Of a stretch of DNA of 64,000 nt, positions 1 to 64,000 are shown piece after piece; the stretch's first letter is position 1, and every line of letters begins with the position of its first letter. The translations under genes and the position numbers were made by a program. This DNA comes from Exiguobacterium sp. J17977 (GTDB lineage Bacteria > Bacillota > Bacilli > Exiguobacteriales > Exiguobacteriaceae): positions 1 to 64,000 of the forward strand of contig NZ_JAEQBB010000003.1 of NCBI RefSeq assembly GCF_018616375.1, written 5' to 3'. Below the pieces are notes generated by a model. The model did no database searches and had not been told where the DNA came from. It worked only from the letters and a program-made list of their open reading frames with translations.

Positions 1-70
1 AGATAGGTCATGGGTGGAAGCACGGCGACGTGTGGAGCTGAATGATACTAATCGGTCGAGGCTTTGATCT
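1..70 (+). rRNA. rrl: 23S rRNA, 3' end (partial)
   Basis: The first 70 bases match the conserved 3' end of bacterial 23S rRNA, including the ACTAATCGGTCGAGG segment near positions 47-61. The rest of the gene lies to the left of the window. A 100-base AT-rich spacer separates it from the 5S gene. Confidence 0.93.
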
Positions 71-170
71 AGTCTAATGGTTTGTGTGAATTGATGAGTC
101 TTCAGTTTTGAGAGAACAATCTCTTAAAATATATTGACGTTACGACTAAATAATGTTAATATAATACTTG

Positions 171-287
<117 letters not shown>

Positions 288-294
288 AGATCGT

Positions 295-369
295 TCCGCA
301 ATAGCTCAGTGGTAGAGCAACCGGCTGTTAACCGGTAGGTCGTAGGTTCAAATCCTACTTGCGGAGCCA
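295..369 (+). tRNA. tRNA-Asn (anticodon GTT)
   Basis: 75 nt cloverleaf with a 7-bp acceptor stem, anticodon loop CTGTTAA and encoded CCA. First member of the array behind the 5S gene. The GUN anticodon makes it a substrate for queuosine, whose last step is done by QueG encoded at 5 kb. Confidence 0.95.
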
Positions 370-382
370 CTTTTCTCTTTTT

Positions 383-473
383 GGAGAGCTGTCCGAGTGG
401 CCGAAGGAGCACGATTGGAATTCGTGTAGGCGGCAAAACCGTCTCAAGGGTTCGAATCCCTTGCTCTCCGCCA
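383..473 (+). tRNA. tRNA-Ser (anticodon GGA)
   Basis: 91 nt with a long variable arm typical of serine tRNAs, acceptor GGAGAGC pairing with GCTCTCC, anticodon loop TTGGAAT and encoded CCA. Confidence 0.95.
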
Positions 474-492
474 GTTTTTCAATCAATAGTAT

Positions 493-567
493 GGCCCGTT
501 GGTCAAGCGGTTAAGACACCGCCCTTTCACGGCGGTAACACGGGTTCGAATCCCGTACGGGTCACCA
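493..567 (+). tRNA. tRNA-Glu (anticodon TTC)
   Basis: 75 nt cloverleaf; anticodon stem CCGCC/GGCGG around loop CTTTCAC, T-arm GGTTCGAATCC, encoded CCA. Confidence 0.95.
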
Positions 568-584
568 TTTAAATTTTATATCGT

Positions 585-658
<74 letters not shown>

Positions 659-665
659 TTAGTGT

Positions 666-741
666 GGTCCTGTGGTGTAGTGGTTAACATGCCTGCCTGT
701 CACGCAGGAGATCGCGGGTTCGACCCCCGTCAGGACCGCCA
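666..741 (+). tRNA. tRNA-Asp (anticodon GTC)
   Basis: 76 nt cloverleaf with acceptor GGTCCTG pairing with CAGGACC, anticodon loop CTGTCAC and encoded CCA. A queuosine-type GUN anticodon. Confidence 0.95.
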
Positions 742-767
742 TTTTTTAATTAAATTACTACATACAT

Positions 768-843
768 GGCTTTGTAGCTCAGTTGGTAGAGCAAAGGACT
801 GAAAATCCTTGTGTCGGCGGTTCGATTCCGTCCAAAGCCACCA
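768..843 (+). tRNA. tRNA-Phe (anticodon GAA)
   Basis: 76 nt cloverleaf with acceptor GGCTTTG pairing with CAAAGCC, anticodon loop CTGAAAA and encoded CCA. Confidence 0.95.
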
Positions 844-846
844 TGT

Positions 847-930
847 GGGGGGGTAGCGAAGTGGCTAAACGCGGCGGACTGTAAATCCGCTCCCTCGGGT
901 TCGGCGGTTCGAATCCGCCCCCCCCCACCA
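847..930 (+). tRNA. tRNA-Tyr (anticodon GTA)
   Basis: 84 nt class II tRNA with a long variable arm, an all-G/all-C acceptor stem (seven G at 847-853) and anticodon loop CTGTAAA; CCA encoded. Only three bases separate it from tRNA-Phe. Confidence 0.95.
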
Positions 931-933
931 CTT

Positions 934-1004
934 AGGGGCATAGTTTAGCGGTAGAACTACGGTCTCCAAAACCGTCAGCGCGGGTTCGATTCCTGCTGCC
1001 CCTG
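934..1004 (+). tRNA. tRNA-Trp (anticodon CCA)
   Basis: 71 nt body with acceptor AGGGGCA pairing with TGCCCCT, anticodon loop CTCCAAA and discriminator G. The 3' CCA is not encoded (CTT follows). Confidence 0.93.
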
Positions 1005-1021
1005 CTTTCTAATATAATTAT

Positions 1022-1098
1022 GGCGATTGTGGCGAAGTGGTTAACGCACCGGATTGTGATTCCGGCATTCGAGGGTTCAATTCCCTTCAGTCGCCCCA
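1022..1098 (+). tRNA. tRNA-His (anticodon GTG)
   Basis: 77 nt, with the extra 5' G (G-1) opposite C73 that is the identity element of histidine tRNAs; anticodon loop TTGTGAT; CCA encoded. Confidence 0.95.
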
Positions 1099-1104
1099 TT
1101 TTAT

Positions 1105-1179
1105 TGGGCTGTAGCCAAGTGGTAAGGCATCGGATTTTGATTCCGACATGCGTAGGTTCGATCCCTTCCAGCCCAGCCA
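1105..1179 (+). tRNA. tRNA-Gln (anticodon TTG)
   Basis: 75 nt cloverleaf with acceptor TGGGCTG, anticodon loop TTTTGAT and encoded CCA. Confidence 0.94.
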
Positions 1180-1183
1180 TTAT

Positions 1184-1258
1184 GCGGAAGTAGTTCAGTG
1201 GTAGAATACGACCTTGCCAAGGTCGGGGTCGCGGGTTCGAATCCCGTCTTCCGCTCCA
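1184..1258 (+). tRNA. tRNA-Gly (anticodon GCC)
   Basis: 75 nt cloverleaf with acceptor GCGGAAG pairing with CTTCCGC, anticodon loop TTGCCAA and encoded CCA. A second glycine tRNA (TCC) stands alone at 4.87 kb. Confidence 0.95.
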
Positions 1259-1266
1259 TTAAATTT

Positions 1267-1340
1267 GGCGCCATAGCCAAGTGGTAAGGCAGAGGACTGC
1301 AACTCCTCTATCGTCGGTTCGATTCCGACTGGCGCCTCCA
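1267..1340 (+). tRNA. tRNA-Cys (anticodon GCA)
   Basis: 74 nt cloverleaf with acceptor GGCGCCA pairing with TGGCGCC, anticodon loop CTGCAAC and encoded CCA. Confidence 0.95.
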
Positions 1341-1349
1341 ACATAATAT

Positions 1350-1430
1350 GCCGGTGTGGCGGAATTGGTAGACGCGCACGACTCAAAATCGTGTTCCTCT
1401 GGAGTGTCGGTTCGACTCCGACCACCGGTA
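1350..1430 (+). tRNA. tRNA-Leu (anticodon CAA)
   Basis: 81 nt class II tRNA with a long variable arm, anticodon loop CTCAAAA and discriminator A; CCA is not encoded. In other bacteria the wobble base of this tRNA is 2'-O-methylated by TrmL, which is encoded at 6.6 kb here. Confidence 0.94.
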
Positions 1431-1436
1431 TCCGTA

Positions 1437-1465
1437 GATCCTAGCTGAGGCTAGGGTCTTTTTTT
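1437..1465 (+). terminator. terminator of the rRNA-tRNA operon
   Basis: Hairpin with 9-bp arms (GATCCTAGC and GCTAGGGTC) and loop TGAG, followed by a run of seven T. It closes the tRNA array. Confidence 0.9.
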
Positions 1466-1532
1466 GTATGTGAAACTTTAGAAATAAAGGGAAGTGAGCG
1501 ATGCGTAAGGAATAAGCAAGGAGTGTGCGATT

Positions 1533-2630
1533 GTGCAAGCGAACGAAGGGGGAAGTACATTGCCGACAGATCAAATCGCTCAAGCTTTTATCAAGTTTGC
1601 TGCAAACGAGTGTAGAGGTTCGAGTACTCTTTATGAATTATTATCGAACGAGGTAGCGACGGACGTATCGATTCTCACATTGTGTGAACGAGCTAATCCA
1701 GGGCAGCCTATTCCGAACCTGTTATTTGGGGCAGTCCATTATCTGCTCTTGAGTGGGCACCAACATCGATTAGGCGACTACTATCCAAGCGTATCTAATG
1801 AAGCGAAAGAGGTTGATCAGGAACTGTTTCCAAGTTTTCAGCAATTTTGTGCGACCTATGAAACTGAGTTGGTTGCTCTCTTACAGACGAGACTCGTTCA
1901 AACGAACGAAGTGAGACGGTGTGCGTATTTATACCCGGTGTTCGGTATGATTTATGAACATTCCAAGCACACGTTGGCTTTAGTGGAGATTGGTACGAGT
2001 GCCGGCCTGCAGCTTCTATGGGATCAATACAGCTATCGATATGACAACAACGAACCGGTTGGGAACGTGACGTCATCCTTTGAGATTACAGCAGAGGTGA
2101 TTGGCGAGGGGAGACCCCGACTGAATCTACCGCTTCCTCCAGTCCGGGAACGAATCGGGTTCGATTTGAATATCGTCGAATTGACCGATGCAGATGAACA
2201 ATTGTGGTTGAAGGCGCTCATCTGGCCTGAACATGTAGCGCGTCTAGAGCTATTTGAGCAGGCGAGTGCGTTGATTGGATCACAACCAATGGAGTTGATT
2301 CAAGGCGATGGGGTTCGCTTATTAAAACCACGGGTCGATTCGATTGATCGGGATACCATCGTCTGTATCTTCCATACACACGTGGCGAATCAAATGTCGC
2401 TTGAAACCAAGTATGAGCTGTTACATCAAGTCGACTTGATAGGGGAGAACAGGGACGTCTGTCACATCTATAATAATGTCCAAGACAAGCTGCTCCACCT
2501 CGATTTCATCACAGACGGCAGAAAGAGTGAGTTCGTGCTCGCCGAAACGGATGGGCATGGACGTTGGTTCAACTGGTTGCTATCACCTGAAGCGGAAGAA
2601 AAACTTAAGCGAAGACTCGGAAAACCCTAA
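1533..2630 (+). CDS. DUF2332 family protein
   Basis: Soluble protein of 365 residues that I place in the DUF2332 family from its length and its LFGAVHYLLL motif near residue 63. The family has no established function. There is no signal peptide or membrane segment. The start is GTG with AAGGAG nine bases upstream; a TTG at 1560 preceded by GAAGGGGGAAG is a possible alternative. The gene stands alone between the tRNA terminator and its own terminator, whose stem includes the stop codon. Family call moderately sure, function unknown. Confidence 0.75.
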   Translation: MQANEGGSTLPTDQIAQAFIKFAANECRGSSTLYELLSNEVATDVSILTLCERANPGQPIPNLLFGAVHYLLLSGHQHRLGDYYPSVSNEAKEVDQELFPSFQQFCATYETELVALLQTRLVQTNEVRRCAYLYPVFGMIYEHSKHTLALVEIGTSAGLQLLWDQYSYRYDNNEPVGNVTSSFEITAEVIGEGRPRLNLPLPPVRERIGFDLNIVELTDADEQLWLKALIWPEHVARLELFEQASALIGSQPMELIQGDGVRLLKPRVDSIDRDTIVCIFHTHVANQMSLETKYELLHQVDLIGENRDVCHIYNNVQDKLLHLDFITDGRKSEFVLAETDGHGRWFNWLLSPEAEEKLKRRLGKP

Positions 2631-2646
2631 CCTCGGTTAGGGTTTT
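2621..2646 (+). terminator. terminator overlapping the DUF2332 stop codon
   Basis: Inverted repeat AAACCCTAAC / GTTAGGGTTT with loop CTCG, followed by T residues. The TAA stop codon (2628-2630) is part of the left arm. Confidence 0.85.
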
Positions 2647-2655
2647 TAGGATCCA

Positions 2656-2686
2656 TGAAAAAAGAATCATCACGGAGATGATTCTT
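2656..2686 (-). terminator. terminator of the DUF6241-like gene
   Basis: Hairpin GAATCATC / GATGATTC at 2664-2685 read on the minus strand, followed by a T run (the A run at 2658-2663 on the plus strand). It includes the last codons of the gene it terminates. Confidence 0.8.
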
Positions 2687-3335
2687 CATATGACGTGTAC
2701 GTCGTTTCATTCAATGTGTTCAAGTATTCAGGTCCGAAGTTGTTCAAAATAAAGAGTTCTTCTTCGTTCTTGGTAGCTAATCCGTTCGAGAAACCTCTAC
2801 TCGCTTGGAGAAAGTCCAATAAGCGATCCTGTTCCTTGTCAGCTAGAGTGAAGTCACCTTGTGACCAGTGATCAAGCATCGTTTTCAATTCGGCGTACAT
2901 TCGATCGTCTATTTTAAATTTAGTTTTTAAGAGCTCCAAGTATTCAGCTGATTGTTGAATGTTCTGTGGTGTCATCGGAATCGCTCCCCATTTGGAACGG
3001 GCTGATATTTTTTGATGTGTCATCAAGTGCATGCTTTTGATCAATTCAGTTCGATTTGGTTTCTCTTCATTGAAAGAGACCTCTAATTCAACGCGAGTCT
3101 TTGCGGTGGAGTTGCCTCTCCGATCTAATGGATCTTCTTTAGATACTTCGATTTGTAATTCTTTGACGCGTTTGGCGTATTTGTCGTCAAGATTCTCGTT
3201 CTCGACACCTTGACTTAAGTTTTTATAAAACGTATAGCTGATCCAAAAGACTGGAATGAGCAAGATGAAGACACTCGTTACGATGATGAGTCGCTTCGGG
3301 GTAAATACCTGTTTCAGTTTTTTGAACAATATCAT
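2670..3335 (-). CDS. membrane-anchored protein, DUF6241-like
   Basis: Protein of 221 residues with one N-terminal membrane segment at about residues 17-37 and a hydrophilic extracytoplasmic part. The segment MHLMTHQKISARSKWGAIPM near residues 102-121 recalls the DUF6241 family of Bacillales membrane proteins; that assignment is from memory of the motif and is not certain. The start has a strong AGGAGG-type ribosome site (AGGAGGAA). It is transcribed away from the desaturase gene and ends in its own hairpin. Function unknown. Confidence 0.6.
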   Translation of the reverse strand: MILFKKLKQVFTPKRLIIVTSVFILLIPVFWISYTFYKNLSQGVENENLDDKYAKRVKELQIEVSKEDPLDRRGNSTAKTRVELEVSFNEEKPNRTELIKSMHLMTHQKISARSKWGAIPMTPQNIQQSAEYLELLKTKFKIDDRMYAELKTMLDHWSQGDFTLADKEQDRLLDFLQASRGFSNGLATKNEEELFILNNFGPEYLNTLNETTYTSYEESSP

Positions 3336-3483
3336 TTCCTCCTATCTGTACATAGTTGGATTTTAACATACTTCAAATACCATTAATCCCATATAAGGAA
3401 TTTATATGGAAAAATAGATAAAAGAAACAAAAAATTGATTTGATAACTCATTTTGAATAAACGTTTTTCCATCTGTGATGTGA

Positions 3484-3489
3484 TATAAT
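3484..3489 (+). promoter_or_regulatory. extended -10 promoter of the desaturase gene
   Basis: TGATATAAT (3481-3489) forms a TGn-extended -10 box; the -35 region is weak. It would give an untranslated leader of roughly 130 nt before the start at 3624. Long leaders are common in cold-inducible genes, but the inference is only suggestive. Confidence 0.55.
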
Positions 3490-3623
3490 TACCTGGTAAT
3501 AATAATTTATGATGAATAAATTCTAGTGACGGTCACGTGGCTCGTCAATTTAATAGTGTATTTGGTTTCATATTTCATTTTTGTTGTCGTCATCGCTGTT
3601 TGCAATTGAGGAGGAAGTTGTAC

Positions 3624-4643
3624 ATGAGTAAAGAAAAAATCGCCCAGCTCCGAAAACACGTCTCGCCGTTTGAAAAGGCCGATGTGAAGAAGAGCGTCCG
3701 GCAAATGATCAATACGATCTTGCCGTTTCTTGCCGCCTGGATTCTTGCCTATCAGGCGCTCCAAATCTCGGTCTTCTTGACGATTCCGCTCGCCATCGTC
3801 GCGGCTGGTTTCGTCGTCCGGATGTTCATCATTTTCCACGACTGCACGCACGGTTCGTTTTTCAAGAATAAGAAAGCGAACGCAATCGTCGGGACGATTA
3901 TGGGGATTCTCACGTTGTTCCCATATGAGAAATGGAAACGAGAGCATTCGATTCACCATGCCTCGAGTGGGAACTTGGATAAGCGTGGCGTCGGTGACAT
4001 TTGGGTCATGACGATTGAAGAATATGTCGAGGCATCGAGATGGACTCGAATGCAATATCGTCTATACCGTAACCCGCTCGTCATGTTCGGTCTCGGTCCG
4101 TTGTTCTTGATTCTTATCACGAGCCGTTTTAACCGTAAAGATGCGCGTAAAAAAGAACGGAACAACACATATCTCATCAATTTGTCGCTCGTCGTGCTCT
4201 ATGCGCTTGTCATCGCGCTCGTCGGTTGGAAAGCGTTCTTGATCGTTCAAGGCACGACGATGTTCACAGCTGGTGTCCTTGGAATCTGGTTGTTCTACGT
4301 ACAGCATACGTTCGAAGATTCGTATTTCGAAGACGAGAGCGAGTGGGACTATGTGAAAGCTGCGATCGAGGGAAGCTCATATTACGAGTTGCCGAAAGTG
4401 TTGCAGTGGGTAACCGGGAATATCGGTTTCCACCATGTCCATCACTTGAGCCCGCGTGTGCCGAACTACAACCTTGAACAAGCCCATACGTCGACTCCAC
4501 CGCTCCAAAAAGCGACGACAATCGGTCTATGGTCGAGTTTGAAATCGTTGCGCTACAAACTATACGATGCTCAGAATAAGACGTTTGTCACGTTCCGCGA
4601 TATTAAGCACTTGCTTCGGGAACCGAAGACATCATCGTTGTGA
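3624..4643 (+). CDS. des: membrane fatty acid desaturase (Des-like)
   Basis: Integral membrane di-iron enzyme that introduces a double bond into phospholipid acyl chains and so restores membrane fluidity, especially in the cold. All three histidine boxes are present: HDCTH at residues 72-76, HSIHH at 108-112 and HHVHH at 270-274, with hydrophobic segments at about 31-65, 150-167 and 184-225. The 339-residue length fits the family. The start was chosen because GGAGG lies 9-13 bases upstream; the open frame itself extends further left. In Bacillus subtilis des is induced by DesK-DesR; no such regulator is seen next to it here. The gene is monocistronic. Confidence 0.9.
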   Translation: MSKEKIAQLRKHVSPFEKADVKKSVRQMINTILPFLAAWILAYQALQISVFLTIPLAIVAAGFVVRMFIIFHDCTHGSFFKNKKANAIVGTIMGILTLFPYEKWKREHSIHHASSGNLDKRGVGDIWVMTIEEYVEASRWTRMQYRLYRNPLVMFGLGPLFLILITSRFNRKDARKKERNNTYLINLSLVVLYALVIALVGWKAFLIVQGTTMFTAGVLGIWLFYVQHTFEDSYFEDESEWDYVKAAIEGSSYYELPKVLQWVTGNIGFHHVHHLSPRVPNYNLEQAHTSTPPLQKATTIGLWSSLKSLRYKLYDAQNKTFVTFRDIKHLLREPKTSSL

Positions 4644-4650
4644 CGTATAT

Positions 4651-4680
4651 TCCTGCCGACAAAGTCGGCAGGATATTTTT
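4651..4680 (+). terminator. terminator of the desaturase gene
   Basis: Inverted repeat TCCTGCCGAC / GTCGGCAGGA around loop AAA, then ATATTTTT. Confidence 0.88.
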
Positions 4681-4801
4681 ATATCGTTATGGTTATCTTA
4701 TATTGAGATATGGTTTGAATAAGAGAAATAAGGGAATTAGATGTATTCAAGCATTCGAAATATAGAATTCATAAGCTGTCGAAGAAATTTATTCAAAAGT
4801 G

Positions 4802-4830
4802 TTGACTTCTGAAAGGTATAGATGTATATT
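4802..4830 (+). promoter_or_regulatory. promoter of tRNA-Gly(TCC)
   Basis: TTGACT (4802-4807), 17-base spacer, TATATT (4825-4830). It lies about 40 bases upstream of the tRNA and supports separate transcription of this gene. Confidence 0.7.
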
Positions 4831-4868
4831 GATTGTAGTCGCTTTTACAGCCGACTCATTTGAACCAT

Positions 4869-4939
4869 GCGGGTGTAGTTTAATGGTAAAACCTCAGCCT
4901 TCCAAGCTGATGACGAGAGTTCGATTCTCTTCACCCGCT
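4869..4939 (+). tRNA. tRNA-Gly (anticodon TCC)
   Basis: 71 nt body with acceptor GCGGGTG pairing with CACCCGC, anticodon loop CTTCCAA. CCA is not encoded (TCA follows the discriminator). It has its own promoter and terminator, so it is an isolated tRNA gene just upstream of queG. Confidence 0.94.
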
Positions 4940-4943
4940 TCAT

Positions 4944-4976
4944 CATCTCTCTGCCGACTGGCGGAGAGATTTTTTG
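4944..4976 (+). terminator. terminator of tRNA-Gly
   Basis: Stem ATCTCTCTGCC / GGCGGAGAGAT with loop GACTG, followed by six T. Confidence 0.88.
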
Positions 4977-5008
4977 TATGCGAAAATAGGCATGAAAGAG
5001 GTGATTCG

Positions 5009-6166
5009 ATGAACGGGATGAGCCCGGAAACACTTAAACAGAAGATTGTGGCGTATGCGACGACGATTGGGATTGACGAGTTGAAAGTGACGACGGCCGA
5101 TCCGTTCATCGTCATGAAGCAACGTCTCGTGAAACAACAAGAAAAGGGATTCGCTTCCGGGTTCGAAGAGCCTGACTTGGACAAGCGGACAACACCGACG
5201 CTGTTGCTGGAAGAAGCGCAGTCGATTATTGCAATCGCCATCTTGTATCCGAGCAAATTGAAGGATGCGCCACGAAGTGTGGCCGATGAGCGCCGCGGTT
5301 TGTTCGCCCGGGCCTCATGGGGGCTCGACTATCATCGCGCCGTCGGCTCGAGACTCGAACAATTGCAGGCGTATATTGAACAACTCGTCCCGGGCGTCCG
5401 GACACGCTCGATGGTCGATACGGGAGAGCTGGTCGATCGGGCGGTGGCCGAACGGGCCGGAATCGGCTTCAGCGGCAAGAACTGTTCCATCATCTCGCCT
5501 GAGAAGGGGTCGTACCTCTACCTAGGCGAGATGATTCTAGACGCATACTTACCGCCGGACGAGATGATTGAGGACGGGTGCGGGGAATGTACGAAATGCA
5601 TGACGGCATGTCCGACGACGGCGCTCATCGAACCGGGTGTGCTCGACGCGAAACGTTGCATCGCCTATTTGACGCAAATGAAGACACTCATGCCACGCGA
5701 GTTCCGTTCGAAGCTCGGCGGACGGCTATACGGCTGTGACACGTGCCAACAAGTCTGTCCGTATAATCGGAAGAAGGACTGGCGTCATCATGAGGAACTG
5801 CTTCCGGAAGCGGAAATCGTCAAACCGTTGCTCGTCCCGCTCTTGAATATGAGCAATCGCGAGTTCAAAGCGAAATTCGGTCATCTGTCTGGCGCATGGC
5901 GCGGGAAAAAACCGATTCAGCGAAATGCGATTCTAGCATTGGCCCACTATCGGGAACCGTCAGCCGTGCCAGTGCTCGAAGACTTCATCCAACAGGATGA
6001 GCGCGAAGACATGCGGGCGACGGCCGTCTGGGCGATCGGGGCGATTCTCGGAACCGAAGCCGAGACGATTTATCAACAAATCGAGTCGACGGAGACGTCG
6101 GAGCTCGTACATGAAGAGATTCGATTATTCCGAGAGGAGTGGGACCGTGAAGACCGTGTCATCTAA
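5009..6166 (+). CDS. queG: epoxyqueuosine reductase
   Basis: Cytoplasmic cobalamin-dependent iron-sulfur enzyme that reduces epoxyqueuosine to queuosine at the wobble base of tRNA-Asn, Asp, His and Tyr, the last step of queuosine synthesis. The protein has 385 residues. A conserved Asp in MVDTGE (residue 137) matches the proposed catalytic Asp. Two [4Fe-4S] clusters are visible as C191-x2-C194-x2-C197-x3-C201 and C243-x2-C246-x3-C250, with an additional C217. The C-terminal part looks like HEAT-type helical repeats, as in Bacillus QueG. The start ATG has AAAGAGGTGA upstream; the longer open frame runs through the tRNA and is not used. Its 3' end overlaps ogt by 20 bases. Confidence 0.95.
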   Translation: MNGMSPETLKQKIVAYATTIGIDELKVTTADPFIVMKQRLVKQQEKGFASGFEEPDLDKRTTPTLLLEEAQSIIAIAILYPSKLKDAPRSVADERRGLFARASWGLDYHRAVGSRLEQLQAYIEQLVPGVRTRSMVDTGELVDRAVAERAGIGFSGKNCSIISPEKGSYLYLGEMILDAYLPPDEMIEDGCGECTKCMTACPTTALIEPGVLDAKRCIAYLTQMKTLMPREFRSKLGGRLYGCDTCQQVCPYNRKKDWRHHEELLPEAEIVKPLLVPLLNMSNREFKAKFGHLSGAWRGKKPIQRNAILALAHYREPSAVPVLEDFIQQDEREDMRATAVWAIGAILGTEAETIYQQIESTETSELVHEEIRLFREEWDREDRVI

Positions 6167-6590
6167 ATGGGGAACGTTAGCCTATGAATTGAACGCGAAT
6201 GGAAAGCTATGTGCGTTAGACTTCGCGGAGACAAAAGCAGATGATGGTTCGGCACCAGCTTGGCTGACCGACCTGATTCAACGTGTCGAACAAGACGGGC
6301 TTCAACCGTCTGATCGCGAGTGGATCGAGATGAACGGGACCGTCTTTCAGCAAGAAGTATGGGATGCGCTCTTGACGATTCCGTTTGGAGAGATGCGGAC
6401 GTACAAACAAATCGCCGAACAGATTGGACGACCGAAAGCGGTTCGTGCGGTCGGCCAGGCACTGAACCGGAATCCGTTACCTGTCATTTTCCCATGCCAT
6501 CGGGTCGTCGGCAGCGGAGGACAGTTGACCGGTTTCGCAGGTGGTATTCATCAAAAACAACGATTACTTGATCTCGAACAAGTGAAGTGA
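6147..6590 (+). CDS. ogt: methylated-DNA-protein-cysteine methyltransferase
   Basis: Suicide DNA-repair protein that transfers the methyl group of O6-methylguanine to its own cysteine. The signature PCHRV with the acceptor Cys117 and the helix-turn-helix region around residues 83-110 are intact. At 147 residues it is on the short side of the family because the N-terminal domain is abbreviated. The start was taken as GTG at 6147, behind AGAGGAGTGGG and inside the end of queG, which implies translational coupling. An in-frame ATG at 6114 is an alternative that would overlap queG further. Confidence 0.9.
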   Translation: MKTVSSKWGTLAYELNANGKLCALDFAETKADDGSAPAWLTDLIQRVEQDGLQPSDREWIEMNGTVFQQEVWDALLTIPFGEMRTYKQIAEQIGRPKAVRAVGQALNRNPLPVIFPCHRVVGSGGQLTGFAGGIHQKQRLLDLEQVK

Positions 6591-6600
6591 GGAGTAGATT

Positions 6601-7074
6601 ATGGCAATCCATGTAGTAATGTTCCAACCAGAAATCCCGGCGAATACAGGTAACGTCTCGCGCACATGTGCCGCGACCAATTCCGTACTTCATTTGATTC
6701 GTCCGTTAGGTTTTTCAACAGACGATAAAATGCTCAAACGGGCCGGGCTTGATTATTGGCAGTTCGTCGACGTGCGGTATCACGATTCGCTTGATGAACT
6801 ATGGGCCAAACACCCGGATGGAGAGTTCTTCTACATTACCAAGTATGGGGAACAGTACCCGAGTGACCTCGACGTATCTGCGGTCGACAAGGACTATTTC
6901 TTCGTCTTCGGACGCGAGACGAAAGGGTTGCCGATGGAAGTGATTGAGAATAACCTCGACCGCTGCATCCGTTTGCCGCAATCGAACCTCGTGCGGTCGC
7001 TTAACGTCTCGAACACGGCGGCGATTATCGTCTATGAGGCGCTCCGCCAACAAGGATATGCTGGACTGAAATAA
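6601..7074 (+). CDS. trmL: tRNA (cytidine/uridine-34-2'-O)-methyltransferase
   Basis: SPOUT-class (knotted) methyltransferase that 2'-O-methylates the wobble nucleotide of leucine tRNAs with CAA and UAA anticodons. Family motifs are present in order: NTGNVSRTCAA near residue 15, FGRETKGLP near 102 and the C-terminal LNVSNTAAIIVYEALRQ. The 157-residue length is typical. It follows ogt after 10 bases with a GGAG site, so queG-ogt-trmL form one operon joining two wobble-base modification genes with a DNA repair gene. The target tRNA-Leu(CAA) is at 1.35 kb. Confidence 0.93.
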   Translation: MAIHVVMFQPEIPANTGNVSRTCAATNSVLHLIRPLGFSTDDKMLKRAGLDYWQFVDVRYHDSLDELWAKHPDGEFFYITKYGEQYPSDLDVSAVDKDYFFVFGRETKGLPMEVIENNLDRCIRLPQSNLVRSLNVSNTAAIIVYEALRQQGYAGLK

Positions 7075-7078
7075 AAAA

Positions 7079-7110
7079 AGAGCCGGATTCGTGAGAATCT
7101 CGGCTCTTAT
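7079..7110. terminator. bidirectional terminator between trmL and a small gene
   Basis: Hairpin AGAGCCG-GATTC / GAATC-CGGCTCT with loop GTGA and one bulged T. A run of A upstream (7072-7079) gives a T run for the minus strand; the plus-strand T tail is short. Confidence 0.78.
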
Positions 7111-7199
7111 TGATTACCTTCAGGTTTTCTGTTGTATCCAGCTGTTAAGATAGCTGCGAGGAAGACGACGCTGATTCCGACCATTAGTAATAAACCCAT
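7107..7199 (-). CDS. small membrane protein of 30 residues
   Basis: Thirty-residue peptide with one hydrophobic segment (about residues 2-21) and a polar, positively charged tail ending in RKPEGNQ. The start at 7199 is supported by AAAAGGGGG about nine bases upstream on the minus strand; the open frame extends further but the upstream part is unlikely to be translated. It has its own promoter (shared -10 region with the divergent gene) and terminator. I do not recognise the family. Another unrelated 30-residue membrane peptide is encoded at 52.3 kb. Confidence 0.6.
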   Translation of the reverse strand: MGLLLMVGISVVFLAAILTAGYNRKPEGNQ

Positions 7200-7214
7200 C
7201 TGAAAATCCCCCTT

Positions 7215-7264
7215 TTGTTCTCCGTGACTACGAATATTATAATATACTTGATAATAGATTTGCA
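7215..7264. promoter_or_regulatory. back-to-back divergent promoters sharing one -10 palindrome
   Basis: ATTATAAT at 7236-7243 reads as TATAAT on both strands. On the plus strand TTGTTC (7215-7220) lies 17 bases from TATAAT (7238-7243). On the minus strand TGCAAA (7259-7264) lies 17 bases from TATAAT (7236-7241). The two would drive the DUF5366 gene and the 30-residue peptide and cannot both be occupied at once. Confidence 0.55.
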
Positions 7265-7300
7265 CTGAATATGAGAAATTCTTGTGAAATTGGAGCCGAT

Positions 7301-7858
7301 ATGAAAACAAACGTGTACTTGTTAAGCTATGCCCCGTTGATTGGAATTATTCTGTTCTCGATGTCGCTTGCGATTGCCACGAGCGAGTATGTGATTCAAT
7401 GGCTGACCCGTGTCGGTGTCTACAGTGAGATTATCGCACTGTTGTCCGTCCAGGAGTCGAAAGTGCTCGTGCTTGTCGTATTCTTTACCATTTACTTCAT
7501 GCTGTTCAGCGCCTTTAAGCTCGTGGCCGACACATTCAATCAACTCGGCTTCGCCTTCTTCGCGCGTGAGACGAACGGTAGTTCACTCCATCGTCTAAAG
7601 CCAGGGGCGACGATTTTCCTGGTCGGGTCGGGAATCAGCTTCTTGTTCTTGAACTCGCTCCTTGCCGTCATCGCGGTACTGCTCGGTACTTTCGTTCTCT
7701 ATTTGTTCTATTACATATGGCAAGTCAGTCAGTTGATGTCGACGTTTCGGGCAATCGGTTTGCTCTTGATTCAAGCGATGATGTGGGCCATCCTGTTGAG
7801 CGGCCTCGCTTGGGCGATGCTCCGCTTGTTTAACTCGGTCGGGGATATCATCCTATGA
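7301..7858 (+). CDS. DUF5366 family membrane protein (YufK-like)
   Basis: Integral membrane protein of 185 residues with about five hydrophobic segments (near residues 8-28, 53-75, 98-117, 119-138 and 151-172). The N-terminal pattern NVYLLSYAPLIGIILFSMS resembles Bacillus YufK, the type protein of DUF5366; function unknown. The start ATG at 7301 was chosen because GGAG lies eight bases upstream. It overlaps the next gene by four bases (ATGA), so the two are translationally coupled. Confidence 0.65.
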   Translation: MKTNVYLLSYAPLIGIILFSMSLAIATSEYVIQWLTRVGVYSEIIALLSVQESKVLVLVVFFTIYFMLFSAFKLVADTFNQLGFAFFARETNGSSLHRLKPGATIFLVGSGISFLFLNSLLAVIAVLLGTFVLYLFYYIWQVSQLMSTFRAIGLLLIQAMMWAILLSGLAWAMLRLFNSVGDIIL

Positions 7859-8745
7859 CGGTGAACACAACGATTCGCCTCATGCCGACCGAAGAAGTCG
7901 TTCAAGCTTGGATGGCATCACTGATGCCACCAATGGACTTGTTCATGGCGGACACGAGCCTCGTGACGCGACTCGGCGCGGATGCGAACGTCTTAATCAT
8001 CCCGCGAGCGGAATTCGACGCGCATCCGTCTTATCGCGACATCCGGATGGCCAACGCCTATACGTATTGGATGATTGATCGCGAGGCAGCCTTTGTTTTG
8101 CATGCGCCGCCTGGTTGGATCGCGACGCTAACGACAGAGGTGAGACGCGAGTTGCTTGCCTATCAAGTCACGGTCGGACGGGGGCTCGTTTTCCCGGCGA
8201 CTGACATGGACATCGCTTCGTTGGCAACTTCGATGGTGACAGTAGACGATGCGCCGTATCTTATCTTACATCAATCAGCCTTTCAGGTAATGCCAGACGA
8301 GATGCGTCATCAACTGACGTTCGAGTACGCCAAAGCTTGGGACGAGTGGACGGCGTGCCCCGTCCCGGACACGTGTCCTACCCATGTGCGACGCCTTGCC
8401 AACACTTTCCCGGACACGTCAGGCAGCAATTGCCTCGCGGCGACGCTGTTTGCGGTGACGGGTGCGGACTGGATGGCCACGCAATGGGTCCATCCCGGCA
8501 CGTTCCTGCAGACGCTCGGTCAGGCCGGTTATATGAGAACCGAGGCGGAACTGACCGAACGAGGGGATGTGCTGACGTTCGTCGATGAGGTAGGGCGGGT
8601 CCAACACGCGACGTACTGCATCGGCGCCGGGCTCTTCTTCAACAAGAACGGGCAGACGCTGTTCAATCCGTGGAAACTGATTCAACAACATGAACTGTTC
8701 GAGGCATGGGGAGATTACACGTGCCATACATATCGACAATCATAA
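7855..8745 (+). CDS. unknown protein with an NlpC/P60-like C-terminal region
   Basis: Protein of 296 residues without signal peptide or membrane segment. I do not recognise the whole protein. The C-terminal third has the outline of an NlpC/P60 cysteine peptidase: a Cys in GSNCLAATLF (C193), a GD pair in ERGDVLTFVDE (237-238) and a His in VQHATYCIGAGLFF (H251) followed by polar residues N263 and N265. In real NlpC/P60 enzymes these positions give Cys, the strand leading to His, and the third polar residue. The N-terminal 150 residues match nothing I know. Coupled by a 4-base overlap to the upstream membrane protein. Absence of a signal peptide suggests a cytoplasmic role, which is unusual for this fold. 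Confidence 0.5.
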   Translation: MTVNTTIRLMPTEEVVQAWMASLMPPMDLFMADTSLVTRLGADANVLIIPRAEFDAHPSYRDIRMANAYTYWMIDREAAFVLHAPPGWIATLTTEVRRELLAYQVTVGRGLVFPATDMDIASLATSMVTVDDAPYLILHQSAFQVMPDEMRHQLTFEYAKAWDEWTACPVPDTCPTHVRRLANTFPDTSGSNCLAATLFAVTGADWMATQWVHPGTFLQTLGQAGYMRTEAELTERGDVLTFVDEVGRVQHATYCIGAGLFFNKNGQTLFNPWKLIQQHELFEAWGDYTCHTYRQS

Positions 8746-8777
8746 AAAGCCAGGGACAACGATGTCCCTGGCTTTTT
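8745..8777. terminator. bidirectional terminator
   Basis: Long hairpin AAAAGCCAGGGACA / TGTCCCTGGCTTTT with loop ACGA. A run on one side and a T run on the other serve both converging genes. Confidence 0.92.
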
Positions 8778-10564
8778 TAGCGATGTGCCTCCGTCCAGAC
8801 GATGGCAGGATAGGCCCGGTTGGCGAGCTCCGGGAACGGCCGCGGCGTGTCGGCGCCGAGCCAGATGGCCGTGATCGTCTCATCGGTCAACCCGACATAC
8901 CACATGTCTTTGTGTGAGTTCGTCGTGCCGGTCTTCCCGCCGATGTAAGGCGCTTTGATTTGGTTGGCGTAACGTCCCGTCCCATATGTGGTGACGGCGG
9001 ACAGCGCCTCTCGCATCGTCGCGACGGTCGTTTTCGACCAAACGGCTTGCTTCGTCATGCTCGGCGTGATCGTAGCTGCGCCAGACTCGAACCGAATCTG
9101 TTTGATTGTCTGTCCGGAAACGTACACGCCTTGGTTGAGAAACGGGGTATAGGCGGCGGCGAGCTCTTTGGGCGACACGCCTTGGGTCAAACCGCCGAGC
9201 GCGCTGGCCAAGCTATTATCCGTTTTGGCGTCCCACTGGCTGAACATCATGTCCGCCGTCGTATACGCTGCCTCTTGATCGATGGCGGTGAAAGCGGCGA
9301 GCGCCGGCGTGTTGTAGGAATACGCGACCGTGTCGCGGAACGACACATCACCGAGGACACGATTTCCGCTGTTCGTCGGACAATACGTCCCGTAACAGAC
9401 CGGCCGACCGTCGAGGATGGTATCGAGTTTTGCTCCGGTCTCTTCTATATAGGGTGCGAACACGAGGACAGGCTTGATGGCCGACCCCGGTTGGCGGAAC
9501 GCTTGCGTGGCCCGATTGAATTCACCCGATTGGGTCATCTCTGAATCGACGAGGGCGATGATGCGTCCGTTCGGCGTCAGCTCGGCATAGCCGCCGTTCA
9601 AACCGTTCGGCAGTTTTGTCATGACTTGTTTCGCCTGTTGTTGCCGGGCGACGGACAGATGCGTCTCGATGGTCGCTTGATTGGTCGCCAAGTAGTCTCT
9701 GGCGGCCTCTTCATCGAGGTCGTAACGCGAGCGGACGAGTCGGATCGCCTCTTTCATGACCGCATCCATATAATCGGGATATCGGACGACGTGTTGACGA
9801 TACGTCGCCGTCAGCTTCACCCCGTGATGCGTCTCATACGCTTGTCTCGATATGACGCCGGCATCGCGGAGCTGGGTGAGGATTCGATCTTTACGCTCAT
9901 AAAACGATTCCGATGGATCGAGCGGATCATATAAAGATGGATTGTTCGGGACGGTCAATAGGAACGCGATTTGATTCCAGTTCAAATCTTCGAGCGGACG
10001 AGCGAAATACGTCTCGGCCGCCGCTTGAATCCCGTATACGTTATGCCCGAAGAAAATGACGTTGCTGTAGGCTGTCATAATTTCTTTTTTACTATATTGT
10101 TTTTCAAGTGCCCGGGCGAGCAATAATTCCTTTACTTTGCGCTCATATGTCCGCTCGTGCGTCAAATAGACGTTCCGGGCGAGCTGTTGGGTGATTGTGC
10201 TGCCGCCTTGGCGCGATGATTCATTGGCGTTATTGATGAACGCCCGAGCGATGCCACCGAGGTCATATCCCGGATGGGCGTTAAACTTGCGGTCTTCGAT
10301 GGTCATGATGGCTTCACGGAGGTGGGGCGGAAAGCGCGCGACGGAGACGTCATCGCGCCGACCGTTCAAATAGAGCCGTTCCGTCCCGCCTTTGTACGTC
10401 AACGTGACGGCATGTTGCGACGCGAGCGGGGTCGCGCTGACCGTCTTTTCGCCCCACGTCATAATCTGTTTCGCTTGCTCAATCTCTTCTTTTAACGCTC
10501 CGCTGATCGTTCCGCCGACGGCTAACAGTCCAGCAAAAAATAGGGTCCCAATCCACGCTCGCAT
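8777..10564 (-). CDS. pbpG: class A penicillin-binding protein (PbpG/PBP2d-like)
   Basis: Bifunctional peptidoglycan synthase of 595 residues. An N-terminal hydrophobic segment (about residues 5-23) anchors it outside the membrane. The GT51 glycosyltransferase domain shows the catalytic EDRKF (E90), GGSTITQQLARN (120-131) and the RKVKE motif near 142-146. The transpeptidase domain has SAIK (catalytic S361), SYN (416-418) and KTGTT (544-548). The start at 10564 has GAGGTGA upstream. A minus-strand promoter TTGAAT-18-TATAAT (10617 to 10588) is visible. It resembles Bacillus PbpG more than PBP1a because it lacks a long C-terminal tail; the exact orthologue is uncertain. It is transcribed divergently from the glycogen operon. 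Confidence 0.88.
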   Translation of the reverse strand: MRAWIGTLFFAGLLAVGGTISGALKEEIEQAKQIMTWGEKTVSATPLASQHAVTLTYKGGTERLYLNGRRDDVSVARFPPHLREAIMTIEDRKFNAHPGYDLGGIARAFINNANESSRQGGSTITQQLARNVYLTHERTYERKVKELLLARALEKQYSKKEIMTAYSNVIFFGHNVYGIQAAAETYFARPLEDLNWNQIAFLLTVPNNPSLYDPLDPSESFYERKDRILTQLRDAGVISRQAYETHHGVKLTATYRQHVVRYPDYMDAVMKEAIRLVRSRYDLDEEAARDYLATNQATIETHLSVARQQQAKQVMTKLPNGLNGGYAELTPNGRIIALVDSEMTQSGEFNRATQAFRQPGSAIKPVLVFAPYIEETGAKLDTILDGRPVCYGTYCPTNSGNRVLGDVSFRDTVAYSYNTPALAAFTAIDQEAAYTTADMMFSQWDAKTDNSLASALGGLTQGVSPKELAAAYTPFLNQGVYVSGQTIKQIRFESGAATITPSMTKQAVWSKTTVATMREALSAVTTYGTGRYANQIKAPYIGGKTGTTNSHKDMWYVGLTDETITAIWLGADTPRPFPELANRAYPAIVWTEAHR

Positions 10565-10618
10565 CGTCTCACCTCTCTCTTCATACATTATATCGTCAAT
10601 CTTTGAAAAAAATTCAAA

Positions 10619-10639
10619 ATGTAAACGTTATCATATAAT
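10619..10639 (+). promoter_or_regulatory. CRE (CcpA operator) overlapping the glgC promoter
   Basis: ATGTAAACGTTATCAT (10619-10634) matches the CRE consensus WTGNAARCGNWWWCAW at every position. Its last base is the first base of a TATAAT -10 box (10634-10639), so bound CcpA would block RNA polymerase. The -35 region is weak. The site lies outside the divergent pbpG -35 element by two bases. Confidence 0.85.
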
Positions 10640-10716
10640 AATTTGGGCAGGAATACATTAGGAAATAGAGAAAGAGGGTAATAGATGTTTATATTATGAA
10701 TTTAGGAGGCTGTACT

Positions 10717-11871
10717 ATGAAGCAAGAAATGGTTGCGATGCTCCTCGCAGGAGGAGAAGGGAAACGACTCGGGCCTCTCACACGGAAGACGGCAAAACCT
10801 GCTGTCAACTTTGGGGGGAAATACCGGATCATCGATTTTCCATTATCGAACTGTACCAATTCGGGAATCACGACGGTGGGCGTGTTAACACAATATGAGC
10901 CGCTGGAATTGAACCGTTACCTAGGCATCGGGTCAGCCTGGGACTTGGACCGCCGCAACGGGGGCTTGGCCATCTTACCGCCATACCAAGCACAGTCGGG
11001 GAAAAATTGGTACGAGGGTACGGCTAATGCGATTTATCGGAACTTGAGCTATATCGACGACTACGATCCGGAGTACGTGTTGATCCTATCGGGGGACCAC
11101 ATTTACAAGATGGACTATGAGAAGATGCTCGATTTCCATAAAGAGAAGCAAGCCGATGTCACAATCTCCGTCATGGAAGTGCCATGGGACGAGGCGCCGC
11201 GCTTCGGGATTTTGAACACGAGCGACGATCTTCGCATCAATGAGTTCGACGAGAAGCCAGAGAAGCCGAAGAGCAACTTGGCCTCGATGGGGATTTATAT
11301 CTTCAACTGGAAAGTACTTCGGGAGCATTTGATTCAAGACGCGGAAGACGAGACATCAAGTTTCGACTTCGGGAAAAACATCATTCCGAACACGCTCCTC
11401 GACGGCTTAGACGTGTTCGCATATAAATTCAAAGGCTACTGGAAAGACGTTGGAACGATCCAATCGCTTTGGGAAGCCAATATGGACTTGCTCGAGGAAG
11501 ATCCACCGTTCGATCTTTACGATCCGAACTGGAAAATCTATTCGGTCAACCCGAACCAGACACCGCAATTCATCGGGAAAGATGCATGTATCGAACAGTC
11601 GGTCATCAACGAAGGCTGCCAAATCGAAGGCGAGGTCCAACATTCGGTCTTGTTCTACGATGTGCGTGTCGGTGAAGGCTCGCTCGTCAAAGACTCGGTC
11701 ATCATGCCGGGAGCACGGATTGGAAAAGACGTAACGATTCATCGAGCAATCGTCGCGAGCTGTGCCGTCATTCAAGACGGGGCGACAGTTGGCGAGCCGG
11801 GTGGTGAGATCGTTGTCATTGAACCACATGAAAATATCGAGAGCGGCACAGTCTTCAAACAACGTGCTTGA
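10717..11871 (+). CDS. glgC: glucose-1-phosphate adenylyltransferase
   Basis: Makes ADP-glucose from ATP and glucose-1-phosphate, the committed step of glycogen synthesis. The 384-residue protein has the nucleotidyltransferase loop [13 protein letters not shown] near residues 9-21, a conserved ISGDH-like LSGDHIY near 112 and a C-terminal left-handed helix domain. The start ATG at 10717 has AGGAGG eight bases upstream; an in-frame ATG 21 bases earlier lacks a site. It is the first gene of glgC-glgD-glgA-glgP and is preceded by a CRE. GlgC acts together with the next gene product in Bacillus. Confidence 0.95.
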
Positions 11872-11905
11872 TTTAAAAAAAGACCGACGCAAGGAGGCGT
11901 TACTG

Positions 11906-13006
11906 TTGACGAATGATTTGTTAGGGGTCATCAACCTAGGAACCGAAGAGGGCTTATTTCCTGAATTCACGGGGCATCGCAATTTAGCGGCTGTCCCGTT
12001 CTCAGGGCGTTATCGCCTGATTGACTTTACATTGACGAACATGATCACGCAAGGCATCAACCAAGTTGGTATTTTCACACTGGATAAATACCGCTCACTC
12101 ATGGACCATCTGGGATCAGGGAAAGAATGGGATTTGGACCGCTCACAAGGCGGCCTGCACATCTTCCCGCCGGCACTCAAGCCTGACGGAGAAGCCTACC
12201 TCGGCGATTTGGCCAACTTCTCGATGCACCGCGAACATTTCGTGCGCAGCAAGCAACCGTATGTGGTCATCACAGGTTCGAACGTATTGACGACAATCGA
12301 TTTCCAAGACATGCTCGAGCATCACAAATCGATGGGGGCGGACATCACGCTCGCCTATACGGGCCATGAACAGAAATGTGGTTATTGCCGCCCAATCCGT
12401 CTCGGCGAGAACGACCGTGTCGTCGGGATCGGCGAGCGCGGATACAGTCCGAGCGACGAATATACGTACACGGAGACGATTGTCATGTCGAAAAACTTGT
12501 TCCTTCGTCTCGTTGATGAAGCGACGTCAAAGGGTGAGTACGACTTGCTCGATGGTGTCATCCGTCCGCAGCTTCACCGTCTTCACGTTCACGGGTATCA
12601 CTATACTGGCAAAATGCAGGTGATTCACTCTGTGCTTTCATACTATAATGAGAGTATGCGCTTACTTCGTCATGAGGGAATCATATATGACTTCCCGCAC
12701 ATCTATACGAAGATTAAACATGAGCCGCCGACGCGCTATTTGAACGGGTCGAAAGTGAATGAGGCGCTCGTCGCGAACGGTTGTAAAATCAGCGGTGAAG
12801 TCCAAAACAGCATTCTCTTCCGCGGTGTCGTCGTCAGCGAACACGCCCGCGTTAAAAACTCAATCATTCTATCCAAATCGATCATCGAAGAAGGTGCTGT
12901 CGTCGAGAACGCCATTTTAGATAAAGAAGTGGTCGTCAAACGAGGACAAGTCATTCGCGGTACGGTCGATGAGCCGATCGTAATCGGAAAACGGACAACG
13001 GTGTAA
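11906..13006 (+). CDS. glgD: glycogen biosynthesis protein GlgD
   Basis: Non-catalytic partner of GlgC; in Bacillales the GlgC-GlgD heterotetramer is the active ADP-glucose pyrophosphorylase. The 366-residue protein aligns with GlgC ([16 protein letters not shown], the [17 protein letters not shown] region and the C-terminal hexapeptide repeats) but lacks the GGxGxRL nucleotide loop at its N-terminus, as expected for the regulatory subunit. The start is read as TTG at 11906, with AAGGAGG eight bases upstream; there is no ATG in a suitable place. It follows glgC after 34 bases. Confidence 0.92.
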
Positions 13007-13016
13007 GGGGGATATT

Positions 13017-14456
13017 ATGAAAATATGGTATGTCGCTTCAGAAGCGGCACCGTTCATGAAAACGGGGGGGCTTGCCGATGTCATCGGCTCGCTCCCTCAA
13101 GCGGTGTCTAGCCTTGGTGAAGAAGTGAGTGTCATCATGCCGAAGTATGGCACGATCGCTCAAGAGTACGTAGATGAGATGGAGTACATGTTCGACCTGA
13201 TCGTTCCGGTCGGATGGCGCAAGCAGTTCGGTGCCGTCCTCAAACTCGAACGGGATGGCATCACATACTACTTCATCGACAACGAATATTACTTCAAACG
13301 GGAAGGCGTGCTCTATGGCCATTACGATGATGCCGAGCGCTTCGCATTCTTCTCTCGTGCCGTCCTTGAGATGATCGGGAAGCTCGAAGCGGAAGACGTG
13401 CCCGACGTGCTTCACTGTCATGATTGGCAGACCGGTGTCGTCCCGGCCTTCTTGCGGATCCATTATCAACATATCGAGGCGTATCAACGCATTCGTACCG
13501 TCTTTACCATCCATAACCTGCAATATCAAGGCATCTTCCCGGAAGCGGTCCTCGGCGAGCTGTTACAGTTCGGTCCGGAACACTTCACGGCGGAAGGGAT
13601 TCAACATAACGGTCTCGTCAACTACATGAAGGCGGGCATCGTCCACTCTGACCAAATCACGACGGTCAGCCCGTCGTATCGTGATGAAATCATGGAACCG
13701 TATTATGGGGAAGGGCTCGACGCGACACTCCGTTATCGGTCTGTCGATGTCCGAGGCATCTTGAACGGCCTCGATTTGGCGACGAATGACCCGAGCACGG
13801 ATAAGCGCATCGCAAAGACGTACAACCTCGATACGGTCAAAGAAGGAAAGCTCGCCAACAAACGTGTGCTCCAAGAACGGTTCGGCCTCGAGGTGCGTGA
13901 CGATGTCATGTTGATCGGGTTCGTCAGTCGACTCGTCGAACAAAAAGGACTCGATTTGATTGAAGCGGTGAGCGAAGAGCTCGGGAACTTGGACTGTCAG
14001 TTCGTGTTCCTCGGCTCGGGACAACCGGAGTATGAGGGCATCGTCCATCACATGACGGCGTCACACCCTGGCAAGGTCGGTTCGTATATCGGTTTCGATA
14101 TCGAACTCGCACACTTGATTTATGCCGGATCGGACGCATTCCTCATGCCGTCCCGCTTCGAGCCGTGCGGTCTCAGCCAGCTCATCTCGATGCGTTACGG
14201 GACGCTCCCGATCGTACGCGAGACGGGTGGACTTCGCGATACGGTCAAACCGTATAACGAGTATACGCAAGAAGGCACAGGCTTTGGCTTCTTGAACTAT
14301 AACGCTCACGAGATGCTCGCGACGATTGAGAAATCGATTCGCGTCTTCTACGATGACAACAATTGGAACGCGCTCGTCCATCAAGCGATGACCGCGGACT
14401 TTAGCTGGAAACAATCTGCGAAGCAATACCGTGAGTTGTATCACCTATTTGCATGA
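13017..14456 (+). CDS. glgA: glycogen synthase (ADP-glucose)
   Basis: GT5 family glycosyltransferase that elongates alpha-1,4-glucan from ADP-glucose. It has 479 residues, with the ADP-glucose binding KTGGL motif at residues 15-19 and the C-terminal [15 protein letters not shown] region holding the catalytic Glu. The start ATG has AAGGGGG upstream and follows glgD by 10 bases. Third gene of the operon. Confidence 0.96.
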
Positions 14457-14478
14457 CCGGAAGGAGTTTTACACACAT

Positions 14479-16911
14479 ATGTTTACAGACAAACAGAGCT
14501 TCGTCACTTCATTCCAAGAGAGATTTGTCGCATTAAACGGGAAGTCGTTTGATGAAGGGACCGAGCAGGAAGTGTATCAAACGTTGGCAACGATGGTGCG
14601 CGAACAGGCGATTCCGAAATGGATCAACACCCGCGACAAACAAGAAGAAAAACAAAGTAAACAAGTCATTTATTTCTCACTTGAATTTTTGCTCGGTCGT
14701 TTTCTGTATAACAATTTGCTCAGCATGGACGTCCTCGAAGTCGTGCAAGAGGGTCTCGATGAACTCGGATTCAACTTCACCGACATCACCGAGTATGAGC
14801 CGGAACCAGGTCTCGGCAACGGCGGTCTCGGCCGCCTAGCCGCCTGCTTCCTCGACTCGCTGGCAGCGCTCAGTCTCCCGGGACACGGGAACGGGATTCG
14901 CTACCGTTACGGCTTGTTCAAACAAAAAATCGTCGACGGCTATCAAGTCGAGTTGCCAGACAACTGGCTTCGTGACGGGAACATGTGGGAGACACGCCGT
15001 GCCGATCGAGCCGTCGACGTCAATTTCGGTGGTTGGATTGAGATGCGCCAAATCGGGGACCGGCTTCGCGTCGTTCACCATCCGGATGAAGTCGTTCGAG
15101 CGGTACCTTACGATATGCCGATCATCGGCTACAAAAATGAGGTCGTCAATACGCTCCGTCTTTGGAACGCCGAGTCACCGTTTGATGACGAGGAGTACAT
15201 GGAACGGACGAAAGGTTCGTACAAAGACCTGCTCAAACACAAACAATCGATTGCGACCATCTCTGAGTTCCTATATCCGGACGACACGACGTACGAAGGA
15301 AAAGTGTTGCGTTTGAAACAACAGTACTTTTTCGTCTCGGCGGGCGTCCAGTCGATGATCGCGTCTTACTTACGTCATAATAAATCCTTGAAACACCTCG
15401 GCGACCATTATGCCGTCCATATTAACGACACACATCCGGTCGTGGCTATCCCTGAACTCATGCGGATTTTGATGGACGACCACGGTTACGGGTGGGATGA
15501 AGCGTGGCGCGTGACGAAGAGCGTCATGTCATTCACAAACCATACACTCCTCGCCGAGGCGCTCGAGAAGTGGCCGGTCGAGATGTATGAGCGGTTACTG
15601 CCGCGTATTTATCAAATCATCACGGAAATCAATCGCCGTTTCTGTAAAGACGTCCTCGTCAACTACCCGCATCTCGAGCCGCATATGGGTGAAATCGCCA
15701 TCGTGTCGAACCAACACATCAACATGGCGAACCTTGCCGTCGTCGGCTCGCACTCGACGAACGGGGTGGCCCGAATTCATACGGACATCTTGAAGCAGCG
15801 TGAGATGCGTCACTTGTATGAGATGTTCCCACTGCGGTTCAACAACAAGACGAACGGCATCACACATCGACGCTGGCTCCTCAAGTCGAACCCACGCCTC
15901 TCGAATTTGATTACGGATGCGATCGGTCCATCATGGATTGAACATCCGAACGATCTCGAGAAGTTGATGGGTGTCTCAAAAGACACGAGTTTCCAAGAGC
16001 AGGTCATGAACGTGAAACAACAGAACAAACTGGACCTGGCCGGCTATATTCAAGCCGAGACGGGTATCGCCGTCGACCCGGACTCGATTTTTGACGTCCA
16101 AGTCAAGCGGCTGCACGCCTATAAACGTCAATTGATGGACGCGATGCACATTCATGCGCTCTATCAGAAGATTCAAGCCGATCCGACGTTCACGATGGTC
16201 CCACGGACGTTCATCTTTGGGGCGAAGGCGGCACCTGGTTATTATTACGCCAAAGAAGTCATTCGTTATATCAACGCCCTTGCCTCGATGATCAACAATG
16301 ACAAACGGGCGAGCCGCTTCATCAAAGTCGTCTTCCTCGAGAACTATCGCGTCTCCATGGCCGAGCGCATCTTCCCTGGTTCGGACTTGAGTGAACAAAT
16401 CTCGACAGCAAGTTATGAGGCGTCAGGTACCGGCAACATGAAGTTCATGATGAACGGGGCGCTCACGATCGGGACGCTCGACGGGGCCAATATCGAGATT
16501 CGCGATGCGGTCGGCGACGACCACATCTTCATCTTCGGATTGACGCCGCAAGAAGTCATGAACTATAAGAAGTTCGGCGGGTACCATGCTGCCGACATCT
16601 ACCATGCGAACACGGAAGTGCGCAACGTCGTCGACGCGCTCGTCAACGGGACGTTCGACAAAGTCGGGGAATACCAATTCCAAGCAATCTTTGATTCGCT
16701 CCTCGTCTATAATGACGACTTCCTCGTCTTGAAAGATTTCGCGTCATACATGCAGGCGCAGCGTCGTGTCGATGAAGTATTCGCAGACAAGGCACGCTGG
16801 GCCGAGAGTTCAATCGTCAACACGGCCAAATCGGGGATCTTCTCGAGTGACCGGACGATCACGGAATATGCAAACGCCGTTTGGAACATTAAACCGACGA
16901 GCGTCAAATAA
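14479..16911 (+). CDS. glgP: glycogen phosphorylase
   Basis: PLP-dependent enzyme that releases glucose-1-phosphate from glycogen ends. The 810-residue length is typical of bacterial forms. The cofactor-binding site EASGTGNMKF is intact, with the PLP lysine at residue 655. The start is taken at ATG 14479, with AAGGAG 12 bases upstream; the open frame begins 48 bases earlier inside glgA. It is the last gene of the operon. Synthesis and breakdown genes are therefore co-transcribed, as in Bacillus subtilis, but the branching enzyme gene glgB is not in this cluster. Confidence 0.96.
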   Translation: MFTDKQSFVTSFQERFVALNGKSFDEGTEQEVYQTLATMVREQAIPKWINTRDKQEEKQSKQVIYFSLEFLLGRFLYNNLLSMDVLEVVQEGLDELGFNFTDITEYEPEPGLGNGGLGRLAACFLDSLAALSLPGHGNGIRYRYGLFKQKIVDGYQVELPDNWLRDGNMWETRRADRAVDVNFGGWIEMRQIGDRLRVVHHPDEVVRAVPYDMPIIGYKNEVVNTLRLWNAESPFDDEEYMERTKGSYKDLLKHKQSIATISEFLYPDDTTYEGKVLRLKQQYFFVSAGVQSMIASYLRHNKSLKHLGDHYAVHINDTHPVVAIPELMRILMDDHGYGWDEAWRVTKSVMSFTNHTLLAEALEKWPVEMYERLLPRIYQIITEINRRFCKDVLVNYPHLEPHMGEIAIVSNQHINMANLAVVGSHSTNGVARIHTDILKQREMRHLYEMFPLRFNNKTNGITHRRWLLKSNPRLSNLITDAIGPSWIEHPNDLEKLMGVSKDTSFQEQVMNVKQQNKLDLAGYIQAETGIAVDPDSIFDVQVKRLHAYKRQLMDAMHIHALYQKIQADPTFTMVPRTFIFGAKAAPGYYYAKEVIRYINALASMINNDKRASRFIKVVFLENYRVSMAERIFPGSDLSEQISTASYEASGTGNMKFMMNGALTIGTLDGANIEIRDAVGDDHIFIFGLTPQEVMNYKKFGGYHAADIYHANTEVRNVVDALVNGTFDKVGEYQFQAIFDSLLVYNDDFLVLKDFASYMQAQRRVDEVFADKARWAESSIVNTAKSGIFSSDRTITEYANAVWNIKPTSVK

Positions 16912-16940
16912 AAAAATCCACCCGTTACGGGTGGACCTTG
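16911..16940. terminator. bidirectional terminator between glgP and the rhodanese gene
   Basis: Hairpin TCCACCCG / CGGGTGGA with loop TTA. The T run is strong for the minus strand (seven A at 16910-16916 on the plus strand) and weak for the plus strand. Confidence 0.8.
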
Positions 16941-17743
16941 TTTTCTGGATAGCTAATCCAATCGGAGTAAGAGCCGGGGTACAGCCGGACATCGTCTTTA
17001 CCGAGGGCGTGTAGCGCCAAGATGTTGACGCAGGCGGTGACCCCGCTCCCGCAATAAAAGATTGGATTCGGGACATCGAGGACGTCGGCGTAATGCTCTT
17101 TCAAATCATGGAAGTCTTGAAGTGTGCCGAGGTCGGTGACGGCCTCGGTATAGGGGCAAAGCACGGCGTTCGGGATATGCCCGGGCTTGCGGTCAATCGG
17201 TTCGTGGCTGCCGTCGTAACGGTCGGCGGTTCTTGAATCGTATAAGCCACCAGTGATGGTGGCGGCACGTACGTCTTCAATCGACGCGATCATCTCGTCT
17301 TGGAAGACGGGTGTGTAGTCAGAAGCGGGATAGGACGGGACGTCCGTCGTCGTCTCCCCGCAATAGGTGATGCCGGATTGGATGCCGCCTTCGAGCACGA
17401 TGACGCGCTCATGGCCGGCCCACTTGAATAACCACCACGCACGAGCGGCGAACGGGAAGCCGTCGTCGTAGATGACGACCAAGTCATCGCGTTGAATCCC
17501 GATGCGGCGGAGCGTTTCGGTCCATGCCTGTTTAGACGGCAGCGGATGGCGGCCGCCGTGTTCGGACAACGGTCCGGACAAGTCTTCCATCAAGTCGAGG
17601 AAGACGGCGTTCGGCAGATGTCCTTGTCGATACACATACTTTCCGTATGAGGCGTCGTTTAATGAATAGCGGCAATCAATGAAGCGGATCGAGTCCGTAT
17701 GGACGATGTGTTTCAATTCTTGGGCACGCATTGTTGGAAACAT
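16925..17743 (-). CDS. sulfurtransferase with two rhodanese domains
   Basis: Thiosulfate or 3-mercaptopyruvate sulfurtransferase of 272 residues. Two tandem rhodanese domains can be seen (about residues 7-130 and 150-272). Only the second carries the active-site loop, FYCGSGVTACVN with catalytic C231; the CGSGVTA loop is more typical of mercaptopyruvate-type enzymes (SseA), although the substrate cannot be fixed from sequence. The start at 17743 was chosen because GAGGTGAT lies just upstream on the minus strand. It separates glgP from pgcA and runs opposite to both. Confidence 0.88.
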   Translation of the reverse strand: MFPTMRAQELKHIVHTDSIRFIDCRYSLNDASYGKYVYRQGHLPNAVFLDLMEDLSGPLSEHGGRHPLPSKQAWTETLRRIGIQRDDLVVIYDDGFPFAARAWWLFKWAGHERVIVLEGGIQSGITYCGETTTDVPSYPASDYTPVFQDEMIASIEDVRAATITGGLYDSRTADRYDGSHEPIDRKPGHIPNAVLCPYTEAVTDLGTLQDFHDLKEHYADVLDVPNPIFYCGSGVTACVNILALHALGKDDVRLYPGSYSDWISYPENKVHP

Positions 17744-17842
17744 AGTATCACCTCGAAGTTTCGTTACTCCCATCGTATACAAGATGGAACAAATTGGCGA
17801 GTACTTCGATTGAATTTTTGAATGTCGAAAGGGGAACTGACC

Positions 17843-19570
17843 ATGACATGGCAACAGACATATGACCGATGGAAACAACACGAGGCACTCGAGCCACATT
17901 TACGCGCTGAACTCGAAGCGCTCGAACAAGACGAGACATCACTCGAGGATGCCTTCTATAAGACGCTCGAATTCGGGACGGGCGGTATGCGCGGTGAAAT
18001 CGGTCCAGGGGCGAACCGGATGAACATCTATACAATCCGCAAGGCGTCGCAAGGCTTTGCCGACTTTATCGCTGCATCGGGAGAAGAAGCGAAACGTCAC
18101 GGCGTCGTCATTGCCCATGACTCGCGCCACTTCTCACCGGAGTTCGCACTCGAGGCGGCACGCACACTCGCCTCGAACGGGATTAAGACATACTTGTTCC
18201 CTAGTTTGCGAGCGACGCCAGAGTTGTCATTCGCGGTCCGTCACTTGAACGCGTTCGGCGGCATCGTCATCACGGCGAGCCACAATCCGCCTGAATATAA
18301 CGGCTTCAAAGTGTATGGCGCCGACGGTGGGCAATTGCCACCAGCCGAGGCCGATGAACTCGTCTCGTACGTCAATGCCATCGAGGATGAATTGACGATT
18401 GCCGTCAAAGAGGAGGCACCGCTTCGGGCCGAGGGCACACTCGTCACGGTCGACTCATCGGTCGATGCAGCTTACATGGAAGCCCTCCAATCGATTCGGA
18501 TTCATACGGACGTCCAAGGCGATCCGCTCAAAATCGTCTATTCACCGCTTCATGGGACAGGACGTCGTCCGGTCATGGAAGGATTGAAAGCATACGGCTT
18601 CGAACAAGTCACCATCGTCGACGAACAGGCTGAGCCGGACGGGGCATTCCCGACGGTCAGTTATCCGAACCCGGAAGAACGGGCTGCCTTTGAACTCGCG
18701 ATGCAGTACGGCGATCGCGTCGGGGCCGACTTGCTCATGGCGACGGATCCGGACGCCGACCGTGTCGGTTTCACGGTCCGTGACCGCAACGGCGAATGGT
18801 TCGTCTTGACGGGGAACCAGACCGGGGCGCTCCTTATGGATTACATCCTGTCTCAAAAAGTGGAGACGGGCACGCTTCCAACGAACGGTTTCGTTGCGAA
18901 GACGATCGTCACGTCCGAACTTGGGGCAGCCATCGCCAAGGCGTATGGGGTCCACCTCGAGAATACGCTCACTGGCTTTAAGTTCATCGGTGAGAAAATC
19001 AAACAGTATGAAGAGTCGGGTCAGTATGAGTTCTTATTCGGTTATGAAGAGAGCTATGGCTATTTGATTGGGGACTTCTGTCGTGACAAAGATGCCGTCC
19101 AAGCGTGTTTGCTCGGCGCCGAGATGGCGGCCTTCCACAAACAGCACGACCGTACGTTATACGATGCCCTTCAAGCCGTCTATGAGAAGTATGGCTTCTA
19201 CGAGGAGTCGCTCCAATCGATGACGTTGAAAGGAAAGGCCGGTCTCGAACAGATCGGTCGGATGATGGAGGCGTTCCGCGCCAATCCACCGCAAGAAGTC
19301 GGCGGCTATGAAGTCGTCCGTTTCGAGGACTATAAGCAACAAGTCGCGAAAAACTTGCAGCAAGGCGAGACGGAAGCGATCGATTTGCCGTCGTCGAACG
19401 TGCTCAAGTTCATCTTCGAGGACGGCTCATGGTTCTGCCTGCGTCCTTCTGGGACCGAGCCAAAAATCAAATTCTATTTCAGTGTCCACGCCGATAGCGC
19501 GGAGAAAACGACAGTGAAACGGGAAGCGATTGAACGCGATGTCATGAAGCAAGCGAAAGCTATCGATTAA
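17843..19570 (+). CDS. pgcA: alpha-phosphoglucomutase
   Basis: Interconverts glucose-6-phosphate and glucose-1-phosphate, feeding glycogen synthesis and recovering the product of GlgP. The protein has 575 residues, with the phosphoserine loop [11 protein letters not shown], the metal-binding DPDADRVG and the C-terminal phosphate-binding [11 protein letters not shown]. The start ATG at 17843 has AAAGGGGA upstream. It is closely linked to, but separately transcribed from, the glg operon. It also supplies glucose-1-phosphate for UDP-glucose and lipoteichoic acid synthesis in Bacillus. Confidence 0.95.
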
Positions 19571-19576
19571 TGGAAG

Positions 19577-19606
19577 ACACCGCCCTGACGAGGGTGGTGT
19601 TTTTTG
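19577..19606 (+). terminator. terminator of pgcA
   Basis: Perfect 10-bp stem ACACCGCCCT / AGGGTGGTGT with loop GACG, then TTTTT. Confidence 0.92.
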
Positions 19607-19607
19607 T

Positions 19608-19636
19608 TTGACAAGCTATGCCCCCCTCAGTATGAT
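19608..19636 (+). promoter_or_regulatory. strong sigma-A promoter of the amino-acid ABC genes
   Basis: TTGACA (19608-19613), 17-base spacer, TATGAT (19631-19636). A near-consensus promoter directly behind the pgcA terminator. Confidence 0.85.
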
Positions 19637-19695
19637 GAGTATATTGTTCATAACCATGTAATCATATAAGGATTATCAGGAAGGCGGAAATTACT

Positions 19696-20454
19696 ATGAA
19701 AAAATCATTAACAGCAGTCCTCGCAATCGGAGCATCGTTCGGGGTGCTCGCGGCTTGCGGGACAGAGACAGACAGCGGTTCAGAAGAAGCCGTCATCACA
19801 GTCGGGACAGAAGCGACGTACCCGCCGTTCACGTACAAAGATAAAGGTGAAATCACAGGGTATGACATCGACGTGTTGAATGAAGCGGCCGAACGTGCCG
19901 GTTACACGGTCGAATACGAGCCGATGGACTTCAAAGGACTCGTACCGGCTCTTGACGCAGAACGCATCGACATGATTGCCAACCAGATGAGCATCACACC
20001 GGAACGTGAAGAGAAATACGCGTTCTCAACGCCGTACGCGGTATCAGGTGCGCAAGTCATCGTCGCTTCGGACAACAACGACATTCAAGGCATCGACGAC
20101 CTCGAAGGCAAAGTTGTCGGCTCGACACAAGGTTCGGTCTACGCACAGCTCGCTGAAGAAGCCGGTGCTGAAGTGAAGTTCTACAAAGGCGCGAACCAAG
20201 TGCTCCAAGACCTTCAAGTCGGACGTCTCGATGCGGCACTCAACGACCGTCTCTTCATCTTGACGGAGCTTGAGAAGACAGGTTACGACGTGAAAGCGGT
20301 CGGTGACGTCTTCAATAAGAGTGAGGCGGGCTACATGACGCGTCAAGACTCAGACGTGCTCGAAGGTTTGAACGAGGCGTTGGCTGAAATGCAAGAAGAC
20401 GGCACGATGGCTGAAATCGGTGAGAAGTACTTCGGTGAGGACATCAGTCAATGA
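19696..20454 (+). CDS. amino-acid ABC transporter, substrate-binding lipoprotein
   Basis: Extracytoplasmic solute-binding protein of 252 residues, family 3 (polar amino acids, cystine). A lipoprotein signal peptide ends in the lipobox LAAC with the lipidated Cys at residue 21. The SBP family 3 pattern follows: GTEATYPPFTYKD, GYDIDVLNEAAE and a C-terminal Glu-rich MAEIGEKYFGED. It resembles Bacillus TcyA (cystine), but the ligand cannot be fixed from sequence. Strong own promoter; overlaps the permease gene by four bases. Confidence 0.88.
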   Translation: MKKSLTAVLAIGASFGVLAACGTETDSGSEEAVITVGTEATYPPFTYKDKGEITGYDIDVLNEAAERAGYTVEYEPMDFKGLVPALDAERIDMIANQMSITPEREEKYAFSTPYAVSGAQVIVASDNNDIQGIDDLEGKVVGSTQGSVYAQLAEEAGAEVKFYKGANQVLQDLQVGRLDAALNDRLFILTELEKTGYDVKAVGDVFNKSEAGYMTRQDSDVLEGLNEALAEMQEDGTMAEIGEKYFGEDISQ

Positions 20455-21101
20455 ATGAACTGATCACGACCGTCATCGAGAACCGTTCGGCCTATATCGA
20501 AGCCGTACAATTGACGTTGATCGCCAGTATCCTGTCGATTCTCCTCGCCTTGGTGCTCGGTCTGATCATCGCTGTCTTGCACAGCAGTCCTGTCAAGGTC
20601 GTTCGTTTGTTCACGCGTACGTATATTTCGTTTTTCCGGGGCACACCGCTCCTCTTGCAATTGCTCATCTTGTACGTCGGTCTGACCGGTTTCGTCCAGT
20701 TGAGCGGGATGCAGGCGCTCATTTTTGGGTTAGGCCTTCACTTTGCGGCCTATATCTCGGAAGCGTTCCGGGCGGCCATCAATTCGGTCGACCGCGGACA
20801 AGTCGAGGCGAGTGTCGCCCTCGGGATTCCGCGTGCGAAGCGCTTCAAGGATATCATCTTCCCACAGGCGTTATCCCGTGCAATCCCACCGGTGTCCAAC
20901 TCGGTCATCGACATCATCAAATCGACGTCACTCGGTTCGGTCATTGCCGTCCAAGAGTTGACGTACGTGTCAGACCAAATCGCAGCGACGACGTATCTCG
21001 TCATGCCGCTCCTTTTGTTCTCGGCATCGATCTATTGGATCTTGTCGACGCTCATCCAAGCGGGGCAGCATCGTCTCGAACGTCGGTATGCGATTCGCTA
21101 A
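20451..21101 (+). CDS. amino-acid ABC transporter, permease
   Basis: Inner membrane permease of 216 residues of the HisM/GlnP family (three-TMS repeat type). About five membrane segments are present and the EAA loop, EASVALGIPRAKRFKDIIFPQA, which contacts the ATPase, lies near residues 118-139. It starts inside the stop codon of the binding-protein gene (ATGA). No ATPase gene of this type follows: the next gene is an unrelated sugar-type ATPase on the other strand, behind a terminator. The partner ATPase must be elsewhere or shared. Confidence 0.9.
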   Translation: MNELITTVIENRSAYIEAVQLTLIASILSILLALVLGLIIAVLHSSPVKVVRLFTRTYISFFRGTPLLLQLLILYVGLTGFVQLSGMQALIFGLGLHFAAYISEAFRAAINSVDRGQVEASVALGIPRAKRFKDIIFPQALSRAIPPVSNSVIDIIKSTSLGSVIAVQELTYVSDQIAATTYLVMPLLLFSASIYWILSTLIQAGQHRLERRYAIR

Positions 21102-21106
21102 CACAA

Positions 21107-21142
21107 AGAAATCCCTTCGATTCTAAAATCGAAGGGATTTTT
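21107..21142. terminator. bidirectional terminator
   Basis: Perfect 13-bp stem AAATCCCTTCGAT / ATCGAAGGGATTT with loop TCTAAA, and T runs in both directions. Confidence 0.92.
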
Positions 21143-21145
21143 GTA

Positions 21146-22246
21146 TTAACGGATGACGAGTTCTGTCTCCGTGTCGAAGAAGTGAGCTTTCGTCATATCA
21201 AGTGCGAGTGTGACGTCGTCACCCATGTGGATATTCGAACGACCATCAATCCGTGCCGTGAACTGGTGACCACCGAGTTCAGCGTACAAGTACGACTCAG
21301 CGCCCATGAGTTCGGCGACGTCGATGTGCGTGCGGAACGTGTGCGTCGTTGGCGAGTCGATGTAGATTGGCTCATCGTGAATCGATTCTGGACGGATTCC
21401 GAGTACGAGCTCTTTGCCGACGTAACCACGGTCACGAAGACCTTTCATTTTGCCTTCAGGGACGTTGATTTCTTCACCGCCGACGAGGAACTTCCCATCA
21501 GCCAATTTTCCGCGGAAGAAGTTCATCGATGGTGATCCGATGAAGCCTGCTACGAAGATGTTGTCCGGGTTTTCATATACTTCTTTCGGCGAACCGACTT
21601 GTTGGATGATTCCGTCTTTCATGATGACGATGCGAGTCGCGAGTGTCATCGCTTCCGTTTGGTCATGGGTAACGTAAATCGTCGTCGTATCGAGACGGTT
21701 GTGCAATTGGATGATTTCCTTACGCATTTGAACGCGAAGTTTGGCATCCAAGTTTGAGAGCGGCTCATCCATCAAGAACACTTTGGCATCACGAACGATG
21801 GCACGGCCGATGGCAACACGTTGACGCTGACCACCCGAGAGTGCTTTCGGCTTACGTTGAAGGTATTCTTCAAGTCCGAGGATACGGGCCGCATCTTGGA
21901 CGCGACGATCGATTTCATCTTTCGGGAACTTGCGAAGCTTCAAACCGAACGCCATGTTGTCATAGACACTCATGTGCGGGTAAAGGGCGTAGTTTTGGAA
22001 AACCATTGCGATGTCGCGGTCTTTCGGTGCGACGTCGTTCATGCGCTTGCCGTCGATGATGAAGTCACCGCTCGAGATTTCTTCGAGTCCTGCAATCATA
22101 CGAAGCGTCGTCGATTTACCGCAACCAGACGGTCCGACGAAGACGATGAACTCACGGTCCTTGATGTGTAGGTTGAAATCGCTGACTGCCTTCGAGTCGC
22201 CACCAGCGTAGATTTTATCGATATGATTCAATTGAATTTCTGCCAT
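21146..22246 (-). CDS. msmX: multi-sugar ABC transporter ATPase (MsmX/UgpC type)
   Basis: ATPase of 366 residues that energises carbohydrate ABC importers. Walker A GPSGCGKST, signature LSGGQRQR, Walker B VFLMDEP and the switch His (VTHDQ) are present. The C-terminal 120 residues form the TOBE-type regulatory domain of the MalK/UgpC group. The start at 22246 has AGGAGG upstream. It stands alone, with no sugar permeases nearby, like Bacillus MsmX, one ATPase that serves several sugar importers. A CRE-like site lies at its predicted transcription start. Confidence 0.92.
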   Translation of the reverse strand: MAEIQLNHIDKIYAGGDSKAVSDFNLHIKDREFIVFVGPSGCGKSTTLRMIAGLEEISSGDFIIDGKRMNDVAPKDRDIAMVFQNYALYPHMSVYDNMAFGLKLRKFPKDEIDRRVQDAARILGLEEYLQRKPKALSGGQRQRVAIGRAIVRDAKVFLMDEPLSNLDAKLRVQMRKEIIQLHNRLDTTTIYVTHDQTEAMTLATRIVIMKDGIIQQVGSPKEVYENPDNIFVAGFIGSPSMNFFRGKLADGKFLVGGEEINVPEGKMKGLRDRGYVGKELVLGIRPESIHDEPIYIDSPTTHTFRTHIDVAELMGAESYLYAELGGHQFTARIDGRSNIHMGDDVTLALDMTKAHFFDTETELVIR

Positions 22247-22276
22247 GTCGTTAGCCTCCTGAGAATCTGTTCTTGG

Positions 22277-22303
22277 ATAATAGCGCTTACAAGACTGATT
22301 ATA
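22277..22303 (-). promoter_or_regulatory. CRE-like site and -10 box of msmX
   Basis: On the minus strand, TTGTAAGCGCTATTAT (22292 down to 22277) matches the CRE consensus WTGNAARCGNWWWCAW with one mismatch (T for C). A TATAAT -10 (22303-22298) lies just upstream, placing the CRE at the transcription start, a repressing position. Confidence 0.7.
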
Positions 22304-22349
22304 CGATGAAACCGCTTGCATCGAATATGTACACGTTGCACAAAAACGA

Positions 22350-23198
22350 TTACTCAGATTTGTGCAACGTGACAATCAATTGAAGCAGACCGGCATCGTA
22401 AAACTGTCTGGCGTCATAACCGGTCGCTTCATAGAGCCGGTCGAGCCGATAGTTGAGCGTATTTCGGTGCATGAATAACGCCTTCGCCGTGTGCGACACG
22501 TTCAACGAGTTGGCGAACAGCGCCTCCAATACATCGATTGTCGTCTTGTCGAGTGACGCGACGACAGTGGCCGTCAGACGGGGACGTACATCAAAAGTCT
22601 CATGGCGTTGTAGTAAATAATGGTATAATAATTGACTAGCAGGGTAAGCTTTAGTAGAGAGCTTGGCGAGTGGGAGTAGCGCCTGATGCTGGTGATAAAG
22701 TGGTCCTAGGTCACCGAGCGGACGTACGCTATAGACGACGTGAGCCTCGACGTAACAATCGCTCGCAATCGCCCGCAAGACATCCTCGAACTCGGTCAGC
22801 TCGACGAACTGATCGGTCTCAATGATTTCAACGTGAGACCGGGTCATGAGAACGATCTCTGCTTCAGGCATAAAGTCGGCCAACACGTCTAAAAATTGTT
22901 CGAGCGCCTCAGCGTCCTGATAATGAAGGACGAGCGACATGAGACGAAACGGCCGGTCGAACCGGTACGTGTCGGTGAGTAGTCGATCCTGCCATTTGGC
23001 TTGTCGCGGGTCGAGCCTTGTCAGTAGCGGCGTGGCGGACCATTCAAGCAACTGTCGCTCACGCTCCGTCAGTTCCAGTTTAGGGAGCCCAAAAATCGTG
23101 CCGTCCGGGGCTTGATACCAGCGAACGTCACCAGACGCTTCTTCCGACCGATGGACAGCCATCGGGAAAATCGATTTAATTCGTTCAAACGTAGTCAA
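22350..23198 (-). CDS. PucR-type transcriptional regulator
   Basis: Protein of 282 residues. The C-terminal 60 residues form the PucR/CdaR-type helix-turn-helix (SLNVSHTAKALFMHRNTLNYRLDRL), with the conserved HRNT core. The N-terminal part has no sensor domain I can name. The start is read as TTG at 23198 because GAGGTGATT lies six bases upstream; a larger frame would overlap the divergent DUF445 gene. Family members control purine, sugar-acid or amino-acid catabolism. It is divergent from yheB and lies upstream of msmX in the same direction; a role in sugar uptake is only a guess. Confidence 0.72.
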   Translation of the reverse strand: MTTFERIKSIFPMAVHRSEEASGDVRWYQAPDGTIFGLPKLELTERERQLLEWSATPLLTRLDPRQAKWQDRLLTDTYRFDRPFRLMSLVLHYQDAEALEQFLDVLADFMPEAEIVLMTRSHVEIIETDQFVELTEFEDVLRAIASDCYVEAHVVYSVRPLGDLGPLYHQHQALLPLAKLSTKAYPASQLLYHYLLQRHETFDVRPRLTATVVASLDKTTIDVLEALFANSLNVSHTAKALFMHRNTLNYRLDRLYEATGYDARQFYDAGLLQLIVTLHKSE

Positions 23199-23250
23199 AA
23201 CAATCACCTCTTCAACAAATGTATCATATTTCAGATCGGAGGCAGACAGT

Positions 23251-24369
23251 TTGGAGAGTCTAGTCAAAGTATTCATCATGATCGCTATCGGTGCGACAAT
23301 CGGGGGAGTGACCAACTTCCTCGCCATCAAAATGTTATTCCGGCCCCATCACCCTAAATATATCGGGAACATGCGCGTCCCGTTCACGCCAGGTTTGATC
23401 CCGAAACGGCGAGATGAGTTGGCGACGAGCCTCGGTAAGACCGTCGTCAAACATTTGTTGACGCCGGAAGGGATGCGCAAGCGCCTGCTCGATGAACAGG
23501 TCGGCGGCCATATCACGTTTTACGTTCAAGGCGAGGTACGGACGATGCTGCGCTCCGATCAGACGATTCGGTCGCTCATCGAACCGCTCTATCCGGATGC
23601 GGAGACCCGTGTCTTGGCAGAAGCGGACACGAAGCTCCGCCAAGAGCTTCGGCTCATCCTCGAGGATGTAAAGACGCGTAAGCTGTATGAGATTCTCGGT
23701 GAGGACGGCATGGACCGCGTCCGGGGCATCATTCCCGAAATCGTCGACGCCTTGCTCGTCAAATCGGAAGAGTATTTCTATTCGGTCGAAGGCGAGGCCC
23801 AACTTCGACACATGGTCGACTCGTTCGTCCAGCGTCGTCTCGGGTTCATTGCCGGGTTCGTGCAAAATTTGAATTTTGTCGAAATGATCCGTCCTGAGAT
23901 TATCAATATCCTCCGTGGCAGCTCGACGCGATCGGGGATGGCTGAAATGATTACGCGCGAGTTCGAACGGTTCAGCGAACGGTCGGTCGATACGTTGCTT
24001 GACGATCGTCTCGAGGAACGGTTGATTGACGGTGTGACGACGGAAGTCGTCTCGCGCTTGCCGGTCGGAGCGTTGCTCGATCGGACGGTCCACTCGTATA
24101 CACGAGACATCGAAGACCGCGTCGTCGACGAACTCGTCCCGGCCGGAGTCCGACTCGTCATCACTCGCTTCACGGATCAAATGGAGACGGTCATGGAGCG
24201 CCTCAAAATCGACCAAATCGTGCAAGAGCAGGTAAGCTCGCTTGATACGTCGTACCTCGAAGAGATCGTCCTGTCGATCTCAAAACGAGAGTTCCGGGCA
24301 ATAACATGGCTTGGCGCCTTGTTAGGTGGTATGATTGGGTTGATTCAAGGGTTGATTGCCATTATTTGA
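23251..24369 (+). CDS. yheB: DUF445 family membrane protein (YheB-like)
   Basis: Membrane protein of 372 residues with one segment at each end (about residues 5-27 and 350-371) and a long helical middle. The N-terminal GGVTNFLAIKMLFRPHHPKYIG is the DUF445 signature. Function unknown. The start is TTG at 23251 with GGAGGC upstream. As in Bacillus subtilis, it is followed by yheA, so the pair is conserved across the order and the products may act together. Confidence 0.85.
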   Translation: MESLVKVFIMIAIGATIGGVTNFLAIKMLFRPHHPKYIGNMRVPFTPGLIPKRRDELATSLGKTVVKHLLTPEGMRKRLLDEQVGGHITFYVQGEVRTMLRSDQTIRSLIEPLYPDAETRVLAEADTKLRQELRLILEDVKTRKLYEILGEDGMDRVRGIIPEIVDALLVKSEEYFYSVEGEAQLRHMVDSFVQRRLGFIAGFVQNLNFVEMIRPEIINILRGSSTRSGMAEMITREFERFSERSVDTLLDDRLEERLIDGVTTEVVSRLPVGALLDRTVHSYTRDIEDRVVDELVPAGVRLVITRFTDQMETVMERLKIDQIVQEQVSSLDTSYLEEIVLSISKREFRAITWLGALLGGMIGLIQGLIAII

Positions 24370-24404
24370 GGGGCACGCCCTAATAGTATTTAGGAGGACG
24401 TCAC

Positions 24405-24776
24405 ATGTCACAAACAAACTTGTACGATCATGCTTACCAATTGGAAAAAGCACTTCGCGATTCTGAGGAGTTCACAAATCTCTCTTCACTATACGATCGT
24501 GTCAATGCGGATGCAGAAGCGAACCAGTTATTCGCTGACTTCCGTGACATCCAAATGACGCTTCAACAGAAGCAGATGCAAGGCGAAGAAATCTCTGAAC
24601 AAGAGATGATGGACGCACAAACGAAAATGATGGGCGTTCAACAGAACGAATTGATCATGGAGCTCATGCAAGAAGAGCAACGCATGCATCAACTCGTCAC
24701 AGAAGTGACGAAAATTATCATGAAGCCACTTGAAGAGCTTTACGCTCCGATGGTCAATGATAACGAAGTTCAATAA
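24405..24776 (+). CDS. yheA: YlbF/YmcA family protein YheA
   Basis: Small helical protein of 123 residues of the YlbF/YmcA (Com_YlbF) family. In Bacillus subtilis relatives form the RicAFT complex that affects RNA processing, competence and biofilm formation; YheA itself has no settled role. The sequence is Gln/Glu/Met-rich and predicted all-helical. The start has AGGAGG seven bases upstream. It is separated from yheB by 35 bases with no terminator. Confidence 0.85.
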   Translation: MSQTNLYDHAYQLEKALRDSEEFTNLSSLYDRVNADAEANQLFADFRDIQMTLQQKQMQGEEISEQEMMDAQTKMMGVQQNELIMELMQEEQRMHQLVTEVTKIIMKPLEELYAPMVNDNEVQ

Positions 24777-24785
24777 GACGTAATG

Positions 24786-24815
24786 CGGATGGCAATCGAG
24801 CCATCCGTTTTTTTG
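24786..24815 (+). terminator. terminator of yheBA
   Basis: Perfect stem CGGATGGC / GCCATCCG with loop AATCGA and seven T. Confidence 0.9.
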
Positions 24816-24839
24816 TTGCCAAGATTGTCACGCCGTTGA

Positions 24840-24869
24840 TGATAACGCTTACAATGCGCGTGGTATAGT
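24840..24869 (+). promoter_or_regulatory. CRE and extended -10 upstream of the SLC13 gene
   Basis: TGATAACGCTTACA (24840-24853) fits the Bacillus CRE consensus TGWNANCGNTNWCA at every position. It lies in the -35 region of an extended -10 element TGGTATAGT (24861-24869). CcpA binding here would be expected to repress. Confidence 0.75.
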
Positions 24870-24906
24870 AAGATTGTAGAATCTTTCACAAGAAAGGGTG
24901 GACGTA

Positions 24907-26682
24907 ATGGTCACCTTGGTGATTTTAACGATCATGATAATCGGGTTTATCGGAGGATGGCTCCGAGCCGACTTGGTAGCACTCCTCGGCCTCTTGTTGC
25001 TCGTCTTGACGAATCAATTGACGCCGGTTGAAGCGATGGCCGGATTTTCGAATTCGGTCGTGCTTATGATTGCCGGACTGTTCATCGTCGGGGCCGGCCT
25101 ATTTCATACGGGTTTGGCCGAGCGGTTAGGCGCCGCACTCATCCCGTACGCGAAAGGGAGTGAGGTGCGTCTCTTTCTCGTCTTGATGGTCACCGTGACG
25201 TTATTGTCGAGTCTCATGTCGAATACAGGGACGGTCGCCCTATTGATTCCGGTCGTCCTCGCCATGTCGAGACAGATAGGGACGAGTCCGGCCAAACTGT
25301 TGATGCCGCTCGCGTTCTTCTCGAGTATCGGGGGGACGATGACATTGATTGGGACGCCGCCGAACCTGGTAGCGGCCGAGACGTTACGAAATACGTCCGC
25401 CGGCACGCTCGGTTTCTTCGCGCTCTTTCCGATCGGGCTCGTCATGGCAGTCGTCGGGCTGCTGTATTTTCACGTCATCGGCAACCGATTGCTCGGTACG
25501 AACGAGGTGCGACCCTCGGCGATGCACCGGTCGGCCGTGCCGCACATAAGCCTGTTTGCCTTTATCCTCTCGAAAGGGCATCCGTTAATCGGACGGACGA
25601 TTCGCGACGTCAACTGGTCGCGAGATGGTCTGATCGTCGTCGGCGAACAAGAAAAAAGCGTGACGCACCGCTTCGTCACGGCTCGCGCGGAAACCCGTCT
25701 GATCGAAGGGAAAGTGTATGTCAGCGGAGCGGAGGCGGATGTCCGGCGGATTGCTCGAAGGGAAGGAGTGGCGGTCGAACAGGTCGACTTGAAGGCCGTC
25801 TACGGGAAAGCGGGCGGCGTTGCCGTCTTCACCATCCCGACGGATAGCCCGCTCGTCGGCCGGTGTTTATCGGATAGTCACTTGCGCAACGAATATCGGT
25901 TGAACGTGCTTCAAGTCATTCGTCCGAACGAAGAGATTGCCCTCACACGATTGAAAGACGTCCCGCTCGAGCGCGGAGATATGCTTGTCGCGCAAGGGGA
26001 GTGGGACGACTTAGAGCGAGCCGGGGACGAGACGGCCTTATTGCTCGCCAATGAGCGGGTAACCGATGTCGCGAACCGGGCCGTGTCGGAGCGTCATCAG
26101 TTGGCAGCGGGGCTGATTATGCTCATGATGATTGCGCTCCTCGTTTTCGAATGGGTCGATCCGACCGTGGCGGTGTGGCTCGCTGCGCTGGCGATGGTGC
26201 TCACGGGAGCCGTGCGCCACATGGACGTCGCCTATGAATCGATTCAGTGGTCCTCACTATTATTGATTGCCGCGATGATTCCCGTCGGTCAAGCACTCGA
26301 CAATGCCGGGATTATGAGCTGGCTCGTCACGTGGATCAGCGATTCGTTCGGTCAAGCTGGACCGGTCTTGGTGCTCGTCGCCATCTTCCTCGCGACGATG
26401 GCACTCAGTCAAATCATCTCGAACACGGCGACGGCCGTCTTGTTCGCACCGCTCGCCGTATCACTCGCCGCGGCGCTTCACGTGAGCCCGGTCCCGCTTG
26501 TCGTCGCCGTCGCGATTGCGGCATCACTCGCATTCATGACCCCGTTCGGTTCGCCGACGAACGCGATGGTGTTCGGAATCGGGGGCTACCGTTTCTTCGA
26601 TTTCGTCAAAGTCGGCTTGCCGCTGCAAGTGGTGACAGCCGTCATCGCTATCTTCACAATTTTACTCCTATTCCCATTTTGA
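24907..26682 (+). CDS. SLC13/DASS-family anion transporter with RCK-type domains
   Basis: Membrane transporter of 591 residues. Membrane segments fill residues 1-190 and 385-590; between them lies a soluble region with two TrkA-C (RCK_C) like domains (about 205-285 and 290-375). Signature loops of the SLC13 and ArsB-like group are present in both halves: SNTGTVALLIP with GTPPNLVA, and SNTATAVLFAP with PFGSPTNAMV. Relatives carry dicarboxylates, citrate or sulfate with sodium. The ATG at 24907 is preferred over a GTG nine bases earlier, since AAAGGGTGG precedes it. The CRE in front argues for an organic carbon substrate (inference). Confidence 0.82.
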   Translation: MVTLVILTIMIIGFIGGWLRADLVALLGLLLLVLTNQLTPVEAMAGFSNSVVLMIAGLFIVGAGLFHTGLAERLGAALIPYAKGSEVRLFLVLMVTVTLLSSLMSNTGTVALLIPVVLAMSRQIGTSPAKLLMPLAFFSSIGGTMTLIGTPPNLVAAETLRNTSAGTLGFFALFPIGLVMAVVGLLYFHVIGNRLLGTNEVRPSAMHRSAVPHISLFAFILSKGHPLIGRTIRDVNWSRDGLIVVGEQEKSVTHRFVTARAETRLIEGKVYVSGAEADVRRIARREGVAVEQVDLKAVYGKAGGVAVFTIPTDSPLVGRCLSDSHLRNEYRLNVLQVIRPNEEIALTRLKDVPLERGDMLVAQGEWDDLERAGDETALLLANERVTDVANRAVSERHQLAAGLIMLMMIALLVFEWVDPTVAVWLAALAMVLTGAVRHMDVAYESIQWSSLLLIAAMIPVGQALDNAGIMSWLVTWISDSFGQAGPVLVLVAIFLATMALSQIISNTATAVLFAPLAVSLAAALHVSPVPLVVAVAIAASLAFMTPFGSPTNAMVFGIGGYRFFDFVKVGLPLQVVTAVIAIFTILLLFPF

Positions 26683-26744
26683 AGGACATGTTGGTCGATC
26701 TGCCGAATATGTAAAAAAATGCTAAATGATGAGGTGGAGAGACG

Positions 26745-27236
26745 ATGTGGAAACGAATCGGAATCATTGTATGTGCACTCTTGCTGGCAGCGTGCTCGAA
26801 CGAAGGTGAACAGTCAAAACCGACGCTCGGGACGGATGCGAAAGTGGCCAAGGCGTACTTAGAGGAGCAAGGCTATGAGATCGTGTCTTATGAAGGGGAT
26901 GGAACGTCAAGCTTCGAGAAGGCGGATTTGCTTGAATTGCCGACACGCAGTACGTGGGAAGTGCAGATGACACCTCCGGATGACTATATCGGACGCGACA
27001 TTCGACAAGAGCATTTTATCGTCCGCGACCATCCGCTCGATGAAGTCGCAGAACTCGGCCAGACGAACGTCTCGGTCATGATGGTGGACGGCAAAATCAT
27101 CGGCGGGACGTCATATCCGGATTCGGCCGAGCCGCTTACCGGATCGAGCTATTCACTCGATGGGAAGACGGCGGAAGAGTTGCATCCCGATTACACGGAG
27201 TGGCGCAGCGAGTGGGAAGCTAAATATAGTGAATGA
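26745..27236 (+). CDS. putative lipoprotein of unknown function
   Basis: Protein of 163 residues with a lipoprotein signal peptide (hydrophobic residues 4-15) ending in the lipobox LAAC, lipid-modified Cys at residue 17. The mature part begins with a charged linker, then a segment VAKAYLEEQGYEIVSYEG that resembles small sensor-like folds. I do not recognise the family. RBS GAGGTGGAGAG. It lies 62 bases behind the SLC13 gene with no terminator between, so it is probably in the same transcript. Confidence 0.7.
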   Translation: MWKRIGIIVCALLLAACSNEGEQSKPTLGTDAKVAKAYLEEQGYEIVSYEGDGTSSFEKADLLELPTRSTWEVQMTPPDDYIGRDIRQEHFIVRDHPLDEVAELGQTNVSVMMVDGKIIGGTSYPDSAEPLTGSSYSLDGKTAEELHPDYTEWRSEWEAKYSE

Positions 27237-27238
27237 AC

Positions 27239-27268
27239 AAGCGCCTCGGGATTCCCGAGGCGCTTCTG
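27239..27268. terminator. bidirectional terminator
   Basis: Perfect stem AAGCGCCTCGGGA / TCCCGAGGCGCTT with a one-base loop core, between two convergent genes. Confidence 0.88.
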
Positions 27269-27487
27269 TTATGAGGCCGTGCCTTTCAGTTTTCCTGGCA
27301 GTTTACAGCGCTCGAAGTAGATCAGTTGGCCGCTACGTGCGATGCGGGCTCCCTTGTGGAGGTGCCCGGCTTCCTCGAGCAACGTGAGGCCTTTCGTTTT
27401 CGCCTCGTCATCGCTTGCCGCGGTAAATGAATCGTTCAAGACGGTCGTGCCGTCGTTCTCGAACGCTGTGATCGTATACTGTTCCAT
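27269..27487 (-). CDS. yhzD: YhzD-like small protein
   Basis: Seventy-two residues. The beginning YTITAFENDGTTVLNDSFTA and spacing of charged residues resemble Bacillus YhzD (about 61 residues), function unknown. The start at 27487 was chosen because GGGGGCAG lies just upstream on the minus strand. It follows dinB in the same direction but has its own promoter, which overlaps the end of dinB and contains a palindrome shared with lcfB. Confidence 0.6.
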   Translation of the reverse strand: MEQYTITAFENDGTTVLNDSFTAASDDEAKTKGLTLLEEAGHLHKGARIARSGQLIYFERCKLPGKLKGTAS

Positions 27488-27508
27488 CCGTCTGCCCCCT
27501 TTTCTTTC

Positions 27509-27537
27509 ATTGTACTGAATGGTCATTCATTCTTCAA
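27509..27537 (-). promoter_or_regulatory. promoter of yhzD with operator palindrome TGAATGacCATTCA
   Basis: On the minus strand: TTGAAG (27537-27532), 17-base spacer, TACAAT (27514-27509). The spacer holds a perfect 6-bp inverted repeat, TGAATGACCATTCA (27529-27516). Thirteen of its 14 bases on the plus strand (TGAATGGTCATTCA) recur upstream of lcfB as TGAATAGTCATTCA (47906-47919). Confidence 0.6.
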
Positions 27538-28618
27538 GCGGAGGTTTTGTCAGCTCCTCGAACGTGAGCTGACGGGCAGTCTCAGTACGGGGGATTAAAT
27601 CGGACACCGTCATCCCGATTAAGCGGACCGGTTCAGCGATTGCCATCTCGTCGAATAGGCGGCGGGCAAGCCGTTTAATCTCGTCGTGGTCGTGCGTCGG
27701 ATGATTCAGTTTGATTTGGTGGCTCCGGGCCTGGAACTCGCTCGTCTTGATTTTAATCGTCACCGTCTGGCAGCTGAGTTCGCGCCGGTCGAGCTGATGA
27801 AGCACGTCTTCGATTTCCGGGACGACCCGTTCATATACTTCTTCCGGATCATCGAGGTCGAACGCGAATGTCGTCTCGGAGCCGATCGATTTTCGTTCCC
27901 GCGTCGGTACGACGGGGCGGCTATCGCGACCGGACGCGAGTTCATACAGTTGGTTCCCGCGGTCGAATCCGAAAATGGCTTTCAATTGTTCAGGTTGCGC
28001 GCGCTGCAAATCAGCAATCGTATGGTAGTCGTGCTTGAACAGCGTTTGGGCCGTCACTTTGCCGACGCCGTGCATCGTCGTGATGGGGAGCGGGGCGAGG
28101 AACGATTTGACATCGGCCGCTTCGACGACCGTCAGTCCGTTCGGTTTGTTGAACCCGGAGGCGATTTTGGCGACGAACTTTGACGGGGCGACTCCGGCCG
28201 AGGCCGTCAGCCCCGTCCGGCGCTTGATTTCGCCGAGGATATAGCGCGCGATATAAGGGCCGGACGTGCTCATAAGTGTGTTCTCGGTCACGTCCAAATA
28301 CGCCTCGTCAAGCGAGAGCGGTTCGACGAGCGGCGTGATGGACTTGAAGATGGCCATCACTTGCTGGCTCACTTGCCGATAGACGTGAAACCGCGGTTTG
28401 ACGAACGTCGCCTGGGGACAGAGAGCGAACGCACGCCGTGATGACATGGCGCTGTGAATCCCGTATTTTCTCGCCTCATACGAACAGGTGGCGACCACCC
28501 CACGGCTGTGGGGGGCGCCACCGACGATGACAGGCTTATCACGTAAATCAGGACGGTCCCGTTGTTCGACCGAGGCGTAAAAAGCGTCCATATCGACGTG
28601 GATAATCAATCGTTCCAT
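27527..28618 (-). CDS. dinB: DNA polymerase IV
   Basis: Y-family translesion polymerase of 363 residues. The catalytic acidic motifs are present: HVDMDAFYASVEQ near residue 6 and SLDEAYLD near 103. A helix-hairpin-helix follows near 175 (ITTMHGVGKVTAQTL) and the little-finger domain at the C-terminus. The start at 28618 has AAAGGTGATG nine bases upstream; ATG and GTG codons just before are possible. Errors in replication past lesions are its known consequence. It is monocistronic apart from the following yhzD. Confidence 0.93.
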   Translation of the reverse strand: MERLIIHVDMDAFYASVEQRDRPDLRDKPVIVGGAPHSRGVVATCSYEARKYGIHSAMSSRRAFALCPQATFVKPRFHVYRQVSQQVMAIFKSITPLVEPLSLDEAYLDVTENTLMSTSGPYIARYILGEIKRRTGLTASAGVAPSKFVAKIASGFNKPNGLTVVEAADVKSFLAPLPITTMHGVGKVTAQTLFKHDYHTIADLQRAQPEQLKAIFGFDRGNQLYELASGRDSRPVVPTRERKSIGSETTFAFDLDDPEEVYERVVPEIEDVLHQLDRRELSCQTVTIKIKTSEFQARSHQIKLNHPTHDHDEIKRLARRLFDEMAIAEPVRLIGMTVSDLIPRTETARQLTFEELTKPPLEE

Positions 28619-28686
28619 GTACATCACCTTTCTGTCTCATCTGCTCCTTTCAGTATACCGAACTTTTGTTCGTTTTTTTAGTCTTT

Positions 28687-29598
28687 TCACTCACTTCGTT
28701 TCTTACGTTGTTTTTCCAAGCGTTCTTGGTTCCGAATTTGATTTGGGAACTGTAAGAGCGAACCAATCCAATTTTTTCGTTTCAACCACGCATAGACCAA
28801 GCCTGTGAAGAGCATGATCATCATCCAGGCGAACAGATAACCGAGCGGCCACTTCAGTTCAGGCATCTCTTTGAAGTTCATTCCCCAGATGGCACCGAAG
28901 GCGACGACCGGTGTCGTCAACGCCGTGAAGACGGTCAGCGCCTTCATGATTTCGTTGCCGCGAAAGTTCGACAGCGTCGAGGCGAGGTCGGTTAACGCGA
29001 TGACATCGGCTTGATAATGTTCGATTAACGTCAATAGACGGTCGACCCGATACGTGGCAAGGCGATAGGCTTTCAATTCATCTAAGTCGACATCAAGGAA
29101 CGCCTCACGTCCGGCCATGAGTAACTCACGATATGGGACGACAGTGTCGGACCATCGTTCAATCTCGCTGCGGAGCCCGAAAATCTCGTTCATAAATTCG
29201 GGCGGGACTTGCCCGCTCATCTCGCGTTGGGTCATCATCAAGCGTTCTTCATACTCATCGATACCGTGGAAATAATAGTCCATCTTTTCAGAGAGCAGGT
29301 CATAGAATGCCTCGATTGGTGAGTCATATTGCTTCGCGGCCACTGTCTCGCAATACAGCTCATCGAATCCGATTGTCCATAAAAAGTCCCGGGTCACGAA
29401 ATAGTGCCCGATTTTTTGTGGTTCGCGTTCGAGTTGTTCGTAGTCGAGCGTGAGCGACCCGTACATATAATCACGTTCGACGATGATTTTTGTGACTTTC
29501 GCCGTCGTCAATTGTTCGAGCCAATACGTGTACGCTTCCTCATAGTGATTGTCGACATGTACGATTTCTTCTGGTCGTGTATACCAATTCCAATTCAT
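28687..29598 (-). CDS. CorA-type divalent cation transporter
   Basis: Protein of 303 residues with a long cytoplasmic helical domain and two C-terminal membrane segments (about residues 225-241 and 252-272). The pore signature GMN is at residues 239-241, and the loop after it (FKEMPELKWPLGY) is in the expected place. The C-terminal tail is basic. Family members transport magnesium, cobalt or other divalent cations. RBS GGGGGAATGGAAG. The gene is monocistronic and divergent from yhaM. Confidence 0.85.
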   Translation of the reverse strand: MNWNWYTRPEEIVHVDNHYEEAYTYWLEQLTTAKVTKIIVERDYMYGSLTLDYEQLEREPQKIGHYFVTRDFLWTIGFDELYCETVAAKQYDSPIEAFYDLLSEKMDYYFHGIDEYEERLMMTQREMSGQVPPEFMNEIFGLRSEIERWSDTVVPYRELLMAGREAFLDVDLDELKAYRLATYRVDRLLTLIEHYQADVIALTDLASTLSNFRGNEIMKALTVFTALTTPVVAFGAIWGMNFKEMPELKWPLGYLFAWMMIMLFTGLVYAWLKRKNWIGSLLQFPNQIRNQERLEKQRKKRSE

Positions 29599-29647
29599 CT
29601 TCCATTCCCCCAATATGCTTCTCTCTGAAGTATTCCCGCTTTTCTTA

Positions 29648-29682
29648 GAAAGTTGGCATCTGGCCTGAACTTTCGTTAAGAT
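29648..29682 (+). promoter_or_regulatory. putative yhaM promoter with inverted repeat
   Basis: TTGGCA (29653-29658), 18-base spacer, TAAGAT (29677-29682). The 7-bp inverted repeat GAAAGTT (29648-29654) / AACTTTC (29668-29674) embraces the -35 box. No known regulator site is recognised. Confidence 0.4.
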
Positions 29683-29713
29683 GTAGGTACTGACAAGAGG
29701 AGAGGTGCTTTTT

Positions 29714-30643
29714 TTGACGACTACTAAAATCGGTCAGCTCAAAGTGGGCGACACGTTGAACCAATATGTGATGATTAAACAATCCTATCGCGGACTCGCC
29801 GGCAACGGCAAACCATATTTGACACTCATCCTATGCGACGAGAGCGGGGAGATTGAGACGAAAGTGTGGGACAGTGCCGATACGGACAAATATGCGACGA
29901 AAAAAATCGTCCACGCTTCCGGGGAAGTGATGGACTATCGCGGACGGACCCAGTTGAAACTCAAGCAAATTTCCATTATTGAAGGCGAGACTGACATCGC
30001 GCCGTACGTCCGCTCGGCACCTGTGCCGAAGTCGGAACTCGAGACAGGAATTCGCGGCTATATCGAGGCGATGGCGCACGCGGGGATGAAACAACTCGTG
30101 ACGGCGCTCGTCGACCGGAACGAGGAGGCATACTTCACGTATCCGGCGGCGGTACGCCATCACCATGCGGTCTATTCAGGACTCGCGTTCCACGTCCTGT
30201 CGATGCTGAAGCTGGCTGACACGATGTGCGACCTGTATCCGCAATTGAATCGGGACTTGCTCGTTGCAGGCGTCGTGCTCCACGACTTGGCGAAAGTGAT
30301 CGAGTTGTCGGACGCAATCACACCGGAATATACGCTCGAAGGCAAACTGCTCGGGCACTTGTCGCTTATGGCATCCGAGATTGAGGTCGTGGCACGCGAG
30401 CTCGGCACCGACCGTGAAGTCGTGACGTTGCTTCAACACCTCGTCCTCAGCCATCACGGGAAACCGGAGTGGGGGTCGGCGAACGCGCCGCAGCTCCCGG
30501 AAGCCGAGATGCTCTTCTTTATCGACAACATCGATGCCCGGATGAACATGTTCGATAAGGCGTTCGAAGGCGTCGAGCCAGGGACGTTCACAGAACGGGT
30601 CATGGCGCTCGATAACCGGGCGTTCTATAAACCGAAATTATAA
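29714..30643 (+). CDS. yhaM: 3'-5' exoribonuclease YhaM
   Basis: Manganese-dependent exonuclease that degrades RNA and single-stranded DNA from the 3' end. The 309-residue protein has an N-terminal OB-fold domain (residues 7-90) and an HD domain with HHHAVYSGLAFHVLSM and GVVLHDLAKV, then a second His pair in LSHHGKPEWGS. It is close in length to Bacillus YhaM (about 314). The start is read as TTG at 29714 behind AGAGGAGAGG; GTG at 29705 is an alternative. It faces prsA, as in the Bacillus gene order. Confidence 0.9.
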   Translation: MTTTKIGQLKVGDTLNQYVMIKQSYRGLAGNGKPYLTLILCDESGEIETKVWDSADTDKYATKKIVHASGEVMDYRGRTQLKLKQISIIEGETDIAPYVRSAPVPKSELETGIRGYIEAMAHAGMKQLVTALVDRNEEAYFTYPAAVRHHHAVYSGLAFHVLSMLKLADTMCDLYPQLNRDLLVAGVVLHDLAKVIELSDAITPEYTLEGKLLGHLSLMASEIEVVARELGTDREVVTLLQHLVLSHHGKPEWGSANAPQLPEAEMLFFIDNIDARMNMFDKAFEGVEPGTFTERVMALDNRAFYKPKL

Positions 30644-30652
30644 AGGCATGCA

Positions 30653-30680
30653 AAAAAGACGTCCCGCGGGACGTCTTTTG
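30653..30680. terminator. bidirectional terminator between yhaM and prsA
   Basis: Perfect 12-bp stem AAAAGACGTCCC / GGGACGTCTTTT around a two-base loop core, with flanking A and T runs. Confidence 0.9.
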
Positions 30681-30684
30681 TTGA

Positions 30685-31683
30685 TTACTGCTCTGTCGAT
30701 TCCTCGGCAGGAGCTTCTTCTGTACCTTCTTGTTCCGCTTTGAGCGCGTCTTTCACGGCGTCGAACTGCTTCGATGCTTTCGCATCTTTCACATCGACGT
30801 TATATTTCTCGATTAACTCGGCATAGATTTTGTTCGCGTCGACAGAAGCGGCTTTTTCAGTCGCTAATTCTTCACGGATACGATCTTTCTCGTCTTCGAG
30901 TTTAAGGTCTTTTTCTTTACGGTCCATGACTTTGATGACATGGAAGCCGAACTGTGACTGAACCGGCTCAGAGACTTTGTTGACGACGTCTTCTTGGAAC
31001 GCGTACTCTTCAAATTCAGGGACCATGGCGCCGGCTGAGAAGTAACCGAGGTCGCCACCTTTTTCACCAGAACCTGTGTCTGTCGATTTTTCCTTCGCGA
31101 CGTCAGCGAAGTCGGCACCGTCGTTCAATTCTTTAATGATCGCTTGTGCTTCTTCTTCTGTCTCGACGAGGATGTGGCTCGCCTTGACTTCGACGTTCTC
31201 TTTCGCGAATTGCGCTTCGATATCTTCGTCTGTTACTTCGACGAGCTCTGATTTCGCTGCATCGACGAGCATTTGACCACGGAGTGCTTCTTTGAACTCG
31301 TCCGTGCTGGCCATGCCGGCTTGTTGAATCGCTTGCTCGAACTCTTCTTTCGAGTTGAACTGCTCTTCGGTCTTGCTGAACTCTTCATCGACTTTGTCTT
31401 GCTCGACTTTGTCGCCATATTCTTTTTCGAGCAATTCGTTCATCGTTTCTTGGAACGCAAGTTGTGGGACCATGCTATCGTAGCTCTTGTCCACGATTTC
31501 GCCACGTGTCACTTCGCCGCCTTCAAAAGAAACAACTGTTGAGTTGTCAGAAGACCCGCCGCTTGTCGCCGCATACGTGCCGCCGACACCGATGAGAAGT
31601 GCAATCGCTGACGCGCCGACGAGGGCGCCTGTTGAAAACTTCTTGTTCTGTTTGTTAGGTTCATTCGTCATTCCGTTTGACAT
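30685..31683 (-). CDS. prsA: PrsA-type peptidyl-prolyl foldase without a lipobox
   Basis: Extracytoplasmic foldase of 332 residues that helps secreted proteins fold after Sec export. The parvulin PPIase domain (about residues 150-245) has KASHILV, the STDTGSGEKGGDLGYFSAG loop and QFGFHVIKV. The N-terminus (residues 15-40) is a hydrophobic segment ending in GGTYAATSGG. Bacillus PrsA is a lipoprotein, but this protein contains no cysteine at all, so it must be held by an uncleaved anchor or released after cleavage. The acidic C-terminal tail ends in EESTEQ. Start at 31683 with GGGGTGG upstream. Confidence 0.88.
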   Translation of the reverse strand: MSNGMTNEPNKQNKKFSTGALVGASAIALLIGVGGTYAATSGGSSDNSTVVSFEGGEVTRGEIVDKSYDSMVPQLAFQETMNELLEKEYGDKVEQDKVDEEFSKTEEQFNSKEEFEQAIQQAGMASTDEFKEALRGQMLVDAAKSELVEVTDEDIEAQFAKENVEVKASHILVETEEEAQAIIKELNDGADFADVAKEKSTDTGSGEKGGDLGYFSAGAMVPEFEEYAFQEDVVNKVSEPVQSQFGFHVIKVMDRKEKDLKLEDEKDRIREELATEKAASVDANKIYAELIEKYNVDVKDAKASKQFDAVKDALKAEQEGTEEAPAEESTEQ

Positions 31684-31834
31684 ATATTCCACCCCTATAA
31701 ATCTATAAGTTTCTAAATCCGACTATACCACATTTTGTTAATGATAACAGCTGTTCTCTTGCCTGTGTAGTATCATAGCACAGAAACGTGTCGTATAATG
31801 ATGAAAGAGAATGTGAAATGATGGGGTGGAGAGC

Positions 31835-32173
31835 GTGTCGTTAGAAGAGAAAATCAATCAATTATCGTTTCAAATGGAACTGTTGCTCGGGGCGGTCGAT
31901 TGGTCGGAGCGGCCGTTCGAACATGAGGTGCTCAAGGCGAATTTGACAAGGCAAGACGTCGTCGCGTTTTTCGCGTTGTTGGATGATATCCGAGAACGAC
32001 AAAACGAGCAAATGCGCTACGGGCTGTCGTCCGTGGAGCCTTTGCTCGTTCATTTCGTCGGGATGCTTCATCCGCAGTTAGAGGCCGAGACGATTCTCGC
32101 GGCGTGTGTGCGCCAAGGGATGGCGCTAGACGTCACGGAACCGTTGTATCGGCAGGTCAAGCTTCTTTACTGA
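31835..32173 (+). CDS. yhaI: DUF1878 family protein YhaI
   Basis: Small helical protein of 112 residues, in length and pattern like Bacillus YhaI (113 residues, DUF1878). Function unknown; it lies next to hpr in Bacillus as here. The start is GTG at 31835 with GGGGTGGAG upstream. The gene converges with hpr, and their coding ends overlap by 17 bases. Confidence 0.8.
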
Positions 32174-32720
32174 TCTCGTCGTCCTCAGGGCGACGTCCGG
32201 CTTCTTCCGTGATCATTTTCGACGTTTCTGCGAAGATGTCCATGAAGTTGTCGCCATACAAGCGGCGAACGATCGCCGTGATGTCCGTCAAGTCCGGGAA
32301 TTTTCCGTACAGTTCTTGGAGCGGGAGCGAGGCACGGAAGACGCCGTTCTCTTCCGGGTCGAACGCATGAATCGTCTCTAGCAAGAGCGCTTCACCTTCA
32401 GGCGTCAATTGGACGTACGTATTGCGTTTGTCCGTCTCCTTTTTCGAGAACGTGAGCAAACCGCGGTCTTCTAACTTCTTCGAGAAGTTGAACGCCGTCG
32501 ATACGTGCATGACCCCGTATTTGGCAATCTCTGAAATCGAAGCGCCGCCGAGGGCGTGAGCGATCCATAAAATATGGTGCTCGTTTATGTTCAAGTCGAA
32601 CGGTTTAATCCAATTTTGCCAGTCTTTCTCGACCGTCTTCCACAGTGCCTTACTAAGCTGAATGATTTTATGACTATAGAGCATGGCCTCAGGGCCAGTG
32701 AATTCTTTTTCGTGTTCCAT
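32157..32720 (-). CDS. hpr: MarR-family transition-state regulator Hpr (ScoC)
   Basis: Transcription factor of 187 residues. The winged helix (about residues 45-115) includes [27 protein letters not shown] followed by the wing [16 protein letters not shown]. In Bacillus Hpr represses extracellular protease genes and affects sporulation in the transition phase. The C-terminal region is the Hpr-specific extension. The start at 32720 has AAAGGATGG upstream. Its 3' end overlaps yhaI, giving antisense read-through potential. Confidence 0.92.
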
Positions 32721-32780
32721 GTCGATCCATCCTTTCCGATACAATGTGACTAAAACGACGGGCGATGACGACAGACTGGG

Positions 32781-33137
32781 TCAGTTGGCCTTTTCCGCTT
32801 TCGCTTCGGTCGCATCTGACTGTACGTTCGAAAGCTCGTTTAGGTTTCCTTGGATCCGCTCGATTGAAGGCTGAATGTCTTGTTGATAGCGTTCGACTTC
32901 GGCTTTCACTTGATCTGTCAATTCTTTTCCTTGTAACTTACCGGCCGCCGCAACTTGCGACGCATCTTTAGCGACTTTTTGGAATTGTTCTTTCAACGTA
33001 GTGATTGTAGACGCTCGGTGTTGATTGGCCGCCGCGTCATTCGCCGTTCCACGGGCGAGTTTTTTCACGGTCACAGCTCCTAGAAACGCTACGACAAAGC
33101 CGAAAGCAACCCAATCGCGACGATTGTGATTCGACAA
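32781..33137 (-). CDS. YhaH/YtxH-like membrane-anchored protein
   Basis: Protein of 118 residues with an N-terminal membrane segment (about residues 9-24, WVAFGFVVAFLGAVTV) and an extended coiled-coil-like charged tail. It resembles YtxH-domain proteins and sits where Bacillus has yhaH, next to hpr; the assignment rests largely on position. The start is read as TTG at 33137 with GAGGAGGGG seven bases upstream. It runs upstream of hpr in the same direction without a terminator between. Confidence 0.6.
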   Translation of the reverse strand: MSNHNRRDWVAFGFVVAFLGAVTVKKLARGTANDAAANQHRASTITTLKEQFQKVAKDASQVAAAGKLQGKELTDQVKAEVERYQQDIQPSIERIQGNLNELSNVQSDATEAKAEKAN

Positions 33138-33305
33138 TACTTTCCCCTCCTCGAGCACGCTGATACTAGAATACATTCTTTTCATATTATTTTACCAAAA
33201 AAGAGAGATTAAAAACCTATATCTTAAATAAAATTTTTCAGAACATTCAATTTTGACCGAAAAATCATTTTATTTTAAACTATGGGTAAAGGAAGGTGAC
33301 CTCCA

Positions 33306-33641
33306 GTGAATATGCAAAAGCGTTGGGTTGATGACATGTTAGACCTGTATAACGCGGCCAAGCGACTGGGAGATGACCCTTGGGCACAGACAATAATGGA
33401 AGCACTCGAGGCGGGATATGAAGCGTCGGAACAGAACGAACAGACGCGGAAACAAACTTTGCTTGAAAAGCGACTGATTGAAATAGACGCCCGTCTAAAT
33501 TTGTTAAGAAAAGAATTCGAACAAGCGGAATCTGTCAAATCGCGGCAACAGTTATACGAGCAGGCGATTAAATTACAAGTCGAGCGTGCCCAAATCGAAG
33601 AGGAGCGGAAGCGCCATCTCGATTCAATCAACTCGTCATGA
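33306..33641 (+). CDS. unknown soluble coiled-coil protein
   Basis: Protein of 111 residues, rich in Glu, Lys, Arg and Gln, with an extended helical stretch from about residue 45 to the end that is compatible with a coiled coil. No signal peptide, membrane segment or known family was recognised. The start is GTG at 33306, with GGAAGGTGA five bases upstream; an ATG six bases later is an alternative. It is monocistronic and ends in a strong bidirectional terminator. Confidence 0.65.
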   Translation: MNMQKRWVDDMLDLYNAAKRLGDDPWAQTIMEALEAGYEASEQNEQTRKQTLLEKRLIEIDARLNLLRKEFEQAESVKSRQQLYEQAIKLQVERAQIEEERKRHLDSINSS

Positions 33642-33651
33642 GGCGCGAGAC

Positions 33652-33692
33652 AAAAATGGACCGGTCGCACATGGGGCGATCGGTCCATTTGC
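33652..33692. terminator. bidirectional terminator
   Basis: Long hairpin AAATGGACCGGTCGC / GCGATCGGTCCATTT (one G-T pair) with loop ACATGGG, between the coiled-coil gene and hit. Confidence 0.9.
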
Positions 33693-33695
33693 TTG

Positions 33696-34124
33696 TTATA
33701 GGTTTGCTTTAATACCGGCAGCAATCGCCTGCATGTCGTCAGATGAGTACGCGTCTTGATGCGTTTCCCATTTGGCGCCAAATCCGTCCGCCTCCCCGTA
33801 GCGCGGCAAGAGGTGGATGTGGAAGTGATAGACGGTCTGCCCGGCAATCGCTTCGGCGTTAGACAACACGTTCATCCCGATCGCGCCTGTTTCACGCTGA
33901 ATCGCGTTCGCGACGGCAGGGACGGCTTGGAAGACGTCACGGGCCACGTCGGTCGGCAATTCATAGATGTTACGGGCGTGGTGTTTCGGGATGACGAGCG
34001 TATGTCCTTTCGTGACTTGAGAGATATCGAGGAACGCGACGACGGCGTCATCCTCGTATACCTTATACGACGGGATGTCATTGTTGACGATTTTACAAAA
34101 GATACAGTTGTCCTCAGTGTGCAT
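33696..34124 (-). CDS. hit: HIT family protein
   Basis: Histidine-triad nucleotide hydrolase of 142 residues. The catalytic motif YHFHIHLL has H100, H102 and H104; the N-terminal zinc ligands C7 and C10 (NCIFC) and a His at 49 are also present. Relatives hydrolyse adenosine phosphoramidates or dinucleoside polyphosphates. The start at 34124 has GGAGGAG upstream. It is divergent from the next membrane protein and lies close to ecsAB, as in Bacillus. Confidence 0.92.
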   Translation of the reverse strand: MHTEDNCIFCKIVNNDIPSYKVYEDDAVVAFLDISQVTKGHTLVIPKHHARNIYELPTDVARDVFQAVPAVANAIQRETGAIGMNVLSNAEAIAGQTVYHFHIHLLPRYGEADGFGAKWETHQDAYSSDDMQAIAAGIKANL

Positions 34125-34256
34125 GCTGACTCCTCCATTCATGAATGACTAATCCATTTCATCATAACATGGAAATTCGGGCGGAAGAACGATTGTCCGG
34201 ACAGTCGATTCACCCTACACTGATATCAATAGCAAGTAGAGAGAGGAAGGGAACGG

Positions 34257-35306
34257 ATGGCATATGTACGATCGAAGAAACCGTCGCGGCGACGAAACAT
34301 TTACCTCGGTCTCCTCGTGACGCTCGGGATCGGCCTCGCGGTCGGTGCGTTCTATCAATGGGGATATAAACCGGCTGCCGCTAACGACAAGATTCACGTC
34401 CGCTTCAAGGACGCCTTGTTGACCGAAGACGTCAGCTTTTTCCAGGAGAACGTCGAATATGAAACGGAACCGCTCACGCAAGCCGAGGCGCTCCGGTTTA
34501 TGGGGTGGTTGAATGAAGACAAGTCGATCCGCGGTGAGGCCATCTCGGAAGTGGCACAGGACCGGTCCGACCGGACGCAAGGCATGGAGACGGACGGATT
34601 GTTCCGGCTCGTCGATACGGGCGAAGGGCGGTTCGGCTTTGCGGATTATCGAATCGAGTTGTTGCCGAAGACGTTGCGGACGTCGGCAGACGTCCCGCTG
34701 ACGAATATTTGGATCGACGGGGTGCAGGCGGGACGGATTGATGAGGCAGGCGAAGCAGTTGAGATGGTTCGCATGCCGGGCCGCTACGACGTCAAAGCCG
34801 TCGCCGTCATTGATGGGGAAACGGTTACCGAGACCGAGGACGTGACGTTGACGGAAGATGCGCAACTAGCGTTTGGCTTATTGCCGGACCAATCCGAGAC
34901 GGTCGCCGGACAATTCGACCTCGAACGGGCCGAATTGATTGAAATCGAGGTCGAGGCGCAAACGGGTCATTCGATTGAGACGCTTGAGGCGCTCATGAAC
35001 AAACGGGAACAGACGGTCGTCGACGAGCTCGGCGAACCGATCGAACGGGGCGACGTCTGGCGTTACGACGGCATGGAGCTCCGATTTGTCGACGGCCGGG
35101 TCGATCGCATCGATATCGATTTACAGAAGCGGCCCGACGACCTGATCGCGCTCTTAGGTGAGCCGAATGAACGGGTCGACACGGATTTTGGCGTCGAATG
35201 GCGCTACGACCGGACGTTGCTCGAGTCGATTTTCACGTTCCTGCGCTTACAAAGCGAGAAGCGGTTCATCGAGCGGGATGAGGCCATCTATCTCGTTTTG
35301 ACATGA
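34257..35306 (+). CDS. unknown single-pass membrane protein with repeated LGEP...WRYD units
   Basis: Protein of 349 residues with a basic N-terminus, one membrane segment (about residues 16-33) and a large extracytoplasmic domain. The domain layout (TM near the start, then two weakly similar beta-rich parts) recalls TcaA-like proteins, but I cannot assign a family. Near the C-terminus the unit LGEPIERGDVWRYD (about 260-273) is repeated as LGEPNERVDTDFGVEWRYD (about 299-317). The start ATG follows GAGAGGAAGGGAACGG. Monocistronic, with its own terminator. Confidence 0.65.
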   Translation: MAYVRSKKPSRRRNIYLGLLVTLGIGLAVGAFYQWGYKPAAANDKIHVRFKDALLTEDVSFFQENVEYETEPLTQAEALRFMGWLNEDKSIRGEAISEVAQDRSDRTQGMETDGLFRLVDTGEGRFGFADYRIELLPKTLRTSADVPLTNIWIDGVQAGRIDEAGEAVEMVRMPGRYDVKAVAVIDGETVTETEDVTLTEDAQLAFGLLPDQSETVAGQFDLERAELIEIEVEAQTGHSIETLEALMNKREQTVVDELGEPIERGDVWRYDGMELRFVDGRVDRIDIDLQKRPDDLIALLGEPNERVDTDFGVEWRYDRTLLESIFTFLRLQSEKRFIERDEAIYLVLT

Positions 35307-35342
35307 CAAAAAACGGGACCCTCGGCGAGGGTCCCGTTTTCA
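35307..35342. terminator. bidirectional terminator
   Basis: Perfect 15-bp stem AAAACGGGACCCTCG / GAGGGTCCCGTTTT region with loop GC; A and T runs on both sides. Confidence 0.92.
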
Positions 35343-35353
35343 TGAGCCGTAGC

Positions 35354-35608
35354 TTAACGCTTGCGGTTCATTGATTTCATAACGAACGATACGATTAAAA
35401 TCAAGATAATCGCACCGAGAAGTGCTGGGATAATCGCGATGCCGCCAACTGCAGGACCGAAGTCTCCGAAGATGAGGCCACCAAGCCAAGCACCGATGAT
35501 ACCAGCGATGATGTTCCCGATGACGCCGCCTGGCACGTCTTTACCTAAAATAAGACCTGCTAACCAACCGATGATACCCCCGACGATTAATGTGATAATC
35601 CAACCCAT
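35354..35608 (-). CDS. GlsB/YeaQ/YmgE family stress membrane protein
   Basis: Very hydrophobic protein of 84 residues with three glycine-rich membrane segments (about 2-22, 27-48 and 54-77). The patterns GGIIGWLAGLI and GNIIAGIIGAWLGG are typical of the transglycosylase-associated/GlsB family, whose members are induced by general stress. AGGAGA site upstream. Monocistronic. Confidence 0.88.
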   Translation of the reverse strand: MGWIITLIVGGIIGWLAGLILGKDVPGGVIGNIIAGIIGAWLGGLIFGDFGPAVGGIAIIPALLGAIILILIVSFVMKSMNRKR

Positions 35609-35780
35609 AACAACATTCTCCTCTCTGTCCTGTTTTGTCCATTGTTCTCACTAACAATTTTATGGAACAATGGAAGTAATGAATAAGTTTTAAAATGCCT
35701 TACAGTTCAGATTATTCCCATGTGACAGCTTTTAAAACATATATCACAAAAAAAAGTTGAAAATGAGGGGTGGAGTTTTC

Positions 35781-36518
35781 ATGTTGCACGTCGACCATTT
35801 GAATGGCGGTTATATAGGTAAGCAAGTGTTACACGATATTTCGTTTGATGTAAAAAAAGGTGAGCTCGTCGGGCTGATAGGGCTAAACGGAGCCGGCAAG
35901 TCGACAACAATCAAACATATTTTAGGATTGCTTGATCCGATTTCAGGATCGGTCGAAGTCGATAGCCAGACACTCAGCTCGTCAGAAAAAAATTATCGTA
36001 AGAAAATTAGTTATATACCCGAGACCCCTATTTTGTACGACACGCTGACGTTGCGTGAACATCTGACGTTGATTGGGAAAGCGTATGACATCGACGCGGT
36101 GGATTTGACGAGCCGGACCGAGCGATTGGCACGAGATATGCGGATGGAGAAGCAACTGGACTGGTTCCCGTCCGTCTTCTCGAAAGGGATGCGTCAAAAA
36201 GCAATGATCCTATGTGCGCTCGTGACGAAGTCACCGCTCCTCATCGTCGATGAACCGTTCGTCGGACTCGATCCACTCGCAATCCGGCAATTGCTCCGAT
36301 TGTTTGACGAGTATAAGGAAGATTGCGCCATCTTGATGTCGACACACATTTTAGAGACGGCCGAGCGCCACTGCGACCGTTTCGTCTTCTTGCACCAAGG
36401 GTCGGTCATCGCGACCGGGACGGCCGCGCAGCTGCGCGAGACATACGGTCTGCGTCCGGACGCCACGCTCGATGACATCTATGTCGAGGCGATTGAGGCC
36501 GAGGAGCGGAAACGATGA
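35781..36518 (+). CDS. ecsA: ABC transporter ATPase EcsA
   Basis: ATPase of 245 residues. Walker A is GLNGAGKST, the signature region is FSKGMRQK and Walker B is LLIVDEPF. In Bacillus EcsAB affects secretion, competence and regulated membrane proteolysis through RasP, although its substrate is unsettled. The start at 35781 has GGGGTGGAG upstream. It overlaps ecsB by four bases. Confidence 0.93.
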   Translation: MLHVDHLNGGYIGKQVLHDISFDVKKGELVGLIGLNGAGKSTTIKHILGLLDPISGSVEVDSQTLSSSEKNYRKKISYIPETPILYDTLTLREHLTLIGKAYDIDAVDLTSRTERLARDMRMEKQLDWFPSVFSKGMRQKAMILCALVTKSPLLIVDEPFVGLDPLAIRQLLRLFDEYKEDCAILMSTHILETAERHCDRFVFLHQGSVIATGTAAQLRETYGLRPDATLDDIYVEAIEAEERKR

Positions 36519-37645
36519 ACGTATTCAAACAACGATTTGGCGTCTGGGTGGAAGACGTCGTGAAATACAGCCGCTACGTCGCAAACGGCGGGTTGTTGTT
36601 CACGCTTTATTTCACGCTCATCTACGGGGCGTTCGTGTATAACCAGTTTTTGACGGATTTGGACCCGGATTTTCCGAGTGAATGGATCGTGGCGCTGATT
36701 TGGTTGTTGCTGCCGCTCGGGCATCGTCCCCGGACGTTGATTCAAGAAGCGGACCAAGTCTTCTTATTGCCGCAACTCGGTGAGATTCGAGCGTTCATGA
36801 CAGGCGTTCGCCTGTTCAACGTCGTCTTCGCTGCCGTCCGCGCCATCCTCGTCATGCTCGTCGTGTTGCCGCTGCTCGTTCGGACGCAAGCGCTCACGTC
36901 GGTCGAAGTCGGGGCCATCCTCGCGACGAGTGTGCTCATTTCAGCCGCGGGTCGTCTCGCCAAGTTGGAAGGCGTGAAATACGTCGTCTTGGCGAGTGCA
37001 CTCGCCAGCGGCTTCCTCATCCTGTTCGGCGTACCGCTATTGACCCCGGTGCCCGCGCTCGTCCCGTTCGTCCTGCTCCACGTGCGACGGAACCAGCGCA
37101 TCCCGCTGCTCGACTGGCTATTGCTCGAAGAGAAGAGCAAAGCCCAGTTCAACCGGGTCGTCAGTTGGTTCGTCGATGTGCCGGCGCTGCGGGAAGACGT
37201 TCGGGAGCGGTCGTTCATCGTGAGCCTGCTCGAACGTTCGGTATTGACCCGCGCCGATGCCGCCCGTTACGTGTACGGACTCCGGGTCATGCGGTCGAAC
37301 GATTCACTCGACCTCGTATTGCGGCTTTCCGCCGTCGCGCTCGTCGTCATGTGGCTCTCGGGCGGATGGTACGTCGGACTGGTCGTCCCGCTCTTCGTCG
37401 GGTTGACGGCGCTCCAACTCGTCCCATTATTTAAACGGCTCGACACGGTGTCGATGGCGTCGTGGTTGCCAATCACACGTACCGAAAGGCTCGTCGCCTA
37501 TAAATGGTGGGCGACTCGGTTGCTGTTCGCGCAACTGCTCGCCCTCGGTGCTGCCTCGCTCTTGTTCGGGGCGACGTGGGACGCGCTCGTCGGTCTCGTC
37601 TTGGCTTACGCGGTCGTCCGTTATTATTTGGCGAGATTGAAGTAA
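36515..37645 (+). CDS. ecsB: ABC transporter membrane protein EcsB
   Basis: Membrane partner of EcsA, 376 residues, with about eight to ten hydrophobic segments in two groups (residues 28-48, 100-175, 190-200 and 255-375). The ATGA overlap with ecsA shows coupling. In Bacillus subtilis an ecsC gene follows; here it is absent and the AT-rich accessory region begins instead. No clear terminator follows; a 7-bp inverted repeat GCCATTC/GAATGGC at 37687-37720 lacks a T run. Confidence 0.92.
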   Translation: MNVFKQRFGVWVEDVVKYSRYVANGGLLFTLYFTLIYGAFVYNQFLTDLDPDFPSEWIVALIWLLLPLGHRPRTLIQEADQVFLLPQLGEIRAFMTGVRLFNVVFAAVRAILVMLVVLPLLVRTQALTSVEVGAILATSVLISAAGRLAKLEGVKYVVLASALASGFLILFGVPLLTPVPALVPFVLLHVRRNQRIPLLDWLLLEEKSKAQFNRVVSWFVDVPALREDVRERSFIVSLLERSVLTRADAARYVYGLRVMRSNDSLDLVLRLSAVALVVMWLSGGWYVGLVVPLFVGLTALQLVPLFKRLDTVSMASWLPITRTERLVAYKWWATRLLFAQLLALGAASLLFGATWDALVGLVLAYAVVRYYLARLK

Positions 37646-38057
37646 AATAGACACGTTAACGTTGATTTGATGTCAAATAAAAAATAGCCATTCATTAATC
37701 GTGATTGAGGTAAGAATGGCAAATAGTTTTGAACGTAGGATTTATAATTTCAGAGAAATTGTGATTCTGCGTTTTTTTGTGCAGAAATATAAATTTGATA
37801 GATTGCCATTCATCATATGGCTGTTTAGAAATATGTCTGAACTGTATAAAATTTAGACATCAATATGTTTCCTTTTCATTAAACATGAATATAGAAAATA
37901 ATTGAACAGTTGGGAGACAAATAGAAGCATACAAGGCGATAATGCATTTTTAATCATTAAAATGAATCAAAGAGTCAATAGTGATAATTTTAAGATGAAA
38001 AAGAATAGATTCAGACCATCTTGACAAGCGTTTTAATTTGAAAGGGGTGCAATCGAA
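37646..38057. other. AT-rich intergenic region, no gene found
   Basis: About 410 bases with base composition clearly lower in GC than either side. The longest frames are short and lack ribosome sites. It holds the inverted repeats TTTGATGTCAAA (37671-37682) and GCCATTC/GAATGGC (37687-37693 and 37714-37720), and a second GCCATTCAT near 37803. TTGACA at 38021 has no matching -10. Probably the left border of acquired DNA. Confidence 0.55.
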
Positions 38058-38588
38058 ATGTTTGATGATTTTGATTTTAATCAAATCTACCAACAAAAAA
38101 AAGAAACTTCAAACTCTTTAGTTATAATGATGTGCGGTATCGCGGGGTCAGGAAAAACGACTTTCTCAAAAATATTAGAACAGAATGGTTTTGTTCGCCT
38201 CTCTATTGACGAAGAAATATGGAGGACTCATGGCCGTTGGGGAATCGATTTTCCAATGGAAGATTTCGAAAAATACCGTTTAGAGGCTGAAAACAAGTTA
38301 TTCGGTTTACTCATTGAGCTGATAAAGGGAAAAAAGGATGTCGTTATCGATTTTAGTTTTTGGGATCGTGAGAGAAGAGAAAGATACAAAAAAATTATTG
38401 AAGATTTCGATGGGAAGTGGTTACTTATTTATTTGAAAGTTGAGGAAAGTGAGTTGCGGAAAAGACTTCTGCTGCGAAGTAAGCGTTTCGATGCAAATGC
38501 ATTCCGCGTCTCAGATGAGCTTTTATTGTCATATCTGAAAGGCTTTGAAGTACCCACAGGTGAAGGTGAAATTGTAATAAATAATTAA
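38058..38588 (+). CDS. P-loop kinase-like ATP-binding protein
   Basis: Soluble protein of 176 residues with Walker A GIAGSGKTTF (residues 27-36), a nucleoside-kinase-like LSIDEEIWRTHGRWG segment after it, an Asp in VVIDFSFWDRERRERY and an Arg-rich lid (ESELRKRLLLRSKRF). It belongs with the AAA_33/zeta-toxin-like small kinases, some of which modify antibiotics; the substrate is not deducible. RBS AAAGGGGTG. Base composition is about 40% GC by eye, lower than its neighbours, suggesting horizontal transfer. Confidence 0.75.
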   Translation: MFDDFDFNQIYQQKKETSNSLVIMMCGIAGSGKTTFSKILEQNGFVRLSIDEEIWRTHGRWGIDFPMEDFEKYRLEAENKLFGLLIELIKGKKDVVIDFSFWDRERRERYKKIIEDFDGKWLLIYLKVEESELRKRLLLRSKRFDANAFRVSDELLLSYLKGFEVPTGEGEIVINN

Positions 38589-38611
38589 AGTAATGCATCC
38601 TTAGAGAATAG

Positions 38612-39113
38612 AATGTGATTTACATCGGGAGCGTCTCGAAGTCACTGAGTCCTGGACTGCGAATCGGGTGGGTCGTCGGTCCGGAGCCGGTCATCAATCG
38701 ACTGGCTGATATCAAGATGCAGACCGATTATGGATCGAGTTCGATCTCGCAACATCTCGTAGAAAAGTGGATCAGAAGGGTGATGTACCAGACGTTTATC
38801 GAGCAGACTCGAATCCGACTGAAAGAGCAGAGAGATTTCGTGGTGGAGCTATTGAGTAAGCATTTCACCCACATCGCCACGTGGAATATCCCTAGCGGTG
38901 GATTTTGGCTCGATCTGAAGGGAGACGTCTCGATTACCAAGCTGTTTCACTTAGCCCTGAAGGAAGGTGTTTTATTGAACCCTAGTGGTGTACGACAAAT
39001 TGGAACAAAACCATTTGCGAATCTCTTATGCCTACGCCTCGAAAGAAGAGTTGGAGAGAGGATTGCGTTGAGTCGCCGAGCTCGTCAATATGTGCACGAA
39101 TGAATCAAAGTGA
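38612..39113 (+). pseudogene. MocR/PdxR-type aminotransferase-like regulator, C-terminal remnant
   Basis: The frame from 38615 encodes the PLP-binding core SVSKSLSPGLRIGWVVG and the following small domain of a MocR-type GntR regulator. The N-terminal helix-turn-helix and most of the large domain (about 300 residues) are missing; the homology starts abruptly at about 38612, right after AT-rich sequence. Near 39019-39022 the family sequence leaves this frame: ISYAYASKEELERGLR continues one frame over, and there it meets a TGA at 39069-39071 before VAELVNM and the end at 39113. So the copy has a 5' deletion, a frameshift and a nonsense codon. Its base composition is host-like. Confidence 0.8.
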
Positions 39114-39263
39114 TAAGCCATAGTCGATTTCTATCAATACTCTCAGGGCGCTCTTGTTTGTTGTCATAATTCAAGTGAGCAGTGTGACTGGCATTAGCAT
39201 GATGTCAAACTGTTCTGTTTAATTGAATGAGAAGGTAGAAAAAATTAAAAAGGTGGGGGACAA

Positions 39264-39707
39264 GTGGAAGTATATCAAGCGACCATTGCAGATATAGAGG
39301 GAGTATCGAGGCTCTTCGATTCGTACCGTATGTTTTACGAAAAGCAATCAGACGTGGAAGGAGCAAAGTCATACATAAAAGCACGCATCGAAAACAAGGA
39401 GTCCGTGATTTTCGTTGTGAAGAATGAACAGGAGTATCTAGGGTTTATTCAACTCTATCCGACGTTCTCATCGATCTCGATGAACAAGTCGTGGATCTTG
39501 AATGACATGTTCGTGAAAGAGGAGGCGCGAAACTTTGGAGTCGGGCAACTTCTGTTGGACCAAGCACGGGACTTCGCGATGGAATTGGGCGCCCAGGGTA
39601 TCAGCCTGGAGACGGCACCGGAAAACACGGCTGCGCAAAGATTGTATGAAAAAAACGGATACGAGCAGGACACGCAGTTTCTCCATTACGTATTGCGTTT
39701 GATGTAA
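39264..39707 (+). CDS. GNAT family N-acetyltransferase
   Basis: Protein of 147 residues with the GNAT fold. The acetyl-CoA loop region is VKEEARNFGVGQLLLDQARDFA (about 85-106), with the pattern R-x-x-G-V-G in place of the usual Q/R-x-x-G-x-G/A, and the fourth motif LETAPENTAAQRLYEKNGYE. Substrate unknown. The start is GTG with AAGGTGGGGG upstream. It lies between the MocR remnant and amt, in sequence of intermediate GC content. Confidence 0.85.
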   Translation: MEVYQATIADIEGVSRLFDSYRMFYEKQSDVEGAKSYIKARIENKESVIFVVKNEQEYLGFIQLYPTFSSISMNKSWILNDMFVKEEARNFGVGQLLLDQARDFAMELGAQGISLETAPENTAAQRLYEKNGYEQDTQFLHYVLRLM

Positions 39708-39886
39708 GTTCTGTAGACCTTGCTATGTGAATGAAAGGGGAAACGCTTCAACCTTCGTCGCAACTTTCAGACCGGATTCGACGAGGGCGTGACAAGGAGT
39801 TGTCAAGGTCAGATGTGGTTACCTGCATCTAAGTCTAAGCCTTGGGTGTCTAGGACTTAACATTATGAGATTATTAAGGGAAAACT
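39708..39886. other. intergenic region, no gene found
   Basis: No frame with a ribosome site. It contains short direct and inverted repeats (for example TAAGTC ... GACTTA around 39830-39860) without a recognisable element. Probably eroded sequence at the right edge of the disturbed region. Confidence 0.45.
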
Positions 39887-39935
39887 AAAACGACTCCAGC
39901 CTATGATAAAAGAAGCCGGAGTCGTTTTCGTTTTT
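39887..39935. terminator. terminator upstream of amt 3' end
   Basis: Stem AAAACGACTCC (39887-39897) / GGAGTCGTTTT (39918-39928) with a 20-base loop, followed by CGTTTTT. Probably bidirectional. Confidence 0.7.
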
Positions 39936-39965
39936 CAAAAGTTGATTGGCCGATTCGTATAAGCT

Positions 39966-41264
39966 TTATTTCTTAGGTGACATGACCGATACGCTCGACC
40001 CGAGAATTTTCGGGAGACGTGCCGGTGCTTCTGGTTCTGTCTCGACTTCACCGTAAGCCGAAACCCCGTGCTCGGCGATGTCGAGGCCGATATCTTCTTG
40101 TTCTTCTGTGACACGAAGACCGATCGTGACGTCAAGGAGTTTCAAGAAGGCGTAGCTACCGCCACCGGCGATGACCATCGCGATCAATACACCGAGTGCT
40201 TGGACACCGAGTTGAGTCAAGCCGCCGCCGTAGAAGAGGCCGGCCGAACCGATGCCAGTGATCTCGACCAAACGAGGTGAGGCGAAGAATCCGAGGGCGA
40301 GCGTCCCGATGATACCGGCGACACCGTGCACCGAGAAGGCGCAGAGTGGATCGTCGATATATTTTGCCATGAGGATGCTTGTACCGTACGTGGCGATCGA
40401 AGCGAGCGCGCCGATGACGATGGCGGCCCAAGGTTCGACGAAGGCGCAAGCAGCGGTGATGGCGACGAGTGCCCCGAGGACACCGTTGACGATTGTCGGG
40501 ATGTCGGCCGTTTTCTTGTGAATCATGACGATGGCAAGAGCGCCGAGCGCACCGGCAGCCGTGGCGAGCATCGTCGTGAGAGCGACGTAACCGAAGAAGC
40601 CGTCCGCGACCGACATCGTCGATCCGGCGTTGAAACCGAACCAGCAGAGCCAGAGCACGAGTCCACCGACGACCGTCAAGACGTGGTTATGACCGGCGAG
40701 CGATTCCGTTTTACGACGTGGTTTCAAGATGATGGTGGCCATGAGTGCGGCCATCCCGCCTTGAAGGTGGACGACAGCCGAACCGGCGAAGTCTTGCATG
40801 CCCATCGTCCCAAGAAGTCCACCGGCCCATACCGAGCGGGCGACGATTGGATACAGGATGGCGACGAAGAAGATGCCGAACAAGACGTAAGCAGATAGTT
40901 TAGCCCGCTCTGCGAAACCACCCCAAGCGATGGCGAGTGCGACGGCGACGAATGACAACTGGAACAAGAATTTGATATCGATGGAGACGTTGGCCCAATC
41001 TAGGCTCGTGAACGAACCGTTCATGAAGAAACCTTCCGTCCCGAACCAGCGGGTCCCGTCCCCGAATGAGAGGCCGAAGCCGACAGCCCAAAAGGCGAGT
41101 GCCGCCACAGAGAGGCTGATGATTTGTTTGACTGCGACGTGCCCGGCGTTTTTAGCCCGGAGCGTCCCCGTCTCGAGCAACCCAAATCCAAGTTGCATCG
41201 TCAAGACGAGCAAGGCGGCGATGAGTACGAACAGCGTGTCCATATAATATAAGATGTCTTCCAT
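39966..41264 (-). CDS. amt: ammonium transporter
   Basis: Membrane channel of the Amt/Rh family, 432 residues with eleven hydrophobic segments. The twin histidines are visible in GSAVVHLQGG and FSVHGVAG, as are the signature segments around DFAGSAVVH. The C-terminus is a long polar tail (about 50 residues, ending in SPKK) that may contact a PII-like regulator; no glnB/glnK gene is next to it. Start at 41264 with AAGGAGGAA upstream. It is divergent from tnrA, with a TnrA box about 50 bases from its likely transcription start. Confidence 0.94.
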   Translation of the reverse strand: MEDILYYMDTLFVLIAALLVLTMQLGFGLLETGTLRAKNAGHVAVKQIISLSVAALAFWAVGFGLSFGDGTRWFGTEGFFMNGSFTSLDWANVSIDIKFLFQLSFVAVALAIAWGGFAERAKLSAYVLFGIFFVAILYPIVARSVWAGGLLGTMGMQDFAGSAVVHLQGGMAALMATIILKPRRKTESLAGHNHVLTVVGGLVLWLCWFGFNAGSTMSVADGFFGYVALTTMLATAAGALGALAIVMIHKKTADIPTIVNGVLGALVAITAACAFVEPWAAIVIGALASIATYGTSILMAKYIDDPLCAFSVHGVAGIIGTLALGFFASPRLVEITGIGSAGLFYGGGLTQLGVQALGVLIAMVIAGGGSYAFLKLLDVTIGLRVTEEQEDIGLDIAEHGVSAYGEVETEPEAPARLPKILGSSVSVMSPKK

Positions 41265-41346
41265 GTTGCGATTCCTCCTTTTTTCCGATTGATGATTCAA
41301 AAGTTGTTTTCAGTGTAAGACGAAAAAATCAACTTGGATTGCAAAT

Positions 41347-41363
41347 TGTCAGATTATCTGACA
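41347..41363. promoter_or_regulatory. TnrA box between amt and tnrA
   Basis: TGTCAGATTATCTGACA matches the Bacillus TnrA/GlnR consensus TGTNANAWWWTNTNACA at all fixed positions. On the amt side a TACACT -10 candidate (41317-41312) puts the box centre near -50, the spacing at which TnrA activates. On the other side the box lies just upstream of tnrA, so autoregulation is plausible. Confidence 0.85.
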
Positions 41364-41392
41364 TAGTTTTTTTATGAAGAGGAGGACGGGCG

Positions 41393-41698
41393 ATGGACTA
41401 TAAATCGAAGAAAGTGATCGGGATGGGCGTCATCACTGAACTGACGGGACTTTCGGAGCGGCAAGTCCGCTATTATGAGTCGAAAGGGCTTGTTTTTCCG
41501 GAACGGACAAAAGGTGGTTCACGTAAATATTCTTTCCATGACGTGGAACGATTGATTGATGTGGCCTCGAAACTCGAGGACGGGTGGCGGATTCAAGATA
41601 TCAAAGATCGCGAGAAGCGCTTGTCGACGAAACAGCGTGACGATTTGATTCGTGGTCAGCTTAATTCGGCCTTCCGCACGTATCCGCCAAAGAAATGA
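41393..41698 (+). CDS. tnrA: nitrogen regulator TnrA (MerR family)
   Basis: DNA-binding protein of 101 residues. The MerR helix-turn-helix GVITELTGLSERQVRYYESKGLV is at residues 12-34. The short C-terminus RGQLNSAFRTYPPKK matches the tail through which TnrA binds feedback-inhibited glutamine synthetase in Bacillus, and distinguishes it from GlnR, although a short tail makes GlnR possible. RBS GAGGAGGACG. In nitrogen limitation TnrA activates transporters such as amt and represses glutamine synthetase. Next to amt, with a TnrA box between. Confidence 0.85.
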   Translation: MDYKSKKVIGMGVITELTGLSERQVRYYESKGLVFPERTKGGSRKYSFHDVERLIDVASKLEDGWRIQDIKDREKRLSTKQRDDLIRGQLNSAFRTYPPKK

Positions 41699-41814
41699 CA
41701 CAAAGAAAACACAATGAAAATGCTTCACATTAGCATTATTCTAATTAATTTCTGTATAATGTTTTTGAGTTCACATACCTATAGAAGAAGAGTGTAGGAG
41801 AATTATAGAGGGGA

Positions 41815-42864
41815 ATGACGCGACGTATGAACGATACTATTTTGAAGGCGTTTAAAGGAGAGGCGACAGACTATGTGCCCGTCTGGTACATGCGCCAAGC
41901 CGGACGCTACCAACCAGAATATCGTGAGATCAAAAAAACGAGGACCTTATTCGAAATCACCCATGATGCCGAACTGTGTGCCTACGTGACAGAGCTCCCG
42001 GTAAAACAACTAGGAGTCGACGCGGCCATTCTGTATAAAGATATTATGACGCCACTTCCGTCGATGGGTGTCGATGTGGAAATCAAGAGCGGCATCGGGC
42101 CGGTCATTGATAACCCGTACCGGACGATGGAAGACGTGGAACGCCTAAAACCACTCAACACGGACGACATCTCGTACGTGTTCGAGACGATCCGTTTGCT
42201 TCGGGAACGTTTAGAAGTCCCGCTCATCGGGTTCTCGGGCGCGCCGTTCACACTCGCAAGCTATATGATTGAAGGCGGCCCATCGAAGAGCTACCACCGG
42301 ACGAAAGCGCTCATGTACGCCGAGCCGGACGTTTGGAACGCGCTCATGGACAAGCTTGGTGACATGGTCATCACGTATGCGACGGCGCAGGCGGAGGCCG
42401 GCATCCAAGCGTTCCAGTTGTTCGACTCATGGGTCGGGACGCTCAGCCGCAAAGATTATGTTCGTTATATCAAACCGACGACGGAACGAATCTTCACCGA
42501 GTTGCGCAAGCTCGACATCCCGCTCATCATGCACGGTGTCGGAGCGAGCCATCTCGTCGAGGAGTGGCAAGACCAGCCGCTCGACGTCGTCGGACTCGAC
42601 TGGCGCCTGTCGATTCAAGAAGCGCGCGACCGCGGCATCACAAAAGCGGTCCAAGGTAACCTTGACCCGTCATTCTTGCTGGCTCCGTGGCCGATCATCG
42701 AGGCGAAAGTGAAAGAAATCCTCGATGAGGGGATGAAACAACCTGGATACGTCTTCAACTTGGGACATGGGGTGTTCCCGGAAGTCGATCCGTCTGTGCT
42801 CGTCAAATTGACAGCATTTATCCATGACTACTCACGTGAAAAAATGGGAGGCACATCATTATGA
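41815..42864 (+). CDS. hemE: uroporphyrinogen decarboxylase
   Basis: Converts uroporphyrinogen III to coproporphyrinogen III. The 349-residue protein has the invariant [16 protein letters not shown] near residue 22 and [17 protein letters not shown] near 142. The start is taken at ATG 41815; an ATG 12 bases later, behind GAGGGGA, is an equally possible start. It is the first gene of hemE-hemH-hemY and overlaps hemH by four bases, so the three are one operon as in Bacillus. Confidence 0.96.
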
Positions 42865-43790
42865 AAACCGTCGGATTACTCGTAATGGCTTATGGGACAC
42901 CATACAAACCTGAAGATATCGAGCGTTACTATACGCACATCCGCTATGGCCGCAAACCTTCACCGGAAGCACTTCAAGACTTGACGGAGCGCTATGAGGC
43001 CATCGGTGGCGTGTCACCGCTCGCGAAAATCACAATCGATCAAGCGGAGACGCTCCGTGACATCTTGAACGAGCGCCACGTCGGCGAAATCGAGTTCAAG
43101 CTCTATATCGGGCTCAAGCACATCGAACCGTTCGTAGAAGATGCGGTCGCGCAAATGGCGAACGACGGCATCAAAGAAGCCGTATCGGTCGTATTGGCCC
43201 CGCACTACTCGTCATACAGCGTCAAGTCGTACAATGGACGGGCGCATGAAGAAGCCGCGAAGTATGGCGTCGAAATCCGTTCGGTCGAATCGTGGTACGA
43301 TGAGCCGAAATTCATCAACTGGTGGGCGGAAGCCATCAAAGCGACGTTCGCGAACTTGCCGGTACCTGCCGAGAAGGCTTGCTTGATCGTCTCGGCGCAC
43401 AGTCTCCCAGAGAAGATTTTGGCAGGCGGCGACCCGTATCCGGATCAATTGAAAGAGACGGCTGACAAAATCGCCCAAGCGGCGGGCGTACCGAACTATG
43501 AGGTCGGTTGGCAGTCGGAAGGCAACACGCCTGACCCGTGGATCGGACCGGACGTCCAAGATTTGACGGCTGAACTTTATGAAAAGCATGGCTATGAGGC
43601 GTTCGTTTACACGCCGGTCGGATTTGTCGCGGATCACCTCGAGGTGCTCTTCGATAACGACGTGGAATGTAAAGTCGTCTGTGACCGCCTTGGCGTTCAC
43701 TACGCGCGCCCGAACATGCCAAACGCGGAGCGGAGCTTCATTGAAGCCATCGCCGATCGCATGGAAAGCGTGATTGTACATCATGCGTAA
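42861..43790 (+). CDS. hemH: coproporphyrin/protoporphyrin ferrochelatase
   Basis: Inserts iron into the porphyrin ring; in Gram-positive bacteria the natural substrate is coproporphyrin III (CpfC). The 309-residue enzyme has the catalytic His in [10 protein letters not shown] and the Glu-rich [13 protein letters not shown]. It overlaps hemE by ATGA at its start, and its last bases overlap the hemY start. Confidence 0.95.
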
Positions 43791-45168
43791 TGTAACGATT
43801 GTCGGTGGTGGGATCACAGGTCTCACCGCCGCTTTTTATGCCGAACGTTATTTACCGGAGGATGTCACGATCAAGCTCGTCGAGACGAGCGGGCGGCTAG
43901 GCGGAAAAATCGATACGTTTGAGACGGGAGAATTTGCGGTCGAACGAGGTCCCGACTCTTACGTGTTCCGTAAGACGGCGATGACGGATTTGATTCATGA
44001 CGTCGGTCTCGGCGATGAAATCGTCCGGAACGGGGTCGGACAAGCGTACGTACTCCATCATGACGGGTTGCATCCGATTCCGAAACAGACGGTCATGGGC
44101 ATCCCGCTCGACGTTGATGCGTTCAAGGACACGACGCTCTTATCGGACGAAGAACATGCCGCGCTCCGGGCGATGCTCTTATCGCCACCGGACGTCGAGG
44201 CGCCGGAAACGGACGTCTCACTCGGCCTATACTTGCGGGAACGGGTCGGGGACCCGATTGTCGACCGGTTGATCGAACCGCTCCTTTCCGGGATTTACGC
44301 GGGAGACATCGACAAGATGAGCGCCTTGTCGACGTTCCCTCAGTTCATCGAAGGCGAGAAAAAGCACGGAAACTTGTATGAAGGGATGCGTCACTTGCGC
44401 CCCGAACAACGGGTCGCGGAAGTCGGTGCCAAGAAAGTCGGACAGTTCGCTTCACTCAAACGAGGGTTGAAGTCGCTCACCGATCGTCTTGCCGAGCGGC
44501 TAGAGCGCACCGAGATCGTCTTGAACTGTTCGGTCGAACAAGTCGAGGAGATTGAGGGCGGATATCGCCTGCTGACGAATCGAGGCGATATCGAGTCCGA
44601 TCACCTCATCTTGACGGTCCCGCCCCGGCTCATCCGTCAGTTCTTACCAAAAGTCGACAGTAATTTTCTTGCGGATATGAAGCCGCACGCGACGGCGACG
44701 TGTTCGCTCGTATTCAAAGAAGACGATATTGAGCTGCCGTTCGTCGGGACGGGCTTCGTCACGAGCCAAGAGGCGGATGTGACGATTACGGCGTGCACGT
44801 TCATCGACCAGAAATGGCCGCACGCCGTGCCGGAAGGGTATCACGTCCTGCGCGTCTTTCTCGGACGTCCGGGCGCCGATGAGATCGTCGATGCGTCCGA
44901 TGAGGAGATTGTCGCGACGGCGTTACGTGACCTTGGCGGCTTGATGACGATTAAAGCAGCTCCGCTCGAGACGGTCGTCAGCCGGCTCCGGGACGGGTTG
45001 CCACCTTACGCGGTCTTCCATTCCGACCGGGTCCGCGCGTTGCGCGCCGAGATGGGCCGCGTCTATCCCGGCATTCTGCTCGCGGGCATCGCCTATGACG
45101 GGATCGGCATGCCGGACTGCATCAAGAGCGTCCATGAACAGATTAAGGCGCTCGCGGAAGAAGGGTAA
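43783..45168 (+). CDS. hemY: coproporphyrinogen III oxidase (HemY/CgoX)
   Basis: FAD-dependent oxidase of 461 residues that oxidises coproporphyrinogen III to coproporphyrin III in the Gram-positive heme pathway. The FAD-binding motif [14 protein letters not shown] is at residues 7-20, followed by the conserved GGKIDTFE and ERGPDSYVF. The C-terminal [10 protein letters not shown] is the second FAD region. The start ATG lies inside the end of hemH (CATGCGTAA), preceded by a weak GGAAAG. Confidence 0.94.
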
Positions 45169-45179
45169 AGATTCGGAAG

Positions 45180-45216
45180 GGGAGGTGTCGGATTATTCCG
45201 ATGGCCTCTCTTTTTG
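45180..45216 (+). terminator. terminator of hemEHY
   Basis: Imperfect hairpin GGGGAGGTGTCGG / CCGATGGCCTCTC with loop ATTATT, followed by TTTTT. Confidence 0.7.
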
Positions 45217-45258
45217 TTATAGTTATAAGCGAAACAGAAAAAAGAGGAGTGGATGTTG

Positions 45259-46146
45259 ATGACAACGTACAAATTGTTCGTATCCGATATGGATGGCACG
45301 ATCCTGCACAACCACACGAAAATTGCACCCGAGACGGCAGAAATCGTCCGTGCGGCAGAAGCACAAGGGATTCGCTTTGCGATTGCGACGGGACGCAATT
45401 ACTTCAACGCGAAAGAGATTCTCGACGAGGTTGGCCTCACGTGCCCGATCGTCTCTTCGAACGGCGGCCGCGTACTGACGGAAACGGGTGACGTGTTGCA
45501 CGAAATCGATTTGACGACGGAAGAAGCGCTCGAGGTCGTTTCGGTGTTGCATCAAGACCACAAATATTCAGACGTCTTCTATGAAATGTATTCAGAGGCG
45601 GGCCTCGTCGCGAGCCGACTCGATTTGATCGATGCGACGATGGAGAACTTGAAGCAAAACGGCGATGAGCGGTCGCTCGAGATGTATGAGTTTTTCCAGA
45701 AACGGTATTACGTCAACGAGGACGTCCGTCTTGTCGAAGACATCGAGGACTTTATTAAGAACGAGGCCGGACGCGTCTATAAATTCATCGCCTTCTCGAG
45801 CCATTTCGAGAAGATGTCGTCATTGTGGACGGAAATCGATGAGCGCGTGGAAGGCGTGTACGTCACGTCTTCAGGTAACGATAATATTGAAGTCATGGCG
45901 AACGGGGCCGATAAAGGGCACGGCGTCAAAAAATTGGCCGAGCATTTCGGTGTCGATTTATCAGAAGTCGTCGTCATCGGGGACAACTTGAACGATGTCC
46001 CGATGTTTGAAGTGGCCGGTAAAGCCATCGCGATGGCGAATAGTCATGAAGACTTGATTGCCATCAGCCACCACGTCACAGAGCGTCATGACGAATATGG
46101 CGTCGCGAACGCATTGAAACGCGTCATGAACGGGGAATGGAAGTAA
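45259..46146 (+). CDS. Cof-type HAD-IIB family phosphatase
   Basis: Cytoplasmic phosphatase of 295 residues. The nucleophile motif SDMDGT is at residues 9-14, with motif IV VIGDNLNDVPMF near residue 238 and the cap domain in between. Relatives act on sugar phosphates, flavin or PLP precursors; the substrate is unknown. The start at 45259 was chosen for its nine-base spacing from GAGGAG; ATG 45253 is possible. Confidence 0.9.
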   Translation: MTTYKLFVSDMDGTILHNHTKIAPETAEIVRAAEAQGIRFAIATGRNYFNAKEILDEVGLTCPIVSSNGGRVLTETGDVLHEIDLTTEEALEVVSVLHQDHKYSDVFYEMYSEAGLVASRLDLIDATMENLKQNGDERSLEMYEFFQKRYYVNEDVRLVEDIEDFIKNEAGRVYKFIAFSSHFEKMSSLWTEIDERVEGVYVTSSGNDNIEVMANGADKGHGVKKLAEHFGVDLSEVVVIGDNLNDVPMFEVAGKAIAMANSHEDLIAISHHVTERHDEYGVANALKRVMNGEWK

Positions 46147-46151
46147 ACGAG

Positions 46152-46181
46152 TTGTAGCGTCGGGCCGCGGTCTCGTATAAT
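46152..46181 (+). promoter_or_regulatory. promoter of lplJ
   Basis: TTGTAG (46152-46157), 18-base spacer, TATAAT (46176-46181), about 34 bases before the start codon. Confidence 0.65.
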
Positions 46182-46214
46182 ACAATTAACGATTATCCTT
46201 AGGAGGAACCTACT

Positions 46215-47204
46215 GTGAAATTTATTTTCAACCCGGATATCCGGGACCCGAAACTCAACTTGGCGGTCGAGGAATATATCCTCAAACATTTGAACGTCGA
46301 GCATGAGGATTACTTCTTGTTCTATATTAATGGCCCGTCGATCATCATCGGCAAGAACCAGAACACATCAGAAGAAGTCAACTTGAAATATATCGAAGAG
46401 AACGGGATTGACGTCGTCCGTCGCTTGTCGGGCGGCGGTGCCGTCTATCATGACGAAGGCAACTTGAACTTCAGCTTCATCACAAAAGATGACGGCAACT
46501 CGTTCAACAACTATAAGAAGTTCACGCAACCAATCGTCGACGCCTTGAAGCAACTCGGCGTCGAGGCAGAGTTGACAGGACGTAACGATATCCAAGTCGG
46601 CGAACGGAAAATCAGCGGGAATGCCCAGTTCACGACGCGCGGCCGCATGTTCAGCCACGGGACGCTCATGTTCAACTCGAACATCGAGGAAGTCGTCAAC
46701 TCGCTCAACGTCTCGGAAGAGAAGATGCGTTCAAAAGGAATCAAGTCGGTCCGTAGTCGCGTCGCCAACATCACGGAATTCTTAGAAGAAGAGATGGCGA
46801 TGGAGCACTTCGTCGAGGCGCTGCTCCATTCGATTTACGACGGACAGGAGCCGGAACGCTACGTGCTTCGTGACGAGGACTGGGAGATCGTTCAGGATAT
46901 CTCGAAAGAGCGTTATGCGAACTGGGACTGGAACTTCGGGAAATCGCCGAAGTTTGATGTCGAGTCAAAACGTCGCTTCCCGATCGGTACGATTGACGTG
47001 CGCTTGAACGTCAACAAAGGAACGATCACGGAAGCGAAAATCTACGGGGACTTCTTCGGTGTCGGGGATATCCATGACGTCGAACAAGCCCTCGTCGGGA
47101 CGCGATTCGAACGCGGCGCGATTCGGGAACAATTGTCACAGCTTGACGTCAAACATTACTTCGGCAACGTCGAACTCGAAGAACTCGTCGATCTCATTAG
47201 CTGA
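46215..47204 (+). CDS. lplJ: lipoate-protein ligase
   Basis: Attaches free lipoate to lipoyl domains using ATP. The 329-residue protein carries RRLSGGGAVYHDEGNLNFSF near residue 71 and RKISGNAQF near 132, plus the C-terminal accessory domain. The start is GTG with TAGGAGGAA upstream. In Bacillus lplJ (yhfJ) lies close to lcfB (yhfL), and the same order is kept here with one gene between. Confidence 0.93.
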   Translation: MKFIFNPDIRDPKLNLAVEEYILKHLNVEHEDYFLFYINGPSIIIGKNQNTSEEVNLKYIEENGIDVVRRLSGGGAVYHDEGNLNFSFITKDDGNSFNNYKKFTQPIVDALKQLGVEAELTGRNDIQVGERKISGNAQFTTRGRMFSHGTLMFNSNIEEVVNSLNVSEEKMRSKGIKSVRSRVANITEFLEEEMAMEHFVEALLHSIYDGQEPERYVLRDEDWEIVQDISKERYANWDWNFGKSPKFDVESKRRFPIGTIDVRLNVNKGTITEAKIYGDFFGVGDIHDVEQALVGTRFERGAIREQLSQLDVKHYFGNVELEELVDLIS

Positions 47205-47219
47205 AGCGGTTTTTCACGC

Positions 47220-47252
47220 AGAAGGGCCTCTCCGTAGAGGTCCTTCTTTTTG
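47220..47252 (+). terminator. terminator of lplJ
   Basis: Stem AGAAGGGCCTCT / AGAGGTCCTTCT with loop CCGT region, then TTTT. Confidence 0.88.
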
Positions 47253-47280
47253 GCGTTTTCGTGACAGGTTGTCTGGAGCG

Positions 47281-47329
47281 TTGCGCGTCGTTCCGGCGAG
47301 GCGTATCATAATCAGTGCAAGCGCTTTCG
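47281..47329 (+). promoter_or_regulatory. promoter and CRE-like site of the PTS IIA-like gene
   Basis: TTGCGC (47281-47286), 17-base spacer, TATCAT (47304-47309). TGCAAGCGCTTTCG (47316-47329) resembles a CRE, with one or two mismatches from the consensus, at about the transcription start. Confidence 0.4.
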
Positions 47330-47361
47330 TGAGATGGAGTCAACCAATGGGAGGAAACGAT

Positions 47362-47835
47362 ATGTATCGATTTATCACTGAATGGATGGACACGAATTTG
47401 ATGTGGGTGACGGAACAACCGACGTTTGATCTCGCCGTCCAAGCGATTGGCCTTGAACTCGAAGGTCGAGGCATCGTCAATGACGCGTTCGCGCGCGTCG
47501 TGACGGAGCAAGAGCGGACGATTCCGTCGGGCGTGACCGATGTCGCCGTACCGGTCGCCGTCGTCGATGTGCCGATCCGCGTCTCGAAACAGGACGGCAT
47601 CAGCTTGCTTCATCTCAATCAGCCGTTTGCGATGCAGACGATTGCGGGAGAGAGCATCCGCGCCGAAGCGATTTTCTTCATCACGGCGACGACGGAAGCG
47701 AAACAGTCGGCGCTCCACAAGTTGATGGACGATTTGCTCATGGACGACGAGGCATTACAGGCGCTCGTGCACGTCCAGAGTCGGACCGGATTGTATCATT
47801 TGCAGACGATGGACTTGAAAGCGTTTTCTTATTGA
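47362..47835 (+). CDS. PTS EIIA (fructose/galactitol type)-like protein lacking the active His
   Basis: Protein of 157 residues with the overall pattern of PTS EIIA type 2 domains (FPr/GatA class): a helix with regular FDLAVQAIGLELEGRGIV, then TIPSGVTDVAVPVAVVDVPI, a strand AIFFITATTE and a helix HKLMDDLLMDDEALQALV. In active EIIA the phosphorylated His follows Pro (IPH); here the residue is Val65 (AVPV), so phosphotransfer by the known mechanism is not expected. A regulatory role is possible but is inference. RBS GGGAGGAAACG. Monocistronic; promoter with CRE-like site. Confidence 0.7.
   Translation: MYRFITEWMDTNLMWVTEQPTFDLAVQAIGLELEGRGIVNDAFARVVTEQERTIPSGVTDVAVPVAVVDVPIRVSKQDGISLLHLNQPFAMQTIAGESIRAEAIFFITATTEAKQSALHKLMDDLLMDDEALQALVHVQSRTGLYHLQTMDLKAFSY
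47815..47830 (+). promoter_or_regulatory. CRE-like site upstream of lcfB
   Basis: TTGAAAGCGTTTTCTT matches WTGNAARCGNWWWCAW except for T in place of the second A of the CAW end. It lies in the last codons of the PTS-like gene, upstream of the hairpin and the lcfB operator. It is also followed by a perfect 12-base palindrome TGAAACGTTTCA (47833-47844) whose first three bases are the stop codon. Confidence 0.4.
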
Positions 47836-47863
47836 AACGTTTCATGTACAATGAAGATAACTG

Positions 47864-47893
47864 AAAAAGAGCGCGGCTGCCGTGCTCTTTTTT
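47864..47893 (+). terminator. terminator before lcfB
   Basis: Hairpin AAAAAGAGC-CGG / CCG-GCTCTTTTT with T run. It ends the PTS-like transcript and sits within 80 bases of the lcfB start. Confidence 0.82.
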
Positions 47894-47905
47894 ACGGCTC
47901 AAAAG

Positions 47906-47919
47906 TGAATAGTCATTCA
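47906..47919 (+). promoter_or_regulatory. operator palindrome upstream of lcfB (FadR-like)
   Basis: TGAATAGTCATTCA, within AAAGTGAATAGTCATTCA (47902-47919) that matches 15 of 18 positions of the Bacillus FadR consensus TGAATGAMTANTCATTCA. It is 13 of 14 bases identical to the palindrome in the yhzD promoter. Located 20 bases before the lcfB start codon. Confidence 0.6.
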
Positions 47920-47938
47920 TTTTCAAAGGGGGATTATC

Positions 47939-49486
47939 ATGGCAAACTTAGTCACAGCACTACAAGGCGTTGTGGCCGCGCATCCGAACAAGGCGGCCTA
48001 CGTGTTTGGGGAAGACACGGTCAGCTACGGACAGTTCTATGGACAAGTCGAGGCGATGGCGGCGACGCTCGAGCAAAAAGGCATCGGTCAAGGCGACCAC
48101 GTCGCGCTCGTCCTCGGCAACAGCCCCGCGTTCTTGATTTCGTATTTCGCGGTGCTCGCCCGGGGTGGGGTCGTCATTCCGATCAACCCTACATACACGC
48201 CGGACGAGATGGCCTACATCTTGCTCGATGGCGACGTTAAGGCGATCGTCGCCTTGTCGCCGCTCGTCGCGCAAGCGGAAGCCGCACTCACGAAATTACC
48301 GCAACTCCGACTCGTCATCTCGGTCCCTTATGCGGACGTACCGGCGTTGAAGCGAGATGGGGATATCGAGTTCTTGCCGTTCAACGAGGCGTTCGCGACG
48401 ACAAAAGCCAAAGTGGTCGAAGTCGATGAGGACGAGGTTGCCGTCATCCTGTATACGAGCGGGACGACCGGGAAACCGAAAGGCGCCTTGTTGACGCATC
48501 TCAACTTGTTCTCGAACGCCCATTCGATTGGGGAGTATTTGGAGATCACGCCGGAAGACAAAGCGCTCGCTGCCTTGCCGATGTTCCACGTCTTCTGTCT
48601 GACCGTCATCGTCAACGCACCGCTCCTACGCGGGGCGACCATCGTCATCTTGCCAAAATTCTCACCGCAGGACGTGTTCGACCTCGTCCCGAAACATCGC
48701 GTCAGCATTTTTGCCGGCGTACCGACGATGTACAACTTCCTGTTGCAGACGGCGATGAAAGTTCCGGCCTATGCCTCGGCGCTCAAGCATGTCCGCGTCT
48801 TCGTATCCGGTGGAGCGAGTCTGCCGGTCCAGTTGCTCGAATCGTTCGAGCAAAAGTTCGAGTGTAAGATTCTCGAAGGATACGGCCTGTCCGAGGCGTC
48901 ACCGGTCACGTGTTTCAATCCGCTCCACGGTGAGCGGAAAGCCGGATCGATCGGGCCGTCAATCGTCCACGTGGAGAACAAGGTCGTCGATGAGCTCGGA
49001 GAAGAGGTCGGAGTCGATGAGGTCGGTGAACTGATCGTCCGTGGACCGAACGTGATGAAAGGCTATTACAAACTGCCGGAAGAGACGTCGATGACGCTTC
49101 GCGACGGCTGGCTCTATACGGGCGACTTGGCGAAACGTGACAAGGACGGTTATTTTTATATCGTCGACCGCAAGAAGGACATGGTCATCGTCGGTGGCTA
49201 TAACGTCTATCCGCGCGAAGTCGAAGAAGTGCTCTATCAACATCCGGGCATCGTCGAAGCAGCCGTCATCGGGGTGCCGGATGCCGAGCAAGGGGAAGCG
49301 GTCAAAGCGTTCATCGTCACGCGAGACGAACAGGTGACGCTCGACGAGATTCGAGCGTTCGCGGCGACGAAACTGGCGAAATACAAACAGCCGACGCATA
49401 TCGAAATCATCGAGGAGCTGCCGCGGAACACGACCGGGAAGATTTTACGGACTGTCTTGAAGAGCGAGCAATTCCAACGTAATTGA
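47939..49486 (+). CDS. lcfB: long-chain fatty-acid-CoA ligase (LcfB-like)
   Basis: AMP-forming acyl-CoA synthetase of 515 residues that activates fatty acids for beta-oxidation or membrane recycling. The P-loop YTSGTTGKPKGALLTH is near residues 167-182, the GYGLSEASP region near 318 and the C-terminal catalytic Lys in RNTTGKILRTVLK. Length equals Bacillus YhfL/LcfB (about 513). Start ATG with AAAGGGGG upstream. A FadR-like operator lies in its short upstream region, so control by acyl-CoA is plausible. Confidence 0.93.
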   Translation: MANLVTALQGVVAAHPNKAAYVFGEDTVSYGQFYGQVEAMAATLEQKGIGQGDHVALVLGNSPAFLISYFAVLARGGVVIPINPTYTPDEMAYILLDGDVKAIVALSPLVAQAEAALTKLPQLRLVISVPYADVPALKRDGDIEFLPFNEAFATTKAKVVEVDEDEVAVILYTSGTTGKPKGALLTHLNLFSNAHSIGEYLEITPEDKALAALPMFHVFCLTVIVNAPLLRGATIVILPKFSPQDVFDLVPKHRVSIFAGVPTMYNFLLQTAMKVPAYASALKHVRVFVSGGASLPVQLLESFEQKFECKILEGYGLSEASPVTCFNPLHGERKAGSIGPSIVHVENKVVDELGEEVGVDEVGELIVRGPNVMKGYYKLPEETSMTLRDGWLYTGDLAKRDKDGYFYIVDRKKDMVIVGGYNVYPREVEEVLYQHPGIVEAAVIGVPDAEQGEAVKAFIVTRDEQVTLDEIRAFAATKLAKYKQPTHIEIIEELPRNTTGKILRTVLKSEQFQRN

Positions 49487-49491
49487 CTACG

Positions 49492-49524
49492 GAAGGAGCG
49501 ACGAAACCGGTCGCTCCTTTTTAT
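49492..49524 (+). terminator. terminator of lcfB
   Basis: Perfect 10-bp stem AAGGAGCGAC / GTCGCTCCTT, followed by TTTT. Confidence 0.88.
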
Positions 49525-49533
49525 TCGAAAGAA

Positions 49534-49562
49534 TTGACACCGTTACCGGGTAGGGGTATATT
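49534..49562 (+). promoter_or_regulatory. csoR-copAZ promoter with CsoR operator in the spacer
   Basis: TTGACA (49534-49539), 17-base spacer, TATATT (49557-49562). The spacer holds TACCGGGTAGGGGTA (49545-49559), a GC-rich pseudopalindrome (TACC...GGTA) of the type CsoR binds; Cu(I) would release the repressor. Confidence 0.75.
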
Positions 49563-49580
49563 AGTGGTGAGGTGATAATC

Positions 49581-49883
49581 ATGGAAGAATTCATGCATGA
49601 CGAACCGATCGTTCCGCGCGAAGACGCCGAACGTGAAGCGCTCAGCAAACGGCTACGCCGGATTGAAGGACAAGTACGTGGGATTCAAAAGATGGTCGAG
49701 AGCGACCGCTACTGCGTCGATATTTTGACCCAGACGTCAGCCATTCAAGCGGCACTCAAACAAGTCGAGATGCAACTGCTCGAACGTCACATGCGTAAAT
49801 GTTTGGTCCATGCGAGTGAAACGGAAAACATGGACCCGTACATTGACGAATTGATGACAATCGTCAGCCGCATCAAGAAGTAA
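49581..49883 (+). CDS. csoR: copper-sensing repressor CsoR
   Basis: All-helical Cu(I)-responsive repressor of 100 residues. The copper ligands C45, H70 and C74 (DRYCVD and RHMRKC) fall at the same numbers as in Bacillus CsoR. The start at 49581 was chosen because GAGGTGAT precedes it. First gene of csoR-copA-copZ, which it represses through the operator in the promoter. Confidence 0.95.
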   Translation: MEEFMHDEPIVPREDAEREALSKRLRRIEGQVRGIQKMVESDRYCVDILTQTSAIQAALKQVEMQLLERHMRKCLVHASETENMDPYIDELMTIVSRIKK

Positions 49884-49895
49884 GGAGGTGCTCGG

Positions 49896-52007
49896 ATGAA
49901 AACCGTCGAACTGTCGATTCAAGGGATGACATGCGCCGCATGTTCGGCCCGCATCGAGAAAGTATTGAATAAAATGGACGGTGTCGAGGCGACCGTCAAC
50001 TTGCCGCTCGAGACGGCGACAATTCGCGTCGACGACGGCATCACCGAAGACGAGCTGATCGCCCGCATCGAGAAAATCGGCTACGGCGCAGAACGGAAGG
50101 CGGAACTGACGCCCAAACACGACCTGCGCCCGCTCGAGCGAAAAGTGCTCATCTCGGCGCTGTTGTCGGCGCCGCTTCTGCTCGTCATGATTACGCACAT
50201 CCCGGGTGTGACGTTCCATGCCGATTGGCTGATGAGTCCGTGGTGGCAGTTCGCGCTCGCCACGCCGGTCCAATTCTGGATTGGGGCCCAGTTTTATCAG
50301 GGGGCGTATAAGAGTTTGAAGAGCGGCGCGGCCAATATGGACGTGCTCGTGGCGACAGGGACGTCGGCGGCCTACTTTTACTCCGTCTTCGAGATGCTCG
50401 CCCATCCGATGCACCCGTCGCTCTATTTCGAGACGAGCGCAGTCTTAATCACGCTCGTATTGCTCGGGAAATGGTTAGAGGCTCGAGCCAAAGAGAAAAC
50501 GACCGACGCGCTCAAGTCGCTTCTGTCGTTACAGGCGAAAGAGGCGATTTTACTCGTCGACGGCGTCGAACGTTCGGTCGCAATCGATTTGGTCAAAGCC
50601 GGCGACGTCATCGTCGTTCGTCCTGGTGAGAAAGTGCCGGTCGACGGGAAAATCGTCGATGGCGAGACGGTCATCGATGAGTCGATGCTGACCGGAGAGT
50701 CGATCCCATCCGAGAAAACTGTCGGAGCCGATGTCGTCGGCGGAACGATTAACCGTTCACACCGGGTGTTGATGGTCGCTGAACGTGTTGGTAGCGAGAC
50801 GATGCTCGCCCAAATTGTCCGCGTCGTTGAACAGGCCCAGACGGATAAGGCACCGATTCAGCGACAGGCCGACCGGATTTCGGGTGTGTTCGTCCCAATC
50901 GTCGTCGCCATCAGCGCCTTGACGTTCGCGGTCTGGACGCTCGGGTTCAACGACTTTGATACGGCGATTCGAGCCTCGATTGCCGTCCTCGTCATCGCCT
51001 GTCCGTGTGCTCTCGGTTTGGCGACACCGACATCGATTATGGTCGGGACAGGTCGTGCCGCCGAACGGGGCGTCTTATTTAAAGGAGGCGGCCAACTCGA
51101 ATCGTTGAACGGTGTCGACATCGTCGTCTTCGATAAGACGGGGACACTCACGAAAGGGACGCCGGAAGTCGTGGCGACGTTCGGAGACGCTTCGATTTTG
51201 AAGTTGGCCATTATGGCCGAGCGTCAGTCGACCCATCCGCTTGCCGAGGCGATTGGTCGTGGTGAAGGCAGCGGCCAGGTCGAACGCGTCGAAGAGTTGG
51301 CCGGTCGAGGATTGAAAGCGGTCGTGGATGGGAAACCTCTACGTATCGGTTCGGTCCGCATGATGCAAGAAGCCGGTTTCGCCTTACCGGATTGGGATAT
51401 GCAGGCGATGACGCCTGTCTATGTGGCCGACGAGTCCGGAATCGTCGCGGCGTTCGGTCTCCAAGATCAATTAAAAGAGCGGAGCCGTGCCGTTGTGCAA
51501 CATCTCGCCATGACGAGACAAGTGTACGTCTTGACCGGTGACCGCAAAGAAGTCGCATTGGATATTGCCCATCAACTCGGGATTCCCGAAGCGAACGTCA
51601 TCGCCGAGGTGCTACCGGTCGAGAAAGCGGATCACGTCGAAGCGTTGAAGCGCCAAGGACGTGTCGCCATGGTCGGGGACGGCATGAATGATGCGCCGGC
51701 TCTCGCCGTCGCGGATGTCGGGATTGCGTTCGGGAGCGGGACGGATGTCGCGTTAGAAGCGGCTGATGTCACGGTGATGGGACAAGACATCGAGGGCGTG
51801 AACCGCGCCATCGAGATGAGTTCATTGACGATGCGCAACATTCGGCAAAACCTGTTCTGGGCGCTGGCATATAACAGTCTAGGCATCCCAGTCGCAGCGG
51901 CAGGTCTGCTCGCCCCATGGATTGCCGGGGCAGCCATGGCGTTCAGTTCGGTCTCGGTCGTCTTGAATGCATTACGATTGAAAACACAAGGAGGAAAATC
52001 AACATGA
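49896..52007 (+). CDS. copA: copper-exporting P-type ATPase
   Basis: P1B-type ATPase of 703 residues that exports Cu(I). One N-terminal HMA domain binds copper with MTCAAC (C13, C16); Bacillus CopA has two such domains. The transmembrane CPC motif is in [11 protein letters not shown], the phosphorylated Asp is in DKTGTLTKG, and STHPLAEAI and [11 protein letters not shown] mark the nucleotide domains. AAGGAGGTG precedes the ATG. Between csoR and copZ, overlapping copZ by four bases. Confidence 0.96.
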
Positions 52008-52210
52008 ATGAAACGACTTTAAAAGTAGAAGGTATGACATGCAACCATTGCAAAGCAGCGGTCGAAGGGGCGCTGACGGAATTAGACGGCGTCGAATCAG
52101 CGATCGTCTCGCTCCAGGACCATCGGGTCGATGTCATCCATAACGATAAAATCTCGAAACGAGCGATGATTGAAGCCATCGAAGAACAAGGCTACGACGT
52201 CAACGCATGA
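52004..52210 (+). CDS. copZ: copper chaperone CopZ
   Basis: HMA-fold protein of 68 residues with the binding motif MTCNHC (C13, C16) that delivers Cu(I) to CopA. The start overlaps the copA stop (ATGA) and has GGAGG upstream. Last gene of the copper operon. Confidence 0.95.
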
Positions 52211-52216
52211 TTCAAC

Positions 52217-52244
52217 GCTCTCGCCTACAGCGGGAGCTTTTTTT
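52217..52244 (+). terminator. terminator of csoR-copA-copZ
   Basis: Stem GCTCTCGC / GCGGGAGC with loop CTACA and seven T. Confidence 0.88.
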
Positions 52245-52250
52245 GTGATG

Positions 52251-52302
52251 TTCAACCGAGTCGAAACATGCTATATTATAGGTGATAATGAGAATCGGTA
52301 TC
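52251..52302 (+). promoter_or_regulatory. promoter with Fur-like box upstream of a 30-residue peptide gene
   Basis: TTCAAC (52251-52256), 17-base spacer, TATTAT (52274-52279). Immediately downstream GATAATGAGAATCGGTATC (52284-52302) matches 16 of 19 positions of the classical Fur box GATAATGATAATCATTATC. It can be read as two overlapping 7-1-7 half-site pairs, the usual Fur arrangement. The box covers the likely transcription start. Confidence 0.6.
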
Positions 52303-52322
52303 AACGAGGAAGGTGGGGCAAG

Positions 52323-52415
52323 ATGGAAATCATGATGATTAGCGGCGTACTGGCCTTACTGAGTGGAGGCACAGTATTCCTCGCGCAACAGATGCGCACG
52401 CGGCCGACACGGTAA
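52323..52415 (+). CDS. small membrane protein of 30 residues
   Basis: Thirty residues: hydrophobic residues 2-21 form one membrane segment, and the tail QQMRTRPTR is basic. The ATG at 52323 is preceded by GAGGAAGGTGGGGC. The gene has its own promoter with a Fur-like box and its own terminator, so it is an independent unit behind the copper operon. I know no family; by analogy with small metal-regulated peptides it could modulate a transporter, but this is inference. Confidence 0.65.
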   Translation: MEIMMISGVLALLSGGTVFLAQQMRTRPTR

Positions 52416-52416
52416 G

Positions 52417-52439
52417 GAAGGGGAGACCCTTCTTTTTTT
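52417..52439 (+). terminator. terminator of the 30-residue peptide gene
   Basis: Stem GAAGGG / CCCTTC with loop GAGA, followed by seven T; starts two bases after the stop codon. Confidence 0.85.
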
Positions 52440-52553
52440 GTCGATTCGTTGACGTGTAGCGAGCACATTCAAAGCCCAAGAAACGAGCCCATTCCCATCT
52501 TTAGTCCATAATTGTTTGATATGATATGTAAAAACGTTGCAGAGGTGACTCGA

Positions 52554-53216
52554 ATGTACACAATTTATTTAGTGGATGACGAAATTAATTTGAACAAGAT
52601 GCTCGTCACATATTTGGAGCAGGAAGGGTATCGCGTCCGGTCGTTCACCGACGGAATCTCGGCCCAAGCTGCCATCAAGGACGAGCCGGACCTATGGGTG
52701 CTCGATATTATGCTCCCCGACTTGGACGGATTCCAGTTGTTGAAACAAATCAAGGCGACGAACGCCTTCACACCGACCATCTTCATTTCGGCACGTGACG
52801 AAGATATCGATAAAATCATCGGACTCGAAATGGGGTCTGACGATTATATCGCCAAACCGTTCTTGCCACGCGAGCTTGTCATCCGGGTGAAGAAGTTGAT
52901 TGACCGGGTGTACGGCTCAAAATCGAACGAACATATCGAGTATGGGGAATATACGATTTATCCCGAGAAACGTCTCATCCGACACGAACAGGATGAAATC
53001 GATTTGACGTCGAAAGAGTTTGACTTATTGCTGCTGTTCCTTGAACACCCGGGTTCGGCGTTGTCGCGTGAACAGATTCTTGAAGGCGTCTGGGGCCATG
53101 ACTATTTCGGTTCGGACCGCGTCGTCGATGATTTGGTGCGGCGCCTGCGGAAGAAATTGCATCGCTTGGAGCTCGAGACGCTCTATGGCGTCGGTTATCG
53201 ACTCGTTAAGCCATGA
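52554..53216 (+). CDS. cssR: response regulator CssR
   Basis: OmpR-family response regulator of 220 residues. The receiver domain has the phosphorylated D51 (WVLDIMLP), acidic D8/D9 and Lys in IAKPF; the C-terminal winged helix includes LTSKEFDLLLLFLEHPG and RVVDDLVRRLRKKL. The sequence is close to Bacillus CssR along its whole length, including FISARDEDID. In Bacillus CssRS senses secretion stress and induces htrA/htrB; those targets are not in this window. The start at 52554 has AGAGGTGAC upstream. It overlaps cssS by four bases. Confidence 0.9.
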   Translation: MYTIYLVDDEINLNKMLVTYLEQEGYRVRSFTDGISAQAAIKDEPDLWVLDIMLPDLDGFQLLKQIKATNAFTPTIFISARDEDIDKIIGLEMGSDDYIAKPFLPRELVIRVKKLIDRVYGSKSNEHIEYGEYTIYPEKRLIRHEQDEIDLTSKEFDLLLLFLEHPGSALSREQILEGVWGHDYFGSDRVVDDLVRRLRKKLHRLELETLYGVGYRLVKP

Positions 53217-54592
53217 AGCTCGATCACCTTCAGCCGAAGCGGCTCATGTGGAAAATCTGGGTGTTGATTCTCCTCATCATCGTGACGCTCGCCTTGATGA
53301 TTTTATTGACGATCCGTTCCTCGATCACGCAATTCATCGATGAACAAGTGTATGAGACGTTGCAAGATGTCGATTATTACCTGGGGAATACGAACGAGTT
53401 GGAAAATATCCCGCAAAATCCGATTGAGTATGATCGCCGGCAACAAGAGTCCCGTTCGGTCAACCAGCTCATCTTTTTACCGAATGGACGAATCATTTAT
53501 GGATCGGCACCGCTCGAGCTGACGAACCGGATGTATCAAGAAGCAATCGACCAGACGAGCGAGGTCGCCAAATATCAGACGACGATTGACGGAGAGGACG
53601 TCTACTATATCATCCGTCAAAACGAGTATGATGGCGAGCTCATCTATCAGGCATCTTATGCGTGGGACGCCTATCGCCGTGAACTCGTCTCGACGCTCTA
53701 CTGGCGCATCTCGATTTTAATCGGAGTCATCAGCTTGCTGTCGTTGATTCCGGCCCTCTGGATGTCGCGTGAGCTGACGAAACCGATCGTCGAGATGGAA
53801 CGGGCAGTCGAAAAAATCTCGAACCGTCAATGGGAGACGGTGCTTCCGCTCGCGCGTCAAGACGAGCTCGGCCAATTGGCCCGCTCGATTGATGCGATGC
53901 GGCAAGAGCTGCAAGAGCAGGACGTGGCTCAACAGGCGTTGCTCCAAAACATCTCCCACGATTTGAAGACGCCAATCATGGTCATCCGCGGTTATGCCCA
54001 ATCCATCGGAGACGGCATCTATCCGACCGGAGACTTGAAAGGGTCGGCCGAGGTCATCGACGAAGAGGCCTCACGGCTCGAGAAGAAAGTCGTCGATTTG
54101 CTATACGTCACCAAGTTGGAATATTTCAAGGGCCAAGAGATGCGGCTTGAACCGATCAATCTCGATAAATTGGTGGAACTACTCGTCAGCCGGTTTAAAT
54201 TGCGTGGCAACGTGGACTGGACGGTCGAAGGGCATGCCGGTGAGATGCTCGGTGATGGGGAACAGATTCGTGTCGCATTCGAGAATGTGCTCGATAACGC
54301 TCTGCGTTACGCCGAATCGAGGATTCATATCCGTCTGTCGCATACTGAGGCAGGAGTCGAGATCACGATTGAGAATGATGGTCCACCTGTCGACGAGAAC
54401 CTCGACTTGTTCCATCAATTCTCACGTGGAAAACAAGGGAAGTTTGGACTCGGTCTCTTCATCGTTCAACGGATTGTGACGCTTCATGAGGGGACGGTCG
54501 CATTGGGAAATACAAGTGACGGAGTTGCTGTGCATTTTCACTTTCCGCCCTCGAATTCGATAAAAAAACTAAAGTTAGATTCTCGAAATTAA
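53213..54592 (+). CDS. cssS: sensor histidine kinase CssS
   Basis: Membrane histidine kinase of 459 residues: TM near residues 16-35, extracellular sensor domain, TM near 163-183, a HAMP linker, the phospho-acceptor His in LLQNISHDLKTPIM, then ATPase boxes (N-box ENVLDNALRYA, G-box GKFGLGLFIV). Partner of CssR by gene order and length. It ends in a terminator and precedes comK. The signal in Bacillus is misfolded secreted protein. Confidence 0.9.
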   Translation: MKLDHLQPKRLMWKIWVLILLIIVTLALMILLTIRSSITQFIDEQVYETLQDVDYYLGNTNELENIPQNPIEYDRRQQESRSVNQLIFLPNGRIIYGSAPLELTNRMYQEAIDQTSEVAKYQTTIDGEDVYYIIRQNEYDGELIYQASYAWDAYRRELVSTLYWRISILIGVISLLSLIPALWMSRELTKPIVEMERAVEKISNRQWETVLPLARQDELGQLARSIDAMRQELQEQDVAQQALLQNISHDLKTPIMVIRGYAQSIGDGIYPTGDLKGSAEVIDEEASRLEKKVVDLLYVTKLEYFKGQEMRLEPINLDKLVELLVSRFKLRGNVDWTVEGHAGEMLGDGEQIRVAFENVLDNALRYAESRIHIRLSHTEAGVEITIENDGPPVDENLDLFHQFSRGKQGKFGLGLFIVQRIVTLHEGTVALGNTSDGVAVHFHFPPSNSIKKLKLDSRN

Positions 54593-54621
54593 AAATCAGC
54601 CACGCGTTGGCTGATTTTTTT
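54591..54621 (+). terminator. terminator of cssRS
   Basis: Stem AAAATCAGCCA / TGGCTGATTTT with loop CGCGT and T run, overlapping the last base pair of the stop codon region. Confidence 0.88.
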
Positions 54622-54713
54622 AATGGGAAATGTTGGAGTTCGATTTGTGAAAACGATGATTCCTTGTTATGAATGAGAGGTAAGGCAATACATCCATGAT
54701 GGAGGCAGATCAG

Positions 54714-55163
54714 ATGACTAAGTTGACGAATGAAACAAGAGCTTTGATTCCGGTGTTTAATGAGTACGGGGAGGCGGAGACGCTCGTCTATCAATCAGAT
54801 GGGGTTCAACGCTTGAAAGGCTCACCCCTTCACTTACTCGAATCCGCCTGTCTATATTACGGTTCAAGTATCCAAGGACGGATTGAAGCGGCCCGTGGCG
54901 TACTCGGCCCGCACCGGAAAACGCCCGTCATCATGGATTGGCACGCAGATACAATCTTTTTCCCGACCATCGCCAAAGAAAGCCCGGACTGTGCTTGGAT
55001 CAATTTTTCACATGTGCACAAGGCGAATAAAAGTGGAAAAGGGAGCAAAATTTTATTCCATTCGGGAGAAACGGTCGATGTCCCGGTATCCAGTCACACG
55101 GTCGATAAACAAAAACAACGCGCCATCCAATTATCGTACTCCTTCCAGAAACGCTTTCACTGA
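54714..55163 (+). CDS. comK: competence transcription factor ComK (short form)
   Basis: DNA-binding master regulator of competence in Bacillus. The 149-residue protein shows the ComK core: SACLYYGSSIQGRIEAARGV, then HRKTPVIMDWHADTIFFPT and CAWINFSHVHKA. It is about 40 residues shorter than Bacillus subtilis ComK (192 residues), ending just after the QKRFH region; the missing C-terminal part there includes the site bound by MecA. The start at 54714 has GGAGG nine bases upstream. No K-box (AAAAN5TTTT) match is clear in its upstream region. Same orientation as cssRS, but separated by a terminator. Confidence 0.82.
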   Translation: MTKLTNETRALIPVFNEYGEAETLVYQSDGVQRLKGSPLHLLESACLYYGSSIQGRIEAARGVLGPHRKTPVIMDWHADTIFFPTIAKESPDCAWINFSHVHKANKSGKGSKILFHSGETVDVPVSSHTVDKQKQRAIQLSYSFQKRFH

Positions 55164-55271
55164 AACACATTCAGTCAGGTTTAAAGATTGAAATCGATGA
55201 CGAACCCCTCTATGATGAAGAAGAATAGTTCATATGTGTATTTGCACATTATCTGAAAGCGAGGGGTCAAC

Positions 55272-58200
55272 ATGTTTTTTCAAAAAATGATTGAACGAGG
55301 GAAACTGGTCATCGTGTTTTTACTCGTCGCAGTCGTCGTCGGAGTGCTCACGTTCTTCCAACTTCCGAAGCGTGAAATTCCGGAGACGAGTGTCAATATC
55401 ATCTTGATTCAGACGCCATATCCAGGCGCGACCGCAGAGACGGTCGAACGGAACGTCACGAATATTTTGGAGACTGAATTGAGAGGACTCGATGGAATCG
55501 AGAATGTGTCATCATTATCCGCATCCGAGTTCTCAAACATCACCGTCGAGTATGAAGACGGCTTCGACCGAAGTGAGCTCCAGGCGAACGTGCGTCAAGC
55601 CATTTCGGATGCCGCGCCGCGCTTGCCTGACAATGCGCTCGCACCAACCGTCAATGACTCGATCGGACAATTGCCGGTCGCGTCATACTTGTTGACTGCG
55701 GACGACCGCGAATCGTTGCAGGCGGCCCGTGAAGATGTCGAGCGGTTGGAGGAGCGCTTATTGCGGACCGATGGCGTGACGGGTGTGACCATCAAAGGAT
55801 TACCAGAAACCGAATTCGTCGTCTCGCTCGACTCGGCCGAACTCGGCGAGCGTCAACTCGCCTTCCCGGACGTCTTGACGGCCATCAATGAAGAATATAA
55901 GACGACTCCGCTCGGCCGTCAGTCGACGGAAGAAGGCATCTATCAGTTGGCGATCGACAGTTTGACGAACGTCAATGACATGGGTCAAGTCGTCGTCGGA
56001 TCGGTGAACGGGACGCCCGTTCTACTCGAAGACGTCGGTACGGTCGAAGAGACGGAAAAAGCGGTCACGGACCTCGTCTCGCTCGATGGACAGCCCGCCA
56101 TTTCCTTGACGGTCACGATCGAGTCGGGACAAGATATCCCGACGCTTCAAGAACGCGTCGATGAAGTTGTCGCCACAGAAGTCGGTGATGTCGCTGGTGT
56201 CGAGCTCGTCCCTTATTACGAGCAGGCCAAAGCGGTCGACGCGATCTTCTCGTCGTTGACGAAAGAGTTCATCGTCGCCATGATTGCCGTCATCGTCGTC
56301 ACGACGATCGGATTGACGGTCTCAGGATCAATCATCGTCAGCTTGGCGATTCCATTATCATTCTTGCTCGCGTTAATCCCGCTTCGTTTCACGGGGGTCG
56401 ACTTGAACCAAATCTCCATCATCGGGGCCATCATCGCCCTCGGGATTCTCGTCGATGACGCCATCGTCGTCAACGACAATATCCTGCGCCGTTATCGGAA
56501 AGGGGACACGGCGATGGGAGGTGCCGTACGCGGGACGAAAGAAGTGTGGGGCTCAATCGTCACATCGACGCTCGCCGTCGTCTTCGCGTTCTTGCCGTTG
56601 ACGCTCTTGTCTGGTGCGAACGGGAACTTTATTCGCGCCTTGCCGACCGTATTGGCGCTGTCGGTGCTCGCCTCGATGGTCATCAGTTTGACCCTCGTCC
56701 CGATTGCCCAATACTGGTTGAACCGAAAACAAGTCAAAGTTTCCAAACGAGAGCCAGGTTGGCTAGGAAAACCGCTCAACCGTCTCAGTAATTTCTATGC
56801 GGACAAGTTGCTGCCGAAAGTTGCGAAGCGCCCGTGGACGTTCGGGCTCGTCGGTTTCGTCATCACGACCGCCTTGTACGGATTGATTCTTTTGACTCCG
56901 TTTGAATTCTTCCCGGCCGCGAACCGACCAGAAGTCGTGACGAGCGTCACATTCCCGGTCCAGACCGACTTGGAAGAGACGGAACGGAGACTTCAAGCCA
57001 TCGAGGAAGAGTTCCAAAGCATCGATGGTGTCACCGAGACGTCAATCTTTGCCGGGGGCGGGTTACCGAGCCTATTCACGGGTGGACTCGACCAAACGGG
57101 TGACAACACCGGTCAAGTCGTCGTCCGCGTCGATAACGAGACAATCGATGCGATTCAATTGATTGATCAGTATACGACGCAAATCCGTGAGAATAACCCG
57201 GACGCTGAAATCTTCTTGGATACGCAACAACAAGGACCGCCGACGTCGGCACCTGTCGAATTCACGATGCGCGGCGAGACGATCGACGAGCTCGTGGCAG
57301 CTCGTGATGCCGTGAAAGCGGACCTCGAGGAGATTGATGGTGCGCTCGTCCTCGACAACATTAAAGAACCGTTCCAGACGCTCACGTATGAGCTCGACCG
57401 TGACGCGATGGCGGCAGCTGGCGTCACAGCGAAAGCGATCAGTGACCAGATTCGTCTCGTCACGGACGGAATTCCAATCGGTACGTTCGATGATGGTGTC
57501 GAACAGCGCGATGTGAAAATCGTCGTCGATGCGGAAGCGAACCGTGAGGCGCTCGCCTTGGACGAGATTCTCGTCCCGGTCGAAACGGAGGCCGGCCCGC
57601 CGGTCGCACCGCTCAGCACGTTCGTCACCGAGACGACGACGGAACAGATTCAACAGATTCCGCGTGAGAACGGGGAACGGACCGTGACGCTTCAAATCTA
57701 TGCGAGCGAAGGCATGGACGAGGAGGCGTTCAAACAAGACGTCGACCGTGTGCTCAACGATGCGGAGTCTGCCTTGACCGATGACGGGATCGCGTTTGAT
57801 CAATCGGGGGCAAGCGACACACAAAACGAGTTCTTCCTTGAACTTGCTACGTTGTTCGTCGTCGTCCTGTTCTTGATCTTCTTGATTATTGCGTTCCAGT
57901 TCAATTCATTGTCACTGCCGTTACTCGTCTTGTTCACGATTTACTTGGCGATTGCCGGAGCGGTCGTCGGGCTGTTCATCACGCAGACGCCATTTAGCTT
58001 CATGGCTTCGATGGGGATTGTCTCGCTCGCCGGAATCGTCGTCCGGAACGCCGTCGTCTTGTTCGAGTTCATCGAGCAAGGGATTCGGGACGGCATGGCG
58101 GTCACGACCGCTGTCTATGAGGCAGGCCGGGCCCGGATTCGTCCGATCCTGTTGACGGCCTTGACCGCCGTCGTCGCCCTGTTGCCAGTCGCGTTCGGGC

Positions 58201-58340
58201 AAGACCCACTCTTCAAACCACTTGCCATCTGTATCGTGTCAGGGATTTTGTTCTCGACGGTACTGACGCTCGTGCTCGTCCCGGCGTACTATTTGATTTT
58301 GGCGAAACGTCGCCACCGAGATAAACCGTTCACGGAGTAA
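55272..58340 (+). CDS. RND-type efflux transporter (AcrB/SwrC-like)
   Basis: Proton-driven exporter of 1022 residues. The typical layout of two halves, each with one TM, a large extracytoplasmic loop and six TM segments, is present. The first loop starts FQLPKREIPETSVNIILIQT, and the TM4 region keeps the conserved DD in LGILVDDAIVVND. The closest Gram-positive relative is SwrC/YerP of Bacillus, involved in surfactin and drug resistance. No membrane-fusion protein is encoded next to it, as usual in Firmicutes. RBS GCGAGGGGTC; monocistronic. Confidence 0.92.
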   Translation: MFFQKMIERGKLVIVFLLVAVVVGVLTFFQLPKREIPETSVNIILIQTPYPGATAETVERNVTNILETELRGLDGIENVSSLSASEFSNITVEYEDGFDRSELQANVRQAISDAAPRLPDNALAPTVNDSIGQLPVASYLLTADDRESLQAAREDVERLEERLLRTDGVTGVTIKGLPETEFVVSLDSAELGERQLAFPDVLTAINEEYKTTPLGRQSTEEGIYQLAIDSLTNVNDMGQVVVGSVNGTPVLLEDVGTVEETEKAVTDLVSLDGQPAISLTVTIESGQDIPTLQERVDEVVATEVGDVAGVELVPYYEQAKAVDAIFSSLTKEFIVAMIAVIVVTTIGLTVSGSIIVSLAIPLSFLLALIPLRFTGVDLNQISIIGAIIALGILVDDAIVVNDNILRRYRKGDTAMGGAVRGTKEVWGSIVTSTLAVVFAFLPLTLLSGANGNFIRALPTVLALSVLASMVISLTLVPIAQYWLNRKQVKVSKREPGWLGKPLNRLSNFYADKLLPKVAKRPWTFGLVGFVITTALYGLILLTPFEFFPAANRPEVVTSVTFPVQTDLEETERRLQAIEEEFQSIDGVTETSIFAGGGLPSLFTGGLDQTGDNTGQVVVRVDNETIDAIQLIDQYTTQIRENNPDAEIFLDTQQQGPPTSAPVEFTMRGETIDELVAARDAVKADLEEIDGALVLDNIKEPFQTLTYELDRDAMAAAGVTAKAISDQIRLVTDGIPIGTFDDGVEQRDVKIVVDAEANREALALDEILVPVETEAGPPVAPLSTFVTETTTEQIQQIPRENGERTVTLQIYASEGMDEEAFKQDVDRVLNDAESALTDDGIAFDQSGASDTQNEFFLELATLFVVVLFLIFLIIAFQFNSLSLPLLVLFTIYLAIAGAVVGLFITQTPFSFMASMGIVSLAGIVVRNAVVLFEFIEQGIRDGMAVTTAVYEAGRARIRPILLTALTAVVALLPVAFGQDPLFKPLAICIVSGILFSTVLTLVLVPAYYLILAKRRHRDKPFTE

Positions 58341-58344
58341 GGGG

Positions 58345-58373
58345 AAGGCCGGCCATCGTGCCGGTCTTTTTTT
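58345..58373 (+). terminator. terminator of the RND gene
   Basis: Stem AAGGCCGGC / GCCGGTCTT with loop CATCGT and seven T. Confidence 0.85.
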
Positions 58374-58407
58374 CATGTCGGCTGTCTAGATGTCGATGGA
58401 AGGCATG

Positions 58408-58435
58408 TTTTTGTGAGATGCTCTATGGGTATAAT
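58408..58435 (+). promoter_or_regulatory. promoter of the small tail-anchored protein gene
   Basis: A weak -35 TTTTTG (58408-58413) and a consensus -10 TATAAT (58430-58435) with a 16-base spacer, about 37 bases before the start. Confidence 0.5.
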
Positions 58436-58471
58436 AAGAGAAGGACTTCACAATATTGGAGGGAATCAACG

Positions 58472-58882
58472 ATGAATGATTCATACACATGGTTAAATCG
58501 CCGGACGATTCGCCCGGCTTACAGTGCGACAGGGGGCCGAGCGTGGACGAGCGAACGTGTCGTCCGTCCGGATGCAGCCCGTGGGAAGACAGTTCGCGGC
58601 GTCAAACGCGTACGTCGTCCGTATACGGATGAGCACGGCAACCGCCGTTATACAACGGGGCGTGTCGTCATCACTGACGCGGCTCGCCAAGCACGCGCGC
58701 ATGGACATGGAGAGTCGGCCGTTCAACTTGAGCTGTCGGTACCGACACCGTATGAGCGCGTGAAAGAAATGATTCCGACGAAGAAAGTACTCGTGCCGGT
58801 CATGGCCGGGATTGCCGTCGCTGGAGGACTCGCCGGTGCGATTTACGCGCTTCGGAAGAAGAGACAAAACAAGAACAAATAA
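58472..58882 (+). CDS. unknown basic protein with C-terminal membrane segment
   Basis: Protein of 136 residues, strongly basic (many Arg), with one membrane segment near the C-terminus (about residues 107-126, VPVMAGIAVAGGLAGAIYAL), followed by RKKRQNKNK. No signal peptide, so it may be tail-anchored with the long N-terminal part in the cytoplasm. The middle contains VRRPYTDEHGNRRYTTGRVV. No family recognised. The start at 58472 has GGAGGGA upstream. Its own promoter and terminator. Confidence 0.65.
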   Translation: MNDSYTWLNRRTIRPAYSATGGRAWTSERVVRPDAARGKTVRGVKRVRRPYTDEHGNRRYTTGRVVITDAARQARAHGHGESAVQLELSVPTPYERVKEMIPTKKVLVPVMAGIAVAGGLAGAIYALRKKRQNKNK

Positions 58883-58913
58883 AAAAATCGCCCCTAATTC
58901 GGGCGATTTTTTT
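58882..58913. terminator. bidirectional terminator
   Basis: Stem AAAAAATCGCCC / GGGCGATTTTTT with loop CTAATTC, between two converging genes. Confidence 0.9.
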
Positions 58914-59268
58914 ATTTGAGACGGTCCGCAAGAATCCGTTCGAGCTGTTGCTCGCCGAGTTCGCGCATCTCTGCTTCATTCTCTTCATCGTATGCCTCGT
59001 CAGTGAAACGTCCGACGAATTCGACTTTCCCGTTGCCGAGTTCACGGAAGACGAGGTTTTTCCGGTCTTGATAGAAGACGACGCGATATTCTCGTCCGTT
59101 CTCGTGCATATAGTTGAACACACCTTTAATGTGGTCCATGTTCTTTTCTTCGGGTTGGTCTTCTTCCTCGTCGTCCTCATCCAAGGCGTCGGCGAGGACT
59201 GCCGTCGGTTCTACTTCTTCCGTTTCTTCTTCAGACGAAACGGCCTCTTTCTTTTCTTCTTCTGTCAT
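58912..59268 (-). CDS. unknown acidic protein
   Basis: Protein of 118 residues. The first 45 residues are highly acidic (runs of E and D); the rest is a folded region with the motif FNYMHENGREYRVVFYQDRKN. No signal peptide or membrane segment. I considered DUF1292 but the sequence does not fit it well. RBS AGGAGG seven bases upstream. Monocistronic between a terminator and the truncated globin gene. Confidence 0.65.
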   Translation of the reverse strand: MTEEEKKEAVSSEEETEEVEPTAVLADALDEDDEEEDQPEEKNMDHIKGVFNYMHENGREYRVVFYQDRKNLVFRELGNGKVEFVGRFTDEAYDEENEAEMRELGEQQLERILADRLK

Positions 59269-59323
59269 GAAAAACGACCTCCTTTACTTACTTTCTTATC
59301 ATACCCGCTTTTCGAAAGGCTGA

Positions 59324-59704
59324 CTACTCAAAATGGTGCGAGCAGACGCGGACGACGTTCGAGGATGACATGATCAAGCGGTGGAAGAGCTGTTGTTTGA
59401 TCGACTCGGGGGCATCGACCGTTTTGAGCGCTTGCTCCATACAGCCGAGCCAATGTCCGGCATGCGTCTCAGAAATCGGATGGTCCCGGTGAATAATCGC
59501 CAAGTTGCCGCCGCCGCGACGTTCCGTATATAGTTTCGGTCCCCCGAGCAACTGTGTTAAAAACTCGAATTGATGCGCTTTGACCCGATCTTTATCGTCC
59601 GGAAACAATGGCAACAACACCGGGTCGGCGTAGACGAGATCATAAAAGGCGTCTACGAGCTGCTGGACTCCACGCTCGCCGCCGAATTGTTCATATGCAC
59701 TCAT
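59324..59704 (-). CDS. truncated haemoglobin (group II, YjbI-like)
   Basis: Small heme protein of 126 residues of the 2-on-2 globin family. Features include the start AYEQFGGERGVQQLVDAFYDLVYADP, a proximal His in HRDHPISETHAGHWL and the group II Trp in that segment. Members bind oxygen or handle nitric oxide; in Bacillus YjbI lies beside a thiol protein gene yjbH, absent here. Start at 59704 with GAGGGGGAA nine bases upstream. Confidence 0.85.
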   Translation of the reverse strand: MSAYEQFGGERGVQQLVDAFYDLVYADPVLLPLFPDDKDRVKAHQFEFLTQLLGGPKLYTERRGGGNLAIIHRDHPISETHAGHWLGCMEQALKTVDAPESIKQQLFHRLIMSSSNVVRVCSHHFE

Positions 59705-59863
59705 GTTCATTTCCCCCTCATACGTCCAGTCTAATCGATTTTCCTTGAAAATGGGAAGGATGCGAGCTGGCCAATTTTCTTACCGGGGTCTCAAAGGATT
59801 TCCCTCTACAAACGGTGCCGAATGGGTCATAATAAAGAAAAAAGGGAAGGGGTGTTCGCCTAA

Positions 59864-62800
59864 ATGACGGTCACTTTTCACGTCGGGCGTTCCGGGAGCG
59901 GTAAAAGCGAATGGATGACGAAACATGTCATCGAAGAGCTGAAGCGTGACCCGAGCGGACCGACCATCTATATGCTCGTCCCAGACCAAATGTCGTTTGA
60001 AATGGAACGGAAGATGGCGATGACCGACGGCTTGAACGGGTCGACCCGGATTCAAGTCTTATCGATGCGCCGTCTCGCCTTTTTGATGATGCGCGACCGT
60101 GGCGTCGCGACCGAACAGTTTTTAGATCAGACCGGGACGCATTTGCTGTTGCGCCGTGTCGTCGAGATGAACGAGGAACGCTTGACCCTGTTCCGCCGGA
60201 CGATGAATCAGTTCGGTTTCTATGAGGAATTGAATGCGTTGATCACGCTCCTCAAACGAGGACTCGTCGATCCGGAGCAGTTGCTCCGTTTGAGCGAACA
60301 AGACAAACACCGGTCGTTGAAACTTCAGGACTTGTCCATCCTATACGAAGGTTTCTTGACGATGACAGAGGGAAAATCGCTTCATGCCGAAGATTACTTT
60401 AACGTGCTGTTGCAACTGTTACCGGACATCGACTTGACCGGGACCCGGTTTTACGTCGATGGGTTTAATGAATTTTCCGAGCAGGAGCTGGCGGTGCTCG
60501 TCGCCTTGGCGGAGAAGGCGCCGCTCGACGTCCTGTTGACGATTGACCCGGATTCGCTCTACCGGCCCCATCCGTCGTTCGGACCGACACAGCGTACGCT
60601 CATGCGCTTCAAAGAGTTGTTATCCGAACGGGGCATCTCGTCGAGTGACATGCCTCATACGGGTGCGCCTCGTTTCCAACATCCGAGCTTGGCCTATCTC
60701 GAGGCCACATTCGGGCAAGTGACGGCAGCTCCGTACTCACGACCTGATTCGAACGTCGTATTACACGCGGCCGTCGACCGGTCGGTGGAAGTCGAGGCCG
60801 CAGTCCGTGAAGTCGTGCGGCTCGTTCGTGAGGAAGGCTTCCGATACCGCGATATCGCCTTCGTGTCCCGGTCGCTTGAAGCGTACGGCGATTTGGCGAC
60901 GCAGGCGCTACAAAAAATGAACTTGCCGTTCTTCCTTGATGAGCGGCAGCCGATGCTCGATCATCCGGTCGTCGAATTATTGAAGGCGACGATTGAAGTC
61001 GCGCAGCGCGGATACCGGGAAGAGCCCGTGTTTCGGGCGCTGAAGACGGAACTGATTCTGCTAGATGCAGAACATCGGCGCACGTCAGTTGACCGGCTCG
61101 AGGCGTTCGTCATTGAACGAGGCATCAAACATTACCATTGGCACGATGCGTGGTACTTGAAACGTCGCGCCGAGGAAGAGGCGCGCTTGACCGGGGAAGA
61201 ACTCGACGCAGAGACGGCGCTCAATCGCTATCGTCAAACCGTCGTCGACACGTTCGACCCGTTGTTGGATGACTTGAAGGCGGCGAAGACGATGCAGGCG
61301 TACACGCACGCCATTTACGCGTTCTTGGAGCGGGTCGGTGTGTCGTCTTGTCTTGCCCATTGGCGCGATGAGGCGCTCGAGGAGGCACGCTTGCTCGAGG
61401 CGCGCGAACATACGCAAGTATGGGACGCCGTGTTGCATTTGCTCGAACAGCTGGAGGCCGCCGCACCGGACGAGATGCTCTCGACCGAGCTGTTCCTCCA
61501 AATGATGGATACCGGGCTCGATAGCCTGCGCTATGCGCTCGTCCCGCCCTCTTTGGATCAATTGACGGTCACCGATTATGTCCGGGGCCGGTTGCTTGAT
61601 AAAAAAGTCGTCTTCTTGCTCGGGGCGAACGAAGATCAAATCCCGCTCGTCTCGACCCAGTCGAAACTATTGACCGACCAAGACCTCGACTTCATGCACG
61701 AGAACGGCGTCCGGGCCGGCAAAGCGACCGAGCACTTGTTTGACGATGAGACGTACTATCTATATAAGGCGCTCACCGCACCGAGTCACCGTCTGTTCGT
61801 CAGTTACGCCCTCGTCGATCGCTCCGGGAAAGCGATTCAGCCGGCCAGCTTCATCGCGGACCTGAAGGCGCGGCTTGGCGGCGGGAAGGTCGTGACGACC
61901 CACTTCGCAGAAGCCGGGGAACATCGCCCGAGCGACCAGTTGTCGTTCATCACGAACGTGAATCAGACGGCAGCGGTGACGGCGCTCGAATTACAGCGGC
62001 TCAGTCGCCATTATCCGATTCAAGACACGTGGTTCACGGTCTATAACGAGCTGTTGAAACATCCGGAAGGCCGCGAGCGGATTCGGTTGTTGACGAGCGC
62101 GCTCTTCTATCAAAACGTGCCCAAACCGTTACCGGAAGACGTCGCCAAGTCGCTGTACACGAACTCGATTCGAGCGAGCGTCTCGCGGCTCGAGACGTTC
62201 CAAGCCTGTCCGTACCGCCACTTCGCGAGTTACGGCCTTCGTCTGAAAGAGCGCCGCTTGTATCGGTTGGAGGCGCCGGATATCGGCAACCTGTATCATC
62301 GCACCATCGAGCACATGTCGCAGACCGTGCAGATGGAAGGGAAAGAATGGCGTGATGTGAGCCGGGAGGAATGTTCGTCGCTCGCCGAGGCGGCCGTCGA
62401 GCTCGTCACACCGGAGATTCAAAACGCGATTTTGATGAGTTCGAACCGGTATGGCTATTTGAAGAAGAAATTGACCGACGTCGTCAGCAAGACGGCGGAA
62501 GTGTTAATCGAGCAGTCGAAACGAGACGGGTTCGACCCGGTCGCCTTTGAGCTCGCTTTCGGCAGCGGCAATTTCCCGCCGGTGTCGTTCACGCTCAGTA
62601 ACGGGGCGACGTGCGAACTCGTCGGTCGGATTGACCGGGTCGATACGGCTTCGATTCATGACCAATTGTACGTTCGAATCGTCGATTACAAGTCGAGTAA
62701 ACGAGAGATCGACTTCGCCGAGATTTATTACGGGCTCGCGATGCAGATGCTCATCTATTTGAAAGTATTGATTGAACAGGCGAACGCCTGGACGCAAGAG

Positions 62801-63304
62801 AACGTCGCCCCAGCGGCCGCGCTCTATTTCCACGTCCATCGCCCGCTCGTCGCTCCGGCCGAGACGGACACCGACACCGAGCGCAAGGTGCTCGAATCGT
62901 ATCAGATGCAAGGATTGCTCGTCGATGACCCGGCCATTTTAGAGATGATGGACCGGACGGCGAAACTCGACCAGAAAAAATCGATCGTCATCCCGGTCAA
63001 ATACAAGAAGGACGGGACGCTCGATGCGAACACGACGAAAAAAGTCGTCTCGCCACCACAACTCGAACAGTTGATGGACCATGCCATCGATTTGGCCCAA
63101 TCGAGCGCCGAGGCGATGTATGACGGGGAAATCGGGGTCGAACCGTATGAGTATAAAGAACGCCGGCCATGCCAGACGTGCCCGTTCCAAAGTGTCTGTC
63201 ACTTTGACGAGGCGTTGTCCAACGAGGCGCGGCAATTGAAAAAGCTAGAAAAAGATGACGTCTTGTCAAGATTAGGAGGTGACGTCGATGAAGTGGACGA
63301 ATGA
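59864..63304 (+). CDS. addB: AddAB helicase-nuclease, subunit B
   Basis: Subunit of the ATP-dependent DNA end-processing complex AddAB that prepares double-strand breaks for RecA. The 1146-residue protein starts with Walker A HVGRSGSGKSEWM and ends in a RecB-type nuclease domain with an iron-sulfur cluster: one Cys in FQACPYRHFASYG and three in RPCQTCPFQSVC. The nuclease Asp/Lys pattern VDYKSSK is near residue 942. The ATG follows AGGGAAGGGGTG. Overlaps addA by 17 bases. Confidence 0.95.
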   Translation: MTVTFHVGRSGSGKSEWMTKHVIEELKRDPSGPTIYMLVPDQMSFEMERKMAMTDGLNGSTRIQVLSMRRLAFLMMRDRGVATEQFLDQTGTHLLLRRVVEMNEERLTLFRRTMNQFGFYEELNALITLLKRGLVDPEQLLRLSEQDKHRSLKLQDLSILYEGFLTMTEGKSLHAEDYFNVLLQLLPDIDLTGTRFYVDGFNEFSEQELAVLVALAEKAPLDVLLTIDPDSLYRPHPSFGPTQRTLMRFKELLSERGISSSDMPHTGAPRFQHPSLAYLEATFGQVTAAPYSRPDSNVVLHAAVDRSVEVEAAVREVVRLVREEGFRYRDIAFVSRSLEAYGDLATQALQKMNLPFFLDERQPMLDHPVVELLKATIEVAQRGYREEPVFRALKTELILLDAEHRRTSVDRLEAFVIERGIKHYHWHDAWYLKRRAEEEARLTGEELDAETALNRYRQTVVDTFDPLLDDLKAAKTMQAYTHAIYAFLERVGVSSCLAHWRDEALEEARLLEAREHTQVWDAVLHLLEQLEAAAPDEMLSTELFLQMMDTGLDSLRYALVPPSLDQLTVTDYVRGRLLDKKVVFLLGANEDQIPLVSTQSKLLTDQDLDFMHENGVRAGKATEHLFDDETYYLYKALTAPSHRLFVSYALVDRSGKAIQPASFIADLKARLGGGKVVTTHFAEAGEHRPSDQLSFITNVNQTAAVTALELQRLSRHYPIQDTWFTVYNELLKHPEGRERIRLLTSALFYQNVPKPLPEDVAKSLYTNSIRASVSRLETFQACPYRHFASYGLRLKERRLYRLEAPDIGNLYHRTIEHMSQTVQMEGKEWRDVSREECSSLAEAAVELVTPEIQNAILMSSNRYGYLKKKLTDVVSKTAEVLIEQSKRDGFDPVAFELAFGSGNFPPVSFTLSNGATCELVGRIDRVDTASIHDQLYVRIVDYKSSKREIDFAEIYYGLAMQMLIYLKVLIEQANAWTQENVAPAAALYFHVHRPLVAPAETDTDTERKVLESYQMQGLLVDDPAILEMMDRTAKLDQKKSIVIPVKYKKDGTLDANTTKKVVSPPQLEQLMDHAIDLAQSSAEAMYDGEIGVEPYEYKERRPCQTCPFQSVCHFDEALSNEARQLKKLEKDDVLSRLGGDVDEVDE

Positions 63305-64000
63305 CCAACAAGCGGCCATCGATGCCAGAGGCTCGCACGTGCTCGTCTCGGCGGCAGCCGGTTCCGGTAAGACGGCCGTCCTCGTGGAACGGCTCGCGAG
63401 CCGTCTCTTGGATGAGACGGACGAACTGACAGCCGACCGCATGCTCGTGGTTACATTCACGAATGCGGCCGCGGCCGAGATGAAGCGGCGAATCGCCAAG
63501 GCGCTCGATCAAGCACTCCGTGACGACCCGGAGAACGCGTACATCCGCAAACAGCGCCAAATGCTCAACCGAGCGCTCATTACGACGATTCACTCGTTTT
63601 GTCTCGAGGTGATTCGAGAGAATTACTATTTGCTCGACCTCGACCCGGCGTTCAAAATCGCGGAAGAACGGGATTTGGTGCTCTTGCAGGACGATGTGCT
63701 CGAAGACGTGCTCGAAGACGCCTACGGCGAACAGGACCATGCCTTCTTCGCCTTGATTGACGCCTACACATCCGACCGCGGTGACAGTGAGATCGAAGAG
63801 TTGATTCTCGGACTCTATCACTACGCGCGCACACTGCCGGACCCGGAAGCGTATTTGGACGAACTCGTCTCGTTGTATCAATTTGACGGAGACCCGGACG
63901 ATGAACAACTGCTGATCGAATTCGGTCACCTACTCTGGGTAGACATCGAGAAAGCGTTGCGGCAACTCCGGCGCGTCGCCATCGAGCTTCGGCTCGCCGG
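63288..64000 (+). CDS. addA: AddAB helicase-nuclease, subunit A (partial)
   Basis: The first 237 codons of addA; the gene continues beyond the right edge of the window. The N-terminus MKWTNDQQAAIDARGSHVLV is followed by Walker A SAAAGSGKTAVL. The start ATG at 63288 has AGGAGGTGACG upstream inside the end of addB. AddA supplies UvrD-type helicase and nuclease activity with AddB. Confidence 0.95.
   Translation, partial: MKWTNDQQAAIDARGSHVLVSAAAGSGKTAVLVERLASRLLDETDELTADRMLVVTFTNAAAAEMKRRIAKALDQALRDDPENAYIRKQRQMLNRALITTIHSFCLEVIRENYYLLDLDPAFKIAEERDLVLLQDDVLEDVLEDAYGEQDHAFFALIDAYTSDRGDSEIEELILGLYHYARTLPDPEAYLDELVSLYQFDGDPDDEQLLIEFGHLLWVDIEKALRQLRRVAIELRLA

Follow-up and report, generated by a model that had tools for sequence, protein, structure and literature searches.

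How did a kinase gene, the end of a regulator gene and an acetyltransferase gene come to lie between ecsB and amt in Exiguobacterium sp. J17977, and did they arrive together? We addressed this question in a stretch of 64,000 nucleotides (the window), which is contig 12 of a genome with 2.94 Mb in 27 contigs, by comparing it with a genus sample of 19 genomes that consists of the window's own genome, the one genome of its species, and 18 congeners. A preliminary description of this DNA had proposed that the insertion of AT-rich foreign DNA carrying the kinase gene removed most of a resident MocR gene.

The two flanking genes, ecsB (36515..37645, plus strand; Pfam EcsB, E = 2e-55) and amt (39966..41300, minus strand; 92-99% identity in the 18 congeners), were found in all 19 genomes and are convergent direct neighbours in 18/18 congeners. 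In 15 of these congeners the stop-to-stop gap measures only 32-48 bp and forms a single hairpin (-18.2 to -26.9 kcal/mol), and in the remaining three it measures 171, 341 and 352 bp and contains no closed ORF above 47 aa. These three longer gaps (L023, L024 and L020 from genomes G001, G002 and G016) are AT-rich, with a GC content of 0.34-0.37, and represent another change in the ecsB-amt gap. The window has a gap of 2,320 bp (37646..39965), in which the old congener hairpin is lost and a different hairpin with 20-nt arms that are 90% complementary (inverted repeat I1, 39881..39934) lies to the left of amt on the map. The shape of this new hairpin is terminator-like as judged by eye, and a simple terminator scan called no site there. 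The change is closely bounded by the end of ecsB and the amt stop, the last codon and stop of ecsB are unlike those in the six closest congeners when the gene ends are compared, and no target duplication is visible by eye at the edges of the insert. A DNA search with positions 37640-39970 in the 19 genomes returned, apart from the window and the reverse match of its hairpin to itself, one match of 38 bp (84%) in a single congener, G018. The comparison shows that the short hairpin gap was replaced in this genome by a small mosaic of apparently foreign DNA, and the whole 2,320-bp stretch looks foreign and present in this genome only, as measured against the 18 congeners.

From ecsB to amt, the foreign stretch contains an AT-rich leader, the kinase gene, the MocR remnant, the GNAT acetyltransferase gene and the new hairpin. 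The leader (37646..38057, plus strand, GC 0.289) occupies the 412 bp 5′ of the kinase ORF and holds no recognised gene or Rfam RNA; the single ORF there that reaches 50 aa (37701-37856) is without a Pfam match. A search for structured RNA across 37500-40100 gave two Rfam matches, both under their gathering scores; promoter-like sites numbered 5 versus 5.2 expected in shuffles, and terminator-like sites 0 versus 1.6. The kinase gene (38058..38588, plus strand) is intact and encodes 176 aa with a match to Pfam AAA_33 (E = 1.2e-18), and the GNAT gene (39264..39707, plus strand) encodes 147 aa with an intact domain (Pfam Acetyltransf_1, E = 1.7e-17).

The regulator gene between them is broken. Its remnant (38612 to about 39101, plus strand; ORF 38615-39103) matches the last third of the NCBIfam model MocR_like_YczR, positions 302-423 of 458, so that approximately the first 300 residues are absent, and the intact gene, with an N-terminal GntR domain and a full PLP fold in one frame, is not present. 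Homology to five intact MocR homologues begins abruptly at codon 38612-38614, and the sequence before it is unrelated: at the breakpoint the five homologues read GNVLYIGSVSKS and the window reads stop-N-VIYIGSVSKS, with the intact-homologue reading GNVLYIGSVSKSLSPG retained from the N codon at 38612 onward. The preliminary description, which had placed a sharp junction near 38610 and had seen only the C-terminal part of a MocR gene, was thus confirmed on both points. In addition, a frameshift near 38985 displaces the expected C-terminal tail, which resumes in another frame with up to 65% identity to the homologue tails, and an in-frame stop lies near 39069. With the 5′ loss and these two further lesions, the remnant is a pseudogene. 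In its C-terminal aminotransferase-like part it resembles regulators of the MocR/GntR type such as YczR and PdxR (NCBIfam), with 63-67% identity to the nearest homologues, but unlike them it has lost everything before model position 302 and carries the frameshift and the stop.

Was this gene ever a resident of the genus? That an ancestral MocR gene stood between ecsB and amt and lost most of its length to a foreign insertion would fit the sharp change from AT-rich to host-like sequence within the MocR homology, but no MocR match was found in any of the 18 congeners, either for the fragment at E 1e-10 or at E 1e-30, nor, at the latter threshold, in 2 genomes that represent a different genus in the family. 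Moreover, where an intact MocR gene was expected in relatives, 18/18 congeners have ecsB directly next to amt, with the short gaps given above. These results contradict the explanation, and we consider it highly improbable. A search of the 18 congeners also revealed none with the same truncated gene, an arrangement that was proposed to mark an old, stable feature. Of the original proposal it therefore holds that foreign DNA abuts a truncated MocR gene, but the MocR and GNAT genes are themselves foreign; the cut by insertion may hold one level up, with the kinase piece interrupting DNA that had been imported before.

The other two genes likewise lack close copies in the genus. Searches with the kinase yielded three matches among the 18 congeners, at 25-27% identity, and the matches to the GNAT protein, located in four congeners and at one other site of its own genome, have only 32% identity.

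Nucleotide composition bears on the order of arrival. The kinase ORF has the lowest GC content (0.360) of the 47 non-overlapping window ORFs of at least 150 aa, for which the median is 0.536, in agreement with the preliminary view of an AT-rich small kinase gene. The second most AT-rich of these ORFs (2670-3335, minus strand, 221 aa, GC 0.403) is possibly a recent arrival as well. The GC3 of the kinase gene (0.335) falls within the range of its 19 homologues (0.217-0.627, median 0.362), 10 of which are as high or higher. The MocR remnant has a GC3 of 0.629 versus 0.232-0.296 in its six closest relatives, and the GNAT gene one of 0.599, with its two closest homologues at 0.192 and 0.329; neighbouring host genes range from 0.54 to 0.77. 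The composition suggests two layers, with a donor-like GC3 in the kinase gene and host-like values in the MocR and GNAT genes, and because of this contrast the right part seems a long-time resident of GC-rich genomes, the left part a recent arrival. The sequence to the right of the junction, which had been called host-like, is host-like in composition (GC3 0.62) but not in ancestry, as MocR is absent from the 18 congeners.

We asked how often the three genes occur, alone or together, in a class-wide sample of 398 Bacilli genomes from 145 genera. With the window included, kinase relatives occur in 17 genomes of 10 genera (E 1e-15), the five nearest with 61-67% identity, and MocR relatives in 119 genomes of 46 genera (E 1e-30). 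GNAT relatives were found in 50 genomes of 24 genera (E 1e-25), the nearest (64%) belonging to a different family of the class. In named genomes, a scan revealed 411 stretches that encode relatives of the MocR fragment, of which 80 were kept, mostly from Bacillus-like and Paenibacillus species, and none of these 80 loci contains a kinase match at E below 1. Reciprocally, the 16 kinase loci contain no GNAT match and only two MocR genes, both distant (28-29% over 78 aa). A conserved pair of kinase and MocR was rejected because the MocR genes that follow the kinase in two f4 genomes (G021, L136/L158; G197, L139/L205) are 22-29% identical to the remnant. In these two genomes, a CatA gene above its NCBIfam cut-off stands beside the kinase (5221-5877 in L158 and 4905-5561 in L205), and the MocR gene, which does not resemble that of the window, flanks the kinase on the opposite side. 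Of the 16 kinase genomes other than the window's, 12 also contain a GNAT match at 1e-25, versus 50/398 overall; a kinase-GNAT module was also rejected, as 10 of the 16 come from one family (f4) and in 12/12 the two genes are separated by at least approximately 29 kb or located on separate contigs. Among the genomes searched there is thus no sign of a conserved kinase-MocR-GNAT module, nor another place where the three pieces occur together.

Together, these results lead us to lean towards a history in two steps. A foreign piece with the MocR regulator gene and the GNAT gene, both with host-like codon use, would have entered the ecsB-amt gap, and a later AT-rich piece with the kinase gene would have removed two thirds of the MocR gene from its 5′ side. 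The regulator remnant is dead, and the intact kinase and GNAT genes may be in use. The short or empty gap in 18/18 congeners, the lack of close congener copies, the GC3 contrast, the sharp break in MocR and the missing sign of a module make two layers the most likely reading, against which it counts that one or another congener might be expected to carry a long-resident MocR gene, which 0/18 do.

The composition of the homologues also allows for another history. Because 20 of 109 MocR homologues have a GC3 at or above the window's value, and one GNAT homologue is nearly as GC-rich as the window gene (0.596 versus 0.599, with a range from 0.192 among the best-scoring 14 of those matching), a ready mosaic could have been imported once from a GC-rich donor. 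Leader, kinase, truncated MocR and GNAT would then have been assembled and broken in the donor and have entered together by illegitimate or flank-mediated recombination. One event would be enough to explain three genes without close copies in 18/18 congeners, but the strong difference between the kinase gene and the MocR and GNAT genes, with their GC3 of about 0.6, speaks against it, as do the plasmid records: among the matches listed in a plasmid DNA search, the places in 4 records fit only one piece each, although one of these records has a second place beyond those listed. A stricter search listed 2 of these 4 records, without the two Enterococcus records among them. We regard a single import as quite possible but less probable, and retain two successive imports as our preferred reading.

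Regarding the means of entry, the ORFs scanned with Pfam include no transposase, integrase or IS, and none of 17 inverted-repeat pairs sits at both ends of the insert. The direct repeat TAATGCAT, which flanks the kinase gene (37940 and 38591), was rejected as a target duplication because an 8-base match is expected approximately 0.4 times in such AT-rich DNA by a hand estimate. The locus therefore lacks the transposase or integrase, the terminal inverted repeats and the target duplication by which insertion of a transposon, IS or integron cassette would be recognised. A phage origin was likewise rejected, with 0 of 50,697 phage records matching the kinase protein or the locus DNA; scans of viral contigs gave 5 pattern matches for the kinase itself and 94 for its alignment, of which none was confirmed as a relative. 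Plasmids provide a different picture, as kinase relatives are present on 82 of 72,556 plasmid records, 68 of which are from Streptomyces. On the conjugative plasmid pKUB3006-3 of E. faecalis (L150), a relative with 60% identity lies between an IS6-family transposase and the tet(M) region. The distribution of the kinase family is thus patchy and partly plasmid-borne, with members in Bacilli, on plasmids of Streptomyces and on the conjugative plasmid of Enterococcus. The idea of foreign DNA at this locus is upheld by these relatives on mobile DNA, but the right part of the insert is not the resident sequence for which it had been taken.

What the kinase does was approached through its family. 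It matches Pfam AAA_33 (PF13671) over the whole profile (1-143 of 143) with 68.2 bits against a gathering score of 27, and its P-loop is intact. In AAA_33 P-loop kinases, the Walker A loop and conserved acidic and lid residues are the functional positions. An alignment of the window protein with 17 relatives (18 sequences, not counting the interrupted copies L138 and L152) has 40 invariant columns, among them G27, G30, G32, K33, T35, D51, D98, R136 and R140, together with E52, W55, F101, W102, R107 and a C-terminal FExP motif. In L204, a kinase copy (5731-6231) carries an in-frame TAG, and an adjoining fragment (6487-6747) resembles the C-terminus of a tyrosine recombinase by eye. From these motifs and known kinase anatomy, ATP would be bound by the Walker A loop, catalysis and lid function would fall to D51, D98 and the R136/R140 pair, and a pocket for a small-molecule substrate could be formed by W55, F101 and W102; a single-sequence fold model of the kinase (pLDDT 41.6) was too poor to assess this pocket. 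The nearest AAA_33 proteins of Bacilli and plasmids (for example, WP_231474217 of E. faecalis pKUB3006-3) share 60-67% identity over near full length and the same invariant motifs, and the window copy differs from them by a long branch in the tree. Against solved structures, the profile of the family matched L-seryl-tRNA(Sec) kinase (PSTK; 6e-06) and adenylyl-sulfate kinase (1.3e-05), but the window kinase falls far below the NCBIfam cut-offs of both families; its best match among the 25 of 26 models listed, L-seryl-tRNA(Sec) kinase, reached 22.7 bits versus a cut-off of 290.5. The kinase is likely a phosphotransferase with either a small molecule or an RNA-linked group as its substrate, as predicted from its motifs and profile matches.

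Because the preliminary description had called the protein zeta-toxin/AAA_33-like, we compared both assignments, and only the second was borne out. A toxin of the zeta/PezT type, acting in a toxin-antitoxin pair, would be consistent with weak matches to Pfam Zeta_toxin (E 0.019) and to PezT in the PDB (E 0.034), but the Zeta_toxin match has 14.8 bits, below the cut-off of 22.3, and covers residues 13-47 only. Furthermore, the sole leader ORF of at least 50 aa lacks a Pfam match, so that no epsilon-type antitoxin gene was found among ORFs of this size, and the neighbours of 16 kinase relatives include no constant partner. We consider such a toxin very improbable. As a candidate defence gene, the kinase was rejected with a best PADLOC E-value of 0.0054, and its matches to PHROGs were weak, the best (1.4e-07) to an ATPase family.

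A second suggestion was that the kinase is cargo in the form of an antibiotic- or nucleoside-modifying resistance enzyme. The patchy spread (17/398 genomes), the plasmid records and the copy beside tet(M) point in this direction, as do CatA, which adjoins the kinase in 2/16 loci, and a gene resembling an SMR efflux pump, below the SMR cut-offs, two genes away in 1/16. However, the kinase passes none of the 25 of 26 NCBIfam models listed, and GNAT, whose domain (PF00583) is 64% identical to its nearest homologue among these N-acetyltransferases, is below the cut-off in all 25 of 32 models listed. The neighbours are also varied: 63 were found at the 16 loci, and the 61 that were scanned (two were left out) comprise 76 Pfam families, the commonest in three proteins. 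The commonest families include NUDIX and glyoxalase-type (3 each) and CAT and MFS (2 each), which hints at compound modification without a fixed partner. A resistance enzyme is accordingly doubtful, and only tentatively do we propose that the kinase represents a family of small phosphotransferases, uncharacterised and spreading horizontally, that may inactivate an antibiotic or nucleoside-like compound. Among the literature titles listed, none concerned this AAA_33 kinase family or this Exiguobacterium locus, and for COG4639 there were no papers.

The event itself is ordinary horizontal transfer followed by decay, and the locus provides a clean, small example of such transfer, probably layered, in the gap between convergent genes. 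Its wider interest lies in the kinase family, which is carried on plasmids and retains its active-site motifs, and for which a phosphotransferase function is predicted.
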